This document shows positions 1-40,937 of a stretch of DNA of 40,937 nucleotides, piece after piece; positions within the stretch are counted from its first letter, which is position 1; each line of letters opens with the position of its first letter. Made by a program: the position numbers and the translations under genes. The stretch covers positions 1 through 40,937 of the forward strand of contig JAFUQS010000093.1 in the NCBI GenBank assembly GCA_017472225.1. The letters run 5' to 3'. Under the pieces are notes generated by a model. That model had not been told where the DNA came from. It did not search any database and was given only the letters and a program-made list of their open reading frames with translations. Origin of the DNA: Clostridia bacterium. Lineage in GTDB: Bacteria; Bacillota; Clostridia; Oscillospirales; Acutalibacteraceae.

Positions 1-247
1 AAAGTTTGTTTTCTTATCCACGGTGAGCAGAAAAGAATACCGAGTACAGGGTAGACTAAGCTTTACTCGGTATTTTTAGTTCTTGCGGAAGTTAATCCAC
101 AAAAAAGCGTGCTTTTGCTTACTTTTGTCACAACCGACAAAAGTAAGAGCCCAAGCGGCTCGAGCGTACGGAGTTAAAGGAACAGATAAAACCTTACCGT
201 TTAACACCACGGCACATAAAAGCGAAGTCAAATACACTTTAATTGGT
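1..247 (+). repeat. Long dispersed repeat LR, copy 1 (cut by window edge)
   Basis: This copy is similar to parts of 5221-5720 (opposite strand), 36195-36705 (same strand) and 40657-40803 (opposite strand). It has two strong inverted repeats: ATACCGAGTA (37-46) with TACTCGGTAT (64-73), followed by a T-run like a terminator, and CTTACTTTTGTC (118-129) with GACAAAAGTAAG (136-147), a perfect 12-bp stem with a 6-base loop. Compared with copies 2 and 3 it has a small difference near 100-110 that breaks the reading frame open there, so no conserved protein is supported. It lies downstream of the minus-strand ceramidase-like gene. No function is recognised. Confidence 0.85.
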
Positions 248-280
248 CCTGACTACTGTCTACTGACTACTGACTACTAA
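248..280 (+). repeat. 7-base tandem array (CTGACTA type)
   Basis: This is a run of CTGACTA/CTGTCTA units immediately after LR copy 1. The whole 33-base stretch is identical to 30113-30145, next to the four-helix-bundle gene 30 kb away. On the strand of the neighbouring ceramidase-like gene it reads as GTCAGTA units downstream of the gene. Confidence 0.85.
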
Positions 281-311
281 AAAAGGACGCCTTTGGCACA
301 GGATAAAACAG

Positions 312-351
312 AAAACCATTGTATCAGCGGTTCAGCTTTTACAATGGTTTT
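312..351 (-). terminator. Terminator hairpin downstream of ceramidase-like gene
   Basis: AAAACCATTGT (312-322) pairs with ACAATGGTTTT (341-351), an 11-bp stem. On the minus strand the stem ends in TTTT followed by another T-rich stretch. The position, about 70 bases after the stop codon, fits intrinsic termination; it may act in both directions. Confidence 0.7.
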
Positions 352-419
352 ATATGTTTATTTAATTTTTCGGTCGTTCACGGGGAATTTCTCTTTTTTA
401 CATCCCCTCGATTTTTTTA

Positions 420-2039
420 TCAGTCGAGGTCAAGCATCATTGTGTTGAATTCAGCAACGATTCTTGATGCTGTTGTTTCACCGAGTGAAACAAATTCAAG
501 GCTCTTGCTGTCCTCATGAAGCATGGGCATATAATCGTTATCGGGAATGATGTAGCCGATCTGATCATTTGCAAGGCCGAGAACATGAAGCTCTCTGTCG
601 CCTGCAGTTTCAGTTACGATTTCCTGAAGTGAAGGCCATTCAAAGTCCTCACCGGACCATGCATATTCAGCCTTGAGTGTACCGCCGTAAACAAGCTCTG
701 CAGCAATTTCACCGGGGATAATTGCAAAAGCGATATCCTCACCGATTTCCATGTAACCGATTTCGGTGAGCACGGAATAAGTGCCGTCAACCTTCTTTAC
801 ACAGTTTTCAAAAAGTCCTGCCTTACCTGCAACAACAAGAATCTGATTGTCGATGGGAAGATAGATTTCTTTATATCTGATATTGAGAAGAGGAGCAACC
901 TCAGTTTCATCGGTAATTGCCATAAGGTCATTTGCAATTGCCTTGCCGAAGCCGATTGTGTGGTCCATTCTTGAGCCGTCTTCCTTGAAATCAACAACGG
1001 TGTTTTCATTTCTTTCCTGAGTTGTACCTTCCTCAGCACCGAGATAGAAAAGAACATTTGCCGTGTCACCGATTGTCTGCTCTGCATAGTAGGGATAGTC
1101 GCCTGTAACCTCTGTTCCGCCTGCGCCGTTACCTACACAGTGAATGGGGGTTGAAACAAGCCATGTTTCCTTTGAGCCGTCGGCGGGTACAAAGCGGAGT
1201 CTGTTGAAGTTTGCATCCATAACATAGGGCTGACGCTTGTCGTTTGTATACTTTGAAGCATCTGCAGTGCCAAGGTACATTTCACCCTCTGCCATGCCTT
1301 CTTCTGCTGCCTTGATTGAATCAACACATTTTGTGAAGAGGTTTTCCATGTATGCATCGTCTTTACCGTTTACGGTGTTCTGGTTAAACATTGTGAAAAG
1401 CGGGTTGAAAAGAACCATTTCAATAATGTTGCCGTTCATGCCGAAGGTATCAATTGCACTGTGCTGGTGCATAACGGAAACAGTGATGGTATTGATGCCC
1501 TTTTCCTCTGCCCATGAAGAAAGTCTGCTTCTGATTCCACGGACATCTGAAAGAGCAAGACCGTAGGAGTCAATAACGCAGAACACGGCTGAGCCTCTGC
1601 CGCTGCCGTCATTCAGAACAACGGTTCTTACCTTAAGGTCATCATAAACCTCAGTTGCATATTTGGGCTCAAAGCCGATTGTGCCTGCAACATAATATTT
1701 GCCGATAACATCATCCTTGTTTTCGGGAAGGATTGAGCGTGAATCATAGCCGAGGCTCCATTTTGCATTTGCTGCGGGAGCATCAAGGAATTCTTCTGTA
1801 CCTTCCATGAAGCCGTCAACAGCTTCGTCGCTGTTCCATGAATCGGGTGTGGGAATAAAGTGGGCAATTGCCTTGACAAGGGTGCTCACAAGGTCATCAA
1901 CAATGTTGAAAAACATTTTTTCAACTGCTGAATATGAGGTGTAGCTTTCGGTGTTGGTTTCAACGCCTGCTGCCACGCTTGAAAAGGTGAGGCAGAAGCA
2001 AAGGCAAAGAGCCACAACCACGGTGAAAATCTTTTTCAT
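420..2039 (-). CDS. Secreted neutral/alkaline ceramidase-like hydrolase
   Basis: This 539-residue protein begins with a clear signal peptide (MKKIFTVVVALCLCFC, cleavage probably near the AAG at 23-25). The start at 2039 is preferred over an upstream in-frame ATG because GGAGAATG lies just before it and the signal peptide starts there. HQHSAID (about 191-197) and a later PIHCVGNG...GDYP block resemble the metal-binding histidine and GDYP/GDFP segments of the neutral ceramidase family, which cleaves the amide bond of ceramides with a zinc-bound water. Exact metal ligands cannot be assigned by eye, so another amidohydrolase-like role is possible. It is monocistronic and divergent from an MFS transporter. 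Export could allow attack on host or dietary sphingolipids (inference). Confidence 0.62.
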   Translation of the reverse strand: MKKIFTVVVALCLCFCLTFSSVAAGVETNTESYTSYSAVEKMFFNIVDDLVSTLVKAIAHFIPTPDSWNSDEAVDGFMEGTEEFLDAPAANAKWSLGYDSRSILPENKDDVIGKYYVAGTIGFEPKYATEVYDDLKVRTVVLNDGSGRGSAVFCVIDSYGLALSDVRGIRSRLSSWAEEKGINTITVSVMHQHSAIDTFGMNGNIIEMVLFNPLFTMFNQNTVNGKDDAYMENLFTKCVDSIKAAEEGMAEGEMYLGTADASKYTNDKRQPYVMDANFNRLRFVPADGSKETWLVSTPIHCVGNGAGGTEVTGDYPYYAEQTIGDTANVLFYLGAEEGTTQERNENTVVDFKEDGSRMDHTIGFGKAIANDLMAITDETEVAPLLNIRYKEIYLPIDNQILVVAGKAGLFENCVKKVDGTYSVLTEIGYMEIGEDIAFAIIPGEIAAELVYGGTLKAEYAWSGEDFEWPSLQEIVTETAGDRELHVLGLANDQIGYIIPDNDYMPMLHEDSKSLEFVSLGETTASRIVAEFNTMMLDLD

Positions 2040-2058
2040 ATTTATCATTCTCCGTTCT

Positions 2059-2073
2059 GTCACATTATGTGAC
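2059..2073. promoter_or_regulatory. Palindromic candidate operator
   Basis: GTCACA-TTA-TGTGAC is a perfect 15-base inverted repeat. It lies between the predicted transcription start and the ribosome site of the ceramidase-like gene. It could be a repressor site or a small 5'UTR hairpin. The cognate regulator is unknown. Confidence 0.4.
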
Positions 2074-2119
2074 GGATAATACACACCGTTGATAAATACA
2101 ACGGCAATTTTACAGAATA

Positions 2120-2148
2120 ATATTATCACAATAAAACGGTAAGGTCAA
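2120..2148 (-). promoter_or_regulatory. Sigma-A promoter for ceramidase-like gene
   Basis: On the minus strand, TTGACC (2143-2148), a 17-base spacer and TAATAT (2120-2125) lie about 80 bases upstream of the start codon. Confidence 0.6.
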
Positions 2149-2270
2149 GATTTTGAAATATTTTTGTAATCAGTTTTAATAAATGATTTAACTTTATTAA
2201 CAATATCACAGCTAATTGCATAATTTTAAGAAAAAAAGAATGTACACAATGACAAATTTCAATCTTCCCG

Positions 2271-2299
2271 TTGCATTTTTGGTTTTAAAAAGATATAAT
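2271..2299 (+). promoter_or_regulatory. Sigma-A promoter for MFS transporter
   Basis: TTGCAT (2271-2276), a 17-base spacer and a perfect TATAAT (2294-2299), about 70 bases upstream of the start at 2370. AAAGGAG precedes that start. Confidence 0.75.
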
Positions 2300-2369
2300 T
2301 GGAAAGATAGCAGAATGTATTTATTTGACACTATTTTGCTAATACTATTCAAAAGAAAGGAGTTTTGAC

Positions 2370-4247
2370 ATGGCAGAACAGATTAAACAGGAAAAGCTTA
2401 ATGTCAAAAAAACCATACTTACCGGCTTCGGTTTTATGGCAACTTCAATAGCATGGGCGATTTATGACCCCTACATCACAAAAATTCTTAACAAGATACT
2501 TTCCGAAAGTGAATTCATCACAAATCTCAGTGCCGCACTTGCAAAGGCTGTGCCCTGGATCGGTGATTTCGCTGAAGCACAGGGTCAAAGCACTATTTCC
2601 GCAACCGGCGGTTTTTCATTGGTACCCCTTTTCATCGGTATCATTATGACCTTCGATAACATCTTCGGTGTTATTTTCCAGCCCACCTTCGGTAAGCTTT
2701 CAGATAACTGCCATTCAAAGCTCGGTAAACGCCGCCCCTTCATTGTGGGCTGTGCTCCGATTTCGGCAATTCTCTTTACCCTTATTCCCATTGTGGCTCT
2801 TAACACAAAGGGTGCGCTGCAGCTTCCCCTCACAATGATTACGGTTATTCTTTTTGTTTTCTCCATGTCATTGTGGAGAGCTCCCGTTGTTGCTCTTATG
2901 CCCGACCTTACACCGCCTCATCTTCGTTCAGAGGGTAATGCCATCATCAACCTTATGGGTGGTGTCGGCTCGGCTGTAGGTATGGTTGCAGGTACAATCG
3001 GTATTGCACTGTGTACACTTTTTGCCGGCTACAGCAAGGCTGAAATCAAGGCTGATGAAACAGTTTCCTTCCCTTATGTATTTGCAGTCGGCTCACTTGT
3101 AATGATTCTCGGTATGCTCGTTCTTCTTTTCTTCGTTAAGGAAGAGGATACAAGCATCCGTATCAAGGGCGAGCTTAATGAATATGCTGACCGTAAGGCT
3201 CTTAAAAAGGCTCAGAAGGAAGAAGCAAGGAAAAAGAAGGCAGAGCTTAAGGCTATCAAGCTTTCAAAGGGTGAAAGAAAGAGCCTTGTATTCATGCTCG
3301 GAACACTTTTCTTCCTTTTCTGTGCAGCAAATGCAATCACAACCTTCTTCTCCCTGTTCGCTCAGGAAATCCTTCACATGATTACCTCAGAGGCAACTGT
3401 TATCATGCTTATTTTTGCAGTATGCTCAGGTGCTGCCGCACTTCCTGCAGGTAAAATGGGTAAGAAATTCGGCAGAAAGAAGACCATCATTGCAGGTCTT
3501 TCCGTGTTCCTTGCAGCCTTCATCGTTTTCTTCGGTGTGTTCGTTGGTATGCTCGGTGCAAAGAATCTTTCAATCAGCAATTATGTTGCAGTTAACAACG
3601 CTTACATTGCAATTGACGAAAGCATCAATTCCTATAATGCAGATATCAGTGAAAAGGCTCAGCTTGAAGGCAGAGCACTTTCAGATGATGAGGTTCTCAG
3701 CATTGAGGGTTATCTTTCCTACAAAAAAGGCGAGGAACAGTCTGCTGCCGTTAAGACAGCATATGAGGTTTATGACGCTCACCTTGTCGAAAGCCTCGGC
3801 GAAGGTATTTACAGTGACATAATCAATGTTGCAAACACTGTTCTCGGAACAGGAACTCAGGCATTTGAAGCTGCTCTCGGAGCAATTGTTGACACAGTTG
3901 ACAGCGTTACTGCTATTCTCCGTGTGCTTATTTATCCCGTTCTTATTCTCGGCGGTGCAGCAAATATGTTCATCACCGTTAATACCCTTCCTCTGGTTCT
4001 TGAAATCGGTGGTGTTGAAAAGGTTGGTACCTTCACCGGATATTACTACACTGCAACCTTCTCAGCTCAGATTGCTTCTCCCATTGTATACGGCTTCATC
4101 AGAATGTTTGCCGGAACTTATATGTCGCTGTTCTATTACAGCCCGATAATGTTCGCAATAGCAATTATTCTTATCATGTTTGTTAAGCACGGCGAAGCAG
4201 TTCCTCAGGAAATCATCGACAAGATTGAAGAGGAAAACGCAGATTGA
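2370..4247 (+). CDS. MFS/GPH-type sugar-cation symporter
   Basis: This 625-residue polytopic membrane protein carries the cytoplasmic loop GKLSDNCHSKLGKRRPF, the loop 2-3 signature of glycoside-pentoside-hexuronide and SLC45-like MFS carriers, plus a related GKMGKKFGRKK loop in the second half. A Lys/Glu-rich stretch (ADRKALKKAQKEEARKKK, roughly 270-300) links the two six-helix halves. About 100 polar residues are inserted in the C-terminal half (roughly 405-510), which makes it longer than the usual 450-500 residues. The likely role is uptake of a glycoside coupled to H+ or Na+, but the substrate cannot be read from sequence. It is divergent from the ceramidase-like gene and ends in a strong terminator. 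Confidence 0.8.
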   Translation: MAEQIKQEKLNVKKTILTGFGFMATSIAWAIYDPYITKILNKILSESEFITNLSAALAKAVPWIGDFAEAQGQSTISATGGFSLVPLFIGIIMTFDNIFGVIFQPTFGKLSDNCHSKLGKRRPFIVGCAPISAILFTLIPIVALNTKGALQLPLTMITVILFVFSMSLWRAPVVALMPDLTPPHLRSEGNAIINLMGGVGSAVGMVAGTIGIALCTLFAGYSKAEIKADETVSFPYVFAVGSLVMILGMLVLLFFVKEEDTSIRIKGELNEYADRKALKKAQKEEARKKKAELKAIKLSKGERKSLVFMLGTLFFLFCAANAITTFFSLFAQEILHMITSEATVIMLIFAVCSGAAALPAGKMGKKFGRKKTIIAGLSVFLAAFIVFFGVFVGMLGAKNLSISNYVAVNNAYIAIDESINSYNADISEKAQLEGRALSDDEVLSIEGYLSYKKGEEQSAAVKTAYEVYDAHLVESLGEGIYSDIINVANTVLGTGTQAFEAALGAIVDTVDSVTAILRVLIYPVLILGGAANMFITVNTLPLVLEIGGVEKVGTFTGYYYTATFSAQIASPIVYGFIRMFAGTYMSLFYYSPIMFAIAIILIMFVKHGEAVPQEIIDKIEEENAD

Positions 4248-4255
4248 TAAAAAAA

Positions 4256-4283
4256 CGCCGACAAGGATTTCTCCTTGTCGGCG
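4256..4283 (+). terminator. Intrinsic terminator after MFS gene
   Basis: CGCCGACAAGGA (4256-4267), loop TTTC, TCCTTGTCGGCG (4272-4283): a perfect 12-bp stem followed by a T-rich stretch, 9 bases after the stop codon. Confidence 0.85.
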
Positions 4284-4340
4284 CTCAGTTTATTTATTCT
4301 GTATCTTTTTTTATTGCTGAATAACAAGGAAGCTTATTAA

Positions 4341-5000
4341 ATGAAAGGTGTGTTACAACTCATGCGAAGCTATCAGAAAGAGCTTGATAAGCTGATTGAA
4401 GAAAATCAAAGGGCGGGAGCTGTCCCCACCTTGCTTCTTCATGCCTGCTGTGCTCCTTGCAGCAGTTATTGTCTTGAATACCTTTCAGAATATTTCCGTA
4501 TAACTGTTTTTTTCTATAACCCCAACATCTGGCCTGTTGAGGAATATTCTCACAGAGCGAATGAAATCAGAAGGTTGATTTCGGAAAGCACTTATAAAAA
4601 TGAAGTGTCGCTCATTGAGGGAGAAGCCGAACCGGAGGAATTCTATTCCTGTGTCCGTGGGCTTGAGAAGGAAAGGGAAGGCGGAGCAAGGTGCTTTGCC
4701 TGCTATGAGCTGCGGCTTCGGAAAACGGCTCAGCTTGCAAAGAAGATGGGCTTTGACTATTTCACAACCACCCTTTCAATAAGTCCCCTAAAAAATGCGG
4801 CAAAGATAAATGAAATCGGCGAAAGACTTGCCGATGAATATGAAACAGCACATCTGCCTTCGGATTTTAAAAAGAAAAACGGCTATAAAAGGTCAATCGA
4901 GCTTTCAAGGGAGCATGATTTATACAGACAGAATTACTGTGGCTGTGTTTATTCTGTCAGGAATTCATCGGAAGCAGAGGCCGTGGGCAGTAGACAGTAG
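4341..5000 (+). CDS. queH: Epoxyqueuosine reductase QueH
   Basis: This is a 219-residue member of the QueH (former DUF208) family, the non-homologous replacement of QueG. It reduces epoxyqueuosine to queuosine in tRNA. Visible metal-site cysteines are LLHACCAPC (32-40), RCFAC (117-121) and CGC (200-202), all at expected places. The start at 4341 has AAGGAAG about 8 bases upstream; the ATG at 4362 is an alternative. The last codons and the TAG stop lie inside a 7-base repeat array (4987-5019), so the C-terminal GSRQ is repeat-encoded and the ancestral end has probably been replaced. No other queuosine genes are nearby. Confidence 0.9.
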   Translation: MKGVLQLMRSYQKELDKLIEENQRAGAVPTLLLHACCAPCSSYCLEYLSEYFRITVFFYNPNIWPVEEYSHRANEIRRLISESTYKNEVSLIEGEAEPEEFYSCVRGLEKEREGGARCFACYELRLRKTAQLAKKMGFDYFTTTLSISPLKNAAKINEIGERLADEYETAHLPSDFKKKNGYKRSIELSREHDLYRQNYCGCVYSVRNSSEAEAVGSRQ

Positions 5001-5019
5001 ACAGTAGTCAGTAGTCAGG
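4987..5019 (+). repeat. 7-base tandem array (GTCAGTA orientation) overlapping queH stop
   Basis: GTAGACA/GTAGTCA units begin within the last queH codons, supply its TAG stop and end in GTCAGG. It is inverted relative to the next array at 5184-5220, enclosing about 165 bases. Confidence 0.85.
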
Positions 5020-5079
5020 AAAAACCACTTTAGCGGTGGAGGAGTCTGTTTTTATAAGAATATAGTACAAGTCCGTAGG

Positions 5080-5104
5080 GGCGCCCATTGGGCGTCCTTT
5101 TTTA
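5080..5104 (+). terminator. GC-rich palindrome with T-run (likely queH terminator)
   Basis: GGGCGCCCA (5080-5088) pairs with TGGGCGTCC (5090-5098) with one G-T pair, followed by TTTTTTA. The GGCGTCCTTTTTT end also occurs (reverse complement) at 281-293 beside array 1, so this is itself a repeated piece. Confidence 0.6.
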
Positions 5105-5183
5105 TCGGACAAAGTCATATTATCAACCTTTGAATGTTAATTTTTTACCGCCAAGGTGTCATCTATCCTGTGCCGTAGGCACC

Positions 5184-5220
5184 CTGACTACTGACTACTG
5201 ACTCCTGACTACTGTCTACT
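5184..5220 (+). repeat. 7-base tandem array (CTGACTA orientation)
   Basis: CTGACTACTGACTACTG-type units immediately precede LR copy 2. The preceding bases (5164-5181) resemble, as reverse complement, the sequence beside array 1 at 285-302. Confidence 0.85.
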
Positions 5221-5720
5221 CAAAATGTATTTACCTTCGCTTTTATATGCCGTGGTGCTAAATGGTAAGGCTTCATCTGTTCCTCTGACTCCGCTCGCTC
5301 GAGCCGCTTGGGCTCTTACTTTTGTCGGTTGTGACAAAAGTAAGCAAAAGCACGCTGGCGGATTAACTTCCGCAAGAACTAAAAATACCGAGTCAGGCTT
5401 ATACTACCCTTTACTCGGTATTCTTTTCTGCTCACCGTGGATAAAGAAAAAAGAAATTTTCTTATCGGTATTTTTAGATTGCTCCGTTCTGCTGTACCAC
5501 GGCTCGGTTGCCGAACAGCTCTGATTAAAACAACGCTCAATAAAATGAGCCGCTTGGTTTAATTTGTTCCGTAAGGTATGCTATTGTCTATTTTATTTGT
5601 CTGCCTTTCCACAGCGTGTAGTCCGACAGTCGCTCCCGCTACAATCTGCTTTCTGAAAGAGAATTCCTTTTTACGTTGTATTTCTTGCTTTTTTACTCTC
5701 ACTTATTGTTTTATCTTTTC
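5221..5720 (-). repeat. Long dispersed repeat LR, copy 2 (full length)
   Basis: This copy of about 500 bp is inverted relative to copies 1 and 3 and can be matched to copy 3 along its whole length. It is bounded on both sides by 7-base arrays. It carries the same GACAAAAGTAAG and ATACCGAGT hairpins, a third CGCTCA..TGAGC stem, and an open frame of about 99 codons on the plus strand. That frame is judged non-coding because differences from copy 3 mostly change amino acids. It fills the convergent spacer between queH and glgA. Confidence 0.85.
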
Positions 5721-5838
5721 CTGACTCCTGCCTACTGACTACTGTCTACTGACCCCTGTCTACTGACTACTATCTACTGTCTACTGATCCCTGACTACTG
5801 ACTACTAGCTACTGTCTACTGATCCCGGGCTACTGACC
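5721..5838 (+). repeat. Longest 7-base tandem array in the window
   Basis: About 16 degenerate units of CTGACTA, CTGTCTA, CTATCTA, CTGATCC and similar. It follows LR copy 2 directly and lies downstream of glgA, where it reads as GTCAGTA on the glgA strand. Confidence 0.85.
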
Positions 5839-5845
5839 ATAAAAC

Positions 5846-5896
5846 TGTCCGAAGGACAATATAACTGTGGCACACTTCACAAGGAAGTGTGCCACA
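5846..5896 (-). terminator. Double hairpin downstream of glgA
   Basis: A perfect 12-bp stem (TGTGGCACACTT at 5866-5877 with AAGTGTGCCACA at 5885-5896) is followed on the minus strand by a small TGTCC/GGACA hairpin (5846-5858) and GTTTTA. This probably ends the glycogen operon. Confidence 0.65.
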
Positions 5897-5920
5897 ATCT
5901 GCACTTTTTTGCAGCTTTTT

Positions 5921-7348
5921 TTATTCTTTTATAACCTGCTTATACATTTTGATGTATTCATTTGCACTCTTGCCCCAGCTGAAATCACATTCCATGGCAC
6001 GGATAACAAGAGTATCCCAATAATCTCTGTTCCAATATGCATCAAGGCTTCTTCTGATTGCGCCGAGCATATCGTGAGCGTTATAGGTTTTGAAGGTGAA
6101 GCCGTTGCCTTCACCGTCGCCGCTGTCTGTGATGGAGTCACGAAGACCGCCTGTTTCACGGACAATGGGTACTGTGCCGTAGCGGAGAGCCACCATCTGT
6201 GAAAGTCCGCAGGGCTCACTCTTTGAAGGCATGAGGAAAAGGTCTGCACCGGCATAAATCTTTCTTGCAAGTGAGGGGACAAAGCCGATTCGGATTGCAA
6301 GCTTATCCGGATACTTATCTGCCATTTCCTTGAAGAAGTTTTCATACTGCCAATCACCTGAGCCTACAATTGCAACCTGAACATCGGTTGTGGCAAGAAG
6401 CTCATCAAGAATACCCTTGATAAGGTCAAGACCCTTATGAGAAACAAGGCGTGAAACAAGGCCGATGATGGGCACATCCTCTCTCTGGGGAAGTCCCATG
6501 TTTTCCTGAAGCTGCTTTTTACATTCAGCCTTACCCTTTTTCACATCCTTGACTGTGTAATTCACAGCGATGTTGGGGTCGGTTTCGGGGTTATAGTTGA
6601 TAATGTCAATACCGTTGAGAATACCCTGAAGCTTCCACTGACGCTCCTTGAGTATAGTATCAAGACCGTGGCTGTACCAGGGGTCAAGAATTTCATTTGC
6701 ATATGAAGGTGAAACGGTTGTGACCTTATTTGAACACTCAATTGCACCCTTCATGAAATTCACATCACCGTCATATTCAACAATTGAGGTGTCGGCAGGA
6801 TTAAGACCGATAACATCATTGACAAGCTCCATGCCGTAGGTACCCTGATACTGAATATTGTGAATGGTGAAAACAGTTTTGATGCCCTGATACCAGGGGT
6901 CCTTTGAATAGAAGGTTGAATAGAAAACAGGTGTGAGAGCTGTCTGCCAGTCATTGCAGTGGATGATATCCGGCTTGAAATCCACAACGGGGAGAATTTC
7001 AAGGGCTGCACGGGCAAAGAAGGTGAAGCGCTCTGCATCATCATAATGACCGTAGATTGTGTCTCTTTTGAAATAATACTGATTATCAATGAGATAATAG
7101 ATTACACCCTCATGCTTTGCCTGGAAAATACCGCAATACTGACGTCTCCATGCAACGGGTACGGAAATGTTTGTGACAAATGTCATTTTGCTTTTAAGCT
7201 CTTCCTTGATTGTGTCATACATAGGCATAACAACACGGCAGCCGATGAGTCTTTTTCTGAGTGCCTGAGGCAATGAGCCTGCAACATCACCCAAGCCGCC
7301 ACTCGCCATGAAGGGGAGAGCTTCACTTGTTACATATAATACTTTCAT
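5921..7348 (-). CDS. glgA: Glycogen synthase (ADP-glucose, GT5)
   Basis: This 475-residue enzyme transfers glucose from ADP-glucose to a growing alpha-1,4-glucan. It starts MKVLYVTSEALPF with AAAGGA upstream; the open frame continues 37 codons further up but that part is unlike GlgA. The N-terminal SGGLGDVAGSLP block binds ADP-glucose, with Ser where many family members have Lys. The C-terminal SEPCGLSQMVALRYG and RETGGLRD blocks are typical GT-B fold motifs. It is the last gene of glgBCDA and is separated from glgD by a structured spacer (7349-7506). Confidence 0.95.
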   Translation of the reverse strand: MKVLYVTSEALPFMASGGLGDVAGSLPQALRKRLIGCRVVMPMYDTIKEELKSKMTFVTNISVPVAWRRQYCGIFQAKHEGVIYYLIDNQYYFKRDTIYGHYDDAERFTFFARAALEILPVVDFKPDIIHCNDWQTALTPVFYSTFYSKDPWYQGIKTVFTIHNIQYQGTYGMELVNDVIGLNPADTSIVEYDGDVNFMKGAIECSNKVTTVSPSYANEILDPWYSHGLDTILKERQWKLQGILNGIDIINYNPETDPNIAVNYTVKDVKKGKAECKKQLQENMGLPQREDVPIIGLVSRLVSHKGLDLIKGILDELLATTDVQVAIVGSGDWQYENFFKEMADKYPDKLAIRIGFVPSLARKIYAGADLFLMPSKSEPCGLSQMVALRYGTVPIVRETGGLRDSITDSGDGEGNGFTFKTYNAHDMLGAIRRSLDAYWNRDYWDTLVIRAMECDFSWGKSANEYIKMYKQVIKE

Positions 7349-7377
7349 AGTTTTAATCCTTTCTGAATTAAGGGAAG

Positions 7378-7498
7378 CAAGTAAAGTTCTTTTAATTTCC
7401 GGTTCCCCGAACAGGGAGCTTACACCGCCGTGCGGGGAAAATATCTGCAAAGCAGACAAAGGGTACTTTCAGGAAAAGCAACCAAAAAACTTTACTTG
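7378..7498 (-). other. Structured intergenic element between glgD and glgA
   Basis: CAAGTAAAGTT (7378-7388) pairs with AACTTTACTTG (7488-7498), extendable through a wobble pair to about 15 bp, closing a 120-base domain. Inside are TTCCCCG/CGGGGAA (7403-7409 with 7433-7439) and TCTGC/GCAGA (7444-7448 with 7452-7456). The multi-stem fold would lie in the operon mRNA just before glgA. It matches no riboswitch I recognise. Confidence 0.5.
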
Positions 7499-7506
7499 TT
7501 TTATAT

Positions 7507-8610
7507 TTAAACGGTAATATCCTTGCCGATATAAATCGGATAGGTTTCTGCTCCGCTGAGCTCCTTGTTCGGCTTGATGACAACATTCTTGTCAAGAATT
7601 GCGCAGTTGACCTTTGCATTTGCACTGATGTAGCTGTCCTGCATAACAATTGCATTTCTCACAACAGCACCCTCAGCAACATAAACGCCTCTGAAAAGAA
7701 TAGAGTTTTCAACTGTGCCCTTGATTGTACAGCCGTCAGCAATAAGTGAATTTGTTGCCTTTGAGCAAATGCCGTAAATTGCGGGCATATCGTCACGGAC
7801 CTTTGTGTAAACGGGATTTTCTGCATTGAACAGCTCTCTGTATTCGCCGGAGAGAAGCTCCATGCTGATATCGTAATAGCTCTGAAGTGAGTCAATTACC
7901 TTTGCGTATTCATCAATCTTGTGACCTCTGATGTTAAGAGCGTTAACATTTGCCGCAATGATGTCAAACTCAAAGTTTTTAAGTCCCATAACAACGGCTG
8001 AACGAAGGAGTCTTTCAAGAAGAACTCTGCTCATAACAATGATATTCAGTGAATAATCACAGGCCTTGTCACCTGCTTCACCGATTTTAACAGAGGTGAT
8101 TCTGCTGTCTTCAGTCATTTCAAGGCTCATAACATGGCTGAGCTTCGGTGCAATACCTCTTTTATAAGCAATTGTGATGTCTGCACCGGATTTGATGTGA
8201 CCGTCGATAATTTCTGTGTAATCAAGGTTGCAGACAACATTGCAGTCTGCCATGAGAACATATTCGTTGGTTGACTTTGAAATATAGGGAAGCATTGCTT
8301 CAAGAGCATTCAGACGGTTTTCATACTTCTCACCGCTGAAGGGGGGAAGGAAGGTTATGCCGTCTCTTTTTCTTGAAAGGTCCCAGGGCTTGCCTGAGCC
8401 GAGGTGGTCCATAAGGGACTGATAGTTAGCCTTTGTGGAAACACCTACCTTACCGATGCCGCTGTTTACCATGCTTGAAAGCACAAAGTCAATGAGTCTG
8501 TATCTTCCTGCAAAGGGAACTGAGCCCATGGTACGGACACTTGTGAGCTCACCAAGAAGTGAATCATAAGCGTTTGAATAAATTATACCGAGTACATTTG
8601 AAGCAGCCAT
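7507..8610 (-). CDS. glgD: GlgD, non-catalytic-type ADP-glucose pyrophosphorylase subunit
   Basis: This 367-residue nucleotidyltransferase-like protein has a C-terminal left-handed beta-helix. In place of the catalytic GGxGxRL loop, conserved in GlgC next door, it has YSNAYDSLLGELT, as expected of Firmicutes GlgD, which acts as a partner of GlgC. VPFAGRYRLIDFVLSSMVNSGI and PWDLSRKRDGI align with GlgC segments. Its ATG overlaps the glgC stop by one base (TAATG), giving translational coupling and suggesting 1:1 production. The assignment rests on motifs plus context. Confidence 0.93.
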   Translation of the reverse strand: MAASNVLGIIYSNAYDSLLGELTSVRTMGSVPFAGRYRLIDFVLSSMVNSGIGKVGVSTKANYQSLMDHLGSGKPWDLSRKRDGITFLPPFSGEKYENRLNALEAMLPYISKSTNEYVLMADCNVVCNLDYTEIIDGHIKSGADITIAYKRGIAPKLSHVMSLEMTEDSRITSVKIGEAGDKACDYSLNIIVMSRVLLERLLRSAVVMGLKNFEFDIIAANVNALNIRGHKIDEYAKVIDSLQSYYDISMELLSGEYRELFNAENPVYTKVRDDMPAIYGICSKATNSLIADGCTIKGTVENSILFRGVYVAEGAVVRNAIVMQDSYISANAKVNCAILDKNVVIKPNKELSGAETYPIYIGKDITV

Positions 8611-9824
8611 TATTTAACCCCCTTTACGTCTGTATCAATCATTTCTTTTGCCTTAACTGCGGCACCCTTGCCGATTGTTACCTTTTCGCCGATAACGGTA
8701 ACACCCCAATTTTCAAGGTTATCAATCTTTTCGGGGCTTTCGCCGACATGAGCATCTTCTTCAATCACTGCATTTTCTGCAACGATTGCGTATTCAACAA
8801 CTGCGCCCTTTTTGATTGTTGTTCCGGGCATCACAATTGAATATTTTACGGTTGCGCCCTCCTCAACGGTAACATTTGAGAAAAGGATTGAATAATCAAG
8901 CTCACCTGCAATGTAGCAGCCCTCACCCACCATTGAATTTTCAACCTTTGCATTCTTTGCAACAAAATGCGGGGGAGCGATGGGATTTCTTGAATAGATT
9001 CTCCAGCTGTCGTCGGAAAGGTCAAGGTCAACCTTCGGATTGAGAAGGTCAAGGTTTGCTTCCCAGAGGCTGTCGATTGTGCCTACATCCTTCCAATAGC
9101 CGTCAAATCTGAAGGCAAACATTCTCTCGCCTGCTTCGTGCATTGCGGGAATAACATCATGACCGAAGTCGTTGCCTGAATCGGGGTTTGCTTCATCGTC
9201 AATAAGATACTGACGAAGCTTGCTCCATGTGAAGATATAAACACCCATTGAAGCCTTGTTGCTCTTGGGGTTCTTCGGCTTTTCTTCAAATTCACTGATT
9301 GAGCCGTCATCATTGACAAACATCAGACCGAAGCGGGATGCCTCCTCCCAGGGTACTTCAAGCATTGCGATTGTGCAGGCTGCGTCCTTTTCCTTGTGAT
9401 ACTGAAGCATCTTGTTATAATCCATCTTATAGATATGGTCACCGGAAAGAACGGCAACATATTCCGGATTATAACGGTCGATGAAGTTGATGTTCTGATA
9501 AATGGCATTTGCTGTGCCCTTATACCATTCTGTGCCCTTGATTTGCTGATAGGGTGAAAGAATGTGTACACCGCCGTAGGAACGGTCCAGATCCCAGGGC
9601 TGACCGTTACCGATGTAATCGTTCAGCTCAAGGGGCTGATATTGGGTGAGAACACCCACGGTTTCGATTCCCGAGTTAATACAGTTTGAAAGCGGGAAAT
9701 CGATAATACGATATTTACCGCCATAGGGAACGGCAGGCTTTGCAATATTCTTTGTGAGAATTCCGAGTCTGCTGCCCTGGCCGCCTGCAAGAAGCATTGC
9801 AAGACATTCTGTTTTTTTGACCAT
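8610..9824 (-). CDS. glgC: Glucose-1-phosphate adenylyltransferase
   Basis: This 404-residue enzyme makes ADP-glucose from glucose-1-phosphate and ATP, the committed step of glycogen synthesis. [13 protein letters not shown] (about 9-21) is the pyrophosphorylase nucleotide loop, [20 protein letters not shown] follows, and [10 protein letters not shown] and the beta-helix (hexapeptide-like repeats from about 300) complete the fold. It starts with AGGAGGAAATATCTT before ATG, lies 32 bases after glgB and overlaps glgD. Confidence 0.96.
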
Positions 9825-9856
9825 AAGATATTTCCTCCTGTTTATTTTAATGTAAA

Positions 9857-11776
9857 TTATTTAGCTTTTTTAACCGCAGCTCTTTTCGGCTTGTAGCGGA
9901 GCATAATCACCGAAAGACCGGGAAGGTCAACGGTAATGCTGTTGTTGAAGCCGTGAAGACCGATTTTCTTTGAGGTCGCTCTTGTTTTTGTGCCCTTGCC
10001 TTCGCCGCCGAATTCAACACTGTCCGAATTGAGAATTACCTCATAGGTGCCTTCTCTTTCAACACCGAAGGAATATTTTTCTCTCATAACCGGGGTGAAG
10101 TTGCACACCGTAACAATTTCCTCGCCCTTTTTATCCTTTCGTGAAAATGCAATTACGCTGTTGTTCTTATCATCGCTGACAAGCCAATGGAAGCCCTCCC
10201 AGCTATAATCGATTTCCCACAGGGCAGGGTATTTAAGATAAATATGATTAAGCTTTTTTGTGTATTCCTTCAATTGGCGATGCTTTTCATAATCAAGAAG
10301 CAGCCAATCAAGTCCCGTGTCATACTTCCATTCAATGAACTGACCGAATTCCTGACCCATGAAGGTCAGCTTCTTTCCCGGGTGAGCCATCATATAGCCC
10401 ATAAAGGAACGGATTCCCTTGAATTTTTCATCGTATTCACCGGGCATTTTGCCTATAAGAGAGCATTTGCCGTGAACAACCTCGTCATGAGATATGGGAA
10501 GAACAAAATTTTCCGAAAACGCATAGAAGAATGAGAAGGTCAGAAGATTGTGGTTATACTTTCTTGAAAGACCGTCCATTGAGAAGTATTTGAGTGCATC
10601 GTTCATCCAGCCCATGTTCCACTTGAAGTTGAAGCCGAGTCCGCCGATATCGGTGGGCTTTGTAACAAGAGGCCATGCCGTGCTTTCCTCGGCAATCATC
10701 ATCGGGTTTTTGAATTCACGGAAAATTCCGGAATTGAGCTTTTTCAGGAATTCAACAGCCTCAAGATTTTCGTTTCCGCCATATTTGTTGGCAATCCATT
10801 CGCCGTCTTTTCTGCCGTAATCAAGATAAAGCATTGAAGCCACGGCATCAACACGAAGACCGTCAATGTGGTATTTATCCATCCAGAAGGCTGCCGAGGA
10901 GGTAAGGAAGGAAACAACCTCATTTCTGCCGAAGTCGAAAATCATTGTACCCCAATCCTTGTGCTCACCTTTTCTCGGGTCCTTGTATTCATAGCAGGCA
11001 TCTCCGTCAAACATACGAAGTCCGTGCTCATCCCTCGGGAAGTGAGCAGGCACCCAGTCCAGAATTACGGAAATACCGTTCTGGTGGCATTTGTCAACAA
11101 GATACATCAGGTCATGAGGTGTACCGTAGCGTGAGGAAGCGGAATAGTAGCCCGTTACCTGATAGCCCCATGAGCCGTCAAAGGGATATTCGGAAAGAGG
11201 CATAAATTCAATGTGGGTATATCCCATGTCCTTCACATAAGGCACAAGAGTATCGGCAAGCTCACGATAGGTATAGAAGTTGCCGTCATCATGCTGCTTC
11301 CATGAGCCTGCATGAACCTCATAAACATTCATGGGGGACTCATAGACATTAAGCTTTTCCTTTGCCCTGAGCCATTTTTCATCCTTCCATTTATAGCCTG
11401 AAAGGTCATAGAACTTTGAAGCGTTGGCAGGTCTTGTTTCCGAATGGAAGGCGTAGGGGTCGCTTTTGGCAACCTTTTTTCCGTCACAGCCGGTAACAAG
11501 GAATTTATAGGCATCATACTGCCTGACTGAGCTTATGTAACATTCCCACATACCTGCATCGTTGATTTTTTCCATTGGTGCAGCATTTTCATCCCAGCCG
11601 TTGAAGTCACCGATAACACTGACCTGCTGCGCATGGGGAGCCCAGACACGGAAGGAGTATAAATCCTTTTCGCCCTCCACCTTATGAGCACCCATATATT
11701 CATATGCCTTCATGTTGTTGCCCTGATGAAAGAGATAAAGGGCAACCTCGTCTCCACGTATTTTCTTTTCTGCCAT
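9857..11776 (-). CDS. glgB: 1,4-alpha-glucan branching enzyme (GH13)
   Basis: This 639-residue enzyme introduces alpha-1,6 branches into glycogen. The N-terminal CBM48 domain shows [22 protein letters not shown]. The GH13 barrel has [12 protein letters not shown] (nucleophile Asp), [10 protein letters not shown] (acid/base Glu) and [11 protein letters not shown] beta-sandwich closes the C-terminus, ending in a basic AAVKKAK tail. It is the first gene of glgBCDA, with a good promoter and a leader of about 140 bases. The length is normal for the family. Confidence 0.96.
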
Positions 11777-11795
11777 TTATACACCCTCTTTATTT

Positions 11796-11809
11796 ATCGG
11801 CAAGCCGAT
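11796..11809. promoter_or_regulatory. Palindrome in glgB leader
   Basis: ATCGGC-AA-GCCGAT is a perfect 14-base inverted repeat about 20 bases upstream of the glgB start. It could be an operator or a hairpin affecting translation. No regulator is identified. Confidence 0.35.
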
Positions 11810-11921
11810 GTGTGAAAATTGAGCTTTATTGAGTGAGAAAGCACCCACAAAATGTGTTTGCTCCGGAAAAAATAAAGCAAAAAACACATACTGAGGCAAA
11901 TTATATTTTCACTCATATAAC

Positions 11922-11950
11922 ATAATAGCACCATAAAAGTAAAATTTCAA
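11922..11950 (-). promoter_or_regulatory. Sigma-A promoter of the glycogen operon
   Basis: On the minus strand TTGAAA (11945-11950), a 17-base spacer and TATTAT (11922-11927). The rest of the spacer up to the ABC gene (11951-12160) is A+T-rich and shows no gene to me. Confidence 0.7.
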
Positions 11951-12160
11951 TAGTTTTTGTTATTCTGTTACAAGTTGATAAAAAAATATCAAAACACTTT
12001 GTGCATTTTGTTATAAAATTTTCCTGTTTTGGATGTTTTTGGCAGTGTTTCAACAGAAAAACGGCAGGAAAATTATTTTATCACAAAGCAGATGTCGTTT
12101 TTCAATGAAAAAGGGAAAAGCCTCATAATATTCTTTCCTGCACCTTACGGCTATAAAAAT

Positions 12161-12194
12161 GTGCCTTCAGGCTGTATAAAGAACCTGAAGACAC
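12161..12194 (-). terminator. Terminator after ABC transporter operon
   Basis: GTGCCTTCAGG (12161-12171) pairs with CCTGAAGACAC (12184-12194), 11 bp with one wobble. On the minus strand it is followed by ATTTTTATA. Confidence 0.75.
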
Positions 12195-12201
12195 CCGTTT
12201 G

Positions 12202-12945
12202 TTATTTACTGTTTACCATTTCGGTATACATATCGCAGATTTCATTGACCTCACCGTTGGCAACAATCTGACCCTTTGTGAGAATAATTGCTTTGTTGCA
12301 GATTTTTCTCACTCTGTCTGTGCTGTGAGATACAAACAGAACAGTCACACCGTCTTCCATCATGTCAAGTATTCTCTGCTCACTTTTATCTTTGAAGGCA
12401 GCGTCACCGACAGAAAGAACCTCATCAAGAATAAGAACATCAGGCTTCACTGCCGTTGCAATGGCAAAGCCGAGTCGGCTTTTCATACCCGAGGAATAGC
12501 TTTTCAGGGGAGCATCAATGAATTCGCCAAGCTCTGCAAAATCAACAATTTCATCATACTTTTCTTCAATGAACTTTCTTGAAAAGCCCATGGTTGCGCC
12601 ATAAAGATAAATGTTTTCCTTGCCGGAATAATTCATGTCAAAGCCTGCCCCGAGCTCAAGCATGGGAGCAATAACTCCGCTTACACGGACACTGCCCATT
12701 GTGGGCTTGAGCACCCCGGCAATGGTTTTAAGAAGTGTACTTTTACCTGCTCCGTTGAAGCCCATAATGCCTACTCTGTCGCCCTTTTCAACCTTGAAGG
12801 AGACATCCTTCAGCGCCCAGAATTCCGTGTAGCTGAGCTTTCTTGTCACAAGGCGGATGAAATATTCCTTGGCATTGTCAACCCTTTCCTTGTTCAAGTG
12901 GAAAAGCATACTCACATGATTTACTTCAATTGCATAATCTTTCAT
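12202..12945 (-). CDS. ABC-2 polysaccharide/teichoic-acid export ATPase (TagH/RfbB type)
   Basis: This 247-residue ATPase shows Walker A GFNGAGKST (about 77-85), the signature KSYSSGMKSRLGFA, Walker B VLILDEVLSVGD and the switch His in VSHSTDRV. The distinctive SYSSGM signature and FWALKDVSFKVEKGD N-terminus are typical of exporters of undecaprenyl-linked polysaccharide or wall teichoic acid. It lacks the C-terminal substrate-binding extension of Wzt-type ATPases. It lies 16 bases after the permease. No glycosyltransferase gene is nearby, so the exported glycan is unknown. Confidence 0.88.
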   Translation of the reverse strand: MKDYAIEVNHVSMLFHLNKERVDNAKEYFIRLVTRKLSYTEFWALKDVSFKVEKGDRVGIMGFNGAGKSTLLKTIAGVLKPTMGSVRVSGVIAPMLELGAGFDMNYSGKENIYLYGATMGFSRKFIEEKYDEIVDFAELGEFIDAPLKSYSSGMKSRLGFAIATAVKPDVLILDEVLSVGDAAFKDKSEQRILDMMEDGVTVLFVSHSTDRVRKICNKAIILTKGQIVANGEVNEICDMYTEMVNSK

Positions 12946-12961
12946 GAAACACTCTCCTCAC

Positions 12962-13810
12962 TTAAATATGAAGGATAAACTTATCCTGATTTTTATAGAA
13001 CACAACAAAGCCTATAATAAATGTGACAACTGCAGCCGCCACAGTATAATAAAGCTGATGAAGGCTGAAAAATGCTGTGAATTCATTGCCGTGAAGCACC
13101 GCCGCACGGAACATTTCAATTATACCGTAAAGGGGATTGAGCTTGAGCGCACGAAGCTGCCATGAGCCTTGCGGAATACCCAGACGGTCAATGCTGTAAA
13201 CGATGGGAACCATATAGAAAAGAAGGAGAGTTATAACATCGTAAAAATTTTCAACATCCTTGAAAAATACATTCAATGTTGCAAGGAACATTCCCACACC
13301 CATGCAGAAAATGAAAAGTATCACCACGGGAACGATTGCCCAGACGATATTGAAGGTGATTGTCACCGGGTCCTTGCCGATAATATTGAAAAAGGCAATT
13401 ACAACTGCAAGAACAGAAAGGGAAATCAGAAATGTGACAAAGGTTGAAAGCACCTGTGACAAGGGATAAATGTACTTCGGCACATAAACCTTTTTGATTA
13501 TTGATGCATTTGAACGGATTGACCGCATTGCTCTTTTGGTGCTTTGGGTGAAGAAATCATAAAGAAGTCTGCCCGAAAGAAGATATACGGGATAGTTGAC
13601 AATTACGCCGTCTGACCCCTTGCCGAAAACAAAGCTGAAAACCATTGAAAGAACAATCATTGTCAGAAGGGGCTGCAAAAAGGTCCAGAACATACCCAAC
13701 ACAGAATTTCTGTATTGAAGCTTTATATTTTTGACTACCAATTCCTTTAAAAGGTAGCGGTATTTCAGAAAATTGTCTTTATGCTTTGTTAAAGCTTTTT
13801 TTGCTGACAA
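12962..13810 (-). CDS. ABC-2 type polysaccharide export permease (TagG/RfbA type)
   Basis: This 282-residue permease has about six membrane segments. YRNSVLGMFWTFLQPLLTMIVLSMVF near the N-terminus is the hallmark of the TagG/KpsM/RfbA-type family. The start is TTG at 13808-13810: AAAGGAGGT lies 6 bases upstream and no ATG is near, so the rare start is well supported. With the following ATPase it forms a complete two-gene exporter for an undecaprenyl-linked glycan (family inference). Confidence 0.88.
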   Translation of the reverse strand: MSAKKALTKHKDNFLKYRYLLKELVVKNIKLQYRNSVLGMFWTFLQPLLTMIVLSMVFSFVFGKGSDGVIVNYPVYLLSGRLLYDFFTQSTKRAMRSIRSNASIIKKVYVPKYIYPLSQVLSTFVTFLISLSVLAVVIAFFNIIGKDPVTITFNIVWAIVPVVILFIFCMGVGMFLATLNVFFKDVENFYDVITLLLFYMVPIVYSIDRLGIPQGSWQLRALKLNPLYGIIEMFRAAVLHGNEFTAFFSLHQLYYTVAAAVVTFIIGFVVFYKNQDKFILHI

Positions 13811-13878
13811 TATAATACCTCCTTTAATCGTATAATTACAGTAATTATAGCACAGCTAATCTTTTTTTACAATAGTTT

Positions 13879-13956
13879 TTACTGTTCCGCCTTAAGACCC
13901 GCAAGCTTTTCATTATTTTTATTTTCGGTTAAAGCAACGCCTGAAGAAGGTTTCAT
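13879..13956 (-). CDS. Possible 25-residue small protein
   Basis: An ATG at 13954-13956 is preceded by AGGAGAAATAT, a strong ribosome site at good spacing, and followed by 24 sense codons (MKPSSGVALTENKNNEKLAG and five more) to a TAA. A TATAAT-like -10 lies about 80 bases upstream. The peptide is polar, has no membrane segment, and sits between the serS terminator and the exporter genes. I do not recognise it. It could be a leader peptide or a free small protein; chance is also possible. Confidence 0.35.
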   Translation of the reverse strand: MKPSSGVALTENKNNEKLAGLKAEQ

Positions 13957-14075
13957 ATATTTCTCCTTTGTTTTTCAGTGCAACAATCCCGAAAGGTCAG
14001 CATAAAGGGCAGCTTCCCTATGATTATATACGGATTTTTATTGATGTAACGGGCAAATATCAGTAAAACGAAAAC

Positions 14076-14119
14076 AAAAAGCATCTAACCGTATAAGCCA
14101 TAAAAAGTTAGATGCTTTT
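14076..14119 (-). terminator. serS terminator
   Basis: AAAAGCATCTAAC (14077-14089) pairs with GTTAGATGCTTTT (14107-14119), a perfect 13-bp stem. On the minus strand it is followed by TTTTTGTTTT. It separates serS from the exporter region. Confidence 0.85.
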
Positions 14120-14155
14120 ATATTTAAGCTTTCTGCGCAGAAGCAAGGGTGAGAA

Positions 14156-15424
14156 TTATTTAATCACATCAACGCCCATATAAGCTCTGAGTGCTTCAGG
14201 TACGGTTACTGTGCCGTCTGCATTCTGATAGTTTTCGAGAATGGCAGCCGTTGTTCTGCCTATGGCAACACCTGAGCCGTTAAGAGTGTGAACAAGCTGT
14301 GCCTTTTCCTTCGGTCCGTTCTTATAGCGGATTGAAGCACGTCTTGCCTGGAAGTCCTCAAAGTTTGAGCAGGAGCTGATTTCAACATATCTGCCGTAAG
14401 AGGGCATCCATACCTCGATATCATAGGTTTTAGCACTTGAGAAACCGATATCACCTGACGAAAGAGCAACAACACGGTAGGGGAGACCGAGAAGCTGAAG
14501 AACTCTTTCTGCATCATTTGTGAGCTTTTCGAGTTCAGCATAGCTTTCCTCAGGCTTTGTGAACTTAACAAGCTCAACCTTGTTGAACTGATGCTGACGG
14601 ATAAGACCTCTTGTGTCTCTGCCGGCTGAGCCTGCCTCTGCTCTGAAGCAAGCCGAGTAAGCGCAGAAGCTCATGGGAAGCTTTGAGCCGTCGATAATAT
14701 CGTCACGGTACATATTTGTTACGGGTACCTCTGCTGTGGGAATGAGGAAATAGTCATTTGTGAGCTTGAAGGCATCCTCCTCAAACTTGGGAAGCTGACC
14801 TGTACCTGTCATTGAAGCACGGTTAACCATGAAGGGAGGGAACACCTCAGTATAGCCATGTTCTGTGTGAGTGTTGAGGAAGAAGTTGATGATAGCTCTT
14901 TCAAGTCTTGCGCCAAGACCTCTGTAGAAATGGAAGCGTGCGCCTGTTACCTTTGCGGCAGTCTCCGGGTCAAGAATACCGAGGTCAGCGCCGATATCCC
15001 AATGTGCCTTTGCTTCAAAATCAAAGCTTCTGGGCTCACCCCAACGACGGATTTCAACATTCTCGCTGTCATCCTTACCGATAGGTGTTGCTTCGGAGGG
15101 TACATTGGGGAATTCATACATCATTGTCTTCTGCTTTGCGGCAAGCTCACTCTTCTGAGCATCAAGAACCTTTACTTCTTCCTTGATAGCATTCATTCTT
15201 GTCATAATTTCACTGATGTCGCCACCCTCTTTTTTAATCTGAGGGATTTTTTTGCTTGCAGCATTCTGCTCAGCCTTGAGAGCATCAGCCTTCTGAGTGA
15301 GCTCTCTTGCTTTTTTGTCAATTTCAAGAATTTCATCAACAAGGGCATCCATATCCTTGTTTCTTGTTTTCATTGCATCCTTGACCTTTTGGGGATTTTC
15401 TCTGATAAGCTTGATATCTAACAT
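14156..15424 (-). CDS. serS: Seryl-tRNA synthetase
   Basis: This 422-residue class II synthetase charges tRNA-Ser. It has the N-terminal coiled-coil arm (about 30-100, Lys/Glu-rich heptads), the [14 protein letters not shown] block, motif 2 ([23 protein letters not shown]) and motif 3 ([15 protein letters not shown]). AAAGGAG stands at good spacing before the ATG. It is downstream of parB by 27 bases on the same strand and is followed by a strong terminator. Confidence 0.97.
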
Positions 15425-15451
15425 TGTAATTAACTCCTTTTTTATTATTTA

Positions 15452-16318
15452 TTACCACTTTGCAAGAGCTTCAAGTATGCTCTGCAGGTCTGATTTGCTG
15501 AAAAATTCAATTTCGATTGTTCCCTTATTACCCTTTGTGACATGAATTTCTGCTTTTCTGCCCAATTCCTCACGGATTGCAAGCTCACATTCATCAAAAT
15601 AAGGGTCACGCTTTGTTTTCTTTTCCTTTTTATCCTTGTCGGCTTTGGGATTAAGAATACTTTTTACTATTTTTTCTGTGGCACGGACTGAAATTTCTTT
15701 TTTGATAATTTCATCTGCCAATTTAACAAGAGTTTTCTCGTCAGTTATGGGAAGAAGTGTTCTTGCATGGCCTGAGGAAAGCTTACCCTCCTTGACCATA
15801 TCCAATATTACACCGGGAAGCGAAAGGAGTCTGAGTGCATTTGCAACTGCAGGGCGGGATTTTCCCACACGCTCAGCAGCTTCAGCCTGAGTGAGGGAAT
15901 AAGTATCCATAAGAAGCTTAAAGCCTTCTGCTTCTTCAATGGGATTGAGATCCTCACGCTGCAGATTCTCGATAAGAGCAAACTCCATTGCCTGCTTATC
16001 TGTCATTTCCTTTATAAATACGGGAACCTCGGTAAGTCCCGCCATTCTTGATGCACGCCATCTTCTTTCACCGGCAATGAGCTGATATCCGCCGTCGGAA
16101 ATAGGTCTGACCAGCAGAGGCTGAATAACACCGTGCATTGCTATGCTGTCTGAAAGCTCTTTCAACGCAGCTTCATCAAATATTTTTCTCGGCTGGTCTC
16201 TGTTAGGCTCAATGTCATTGATATTCACCTTTACGGAGGAGCCTTTTTCCTCCGTTGAATTATCAATAAACAAAGCATCAAGGCCCTTTCCCAAGCCGCC
16301 TTTTTTGTTAACTGCCAT
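15452..16318 (-). CDS. parB: Chromosome partitioning protein ParB (Spo0J)
   Basis: This 288-residue protein is a CTP-dependent clamp that loads at parS and works with ParA in origin segregation. The N-terminal nuclease-like domain shows AGERRWRASRMAGL and ENLQREDLNPIEEAEG, the two CTP/parS-gate motifs. The central helix-turn-helix is YSLTQAEAAERVGKSRPAVANALRLL. The C-terminus provides dimerisation. It lies 5 bases from parA. Two perfect parS sites are within 4 kb. Confidence 0.95.
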   Translation of the reverse strand: MAVNKKGGLGKGLDALFIDNSTEEKGSSVKVNINDIEPNRDQPRKIFDEAALKELSDSIAMHGVIQPLLVRPISDGGYQLIAGERRWRASRMAGLTEVPVFIKEMTDKQAMEFALIENLQREDLNPIEEAEGFKLLMDTYSLTQAEAAERVGKSRPAVANALRLLSLPGVILDMVKEGKLSSGHARTLLPITDEKTLVKLADEIIKKEISVRATEKIVKSILNPKADKDKKEKKTKRDPYFDECELAIREELGRKAEIHVTKGNKGTIEIEFFSKSDLQSILEALAKW

Positions 16319-16323
16319 AATAT

Positions 16324-17103
16324 TTATCCTTTCGGTCGTTTATTATTCTTTTTAAGAAATTCTTTTGCAAATTCATCATAGGCAACACTGCCCTTTGAGT
16401 TTTTGTCGTAATAGTACACCGGTTGACCAAAGGACGGTGCCTCGGAAAGACGCACATTTCTCGGAATTACCGAAGCATATACCTTCTGAGGGAAAAATCT
16501 TTTAACCTCGGAAACAACCTGCTGTGTAAGATTAAGTCTGCCGTCATACATTGTGAGAAGCACACCCTCCAGATCCACAAGCGGGTTATACAACCTTTTG
16601 ACCTGTCTGATGGTATTCATAAGCTGTGAAAGACCTTCCAAGGCATAATATTCGCACTGAATCGGCACGATTACGCTGTCCACAGCGCAAAGGATATTGA
16701 CTGTCAGAAGTCCGAGAGACGGCGGACAATCAATAATAATAAAATCATATTTATCCTTCACGGGAGCAAGGGCATTGCGGATTCTTGATTCTCTGCCCTG
16801 CATATCCACCAATTCAAGCTCTGCACCGGCAAGATTCATGTCTGACGGTAATATATCAAGCCCTTTAAAGGCTGTTGTACGGATAACATTTTTTATATCT
16901 GTGCCGCCCACAATCACATCATATGACGATTGAGTAACCTCTCTTTTGTTGATACCCAAGCCGCTTGTGGCATTGCCCTGTGGGTCTGCATCAACCAAAA
17001 GCACTTTATAGCCGTAATGTCCGATTGCAGCAGCTAAATTAACCGCAGAGGTAGTTTTTCCGACTCCGCCCTTCTGGTTAACCATTGCAATAGCTTTACC
17101 CAT
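16324..17103 (-). CDS. parA: Chromosome partitioning ATPase ParA (Soj)
   Basis: This 259-residue deviant Walker ATPase starts MGKAIAMVNQKGGVGKTT (Walker A with the signature Lys at residue 11). It has VDADPQGNATSGLG and FIIIDCPPSLG as switch and Walker B segments. The start at 17103 is chosen because AAAGGA precedes it and the nucleotide loop normally begins within 10 residues; the frame is open 13 codons further up. It has its own promoter and forms a pair with parB. Confidence 0.95.
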   Translation of the reverse strand: MGKAIAMVNQKGGVGKTTSAVNLAAAIGHYGYKVLLVDADPQGNATSGLGINKREVTQSSYDVIVGGTDIKNVIRTTAFKGLDILPSDMNLAGAELELVDMQGRESRIRNALAPVKDKYDFIIIDCPPSLGLLTVNILCAVDSVIVPIQCEYYALEGLSQLMNTIRQVKRLYNPLVDLEGVLLTMYDGRLNLTQQVVSEVKRFFPQKVYASVIPRNVRLSEAPSFGQPVYYYDKNSKGSVAYDEFAKEFLKKNNKRPKG

Positions 17104-17144
17104 TGTTCTGTCCTTTCTGTGTTTAAACACGGGATATTTCATTC

Positions 17145-17173
17145 ATTATAGCACAACAGTTATTCTTTTTAAA
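17145..17173 (-). promoter_or_regulatory. parAB promoter
   Basis: On the minus strand, TTTAAA (17168-17173), a 17-base spacer and a perfect TATAAT (17145-17150), about 45 bases upstream of parA. Confidence 0.55.
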
Positions 17174-17247
17174 GACTTACGGAGAATTTTTTTGTAAATT
17201 TGTTTTCTCCCTTGTCAGCAGCCAACTGTCCCCTTCAGCTTTTCTGA

Positions 17248-17276
17248 CGGGACTCAGGGATATTCTCCCTGTCCCG
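17248..17276. other. Hairpin in noc-parA spacer
   Basis: CGGGA..CAGGGA (17248-17260) pairs with TCCCTG.TCCCG (17266-17276) with a 2-base bulge. It lies between parS and the parAB promoter. The role is unknown. Confidence 0.4.
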
Positions 17277-17284
17277 ATTACATA

Positions 17285-17300
17285 TGTTTCACGTGGAACA
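17285..17300. other. parS centromere site 1
   Basis: TGTTTCACGTGGAACA is an exact match to the Bacillus parS consensus, framed on both sides by CATATG halves. It is intergenic, between noc and parA, and is the loading site for ParB. Confidence 0.95.
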
Positions 17301-17363
17301 TATGTCTGACAAGCAGCTTTAAAATACATTTCCGACTTCTCACCAAGGACTGCTGAATGAAAA

Positions 17364-17389
17364 ACACCCCATTACGAAGAATGGGGTGT
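17364..17389 (-). terminator. noc terminator
   Basis: ACACCCCATT (17364-17373) pairs with AATGGGGTGT (17380-17389). On the minus strand the stem is followed by TTTTTC. It separates noc from parAB. Confidence 0.85.
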
Positions 17390-17418
17390 CTTTCGGGGTG
17401 TGAAAGAGAAAGATATGA

Positions 17419-18270
17419 TTATATGGAATCACCGCAAGCAGTGTTACCAACCTGATTGTCCTTTGTTATAACCTTATACATTGCTTTTTTGGGGATTTCT
17501 ATCTGATAAATATAGCTGTCTCCGTTGTCCTTTCTTTTTATATCAGCCTTAATTCCTGCCTTCTGCATTGTGTCAACTGCATGATTGATTGTGTTAAGAA
17601 AGATTTTCACATCGCTGAACATTCTTTTGGTGTTTCTTTTCGGTGCTTCCTTTTCACTTAAAAAATCTTCAATCAATGCTTCAGCCTGAGTTATACTCAG
17701 CTTTCTGTCAATAATTCTTCTGAGAACAGGAAGCATATCCTCGCTGTCAAGCTTCAGAAGTGCTCTTGCATGGCGCTCTGAAAGGCCATTTTCAAGCAGA
17801 AGATTTCTTATTTCCTCGGGCAGAGTCAACAGCCTCAGCTTGTTGGAAACTGTTGAAGGAGCTTTACCGAGCCGTCTTGCAACCTCCTCCTGGGAAAGAG
17901 CAAAATCCCGCATGAGCTTTTCAATTGCAACGGCTTCTTCAAAATATCCTAAGTTCTGCCTTTGAAGATTTTCAATCAGCGAAAACACAGCCGATTTCAA
18001 TGTATTGGCATCAATCACAATGCAGGGTACCGAAAGCATTCCGGCAATTCTTGATGCCCTGAGCCGTCTTTCTCCTGAAACCAATTCATAACCCTTTTCC
18101 GTTTCTCTGACGGTTATCGGCTGCAAAATTCCGTTCATTCTGATGCTGATTGCCAGATTGACAAGCTCACCCTGATCAAAAACCTGCCTTGGCTGATTTG
18201 GATTTGGCAAAATCTGTTCATTGGGAATCAGAAGCACCTGACCTGCCGTTCTCGGTTTTTCTGCAATCAT
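17419..18270 (-). CDS. noc: ParB-family nucleoid occlusion-like protein Noc
   Basis: This 283-residue ParB paralogue lies between rsmG and parA, the place of noc in Bacillus. The clamp motifs SGERRLRASRIAGM and ENLQRQNLGYFEEA and the helix-turn-helix FALSQEEVARRLGKAPSTVSNKLRLL are intact. B. subtilis Noc has an N-terminal amphipathic helix that tethers it to membrane. Here only about 13 polar residues precede the core, with no such helix visible. It might therefore be a second ParB or a soluble Noc. GAGGTGAC precedes the ATG. Its DNA site is unknown; parS itself or a Noc-binding site are both possible. Confidence 0.8.
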   Translation of the reverse strand: MIAEKPRTAGQVLLIPNEQILPNPNQPRQVFDQGELVNLAISIRMNGILQPITVRETEKGYELVSGERRLRASRIAGMLSVPCIVIDANTLKSAVFSLIENLQRQNLGYFEEAVAIEKLMRDFALSQEEVARRLGKAPSTVSNKLRLLTLPEEIRNLLLENGLSERHARALLKLDSEDMLPVLRRIIDRKLSITQAEALIEDFLSEKEAPKRNTKRMFSDVKIFLNTINHAVDTMQKAGIKADIKRKDNGDSYIYQIEIPKKAMYKVITKDNQVGNTACGDSI

Positions 18271-18322
18271 GCTGTCACCTCACAGAAATATGCAGAAGGT
18301 TCATATGTATTTTTCAAATCAA

Positions 18323-18364
18323 AACCTCCCTTTGACATAGAGAATACCATATCAAAGGGAGGTT
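18323..18364 (-). terminator. rsmG terminator
   Basis: AACCTCCCTTTGA (18323-18335) pairs with TCAAAGGGAGGTT (18352-18364), a perfect 13-bp stem followed by TTTTG on the minus strand. It partly uncouples noc from mnmG-rsmG. Confidence 0.8.
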
Positions 18365-18415
18365 GTCCACAAAAACCGTTCGTCAAAAAGGGCTTATATT
18401 TTCTTTTATAATGCT

Positions 18416-19141
18416 TTATCTGAGAGGATTTTTTGCAATTTTTGCCGAAGGGCGGGGGAATTTCGCAGGAGTTGACGAAATCTTTTCGATATAAATTATA
18501 CTTCTTTCGCCGCAATCAAAAAGCTCAAAGGTCTTTTTATCCTTGATTTTACCGCCGAGAGTCCTGATTGCCTTTGTTGCTTCTTGAATTTCTTCCTCAG
18601 CCTTAGCACCCTTCATTGAAACAAAAGCACCGCCGATTTTCACAAAAGGAAGACAATATTCCGATAAATCACGAAGATTTGATACGGCACGGGCTGTTGC
18701 AAAATCAAATTTTTCTCTGAACTCTGCCGATTTTCCGGCTTCCTCAGCTCTTGAATGAACAACATTTGCGGAAAGCTCAATTTTTTCAAGAATATCCCGT
18801 ATAACATTGAGTCGCTTGTTTGTGCTGTCCATCAGTGTGATATCAAGGTCAGGTCTTGCTATAAGCATGGGTATACCGGGGAAACCGGCACCTGTTCCCA
18901 CATCAATGATTTTTGCGCCTTCCCCGATATCTGCTGCAGAAAAGATTGTCAGGGAATCCACAAAATGCTTGATTACAATTCCTTCCGGGTCTGTAATGGC
19001 AGTCAGATTTATCTTCTCGTTCCATTCAACAAGAAGCTTTGCATATATATCAAACCTTTTAAGAGCCGTTTCGTCTAATTCTAAGCCGTATACTGAGGCT
19101 TTTTCTTTTAACAATCGGATTGGAATAAATGTGTTTTCCAT
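18416..19141 (-). CDS. rsmG: 16S rRNA (guanine-527-N7)-methyltransferase
   Basis: This protein of about 241 residues uses S-adenosylmethionine to methylate G527 of 16S rRNA. IIDVGTGAGFPGIPMLIARPD is the SAM-binding motif I; NEKINLTAI and FATARAVSNL are family blocks. The ATG at 19139-19141 is chosen because AGGAAG of the mnmG end stands 8 bases upstream; a GTG three codons earlier overlaps the mnmG stop. It is translationally coupled to mnmG. The C-terminus ends in a basic, Pro-rich tail. Confidence 0.95.
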   Translation of the reverse strand: MENTFIPIRLLKEKASVYGLELDETALKRFDIYAKLLVEWNEKINLTAITDPEGIVIKHFVDSLTIFSAADIGEGAKIIDVGTGAGFPGIPMLIARPDLDITLMDSTNKRLNVIRDILEKIELSANVVHSRAEEAGKSAEFREKFDFATARAVSNLRDLSEYCLPFVKIGGAFVSMKGAKAEEEIQEATKAIRTLGGKIKDKKTFELFDCGERSIIYIEKISSTPAKFPRPSAKIAKNPLR

Positions 19142-19146
19142 TATAA

Positions 19147-21015
19147 TCACTTCCTTTTTGCAAGGTATATAAGAAGAACGGATATATCAGCAGGACTTAC
19201 ACCGCTTATTCTTGATGCCTGGCCCAAGTTTGCGGGTCTGACCTTATTCAGCTTTTCCTGTGCTTCCATACGAAGTCCCGTGATTTCGGTGTAATCTTCA
19301 ATATGGTCAAGCTTTTTTACTTCGAGGCGGCGCATTTCGTCCACTTGAGCCAACTGACGCTTGATATAGCCTTCATATTTAATGCTGATTTCAACCTGTT
19401 CAAATATTTCAAAGGGTAAATCAGGTCTTTCCTTGTCGAATTTCTTCAGACATTCATAATCAAGCTGAGGTCTTTTCAGCAGTTCAACAAGTCTGCAGCC
19501 TGTTGTAAGTGCAGATGTTCCACGTGAAACAAGTACGGTGTTCAACGCTTCACTCGGCGGAACAGAAACCGCAGAAACTCTTTGTTTTTCTTTTTCTATA
19601 AGCTGAAGCTTTGTCTGTAGCCTCTGCCATTTTTCCTCTGATACAAGACCAACCTTATATCCGTACTCAGTGAGCCTGATATCAGCATTGTCCTGCCTGA
19701 GAATCAGACGGTATTCCGAGCGTGAGGTCATCATTCTGTACGGGTCAGAGCAGCCTTTTGTAACAAGGTCATCAATAAGAGTTCCTATGTAAGAAGAAGC
19801 TCTGTCGAGAATAAGAGGCTCTTTGCCGAGTATTTTCTGTGCAGCATTTATGCCTGCAACAAGACCCTGAGCAGCAGCTTCCTCATATCCGCTTGAGCCG
19901 TTGAACTGACCTGCACCGTAAAGTCCGTCAAAATCCTTGAATTCAAGGGTCGCCCTGAGAGAAAGGGGGTCCACACAGTCATATTCAATTGCATAAGCCG
20001 TTCTCATAACCTGCACATTTTCAAGTCCCGGTATGGTTCTGAGAAACTTGAGCTGAACATCCTCGGGGAGTGAAGATGACATACCCTGAAGGTACATTTC
20101 TTCTGTGTTTTCTCCGCAAGGCTCAATAAACAACTGATGCCTTTGCTTTTCTTCAAAGCGGACAATCTTATCCTCAATTGAAGGGCAGTATCTCGGGCCG
20201 ACGCCGTCAATTTTTCCGCTGTAAAGGGGAGAACGGTGGATATTTTCAAGGATAACCTTTTTGGTTTCTTCGTTAGTATATGTTATATAGCATGGCAGCT
20301 TATTTTCAGGCTTGTATTTGCCGTCAAAAGAAAAGGGGACTACCCTTTCATCTCCGTCCTGTCGCTCAAGATTTGTGAAGTCAACACTTCTTCTGTTTAC
20401 TCTTGACGGTGTACCTGTTTTGAATCGCCTTGTTGAAACACCCAATTTCTGAAGTGAAGCAGCAAGCTTTGTTGAAGCGAACATACCGTCGGGGCCACCG
20501 TCATAGGAGACATCACCCACATAAATCTTACCGCCAAGGAAGGTACCCGTTGCAAGAATAACACATTTTGCATGATAAATGGCTTCAAGCATTGTCACTG
20601 TCTGCCATTTGCCGTCTTCGGTTCTTGTCAGGTCAACTATTTCAGCCTGAACAATTTCAAGGTTATCCTGCGTTTCCATAATATGCTTCATATATTCGCT
20701 GTATCGTCTGCGATCAATCTGAGCTCTGAGAGAATGAACAGCAGGACCCTTACCAAGGTTAAGAATACGGCTCTGAAGGGTGTTGGCATCAGCGGCCTTA
20801 CCCATTTCACCGCCAAGAGCATCAATTTCACGAACAAGGTGACCCTTTGATGTTCCGCCGATGGAAGGATTACAGGGCATATTACCGACCCAGTCCATAT
20901 TGATTGTGAACACACCTACCTTTGTTCCGAGGCGTGCAGCAGCAAGACCCGCTTCGATTCCGGCGTGTCCTGCACCTATAACTATAACATCATATTCTTT
21001 TGCGAAATATTTCAT
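19147..21015 (-). CDS. mnmG: tRNA uridine 5-carboxymethylaminomethyl modification enzyme MnmG
   Basis: This FAD enzyme of about 622 residues works with MnmE to modify U34 of tRNAs. [23 protein letters not shown] is the FAD loop; [29 protein letters not shown] and [17 protein letters not shown] in the C-terminal domain are typical. The start [12 protein letters not shown] at 21015 matches the family; an in-frame GTG lies 3 codons upstream. A perfect parS lies inside the gene at 19516-19531. Its usual neighbour mnmE is not in this window. Confidence 0.96.
19516..19531. other. parS centromere site 2 (inside mnmG)
   Basis: TGTTCCACGTGAAACA is the exact parS consensus in reverse orientation to site 1, 2.2 kb away and inside the mnmG coding sequence, where it encodes part of VSRGTSA. 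Confidence 0.93.
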
Positions 21016-21024
21016 GGAAATCAC

Positions 21025-21251
21025 TTACCTTTATGTGTGAAACGCTTTTGGTTCTCTTTTTATTTAACTTTTCCACATAAAAACAAATCTGTGTGGAAAA
21101 CCTTTTGTTTTTTTATCCGGATTTTATTGAATAGAAATCTCTCAGACATACTAATCATCATAAAAGAAATTTCTATTCAACACAGTCGTAATTGTGAAAT
21201 ATATTCACTTTTTGAGCAGCTTATATTTCTGAATAGTAATTATATTTACCT
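21025..21251. promoter_or_regulatory. mnmG upstream region with paired DnaA-like boxes and a long inverted repeat
   Basis: TTTTCCACA (21069-21077) and TGTGGAAAA (21092-21100) form an inverted pair matching the DnaA-box consensus TTWTNCACA. A 12-bp inverted repeat, TTGAATAGAAAT (21127-21138) with ATTTCTATTCAA (21169-21180), has a 30-base loop and may end the HAD transcript. I could not assign a clear mnmG promoter. Confidence 0.45.
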
Positions 21252-21905
21252 TTATTTGCTCAATTCTGAAATTTCTTCAGCCTTTGCAACGATGTAGGTA
21301 GCTCCATGCTCCCTGAATTCCTCTTCATTACCGTAGCCCCAGAGAACACCGCAGGAATCGACTCCGGCACCCTTTGCACCGTCAATGTCAAAAAGTCTGT
21401 CACCGACCATAAGCACCTTTTCTTTTTCCGTTGCACCGAGAAGCTTCATTGCCTCAAGCACAAGACCTGTTTTTGTGCTGTGGTTGCTGTCATCAATTTT
21501 AACGCCCACAATTGCATCAAACTTTTCCGTGATTCCAAGATAATCAGCCACACTGTAAATCAGGTGCTGCGGTTTACTCGAAGCAACACCTACCTTAATA
21601 CCCTTGCTTCTTAATTCATCAAGCAAGGTTTTCATGCCTTCATAAAGATGACATTCATAAATACCCTTGACCTTATATCTCTCACGGTATTTTCTGATAT
21701 ATTCCTCAACCTCATCCTCGCCCACACCGTAAAAATGAGTGTAGCTGTAATAAATCGGGGGACCGATAAATTTTTTAAGGTCAGACATATCAGGCACCTC
21801 TCTGCCCATTTCCTTAAAGGAATATTGCAGACTTTTTATAATACCTTCACCTGTGTCAACCACGGTTCCGTCAAAGTCAAAAATAACATAATCATATTTA
21901 GCCAT
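21252..21905 (-). CDS. HAD-family hydrolase (phosphoglycolate phosphatase-like)
   Basis: This HAD-I phosphatase of about 217 residues begins MAKYDYVIFDFDGTVVDT (motif I DxDGT, nucleophile Asp). VASSKPQ supplies motif II, a Lys lies before DDSNHSTKTGLV, and VLMVGDRLFDIDGAKGAGVD is motif III. The cap is the small alpha-helical type. The start at 21905 suits homologues but has a poor ribosome site; the ATG at 21929 has AAAGGAAAG upstream but sits in the loop of a hairpin. The substrate may be a small phosphate metabolite or a nucleotide. Confidence 0.85.
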   Translation of the reverse strand: MAKYDYVIFDFDGTVVDTGEGIIKSLQYSFKEMGREVPDMSDLKKFIGPPIYYSYTHFYGVGEDEVEEYIRKYRERYKVKGIYECHLYEGMKTLLDELRSKGIKVGVASSKPQHLIYSVADYLGITEKFDAIVGVKIDDSNHSTKTGLVLEAMKLLGATEKEKVLMVGDRLFDIDGAKGAGVDSCGVLWGYGNEEEFREHGATYIVAKAEEISELSK

Positions 21906-21914
21906 AGAAAACTC

Positions 21915-21943
21915 AGCCGATTTACACATTCGTTAAATCGGCT
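21915..21943. terminator. Hairpin between thioesterase and HAD genes
   Basis: AGCCGATTT (21915-21923) pairs with AAATCGGCT (21935-21943), a perfect 9-bp stem followed by GAGTTTTCT on the minus strand. It could be a weak terminator or control access to the HAD start codon. Confidence 0.5.
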
Positions 21944-21962
21944 TTCCTTTCGTTATATTAAG

Positions 21963-22355
21963 TTATTCGATATTTGCTCTTTCCTGAGCTTTTTCAATAA
22001 ACTTATCAATCTTAACAGTAAAACGGTCGTGTGTACCCTTACCGATAAGACCTGCATTGTCATATGCTTCAACATCAAAGCTTGCCCTTCTGCCATCAAA
22101 GGCAGTGAGAGTTGCAACGGCTCTTACTTCCTTGCCGACCATTGTTGCAGCAAGGTGCTGAATGTTAAGAGCTACACCGACTGTTGAAATTCCCTCGGGA
22201 GTAAACTTTTCGCAAAGCTCACTTGCAGCCTGCTCCATAAGAGCCACCATAAAGGGGGTTGCAAAAACCTCAAGGGAGCCAGAACGCATACTTGCGGCAG
22301 TAACTTCCTTTGTAACAGTGATTTTAACCTCATGCTTTGTTCCGATATAATCCAT
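21963..22355 (-). CDS. FlK-like hotdog-fold thioesterase
   Basis: This single-domain protein of 130 residues resembles the fluoroacetyl-CoA thioesterase (FlK) group: SGSLEVFATPFMVALMEQAA, TVGVALNIQHLAATMVGKEV and DNAGLIGKGTHDRFTV are the family blocks, with Glu of the EQAA helix and the central His as candidate active-site residues. AGAGGTAAT precedes the ATG. In gut clostridia such proteins are generic acyl-CoA thioesterases; fluoroacetate detoxification is not implied. The substrate is unknown. Confidence 0.82.
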   Translation of the reverse strand: MDYIGTKHEVKITVTKEVTAASMRSGSLEVFATPFMVALMEQAASELCEKFTPEGISTVGVALNIQHLAATMVGKEVRAVATLTAFDGRRASFDVEAYDNAGLIGKGTHDRFTVKIDKFIEKAQERANIE

Positions 22356-22385
22356 AATTATTACCTCTTTGATATATTTTTGTTT

Positions 22386-23543
22386 TTATCCGAATCTTGT
22401 GATAAGTGAAAAAAGCTTAACTCTGTCTTCGTCAAGGTCAATATTCGTGTCACCGTAAAGTGCATTCTGAACTCTTTGGGCAGCAAGCGGGAAATCCATA
22501 AACACAACTGAGGAATCACCCACATAGCCTGTGGTAAACACATCCTCATCGCTTAAGGTGTGCTGAACAATTTCATAATTTATCCAGCCCTTTGTGAGAG
22601 CCTGAGTTGCATAAGATAAAATCTGCATCTGAGTCAGGTCTGTTTTAACATGCTGGAAAAGTGTGTTCAGTGCATCGTTAAGCTGGGTTATGGTGGCTCC
22701 CTTTGCACTGTTTATAAGAGCCTCAATAACCATTCGCTGTCTTCTTGTTCTGCTCACATCGGAGTCAGAGTCGCTTTTTCTTATTCTTGCAAAAACAAGA
22801 GCCTCATATCCGTTCAGAGTTACTGCCGGACCTGATTCAATTGTGTGTACCGTGGTACGGTTGATGTAATTGGCTTCATATTCCTGCACCTCAACAGTGA
22901 GACCGCCAAGTGCATTGATAATGTCAACAAAGGAGCTGAAGTCAACTGCAACATAATAATCAATGTCAATTTTGAAATTCTTTTCAATGGTATCAATAAG
23001 ACATTCCGGGCCGCCGTGATAATATGAGGAATTGATTTTGTTATATCTGTCCTCACCGCCGATGTTCATATAGGTCCAGGAATCACGGAAGAAGGAGGTC
23101 ATATTGATTTTCTCTGTTGCCTTGTTAAGAGAAACAAGAATAAGCGTGTCAGATCTGCCGCCATTTTCAAGGGCATCCTCCGAATCAAGGCCGACAAGCA
23201 GAATATTTATTACATTCTTGCTTGAATAAAGAGTTCCGTTGTTGTTTGCCCACTGATAAAGATATTCATTGATTGAGCCGGCATCATGAATGGCATCCAT
23301 CAGCTCAAGCTCATCCTCGGGATATATAATCTGTGTTGTTTCACCGGACTGAACCTGCTGAGGATTATCATCCTGACGTTCAGTGAGAAGGTCAAGCTTT
23401 TCATTGATGAAAGCCATGGCAATGGCAGCAAAAATCACAAATACTGTCAAAACAAAGTAAAAATTCTTTGCTCTGCGGCTTTTATCCTTCCACAGGAAGG
23501 AAGCCACCGGATTAGTCTTTTTTCCTTTAGTTTTCTTTCTCAT
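22386..23543 (-). CDS. LytR-CpsA-Psr family cell-envelope ligase
   Basis: This 385-residue protein has a basic cytoplasmic N-terminus, one membrane segment (about 27-47, NFYFVLTVFVIFAAIAMAFI) and an external LCP domain. NILLVGLDSEDALENGGRSDTLILVSLN holds the conserved Asp/Arg pyrophosphate-binding residues; SFFRDSWTYM and VFARIRKSDSDSDVSRTRRQR are further family blocks. LCP enzymes transfer undecaprenyl-linked glycopolymers to peptidoglycan. The two-gene exporter at 12-13.8 kb could supply such a polymer (inference). Confidence 0.92.
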   Translation of the reverse strand: MRKKTKGKKTNPVASFLWKDKSRRAKNFYFVLTVFVIFAAIAMAFINEKLDLLTERQDDNPQQVQSGETTQIIYPEDELELMDAIHDAGSINEYLYQWANNNGTLYSSKNVINILLVGLDSEDALENGGRSDTLILVSLNKATEKINMTSFFRDSWTYMNIGGEDRYNKINSSYYHGGPECLIDTIEKNFKIDIDYYVAVDFSSFVDIINALGGLTVEVQEYEANYINRTTVHTIESGPAVTLNGYEALVFARIRKSDSDSDVSRTRRQRMVIEALINSAKGATITQLNDALNTLFQHVKTDLTQMQILSYATQALTKGWINYEIVQHTLSDEDVFTTGYVGDSSVVFMDFPLAAQRVQNALYGDTNIDLDEDRVKLFSLITRFG

Positions 23544-23581
23544 TGGTTCACTTCTTTCTTTTTATCCGTAGCCTTAGTGAA

Positions 23582-23602
23582 GGGCAACCTCACGGATTGC
23601 CC
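23582..23602 (-). terminator. Weak hairpin downstream of gyrA
   Basis: GGGCAA (23582-23587) pairs with TTGCCC (23597-23602). Surrounding GTGA/TCAC and ATCCGT/ACGGAT segments could form competing stems. There is no clear T-run. Confidence 0.35.
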
Positions 23603-23630
23603 CACTGATTTTTCCGTCTTTTTTTACGAA

Positions 23631-26162
23631 TTATTCTTCCGAAGTGTCAGTTTCTGTATTTTCCTGTGAGGAGGCTTCATCATCCTGTGAAGCTTCTTCC
23701 TCTGTGTCCTTTTTCTCGCTTTCCTTAACTGCAATTGCAGAAACAACCTTTTCGCCTTCCTGAAGCTTCATCACACGAACACCCTTTGATGTTCTGGAAA
23801 CAACATTTATCTGTGAAGCGGGGATTCTGATAATAATACCGTCGGAGGAAATAAGGATAAGGTCATCGTCTTCATTCACAATTGCAACAGATGCAACAAG
23901 ACCGAAGCGTTCTGTGTGATAGTTAAGAACACCCTTACCTGCTCTTGACTGAAGTCTGTATTCGCTGTGCTCACTGAGTCTTCCGAGACCTGTTTCGGAA
24001 ACTGTCAGAATCTTCTTTGAGCTGTCCTGACCTTCCGCAATAACGCACATACCCACAACCTCGTCATTTTCCTTCAGCTCAATTGCCTTAACGCCTCTTG
24101 CCGTTCTGCCGATGGGTCGGCAGTCATTTTCATTGAAGCGTATGCTCATACCGTTTCTTGTTGCAACAAGAATATCGTCATTACCGTCGGTGAGCCATAC
24201 CCATGCAAGCTCATCACCCTCGTCAAGGTTAATGGCAATGATACCGCTCTTACGAAGGTTTCTGTACTGTTCAAGGTCTGTTCTCTTGATAATACCCTTT
24301 CTTGTAACCATACAAAGGTATTTTATTTCTTCGCCGCCGAAATCGGGCACTCTTATCATTGAGCTTATCTTTTCATCAGCTTCAAGGGGAAGAAGGTTAA
24401 CAATATTCATACCCTTGCTCTGCTTGCTGCCCTCGGGAATTTCATAGCCCTTGAGACGGTATACCTTGCCCTTTGTTGTGAAGAACATGATATAGTCGTG
24501 GCTTGAGCAGGTGAACATTGTCTGTGCAACATCCTCTTCTCGTCTTGTCATACCCTTGACACCTCTGCCGCCACGGCGCTGAAGTGAATAAGCTTCAACG
24601 GGCTGACGCTTGATATAGCCGAGAGTTGTGAGAGTATATACACAATCCTCCTCAGGGATAAGGTCTTCAATGTCAACCTCACCGCTGACGGTTGCAATTT
24701 CTGTTCTTCTTTCGTCACCGAACTTATCGGCAATAGCCATAGCTTCGGTTTTGATAATTTCAAGCACCTTGCCTTCGGAAGACAGAATTTCCATGAACTC
24801 GGCAATTTTTGCCTTGAGACCTGCAAGCTCTTCTTCAATCTTTGTTCTTTCAAGGCCTGTCAACTGACCAAGACGCATCTTTACAATTGCATCTGCCTGT
24901 ACCTCTGAAAGGTCGAAACGGTCAATAAGTGCCTGCTTACCTGAAGCCTGGTCCTTCGATGCACGAAGAATTGCAATAACCTCATCAATGAAGTCAAGCG
25001 CAACCATAAGACCTTCAAGAATATGAGCCCTTTCCTGAGCCTTTTTAAGGTCATAGCGTGTTCTTCTTACGATAACCTCTTCCTGGAACTTGATGTAATG
25101 GTCAAGCACCTGCTTCAAGGTGAGAATCTTCGGCTCGCCGTTTACAAGGGCAAGGGTGATAATACCGTAAGAAATCTGAAGCTGTGTGAATGAGAAAAGC
25201 TGATTTAAAATAACCTGAGGATTTGCATCTCTTTTAAGGTCAACAACAAGTCTCATACCTTCACGGTTTGAATAGTCATTGATGTCGGCAATGCCTTCAA
25301 CCTTCTTTTCCTTGACAAGGTCTGCCATAGCTTCAATAAGACGGCGCTTGTTTACCTGATAGGGAAGCTCTGTGACAACAATTGAAAATCTGCCGTTTTT
25401 GTTTTCTACGATTTCCGTTCTTGCACGGACAACGATTTTACCTCTGCCGGTGGCATATGCAGCTCTGATACCGGCTCTGCCCATAACAATACCAGCTGTG
25501 GGGAAGTCAGGACCCTTGATGAACTGCATAAGCTCATCAAGCTCAGCTTCCGGATTGTCGATATAATAGCACATACCTTCAATAACCTCACGAAGATTGT
25601 GAGGCGGAATGTTTGTTGCCATACCGACGGCAATACCTGTTGAGCCGTTAACAAGCACATTGGGGAAACGGGAGGGGAGAACTGTAGGCTCCTTAAGACG
25701 GTCGTCATAGTTAGGAGCAAAATCAACGGTATCCTTATCGATATCCGTAAGCATTTCCATTGAAATCTTGCTCATTTTACTTTCGGTATAACGGTAAGCA
25801 GCAGGGGGGTCACCGTCAACTGAACCGAAGTTACCGTGGCCGTCAACAAGGATATATCTTGTTGAGAATTTCTGTGCAAGACGTACCATCGCATCATAAA
25901 CAGATGAGTCACCGTGGGGGTGATATGAGCCGAGCACGGAGCCAACGGTGTCGGCACACTTACGGTATGCCTTTTCAGGATAAAGTCCGTTTTCATGCAT
26001 TGTGTAAAGAATACGGCGGTGAACAGGCTTCAGACCGTCTCTTACATCGGGAAGTGCACGGGAAGTAATAACCGACATTGAATAGTCAAGGAAGGATTTG
26101 CGCATTTCCTTATTAAGGTCAACATCAATTATCGTTTGATTTTCATAGTTTAAATTTTCCAT
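23631..26162 (-). CDS. gyrA: DNA gyrase subunit A
   Basis: This 843-residue type II topoisomerase subunit breaks and rejoins DNA. The active tyrosine is Y125 in AAYRYTE. The quinolone region [10 protein letters not shown] keeps Ser86 and Asp90 (E. coli S83 and D87 equivalents), so the common resistance changes are absent. The C-terminal beta-pinwheel has the GyrA box [11 protein letters not shown] Glu/Ser/Asp-rich acidic tail (last 35 residues) ends the protein. Two YcxB-like genes separate it from gyrB. Confidence 0.97.
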
Positions 26163-26183
26163 TTTATCACCATCTTTTTTAAA

Positions 26184-26214
26184 TGCAGAATGTAAAATGT
26201 AAAATTATTCTGCA
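26184..26214 (-). other. Hairpin upstream of gyrA
   Basis: TGCAGAAT (26184-26191) pairs with ATTCTGCA (26207-26214), with a loop containing a short AATGTAAAATGTAAAAT repeat. It may end the YcxB-like pair's transcript or form part of the gyrA leader. Confidence 0.4.
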
Positions 26215-26248
26215 AATTAAAATTTCATTTATTTTGAAGCTTGCCAAC

Positions 26249-26764
26249 TTATATTGCTGAATAAATGCCTGAAAAAAGGTTGCTTATCAGATTTTTTATC
26301 ATTCCGTATTTTTCTTCATCCAAAGCTCTTTTCGGAATGATAAGAATGTTGTTTGTTTTGAAAATGAAATAGATATAATCACTTGCTTCAATAACGCTTC
26401 TGACTGTGTCAAAGCCGTAATGTCTTTCACTTCTGCCCCTCATAATTTCATCAGGCTCTGTGCGTACCTCAAAGCGGTCCGAGTAAAAGTCAACAATCAT
26501 CGGTCTTTTTATAAGCTTTGAGCTGCTGCGGCTTTTGTTTGAAAAATCTCTGTTTAACATTTCGGGAATAATAAGTGCCACAACAAAAAGAAACAGGGAG
26601 ATTAAAATATTAAAAATATCATATATTGCACCCACAACTGTGAGAATTATAAAGGGAAGGGCAAGCTGCTTCATTCTGCCGAAAAGCACTGCCTTTCTCA
26701 TTTTCTTTTCATAGCTTTCATAATCCTCTTTTGTGAGGTACATTCTGAGGGAAAAATATTTCAT
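26249..26764 (-). CDS. YcxB-like membrane protein, copy B
   Basis: This 171-residue protein has two adjacent membrane segments (about 33-70) and a C-terminal cytoplasmic domain, DFYSDRFEVRTEPDEI...HYGFDTVRSVIEASDYIYFIF, of the YcxB type: a small beta-rich domain resembling a PH fold. Its ATG overlaps the stop of the upstream paralogue by one base. The function is not established. The order gyrB-(two YcxB-like)-gyrA places it inside the gyrase region. The two proteins could form a heteromer (inference). Confidence 0.65.
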   Translation of the reverse strand: MKYFSLRMYLTKEDYESYEKKMRKAVLFGRMKQLALPFIILTVVGAIYDIFNILISLFLFVVALIIPEMLNRDFSNKSRSSSKLIKRPMIVDFYSDRFEVRTEPDEIMRGRSERHYGFDTVRSVIEASDYIYFIFKTNNILIIPKRALDEEKYGMIKNLISNLFSGIYSAI

Positions 26765-27300
26765 CAGGCATTACCTCCCTCAAAAATATATCTGTTGCCC
26801 ATTTTTTCACGGAGTATTCTTGAAAAGGTCTCATAATTGCCCTTTTTGACTTCGTGGGCACAGATTGAGCAGGGCAATGAGGCTTCGTCAATCAGAAGTG
26901 TGATTATGCCGTTTTTTTCGTGGGCAAAAACCAGCTCATCATAGAAATATTCACCCTTACTGAAGGGGGTGACATATTCTATTCTGTCTTCAAACAGAAC
27001 AATCTGCTTGTCTGTGTTCTGGAAGTTTACTCTCGTAATTTCCTTGAGAAAGCTGTTTTTTGTCACAATATAAACAGCCGCTGCACAAAGAATACCCAAA
27101 ACGGCAAGCATTGCAATGTATATGCCGTCAGCCTTCAATAAAATCATCAAAAGGCAGAGCACCAAATCAATTGACAAAATAACTGCATCAATTTTTAAAA
27201 CAGTACCTAATTTTAAAACACCGATTTTTTTCTGCCATACAGTCACACTTTCCTGCAGACTGTATAAATTTTCTTTATAAACTATTCCGTATGGTGTCAT
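26764..27300 (-). CDS. YcxB-like membrane protein, copy A
   Basis: This 178-residue protein has the same layout as its neighbour: an N-terminal amphipathic stretch, two membrane segments (about 34-85), then a soluble domain (VLFEDRIEYVTPFSKGEYFYDELVFAHEKNGIITLLID) matching the D-R-E-V pattern of copy B. Sequence identity is low but architecture and pairing suggest an old tandem duplication. The function is unknown. It lies 27 bases after gyrB and is coupled to copy B by overlap. Confidence 0.65.
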   Translation of the reverse strand: MTPYGIVYKENLYSLQESVTVWQKKIGVLKLGTVLKIDAVILSIDLVLCLLMILLKADGIYIAMLAVLGILCAAAVYIVTKNSFLKEITRVNFQNTDKQIVLFEDRIEYVTPFSKGEYFYDELVFAHEKNGIITLLIDEASLPCSICAHEVKKGNYETFSRILREKMGNRYIFEGGNA

Positions 27301-27327
27301 TTTATCAAGTCCTTAAAATACTAAAAC

Positions 27328-29355
<2,028 letters not shown>

Positions 29356-29400
29356 TTATATATCATCGGTTTTAACCAAAATTGATTTTAAATTCTGCAT

Positions 29401-29673
29401 TTATTTCTGTGTCTGATATCTCAGCTCTTCCGTTCGTTTAAGAAGGGTTGAGGTTGATATCTGTGAAAGGTAGACTATATTCTGACCGGATTTGTCATGG
29501 CAGACAATGAAGCTTTTCGGAAGCTCATTTGAAACTTCAACAACTCTGCCTTCCTTCTGGGCTTTTGAAAGGTAATCCCTTGTTTTTTTTGCAACAGTCG
29601 TATTATCAAGGTCGAATATACCTATTATTTCATCAAAGGTTATAACTGTGCTCTGACCTAAATGGAGGTACAT
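29401..29673 (-). CDS. remB: RemB/DUF370-like regulatory protein
   Basis: This 90-residue protein begins MYLHLGQSTVITFDEIIGIFDLDNT, the DUF370/Rem family start. In B. subtilis remB (yaaB) lies between recF and gyrB; the Rem family regulates matrix and osmotic genes by DNA binding. The same place here strongly supports the call. AAAGGAGAAAGTACA precedes ATG. It was probably adjacent to recF before the four-helix-bundle cassette came between them. Confidence 0.88.
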   Translation of the reverse strand: MYLHLGQSTVITFDEIIGIFDLDNTTVAKKTRDYLSKAQKEGRVVEVSNELPKSFIVCHDKSGQNIVYLSQISTSTLLKRTEELRYQTQK

Positions 29674-29704
29674 TGTACTTTCTCCTTTTTCGTTTATTTT
29701 TTGA

Positions 29705-29733
29705 GTAGTCAGTAGTCAGTAGGCAGTAGACAG
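29705..29733 (+). repeat. Left inverted heptamer array of the four-helix cassette
   Basis: Four GTAGTCA-type units. Its reverse complement matches 30114-30142 at 27 of 29 positions, so the two arrays form inverted repeats around the gene at 29709-30086. The gene's final codons and TGA stop lie in this array. Confidence 0.88.
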
Positions 29734-30086
29734 TTTTTTTCTTTATTGATAAGTGCATTTAATATTTTAGCTATTTCTTGACATAAAGAAAAAGATTTTT
29801 CTGCTTGTTTCTGAGTTAAATATTTTTGTCTTATACAAATGTATAACTGAGTTTCTATTTCTGCCCTTGAACTTCTTGCTACCGAAAGGAATTGTATATA
29901 CTCTTTTTTAGAATTTCTTTCATATCCTTCTGCTATATTCGATGGAATTGAAACAACAGCTCTTCTCATTTGATCTGAAAGCGCATAAATTTCTTCTTTT
30001 GGTAAAAATTTTACAAGGTTATATATCTCATCTACTAAATCCATTGATTTCTGCCAGACAATCAAATCTCTGTAACCGTTATTCAT
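29709..30086 (-). CDS. Four-helix-bundle protein (23S rRNA IVS / bAvd-like)
   Basis: This protein of about 125 residues belongs to the S23/four-helix-bundle family: YRDLIVWQKSMDLVDEIYNL, LSDQMRRAVVSIPSNIAEGYER and IQFLSVARSSRAEIETQLYI are its three diagnostic blocks. Members are encoded in 23S rRNA intervening sequences and resemble the Avd protein of diversity-generating retroelements; their role is unclear and probably involves nucleic-acid binding. The ATG at 30084-30086 is preferred because GGGTGA lies 8 bases upstream; a GTG four codons earlier belongs to that site. The C-terminal CLLPTDY is encoded by the flanking repeat. It is visibly more A+T-rich than neighbours and interrupts recF-remB. 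Both points suggest acquisition. Confidence 0.88.
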   Translation of the reverse strand: MNNGYRDLIVWQKSMDLVDEIYNLVKFLPKEEIYALSDQMRRAVVSIPSNIAEGYERNSKKEYIQFLSVARSSRAEIETQLYICIRQKYLTQKQAEKSFSLCQEIAKILNALINKEKNCLLPTDY

Positions 30087-30112
30087 TATCAAAATCACCC
30101 ATTTATCAAATT

Positions 30113-30145
30113 CCTGACTACTGTCTACTGACTACTGACTACTAA
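30113..30145 (+). repeat. Right inverted heptamer array of the four-helix cassette
   Basis: CTGACTA/CTGTCTA units. The array is identical over 33 bases to 248-280. It ends exactly at the recF stop codon (TGA at 30146-30148). Confidence 0.88.
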
Positions 30146-31237
30146 TCACAAGCAGGCGCCGTTTTTAACCTGAAAGCTTTTGCCGAATTTCAGATTTTTA
30201 ACCGCAGTCGGGTCACAGCAGGTGATGAATACCTGCCAATCCTTTATATGATTAAGAATGTAGTTCTGTCTGCCTGTATCAAGCTCACTCATAACATCGT
30301 CAAGAAGTGCAACGGGCTGCTCGTCTGAAAAGTTTTTGATAACTGCCGCCTCACCTAATTTTAAAGCAAGGGCTGCCGACCTTTGCTGACCCTGTGAGCC
30401 GTAGGTTCTTGCGGGTAAGGAGTCAATTTTTATGCTGAGGTCATCTCTGTGCGGTCCCACAGATGTAAAGCCTGTTATAAGGTCATTTTTTCGTGACTGA
30501 TAAAGCTGATTTTTCATGTTTTCATATAATTCCTGCTTATCGTCGCCGTAAACAACGGTCTGCTGATTATATGCAATTTTCAGCTTTTCTCTGTTTTGTG
30601 AAAGTCCGGAATAAATTTCATCGGTATAAAGGGAAAGCTTGTTTATATATCCGATTCTCTGGCGGATGATTTCCGATGCAAAAAAGGCAATTCTGTCCTC
30701 CCACACATCAAGAGTATCATATAATTCAGAATGAAACTGAATATCCTTGAGAAGAATATTTCTTTGTGCTATCGCCTTGTTATACTGCGAAAGAGTCACA
30801 CCGTATTTCGGTTTAAGCTGACTTATTGCAATATCAAGAAAGCGTCTTCTTTCATAAGGTCCGTCCTTAACAAGTGAAAGGTGGTCCGGAGAAAAAACAA
30901 CGGCAAGGAATTCACCCATAATCTGTGAAGCTCCCTTCATTTTAACGCCGTTAAGGATAAACCTTCTGCCCTCACCGATTTCAAGGGAAGCATTCTGCTG
31001 CCTGTCTGCGGCAAAAAAGTCCATATAAAGGTTAGCTTTATTTTTATTAAAGCCAATTAGCTCACTGTCCTTTGAGCTGCGGAAGGAACGGCAGCCTGTG
31101 AAAAGCCATATGCTTTCAAGAAGGTTGGTTTTTCCCTGTGCATTTTCGCCGTAAATAATGTTCACACCCTCGCAAGGATCCAGATAAACATATTCTATAT
31201 TGCGGAAATTTTTAACTTCAAGATGCTCAACATTCAT
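30146..31237 (-). CDS. recF: DNA replication and repair protein RecF
   Basis: This 363-residue ABC-type ATPase, an SMC relative, loads RecA at gaps with RecO and RecR. The Walker A is GENAQGKTNLLESIW (about 30-44), the signature SQGQQRSAALALKLGEA, and Walker B PVALLDDVMSELD. It is followed at once by the cassette array. The upstream gene is yaaA, 15 bases away. The length and C-terminus look complete. Confidence 0.96.
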   Translation of the reverse strand: MNVEHLEVKNFRNIEYVYLDPCEGVNIIYGENAQGKTNLLESIWLFTGCRSFRSSKDSELIGFNKNKANLYMDFFAADRQQNASLEIGEGRRFILNGVKMKGASQIMGEFLAVVFSPDHLSLVKDGPYERRRFLDIAISQLKPKYGVTLSQYNKAIAQRNILLKDIQFHSELYDTLDVWEDRIAFFASEIIRQRIGYINKLSLYTDEIYSGLSQNREKLKIAYNQQTVVYGDDKQELYENMKNQLYQSRKNDLITGFTSVGPHRDDLSIKIDSLPARTYGSQGQQRSAALALKLGEAAVIKNFSDEQPVALLDDVMSELDTGRQNYILNHIKDWQVFITCCDPTAVKNLKFGKSFQVKNGACL

Positions 31238-31252
31238 TTTTTTCTCCAGAAA

Positions 31253-31507
31253 TTATTTTTGAATTTTATAAACTACTCTTTCAAATTCAAACTCATCGCC
31301 CTCATGAAGCTTTCTGCCTCTTGCAGTGCAAACCTCACCGTTGACCTTTACAAGCTCATCCTGAATAACCCATTTTGCCTGTCCGCCCGTTCCGACGGCA
31401 GAGGCATATTTCAATGCATTGTCAAGACGGATATTTTCAGTTGTTATTACAACGGGTACTGTTTTTTTCGGTTTTGGAGCTTGTTTAACCGTAACTTTGA
31501 TTTTCAT
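31253..31507 (-). CDS. yaaA: YaaA-type S4-domain RNA-binding protein
   Basis: This 84-residue protein ends in an S4-like RNA-binding fold (IRLDNALKYASAVGTGGQAKWVIQDELVKVNGEVCTARGRKLHEGDEFEF). It matches the small S4 protein conserved between dnaN and recF in Firmicutes. A basic N-terminal extension of about 25 residues (VKQAPKPKKTVPVVITTENI) is unusual. The exact RNA target is not established. Confidence 0.85.
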   Translation of the reverse strand: MKIKVTVKQAPKPKKTVPVVITTENIRLDNALKYASAVGTGGQAKWVIQDELVKVNGEVCTARGRKLHEGDEFEFERVVYKIQK

Positions 31508-31550
31508 AATATCATCTCTTATAAAAAGTAATAATAATTAAAGCTCTGCG

Positions 31551-31658
31551 GATACTTGATTTTTTTACAAAGTATCGCCTTTGATGCGAGCAATATCAGA
31601 AAAATTTTTTTCATTGCACTCGCCGTGCAGGCATTACTTTTTTTGTAAAAAAAGTAAT
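31551..31658. other. Hairpin-rich spacer between dnaN and yaaA
   Basis: Three stems: GATACTT/AAGTATC (31551-31576), TGCAC/GTGCA (31615-31629) and a perfect 12-bp ATTACTTTTTTT/AAAAAAAGTAAT (31633-31658) with a 2-base loop. The tail TACTTT..AAAAG.AA.CAAAAAA.CTTT resembles the end of the element at 7378-7498. No gene is visible in the 170-base spacer. Confidence 0.5.
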
Positions 31659-31677
31659 CAAAAAAACTTTTATTTTT

Positions 31678-32781
31678 TTATATTCTTACTGGCAATACAA
31701 GGAAGAAAAAGCTGTCTCCCTCAAGCGGTGCAAAGGTAATCGGCTGATTAGAGCTTGACATCTCAATTTTAATTTCATCAACATCACAAGCCTTGAGACA
31801 GTCAAGAACAAATCTGTTGTTAAATCCGATTTCAATGTTCTTGCCTTCAATGTCTGCTGCCATCTTGTCATTTGCAGTACCGATTGCAGTGACGGAAGAA
31901 AACTTCATAATTCCGTTTTCAACCACACAGCGGACAGGGCTTGACTTATCCGTAATGATAAGTGAGGTTCTTTCAATACATTCGATAATGCTTCTTGTGG
32001 GAACAATGATTCTTGTGCCGTAGGTCAGAGGAATTGCAGATTTGTAATTAAGGAAATTACCTTCAAGAAGACGGGATACGATTTCATATTCATCAATTTT
32101 GAAAATGATGTGTCTGTCACCGACTCTGATTTCAATGTTATTTTCATCATCACCTGAAAGCTTGGTGATTTCATTCAGCGTTTTTGCCGGAACAACAAAT
32201 TGCAATTCACCGTTTTCCTCAGCGTTATATTCAACATCCTCACGTCTGACGGCAAGTCTTGCACCGTCAACGGCAACAAGAACGATTTTTCCCTGTGTAA
32301 CCTCAAACTTGACACCGGTATGAACGGGATTTCTTTCACCTGTTGAAACAGAGAAAATAGTCTTTTTAATCATATCCTTCAGAATTGCCTGTTTAACAGT
32401 TACGGGTGAAAACTTGCCAAGTGAAGGAAGCTCCGGATATTCATCGGCAGAGGTACCGATAATTGAATACTCTGTTTCACCGCTTTTGATTTTGCAGATG
32501 TTTCTGTCGTCACATTCGATTGAAACAACATCTTCAGGTACCATTCTTAAAATGTCGCAAAGATTTTTTGCATTGAGCACAACTCTGCCCTGCTCATAAA
32601 CCTCACTTGTGATGGAAACAACGGAACCTACCTCAAGGTCGTAGCCTGTGAGCTTTATCTTTCCGTCACCGGCTTCAATGAGAATACCCTCAAGTGCAGG
32701 TATGGTTGATTTATTGGAAACAGTTCTTTGAATGTTCATGCAGATTTTTGATATTTCTGCGCTGTCGCAAATGATTTTCAT
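31678..32781 (-). CDS. dnaN: DNA polymerase III beta sliding clamp
   Basis: This 367-residue ring-forming clamp tethers polymerase III to DNA. It begins MKIICDSAEISKICMNIQRTVSNKSTIPALEGILIEA and ends in SSSNQPITFAP...FLVLPVRI, the conserved hydrophobic pocket and C-terminus. The start at 32781 has CGGAGG at good spacing; the frame is open 7 codons further. The leader of this gene coincides with the predicted origin unwinding region. Confidence 0.97.
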   Translation of the reverse strand: MKIICDSAEISKICMNIQRTVSNKSTIPALEGILIEAGDGKIKLTGYDLEVGSVVSITSEVYEQGRVVLNAKNLCDILRMVPEDVVSIECDDRNICKIKSGETEYSIIGTSADEYPELPSLGKFSPVTVKQAILKDMIKKTIFSVSTGERNPVHTGVKFEVTQGKIVLVAVDGARLAVRREDVEYNAEENGELQFVVPAKTLNEITKLSGDDENNIEIRVGDRHIIFKIDEYEIVSRLLEGNFLNYKSAIPLTYGTRIIVPTRSIIECIERTSLIITDKSSPVRCVVENGIMKFSSVTAIGTANDKMAADIEGKNIEIGFNNRFVLDCLKACDVDEIKIEMSSSNQPITFAPLEGDSFFFLVLPVRI

Positions 32782-32802
32782 AAAAAACCTCCGTTTTGTC
32801 AC

Positions 32803-33017
32803 GATTAAATAAATTATAATAATAGTAGTAGTAGTAGGTGGTGTTGAAACTGCGGAAAAGGGTGAAAAAGTGAGATTTCAAGGGAATTTCAGCCACTTTT
32901 TTTGTGTTAAAACTTTTGTTGAATTTTCTGAGTATTCAACACCGCATTTTTTTTATTGTTGAAAAAGTTAAAAACTTTGTGTGGAATGTTGAATAAAGTG
33001 TTGAAAAATATCGCTTG
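32803..33017. other. oriC: Predicted replication origin oriC (dnaA-dnaN spacer)
   Basis: TAA-TAA followed by five TAG units (32817-32837, plus strand) is a DnaA-trio. It is flanked by an A+T-rich stretch toward dnaN and by GGTGG then TGTTGAA toward dnaA. Five TGTTGAA (32842, 32917, 32957, 32987, 32999) and one TTCAACA (32935) occur in 165 bases. The order box, GC block, trio, A+T-rich DNA, in the dnaA-to-dnaN direction, is that of the B. subtilis unwinding region. No canonical TTATCCACA is present. Confidence 0.8.
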
Positions 33018-34313
33018 TTATTGGTCGTTTATGTTCTTGATAATTTCTTCAACGGTGTTCTTCAGGGCGATATCCTTTTCAAGCTTTATTTTGATTTCCT
33101 TGAGTGCATAAATAATGGTTGAATGGTGCTTGTTACCGAACTCGTTGCCGATGGCCTTGAGTGAAAGTCCCGTAACCTGGTCAACAACATAAATTGCAAC
33201 CTGTCTTGCAAGGGAAATGTTTGAATTTCTTTTGTCTGAACGGATATCAGCCGGAGTCACATCAAAGGTACGGGAAACCTCATTGATGATATTTTCAACC
33301 GTAACGGGTAAGGGCTGATTATCATTGATAATGTCGCTTATTGCTTTTTTTGCAACTGCAACAGTCGGCTTTGTTGTTTCCACATCCTCATATGCCTTGA
33401 TTTTTTTAACGATACCCTCAAGCTGACGGATATTCTTTTTGATGTTTTCGGCAATGAATTTGATTACTTCATCGTTGAGTTCAAGATTGAGGTCCTCAGC
33501 CTTCTTTTTAACAATAGCCATTCTTGTTTCAAGTGTAGGCGGCTGAATGTCAGCAATGAGACCCATTTCAAAGCGGGTACGGAGCCTTTCCTCAAGAATC
33601 ATCATTTCCTTCGGCGGACGGTCTGAGGTGAGAACAATCTGGCTGCCGTTTGAGTTAAGGGCATTAAAGGTATGGAAAAATTCCTCCTGAGTTGTTTCAC
33701 CCTTTGCAATAAACTGAATGTCGTCAACAAGAAGAACATCACAGTTTCTGTATTTTTCATGAAAATCATGGGTATTATGATTTCCGATGTAATAAACAAG
33801 CTCATTTGTGAAATGCTCACCGCTTGTGTAAATGATGTTTGCATTGGGATTATGGGACTTGATTTCATTCATAATTGCAGTGAGAAGATGAGTTTTGCCG
33901 AGACCTGAATGTCCGTAAATAAAAAGGGGATTATATGCCTTGCCCGGCTTTGTTGCAACATTGAAGGCAGCAGCATGGGCAAATTTATTTGACGGGCCGA
34001 TAATGAAATTATCGAAGGTGTAATCATATTCATTTGTGATGCTTTGTGAAACATTTTCCTTTATAAGCTCATTGGGAACAACATATTCAATTTCAACGGG
34101 AAAGCCCAGAACATTTTCAAAAGCAAGAGAAACAACATGAGAAAATTTGTCAATAATAATTTTCTTTTTGAAATCACTGATGGAAAGATATACTTTGTCA
34201 TTTTTGAAATCCACAAATTCAAGGGGACTGAGCCATACATTATAGGCAACTTCCGTAACACAGCCTTTAAGCTCATCCTGAACAAGCTCCCATATTTCGT
34301 TAAAAGAATCCAT
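33018..34313 (-). CDS. dnaA: Chromosomal replication initiator DnaA
   Basis: This 431-residue AAA+ initiator has domain I (1-75), a short linker, Walker A GHSGLGKT (134-141), Walker B DVLLVDDIQ (192-200) and the helix-turn-helix domain IV (about 335-431). The usual signature GGRDHTTV reads GNKHHSTI (393-400), so Asp433 of E. coli is His and Thr435 is Ser. The basic loop (KRNSNISLAR, 361-370) also differs at the Arg that enters the minor groove. A strong ribosome site, AAAGGAGG, precedes the ATG. Confidence 0.97.
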   Translation of the reverse strand: MDSFNEIWELVQDELKGCVTEVAYNVWLSPLEFVDFKNDKVYLSISDFKKKIIIDKFSHVVSLAFENVLGFPVEIEYVVPNELIKENVSQSITNEYDYTFDNFIIGPSNKFAHAAAFNVATKPGKAYNPLFIYGHSGLGKTHLLTAIMNEIKSHNPNANIIYTSGEHFTNELVYYIGNHNTHDFHEKYRNCDVLLVDDIQFIAKGETTQEEFFHTFNALNSNGSQIVLTSDRPPKEMMILEERLRTRFEMGLIADIQPPTLETRMAIVKKKAEDLNLELNDEVIKFIAENIKKNIRQLEGIVKKIKAYEDVETTKPTVAVAKKAISDIINDNQPLPVTVENIINEVSRTFDVTPADIRSDKRNSNISLARQVAIYVVDQVTGLSLKAIGNEFGNKHHSTIIYALKEIKIKLEKDIALKNTVEEIIKNINDQ

Positions 34314-34483
34314 AATTTACCTCCTTTGATTTTTGAATGTACAGTTTTAACTTCAGATTTTCCCTTAAAAAGGAAAAGGATATATACTTGATTTTTGTGC
34401 CTTTGTATAATAATATATAATATATATAACTTAAATAAATAAAAATATATATATCCATAAATAGGGATAATACTACACCTTTC

Positions 34484-34512
34484 ATTGTAGCATATAATTT
34501 TTTTCCTTTCAA
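34484..34512 (-). promoter_or_regulatory. dnaA promoter
   Basis: On the minus strand TTGAAA (34507-34512), a 17-base spacer and TACAAT (34484-34489). It predicts a leader of about 165 bases that is very A+T-rich, with alternating AT runs around 34410-34455. Confidence 0.75.
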
Positions 34513-34575
34513 GTGTTTTGATAAATAAAATAAAGGAAAATGGAGCAAAGTCCTTATTTTTGGTCTCAAACAAGG

Positions 34576-34603
34576 TTGATTTTTAAATTTTATCCAATAT
34601 AAT
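34576..34603 (+). promoter_or_regulatory. ogg-nth promoter
   Basis: TTGATT (34576-34581), a 16-base spacer and perfect TATAAT (34598-34603), divergent from the dnaA promoter. Confidence 0.65.
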
Positions 34604-34623
34604 GGTTTAACACTTAAAAATAA

Positions 34624-34646
34624 AAAAGGCAGAAAACAGCCTTTTT
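34624..34646 (+). terminator. Terminator-like hairpin in ogg leader
   Basis: AAAAGGC pairs with GCCTTTT around an AGAAAACA loop, followed by T's, between the predicted start of transcription and the ogg ribosome site. It might be a leader attenuator or stop antisense/dnaA-divergent transcripts. Confidence 0.4.
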
Positions 34647-34669
34647 GACAAAAAAAGAGGATGATAAAA

Positions 34670-35497
34670 ATGAAGCATATCATAAAAAACAAGGATATAA
34701 TTTTAAGTGATATAAGCTGCCTTGATGTTGAATTATGTCTTTTCTGCGGTCAGGCATTCCGTTGGCAGAAAAAAGAAAACGGAGCTTTTCACGGAGTTGT
34801 GAAGGGCAGGGCAGTTGATATAATTCAGAAAGAAAATGAAATTATTTTTCTTAACACAAGTGAAAAGGATTTTCTTGATATATGGCTTCCGTATTTTGAC
34901 CTTGAAAGAAATTATGAAGAAATCTGCAAAAAAATAAGTGAGGATAAATATATAAACGAGGCAGCAAAGGAATATTACGGAATAAGAATTCTCAGACAGG
35001 ACAGTTGGGAGGCTCTTTGCTCCTTCATCATTTCTCAGAACAACAATATTCCGAGAATTTCCGGAATTATAGGAAGACTTTGTGAAGCCTTCGGTGACAG
35101 AATAGGTGAAAATGATTATTCCTTCCCGACCTATGAAAAAATGAAAGACCTCACTGTTGAAGACCTTGCACCCTTAAGAGCCGGCTTCAGAAGTAAATAT
35201 ATCATTGATGCGGTGCAGAAGCTTAACAGTGGCGAAATTTCACTTAATGAAATTGAAAAAATGCCCATTGAAAAAGCAAGAGAAGAGCTTATGAAAATCA
35301 AGGGAGTCGGTGCAAAGGTTGCTGAATGTACGCTTCTTTACGGCTTTGGAAGAATTGAGGCATTTCCCGTTGATGTGTGGGTGAAAAGAATAATGGCAGA
35401 ATTATATGAGGATGGTCTTCCCGAATGTACAAAAGGAAATGAAGGAATTGCTCAGCAATATCTTTTTCATTGGAGAAGAAACAAAGAAAATAAATAA
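34670..35497 (+). CDS. ogg: 8-oxoguanine DNA glycosylase/AP lyase
   Basis: This 275-residue HhH-GPD glycosylase removes 8-oxoguanine opposite C. The OGG N-terminal domain (FCGQAFRWQKKENGAFHGVVKGRAV) precedes the catalytic domain. The hairpin-GPD segment LMKIKGVGAKVAECTLLYGFGRIEAFPVDVWVKRIM carries the catalytic Lys216 and Asp235. The start at 34670 is preferred over 34661 because GAGG (34657-34660) lies 9 bases before it. It is 16 bases upstream of nth, a base-excision repair pair divergent from dnaA. Confidence 0.92.
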   Translation: MKHIIKNKDIILSDISCLDVELCLFCGQAFRWQKKENGAFHGVVKGRAVDIIQKENEIIFLNTSEKDFLDIWLPYFDLERNYEEICKKISEDKYINEAAKEYYGIRILRQDSWEALCSFIISQNNNIPRISGIIGRLCEAFGDRIGENDYSFPTYEKMKDLTVEDLAPLRAGFRSKYIIDAVQKLNSGEISLNEIEKMPIEKAREELMKIKGVGAKVAECTLLYGFGRIEAFPVDVWVKRIMAELYEDGLPECTKGNEGIAQQYLFHWRRNKENK

Positions 35498-35513
35498 AAA
35501 GGAATGAAGAAAA

Positions 35514-36140
35514 ATGACAAAAAAGCAACGGGCTGCTTTATGTGTTGAAGCCCTTGAAAAAGAATATCCCGATGCCCTTTGTTCCCTTGTGGCGTCAAAC
35601 CCTCTTGAGCTTCTTATAGCAACAAGGCTTTCGGCTCAGTGTACCGATGCAAGGGTCAACCTTGTAACACCGGCTCTTTTCAAAAAGTATCCCACCCTTG
35701 AGGACTATTGCAACGCAGAAATTGAAGACATTGAAAAAATAATTCATTCCTGTGGCTTTTACAGAGCCAAGGCGAAGGATATCAAGGGCATTGCTCTGAT
35801 GATAAGAGACGAATTTGACGGTAAAGTACCCGATTCAATTGAAAAGCTGACAACACTTCCCGGTGTGGGAAGAAAAACTGCAAATCTGATTATGGGCGAT
35901 GTCTACGGTCAGCCTGCAGTTGTGGCGGATACTCACCTTATAAGAATAACAAATCTTTTGGGTCTGGTTGCAACAAAGGACCCTAAAAAGGTTGAAACGG
36001 AGCTGAAAAAAATTCTTCAGCCGGAAAAAAGTAATGATTTCTGTCACCGTGCAGTTCTTCACGGCAGAGCAGTTTGTGTGGCAAGAAGACCGAAGTGTGA
36101 GCTTTGCTGCATGGCAGAATGGTGCAAAGGGAAGAAGTAG
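35514..36140 (+). CDS. nth: Endonuclease III
   Basis: This 208-residue glycosylase/AP lyase acts on oxidised pyrimidines. LTTLPGVGRKTANLIMG contains the catalytic Lys121; VVADTHLIRITNLLGL has Asp139. The iron-sulfur loop C188-X6-C195-X2-C198-X5-C204 has the exact Nth spacing for [4Fe-4S]. AAAGGAATGAAGAAAA precedes ATG. The TAG stop is the first unit of a heptamer array, as with queH. Confidence 0.96.
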   Translation: MTKKQRAALCVEALEKEYPDALCSLVASNPLELLIATRLSAQCTDARVNLVTPALFKKYPTLEDYCNAEIEDIEKIIHSCGFYRAKAKDIKGIALMIRDEFDGKVPDSIEKLTTLPGVGRKTANLIMGDVYGQPAVVADTHLIRITNLLGLVATKDPKKVETELKKILQPEKSNDFCHRAVLHGRAVCVARRPKCELCCMAEWCKGKK

Positions 36141-36194
36141 GCAGGAATCAGTAGTCAGTAGTCAGGAGACAGTAGGCAGTAGTCAGTAGTTAGG
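36136..36194 (+). repeat. 7-base tandem array starting at nth stop
   Basis: About eight GTAGTCA, GTAGGCA, GGAGACA and similar units, starting at the nth TAG stop codon and running into LR copy 3. Confidence 0.85.
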
Positions 36195-36705
36195 ATAACA
36201 ACAAGGAGTCTGTAAAAAATAAACAATCATTAAAAAGAAAGAATAGCAGCGTAAAAAGGAATTCTCTTTCAGAAAGCAGCTTGTAGCGGGAGCGACTGTC
36301 GGACTACAGGCTGTGGAAAGGCAGACAAATAAATCAGACAATAGCAGACCTTGCGGAACAAATTAAACCAAGCGGCTCAATTTATTGAGCGTTGTTTTAA
36401 TCAGAGCTGTTCGGCAACCGAGCCGTGGTATGGCAGAACGGAGCAATCTGAAAATACCGATAAGAAAATTTCTTTTTTCTTTATCCACGGTGAGCAGAAA
36501 TGAATACCGAGTAAAGGATAGAATAAGCCTGACTCGGTATTTTTAGTTTTTGCGGAAGCTAATCCGCCAGCGTGCTTTTGCTTACTTTTGTCACAAACGA
36601 CAAAAGTAAGAGCCCAAGCGGCTCGAGCGTACGGAGTTAAAGGAATAAATAAAGCCTTGCCATTAGCACCACGGTACATAAAAGCGAAGTTAAATACACC
36701 TTAAG
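36195..36705 (+). repeat. Long dispersed repeat LR, copy 3 (full length)
   Basis: This is the plus-orientation counterpart of copy 2. It has the same order: array, TTCTCTTTCAGAAAGCAG block, CGGGAGCGACTGTCGG block, GGTGAGCAG block, ATACCGAGT hairpin, GACAAAAGTAAG hairpin, and a right end TACACCTTAAG followed by a degenerate array remnant (36706-36720). It fills the convergent nth-prfB spacer. Confidence 0.85.
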
Positions 36706-36752
36706 CAGAAAGCAGTCAGGGGCGGTTTTTTTCATCCGGAAGCTTAATAAAA

Positions 36753-36784
36753 AAATACCGTTGCACCAAAATACAACGGTATTT
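36753..36784 (-). terminator. prfB terminator
   Basis: AAATACCGTTG (36753-36763) pairs with CAACGGTATTT (36774-36784), followed by a T-run on the minus strand. Confidence 0.85.
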
Positions 36785-36837
36785 ATTCTGACTGTCACAG
36801 GCATACGACTATTGTCTGTTGCCTGATTAAATATGTC

Positions 36838-37959
36838 TTATTCAGCATTCAATGCATCAAGGGACTGCTTTTTGAGATATGCATTTATGAAGCCGTCAAT
36901 TTCGCCGTCCATAACTGCGTTGATGTTACCCATTTCAAAGCCTGTTCTGTGGTCCTTTGCAAGGGTATAGGGCATAAAGACATAGGAACGAATCTGACTG
37001 CCCCAGCCGATTTCCTTTTGTTCGCCCTTGATATCTTCAATTTTGTCAAGATGCTCTCTTTCCTTAATTTCAATGAGCTTTGATTTGAGCATACGCATAC
37101 ACACTTCTCTGTTCTGATGCTGGCTTCTTTCAACCTGGCATGATACAACAATACCTGTGGGCTCATGAATAAGACGAACGGCTGATGAGGTTTTGTTAAC
37201 CTTCTGTCCGCCGGCACCGGATGCACGGTAAACCTCCATTTTGATATCTTCTTCTCTGATTTCAACTTCAACATTGTCATCAATTTCAGGCATAACCTCC
37301 AAAGAAGCAAAGGAGGTGTGGCGTCTGCCCGATGAGTCAAAGGGAGAAACACGGACAAGACGGTGAACACCCATTTCACTTTTCAGATAACCGTAAGCAT
37401 TTTCACCCTCGATAACAACAACGGCAGATTTGAGACCTGCTTCGTCACCGTCAAGAAAGTCAACGGTTGTGAACTTGAAGCCGTGCTTTGTTGCCCATTG
37501 TCCGTACATTCTGAAAAGCATCTGACACCAGTCCTGAGCCTCTGTTCCGCCTGCACCTGCATGGAAGGTGAGAATTGCATTGTTATTGTCATATTCACCC
37601 GAAAGAAGGGTTGCAAGAGTCTGTTTGTCAAGCTCATCTTCAACAGCCTTAACGCTGTTTTCACATTCGGGAAGAAGGTCAAGGTCGCCCTCCTCATCAG
37701 AAAGCTCAATCATAACAAGTGCATCCTCAAAGGCAGTTTTAAGGTCTTCATATGCCTTGATTTTATTTTTAAGTGAGGCAATTCTCTGAAGTACCTTCTG
37801 TGAATTACCAAGGTCGCCCCAGAAATCCTCTGCAGCAGTTTTTTCTTCAAGTGAAGCAACTTCCTTTGCCATTTCTTCAAGACCTAAGGCTGAGGCAAGC
37901 TCTGAAAGAGGCTTTTCACTTTCAAGAAGTCTGAGTCTTAATTCTTCAAACTGAACCAT
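36838..37959 (-). CDS. prfB: Peptide chain release factor 2
   Basis: This 373-residue factor ends translation at UGA and UAA. SPF (205-207) is the stop-codon reading tripeptide; GGQ (250-252) in SGAGGQKVNKTSSAVR triggers hydrolysis. The whole protein is in one frame: around codons 24-28 the sequence reads ALGLEE with no internal TGA, so the common autoregulatory +1 frameshift is absent. AAAGGATTG precedes the ATG. It is monocistronic with its own terminator. Confidence 0.97.
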   Translation of the reverse strand: MVQFEELRLRLLESEKPLSELASALGLEEMAKEVASLEEKTAAEDFWGDLGNSQKVLQRIASLKNKIKAYEDLKTAFEDALVMIELSDEEGDLDLLPECENSVKAVEDELDKQTLATLLSGEYDNNNAILTFHAGAGGTEAQDWCQMLFRMYGQWATKHGFKFTTVDFLDGDEAGLKSAVVVIEGENAYGYLKSEMGVHRLVRVSPFDSSGRRHTSFASLEVMPEIDDNVEVEIREEDIKMEVYRASGAGGQKVNKTSSAVRLIHEPTGIVVSCQVERSQHQNREVCMRMLKSKLIEIKEREHLDKIEDIKGEQKEIGWGSQIRSYVFMPYTLAKDHRTGFEMGNINAVMDGEIDGFINAYLKKQSLDALNAE

Positions 37960-38189
37960 TATATTTACAATCCTTTCAAATGATAGTTTATTTTGATTTA
38001 ATGTTCGTAATATATTATTACATCGTATTTTACCACCTGAACAAAATTATCCTTTTACATTATACACATTTTAAAATAAAGGGCAACACCCTTTGGAAAA
38101 AATAATTCAAAAAAAGACGGATTTTTAATCCGATTGTATAATTTTTATCTTATAAATATGACATTAGTATAAATTTTCATTCTTTTTCA

Positions 38190-38218
38190 TTGAAATTATA
38201 AAAAAAAGAGAATACAAT
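38190..38218 (+). promoter_or_regulatory. Promoter of RING/zinc-ribbon protein gene
   Basis: TTGAAA (38190-38195), a 17-base spacer and TACAAT (38213-38218), about 35 bases before AAAGGAG and the start codon. The rest of 37960-38189 shows no gene. Confidence 0.7.
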
Positions 38219-38252
38219 TGGAATGTAAAATATAAAAGAAAAGGAGTCAGCT

Positions 38253-39458
38253 ATGATATACAAAGGAAATATCTGTGACGGCTGCAAAAGGGCTTTTGAG
38301 GAAAATGATGATATTGTTGTATGCCCCGATTGTGCCACACCTCAGCACAGAGAATGTTATGAAAAAAATAATTGTTGCGTAAATTCTCATCTTCACAATG
38401 AAAAGTTTGTCTGGGCGGGTAACGGCAAGCCTCATTCGAAGCTTTCACAAAAGAATGAGAATAAAAATGATGAAACCGTTCCCTGTCCCAATTGCGGAGT
38501 TCATAATCCTAAGGGCGAAAAGCAGTGCAAAAGCTGCGGAATGAAGCTTATGGTTTTCGGCATTGACCTTGCTTCCGAAATCAAGCAGCAGAATCTTCAG
38601 GATACAGCGCAGCAAAGCGATAATCAGACAGAAATTCCTCACTACGAAGCTCCCTTTACCTTAGGGGAGGGCGAAGGCTTCGACGAGGAGAAGAACAAGC
38701 TGGAAGGTATGGTTGAAGGACCGTCGGAATATATGAAGGAGCATGAAGGTGACGCTTTTGAAAAAACAGAAGCTTCTGAAAATCCTGCACCTTCCTTCAC
38801 GCCTGTTTCACCTGAGCAGATTGAAAGAAGCATTGTTCAGAATATAGAATCCACAGGCCACAGTGCTTATTATGACGGCTATGTTGATGGTATTCATGTT
38901 AATCTTCTTGCAACACTTATCGGCCCGAATGCATATAAATATATTGAAAAATTCAGGCAGCTTGAAAAGGGAAAAAAGGTGAGCTTCAATTGGGCGGCAT
39001 TCTTCTTCCCCTCACAGTGGTGCTTTTACCGTAAGCTTTACAAGGTCGGCATTGTGATTATGACCGTTGCCATGCTTCTTACAATTCTTATCACACCCTC
39101 AGTTATGGAAATGTTCACATATTTCCTTGAATTTACCGAGACCTTGGATCCAAATGCTCTTATGGATGATGCGGCATTCAATGAATTTATCAGCAGCTAC
39201 ATGAAAGCAGTTACACCTCTTATGCTTTATTCATTTGCAAACTTTTTGATTTCACTTGTTATGGGCTTCACCGCAAACAGTCTTTACAGAAAGCAGACAA
39301 AGAAAACTGCAAAGGCTGTTATTCAGGCAGAGACCAAGGGTGAAGCGGGACTGATTATTGCAAAGAATGGCGGAGTATCAGTTTTTGCAGTGTTGATAGC
39401 TTATTTTGCTCAGCAGATAATGAGCTCAATTATTTCATATCTGATGTTCGGATTCTGA
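38253..39458 (+). CDS. Prokaryotic RING-like/zinc-ribbon membrane protein with DUF2628-like region
   Basis: This 401-residue protein has three parts. The N-terminal treble-clef/RING-like finger has C8, C11, C24, C27, H32 and C35 plus C41/C42 (prokaryotic RING family 1 pattern). A second ribbon has C78-X2-C81...C92-X2-C95. An acidic linker (about 105-195) leads to FNWAAFFFPSQWCFYRKLYKVG, the DUF2628 signature, and three or four membrane segments. The topology suggests cytoplasmic fingers tethered to the membrane. The function is unknown. RING-like does not establish ubiquitin-type activity; no E1/E2-like gene is nearby. Confidence 0.65.
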   Translation: MIYKGNICDGCKRAFEENDDIVVCPDCATPQHRECYEKNNCCVNSHLHNEKFVWAGNGKPHSKLSQKNENKNDETVPCPNCGVHNPKGEKQCKSCGMKLMVFGIDLASEIKQQNLQDTAQQSDNQTEIPHYEAPFTLGEGEGFDEEKNKLEGMVEGPSEYMKEHEGDAFEKTEASENPAPSFTPVSPEQIERSIVQNIESTGHSAYYDGYVDGIHVNLLATLIGPNAYKYIEKFRQLEKGKKVSFNWAAFFFPSQWCFYRKLYKVGIVIMTVAMLLTILITPSVMEMFTYFLEFTETLDPNALMDDAAFNEFISSYMKAVTPLMLYSFANFLISLVMGFTANSLYRKQTKKTAKAVIQAETKGEAGLIIAKNGGVSVFAVLIAYFAQQIMSSIISYLMFGF

Positions 39459-39492
39459 TTCCGTTACAGAATATTATTTACAGTTATTTAAT

Positions 39493-39530
39493 CTGTTTTA
39501 CTTGACAAAACAGTAAAAATTAGGTATGTT
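39493..39530 (+). promoter_or_regulatory. Promoter with overlapping palindrome upstream of last gene
   Basis: TTGACA (39502-39507), a 17-base spacer and TATGTT (39525-39530, with TATAAT overlapping at about +4). The inverted repeat CTGTTTT (39493-39499) / AAAACAG (39507-39513) is centred on the -35 box, as a repressor site would be. Confidence 0.6.
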
Positions 39531-39582
39531 ATAATAAGCGAAAAATTATAATCTATTATTATAGATAAAGGAGAATATAATA

Positions 39583-40545
39583 ATGCATTCATTAACAAAA
39601 GAAGCAAAAAGAGCTATTGCCGCCATCCTTGCAGTGTGGATTTTTGCCATGGGCTGGGTGCTGGGTGATAACCATGGTTTTGATGAAGGTGTTGAAGCTG
39701 CAAAGGCTGATTCTTCAGCTACTGTTCAGACTGTACCCTCAGGTGAAGAAACAACAACTGCAACAACAGTTCCTTCAACAAATGAAACAACAACTGCTCC
39801 TGCTCCTTCAGGTGCAACAACAATTCCTTCAACACAGGGTGCTGACAACAACACAACAACACAGCAGCCGACAACAGAAGGCAATGACCCTGCTTCACTT
39901 TCAAAAGAGCAGATTGTTCACAAGGTTAATGAGGCTGTCAATAAGGTTAAAAATGAGCAGAATATGACCTGCCATAAAAAAGAGGCAATTACAATCACAC
40001 TTACCGGTCTTTCAGTTGAATCGGCAAGAAATACCGTTAATGATATCATTCAGGGTATTGCAGGTGAACCTGTTGATGAAACCATTACTGTTGCAAACGG
40101 AATTGCAACCTATCCCGACGGTACAACAAAGCCTGTTAAGGAAGCAATTCCTCCCTCAAATGATGCAACAAAGGATTTCAAGCTTACGGCTGACGGTGTT
40201 GCAACAGCAACTGCAACAAAGAATGGTGAAAACACGGTTTATACTCTTATTCTTGTTCCGGAGGATACAACAGCTGCTTCTCCCATTCCCACACATAATT
40301 CCGGTGCAATCGGATATCTTAATCTGATGGCTGTCAAGCTTCCCTCAATTGTTACAATCGTTGATTCAAATATGCATTACCCCGGTTCAACCGTTGAGGT
40401 TGAAGTCAACGCTGCGGGACAGGTTGTAAGACTTGTTAACAAAATGCCCATGACAGGCGACGGAACTGCAAAAATCACCCTTCTTGGTGAAGGTAAGGCT
40501 GAATTTGAAGGCGGACTTGACGAAAGCTGGGAATTCACATACTAA
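39583..40545 (+). CDS. Secreted or membrane-anchored Thr-rich protein, unknown function
   Basis: This 320-residue protein has a basic N-terminus and one hydrophobic segment (about 11-27, AIAAILAVWIFAMGWVL) that is an anchor or uncleaved signal. A low-complexity Thr/Ser/Pro/Gln stretch (about 45-103) forms an extended wall-spanning stalk. The C-terminal domain (about 105-320) is beta-rich, ending in AEFEGGLDESWEFTY. I recognise no catalytic motif and no sortase signal. The stalk design suggests exposure on the cell surface. AAAGGAG precedes the ATG. Confidence 0.55.
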   Translation: MHSLTKEAKRAIAAILAVWIFAMGWVLGDNHGFDEGVEAAKADSSATVQTVPSGEETTTATTVPSTNETTTAPAPSGATTIPSTQGADNNTTTQQPTTEGNDPASLSKEQIVHKVNEAVNKVKNEQNMTCHKKEAITITLTGLSVESARNTVNDIIQGIAGEPVDETITVANGIATYPDGTTKPVKEAIPPSNDATKDFKLTADGVATATATKNGENTVYTLILVPEDTTAASPIPTHNSGAIGYLNLMAVKLPSIVTIVDSNMHYPGSTVEVEVNAAGQVVRLVNKMPMTGDGTAKITLLGEGKAEFEGGLDESWEFTY

Positions 40546-40591
40546 CAGCGACGCTGTGGTCACACAGAATGTCACATAATCTTTAAAAATT

Positions 40592-40627
40592 AAAAGGCAT
40601 CTGAATTTTAAACTCAGATGTCTTTTT
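40592..40627 (+). terminator. Terminator of the last gene
   Basis: AAAAGGCATCTGA (40592-40604) pairs with TCAGATGTCTTTT (40614-40626), 13 bp with a wobble, followed by TTGTTTT. Confidence 0.85.
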
Positions 40628-40640
40628 TGTTTTGTCCTCT

Positions 40641-40656
40641 CCTGACTACTTTCTAC
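40641..40656 (+). repeat. Short 7-base array remnant
   Basis: CCTGACTACTTTCTAC: two units joined directly to LR copy 4. Confidence 0.7.
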
Positions 40657-40803
40657 TTAAAGTGTATTTACCTTCGCTTTTATGTACCGTGGTGAAAAAC
40701 GGCAAGGTTTTATCTGTTCCTCTGACTCCGTACGCTCATGCCGCTTGGGCACTTACTTTTATCGGTTGTGATAAAAGTAAGCAAAAGCACGCTTTTTTGT
40801 AGA
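40657..40803 (-). repeat. Long dispersed repeat LR, copy 4 (partial)
   Basis: This copy carries only the end nearest the array, up to the GCAAAAGCACGCTTTTTTGT block, which matches copy 1 better than copies 2 and 3. The GATAAAAGTAAG hairpin keeps pairing through compensating changes (CTTACTTTTATC with GATAAAAGTAAG). The stretch after it (40804-40937) shows no supportable gene. Confidence 0.8.
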
Positions 40804-40937
40804 CACGGCTTTTTATTTTTATAATATACCTTTAGTACGCCTTCAACAACAAACTACGAAGCGCTTTGGCTTCTGCTTTTTTATTACTTATAATAAATCC
40901 CGTAATCGGTTGCTTTTTATCAAACTTTTACCCGCCT

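Follow-up and report, generated by a model that had tools for sequence, protein, structure and literature searches.

The window analysed in this study is a whole stretch of 40,937 nucleotides from a member of the Clostridia (Acutalibacteraceae), in which a small gene of the 23S rRNA intervening-sequence protein family, here abbreviated as IVP, lies between recF and remB and is enclosed by two tandem arrays of seven-base units. The gene, its flanks and the other arrays considered below are listed with their window coordinates.

29709..30098, minus strand: IVP/S23 four-helix-bundle gene, an ORF of 129 amino acids with a GTG start; its terminal residues and stop codon lie inside the left array
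29704..29734, minus strand: downstream (3') heptamer array of 31 bases, with its core on the plus strand
30114..30143, minus strand: upstream (5') heptamer array of 30 bases, its first base 2 past the recF stop
30146..31237, minus strand: recF, upstream flank of the insertion, present at 29 of 30 remB loci
29401..29673, minus strand: remB, downstream flank of the insertion, present in 31 of 34 genomes
249..278, plus strand: gene-free array (no IVP) with the unit of the window cassette, a 30-mer identical to 30114-30143
4979..5220, no strand assigned: inverted array pair (4979-5018 and 5184-5220) enclosing about 165 bases without a listed gene
5719..5821, no strand assigned: two arrays in the same direction, adjoining a multicopy non-coding repeat
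36142..36193, no strand assigned: single array, adjoining a multicopy non-coding repeat

The reading frame, which contains an in-frame ATG four codons past the GTG start, matches the profile PF05635 (23S_rRNA_IVP / S23 protein) with an E-value of 8.8e-41 and 138.9 bits as opposed to a cut-off of 33.8. The protein is an up-down four-helix bundle like the solved structures 2gsc and 2rld, and the profile match bears out the four-helix identity proposed in an earlier, sequence-only reading of the window. The inverted repeat described there around the gene was reproduced by sequence comparison, 29705-29733 and the reverse-complemented 30114-30142 agreeing in 27 of 29 bases, and its placement, with one array at the recF stop and the other containing the IVP stop codon, was found as described. 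The right array is indeed identical to a distant copy in the window, over 34 bases (247-280) and not the 33 first given. The pattern CTGACTACTGACTA, with at most two mismatches, occurs 29 times in the window as opposed to 0.13 times expected from shuffles, and CTGNCTACTGNCTA occurs 265 times in the assembly as opposed to none for the reversed control pattern. Tandem seven-base units are thus present in many copies in the intergenic DNA of this genome, in the manner of STRR repeats, with these 265 pattern matches and 44 arrays in 303 kb. In the computed fold of the cassette RNA the arrays are paired (z=-4.25), and the complementary ends enclose the ORF as in a 23S rRNA intervening sequence. The cassette lies between recF and remB and not within a 23S rRNA gene; no Rfam match was obtained in the window, including for group I and group II intron cores at the gathering threshold.

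To place the insertion in the context of the genus, remB was located in 31 of the 34 genomes, the window's own counted; 30 loci were taken, 29 recF-remB intervals were readable, and the array units at the junctions were read by eye. The empty site that the sequence-only reading had looked to in relatives was found, as the IVP gene is missing from 26 of the 29 readable junctions, in 22 of which the gap between recF and remB is 8-74 bases. The longest of these 22 short junctions, in genome G018, contains an ATTCCGA array. An IVP gene is present at the junction in the window's genome (G000) and in G015, and a remnant in G003, each between different inverted heptamer arrays. The G015 protein shares 74% identity with the window IVP in the aligned part and its gene has arrays of a different unit, CTACTTA, and G003 retains only the initial part of the IVP between GGGCCGA/GGGCCAA arrays. 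Inserts of about 270-290 bases without IVP, bounded by inverted heptamer arrays of three further units, occupy the junctions of G016, G007 and G009, and in G031 the insert is 692 bases long and has arrays of two kinds. Insertions have thus reached the recF-remB junction repeatedly, and what bounds them are heptamer arrays of changing sequence.

Throughout the 34 genomes, 105 IVP matches above the family cut-off were obtained, all of them located on the DNA examined, and tandem arrays with a period of 1 to 25 were called in 1.17 Mb. Within 300 bp of an IVP gene, 107 of 123 tandem arrays have a period of 7 and five more a period of 14, and the density of period-7 arrays is 11.4 per 10 kb near IVP genes as opposed to 0.73 farther off, which is an enrichment of about 15-fold. 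No arrays were called when 40 of the 98 loci were base-shuffled. Counted per gene, the full set of features (an array on the 5' side, one on the 3' side and an inverted match) is present in 42 of the 105, at least one of the three in 65 and none in 40; with one shuffle per flank of all 105 IVPs, the thresholds were never reached. In random stretches, 8 arrays were found in 400 kb of genomes with IVP (in four of nine) as opposed to 1 in 365 kb of genomes without (in one of eleven), a small sample that is suggestive only and from which one of 20 stretches, being nonexistent, was dropped before the count.

The presence of arrays follows lineage. In a tree of 101 of the 105 proteins, four shorter than 85 residues being left out, it requires 5 changes as opposed to about 31 for shuffled labels. 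An array above threshold is lacking at 44 of the 105 IVPs, 40 of which are in the tree and 37 of these in a single clade of 38 genes. The lineages with arrays flanking the gene, named here type I, comprise 54 genes, of which 52 have at least one feature (array or inverted match), 41 both arrays, and 40 both arrays together with the inverted match. In a clade of nine genes, the readable arms lie mostly upstream of the gene, both arms included, so that a layout with the gene in the loop is not essential. In the 38-gene clade both arms are upstream and consist mostly of hairpins, between which linkers of 7 to 8 bases such as ATGAAAT recur, with the inverted ATTTCAT in the opposite arm; measured by script, linker length spreads from 3 to 8 and is not sharply 7, possibly owing to pairing of the A-T ends. 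Loci of this clade (e.g., L002, L003, L083, L086, L091) often follow directly after a tRNA gene and terminator.

At the 46 type I loci with resolved orientation, both neighbours run in the direction of the IVP gene in 31, both in the opposite direction in 3, and the arrangement is mixed in 12. Measured in 46 arrays, the distance from the end of the 5' array to the start of the conserved domain is 5 to 139 bases. This position, together with the pairing of the arrays in the transcript, would suit a function at the RNA level for which mobility is not the purpose, such as a self-regulating or RNase III-processed operon spacer in which IVP binds its own 5' leader as TRAP does. The Coxiella intervening sequence, with complementary ends cut by RNase III and heptamers ahead of the S23p ORF in the part of the article consulted (PMC4990558), can be read in the same way. 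However, empty sites and the occurrence of one cassette type at unrelated sites, detailed below, show spread, and gene-free arrays in trans would be left unexplained, which makes a purely RNA-level role rather unlikely.

The 112 arrays near the IVP genes of the genus comprise 51 different units (up to rotation), and 59 of them are 30-33 bases long, corresponding to about five cores. The same length peak is found far from any IVP (46 of 79 arrays) and in other phyla (32 of 67), and in the window's own genome 14 of 44 arrays are 30-31 bases long. When the units are aligned in phase, they share an A-purine-T core (ART) with 3.89 bits as opposed to at most 3.10 in 20 shuffles, a figure to be read with the provisos that the core was picked after the arrays had been seen and that related arrays and cassettes are not independent. 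Of the 112 arrays, 49 have five as their longest run of ART at a spacing of exactly 7; in 16 arrays this run is four, in 4 it is six, and in the others it is either shorter than four (40 arrays) or longer than six (3 arrays). Longer arrays, of up to 165 bases in other phyla and more than 200 in the cyanobacterial locus L312, go against a strict rule of five. Both arrays of the cassette G022:C146 (L065, L168), which are among the 3 with runs longer than six, are doubled, with ten and eleven cores. Near-identical copies also differ in unit number, with five left units in L320 and three in L329, so slippage or unequal exchange does occur; slippage alone would not yield a length peak above the detection limit. 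The idea that the seven-base unit serves to provide a stop codon in all three frames was rejected as not general, because only 26 of the 51 units contain a stop in the sense strand of the 5' array.

The unit and the protein change together. For type I pairs from different genomes (51 genes), protein distance correlates with unit mismatch (Mantel r=0.63, reached in 0 of 2000 permutations), with 0.8 mismatches at protein distances below 0.2 and 3.6 at distances above 0.65, and between diverged IVPs that share a genome the units show a mean of 3.2 mismatches (35 pairs). No significant correlation was obtained in the other phyla (r=0.06, 274 of 2000), in which almost all protein distances are similar. 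The arrays far from any IVP comprise 57 distinct units, 37 of which have at most one mismatch to an IVP unit of their own genome; the mean mismatch to these is 1.30 as opposed to 2.03 to the units of other genomes, a value that none of 500 draws matched. In the genomes compared, these distances show that the unit is typical of the cassette lineage and not of the site, and that gene-free arrays tend to carry the IVP unit of their own genome, a sign of recognition or descent in trans. For the ends of any element, inheritance of the unit together with the gene would be expected, and binding is not shown by this alone.

About twenty arrays in the window's genome adjoin a non-coding repeat of more than 200 bases (AGGAATTCTCTTTC..GTAGCGGGAGCGACTGTCGGAC), for example those at 5719-5821 and 36142-36193 of the window and at the loci L292-L311, and several contigs of this genome end in or near the repeat. 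Its copies are about 87-97% alike among the pairs listed. The outer sides of many arrays in this genome are also alike, with 58 similar pairs among 43, which means that the arrays lie inside larger repeats as well and are not always repeat ends.

Beyond the genus, a scan of named genomes led to 80 IVP loci that were kept, which according to the record titles span Bacillota/Clostridia, Treponema, several proteobacterial classes, Acidobacteria, Planctomycetaceae, Kiritimatiellae, Gloeocapsopsis, Flavobacterium and other Bacteroidetes, and CPR groups. Within 300 bp of these genes there are 107 arrays, among them 67 with a period of 7, 13 of 8, 4 of 9, 8 of 14 and 4 of 16. At least one of the three features is present at 65 of the 80 loci as opposed to 18 of 264 control placements in the same DNA, and all three at 26 loci as opposed to 1 of 264 placements; 15 loci have none. 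Units of eight bases were seen at loci of Nitrospirae, Bacteroidetes and Kapaibacterium (L199, L217, L222, L228, L244, L245) and units of nine bases at L249, and the 5' array of L199 contains five AGG cores at a spacing of 8. At a locus from Phycisphaerae (L235), TAACTGA heptamers lie upstream of the gene, at a distance of about 210 bases from the IVP match at 6001. No IVP match was obtained in phages.

Plasmids with IVP are represented by 24 records, of which 12 were chosen by hand and not at random, and other regions of three of the 24 were added later. For ten cyanobacterial plasmid IVP genes (L312-L321), arrays above threshold are present on both sides in eight, seven of these pairs being inverted and one (L321) direct; in L316 the units are octamers and only one side exceeds the threshold, and L314 has short inverted heptamers under the threshold, recognised by eye. 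Three of the ten copies are antisense to both neighbours. The cassettes L312, L316 and L321 lie within CRISPR operons (cas6/cas4 twice, cas10/cmr3 once). The question of whether arrays accompany the family elsewhere can thus be answered, as they are common beside IVP genes in the genus, in other phyla and on these plasmids. A vertically inherited operon gene that lies by chance beside polymerase-slippage repeats would agree with the shift in unit number between L320 and L329, but it is refuted by the empty junctions, the roughly 15-fold period-7 enrichment beside IVP, the features in other phyla and the unit-protein correlation, and given the inverted match and the peaked length in addition, it must be regarded as extremely improbable.

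Traces of movement come from the tree and from pairs of occupied and empty sites. The sister of the window IVP is G018_C108, which occupies a different site and has the same AGTAGTC unit (support 98/92), and the IVP of G015, located at the same site as that of the window, falls outside this pair. At the serS-glyA site, the gene names of which were read from flanking peptides, IVP is present in five genomes and belongs to two subclades shared with IVPs not flagged there. Plasmid C of Trichormus variabilis ATCC 29413 contains a cassette where Nostoc linckia NIES-25 has an intact junction that is 428 bases shorter in a backbone of 97.6% identity; GTAAT stands on either side of the insert (by eye), and Nostoc C052 has a decayed remnant at this site. 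Aulosira carries, at a different site, a cassette that is 82% identical to the Trichormus one along 416 bases, and their alignment stops at the outer array ends. Nostoc ATCC 53789 and two related cassette-free plasmids form a second, less clean pair with TTCTA on either side (by eye). Four more cassette-free junctions have backbones of 91.3 to 98.7% identity, including the CRISPR operons cas6-cas4 and cas10-cmr3, with exact ends blurred by other differences, and two of the seven plasmid comparisons (Calothrix) lack the right anchor, were read by eye and are not clean. Such direct repeats were seen at these two sites only, and for the window copy there is no empty relative that is close enough. 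The comparisons show that IVP is missing at the site in most junctions and that related cassettes end at the arrays, and on this sequence basis the mobility of the family is well supported. The cassette with heptamer arrays as its ends, which the sequence-only reading had inferred to be mobile or RNA-processed, therefore gains support as a mobile one from the empty sites, the arrays beside the family elsewhere and the homology that stops at the outer array ends.

A cassette without a transposase, flanked by short direct repeats at two insertions, could also be a MITE-like element, whose arrays would be ordinary terminal inverted repeats acted on in trans by a host transposase, with IVP as cargo that does something else and the ends shaped by seven-base slippage; the multicopy gene-free repeats that adjoin the same arrays are in line with this. 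We regard this explanation as fairly unlikely, since a transposase substrate has fixed ends, whereas here the unit differs wholly between cassettes and length and core stay constant, since array length peaks without a fall-off, and since IVP occurs with arrays in many phyla. A Y1 transposase (PF01797) was matched in 7 of the 12 congeners searched and not in the window's genome, the draft of which is 91% complete.

With regard to the protein, both solved relatives, 2gsc and 2rld, consist of five chains, and Xcc0516 is stated to be a homopentamer in the portion of the article available, which cites Lin 2006 and describes IVP proteins as having no known function (PMC4990558). Six polar residues (Q43, R46, S50, N54, E57 and E80 in window numbering) are 93-100% conserved over 159 diverged IVPs, a degree of conservation that seems high for a simple scaffold and suggests that the ring has an activity of its own or that these residues form a fixed polar network. 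From the structure alignment, 14 of the 36 rows were left out after one was found to hold a stop. Considering all this, we judge it probable, at roughly 60%, that the recF-remB insert is a copy of a widespread array-bounded mobile element consisting of an IVP/S23 gene and inverted arrays of about five seven-base units, whose pentameric protein recognises the five cores on a single strand. The binding of the arrays by IVP and the mode of movement are what we infer. Like its solved relatives, IVP would assemble into a pentameric ring, in which every subunit would grip one core (ART in this genus) per seven nucleotides of single-stranded array. The ring could thereby mark the ends of the element, its own transcript, or gene-free copies in trans, and array and protein would change together because they are a recognition pair. 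A ring holding five cores of one strand is the most likely reading because the number, the spacing, the co-variation and the hairpins between the units of the sister clade fit a strand-wrapping protein, and because Avd, a related ring, acts within a particle of RNA and reverse transcriptase.

The likeness to Avd also raises the possibility of retro-mobility, with an Avd-like IVP ring presenting the cassette RNA to a reverse transcriptase. In the window, no reverse transcriptase lies beside the IVP gene, the neighbours being recF and remB. Among the 12 congeners searched, which are incomplete drafts, RVT_1 was found in only 4 and is missing from 8, including the IVP carriers G000, G003, G008, G009 and G031. 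As three of the ten cyanobacterial copies moreover run antisense to both neighbours, retro-mobility seems decidedly improbable compared with the element read by a single-strand ring, which remains our preferred reading.

The IVP family, the 23S intervening sequences with complementary ends and the intergenic heptamers are each already known separately. In the parts of the open-access literature consulted, no general link between IVP, S23 or four-helix proteins and heptamer arrays was found, the single Coxiella case being the nearest. Nor was a paper found there that joins IVP and heptamers in one element; the 23S intervening sequences may nonetheless turn out to be the earliest members of the class to have been described. 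A wider proposal, for which we put the odds at somewhat below even, is that IVP/S23 proteins are the missing partners of the seven-base tandem repeats found between the genes of many bacteria: a pentameric ring would read five cores at a spacing of seven nucleotides on one strand, protein and unit would co-evolve as a code, and the result would be a new mobile class with an array at each end and no transposase, in which the 23S rRNA intervening sequences are the rRNA-resident members. Tying IVP to the heptamers would give each a partner, and the heptamer puzzle would become directly testable with one purified protein and one series of oligonucleotides. It would also add a kind of mobile element with variable tandem arrays as ends and a ring protein of about 130 residues as its sole gene product, and if protein and unit do form a code, a programmable single-strand-binding ring would be conceivable.

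Several known systems resemble the cassette in part. TRAP is a symmetric ring that reads equally spaced NAG repeats on a single strand; the likeness concerns the proposed mode only and no homology is claimed, IVP being proposed to read five cores spaced by seven bases as opposed to the eleven triplets of TRAP. In REP/REPIN-RAYT systems, a small gene is accompanied by many gene-free repeats that are thought to be recognised in trans. The IVP cassettes share the small gene and the gene-free repeats, but no Y1 match is present in the window's draft genome, and the cassette ends are tandem arrays and not REP palindromes. Avd of the diversity-generating retroelements has a similar four-helix bundle (4dwl, 8ub7), and its homology to IVP is noted in the text available to us (PMC10053308). 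Unlike the cassette protein, Avd acts with a reverse transcriptase and a template repeat, and the window's draft genome gives no RVT_1 match.

The period of seven bases is shared with the intergenic heptamers of Xanthomonas (GGGAATC), Nostoc (GGGGAYT) and Beggiatoaceae (TAACTGA) and with the heptanucleotide sites of Geobacter. In the excerpts consulted, the Xanthomonas heptamer usually comes in four units and forms 70 or 75 convergent inverted pairs (PMC4692102), the Geobacter sites fall into classes of four and five tandem units (PMC2700814), and heptamers are called the most abundant intergenic tandem repeat, without known function (PMC6344855). No protein partner of these four heptamers is named in the portions of the literature examined. 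The Beggiatoaceae unit, as reported in the accessible part of PMC4679880, is the one that was seen at the Phycisphaerae IVP locus L235. The closest counterpart is the 23S rRNA intervening sequence of Coxiella burnetii, for which the available text describes heptameric GACAGAT repeats before the ORF, in addition to the RNase III-cut ends mentioned above (PMC4990558). It has in common with the window cassette the protein family, an ORF between complementary ends and a sporadic distribution, whereas the window cassette is located in a protein operon and the arrays form full inverted end structures in many phyla.
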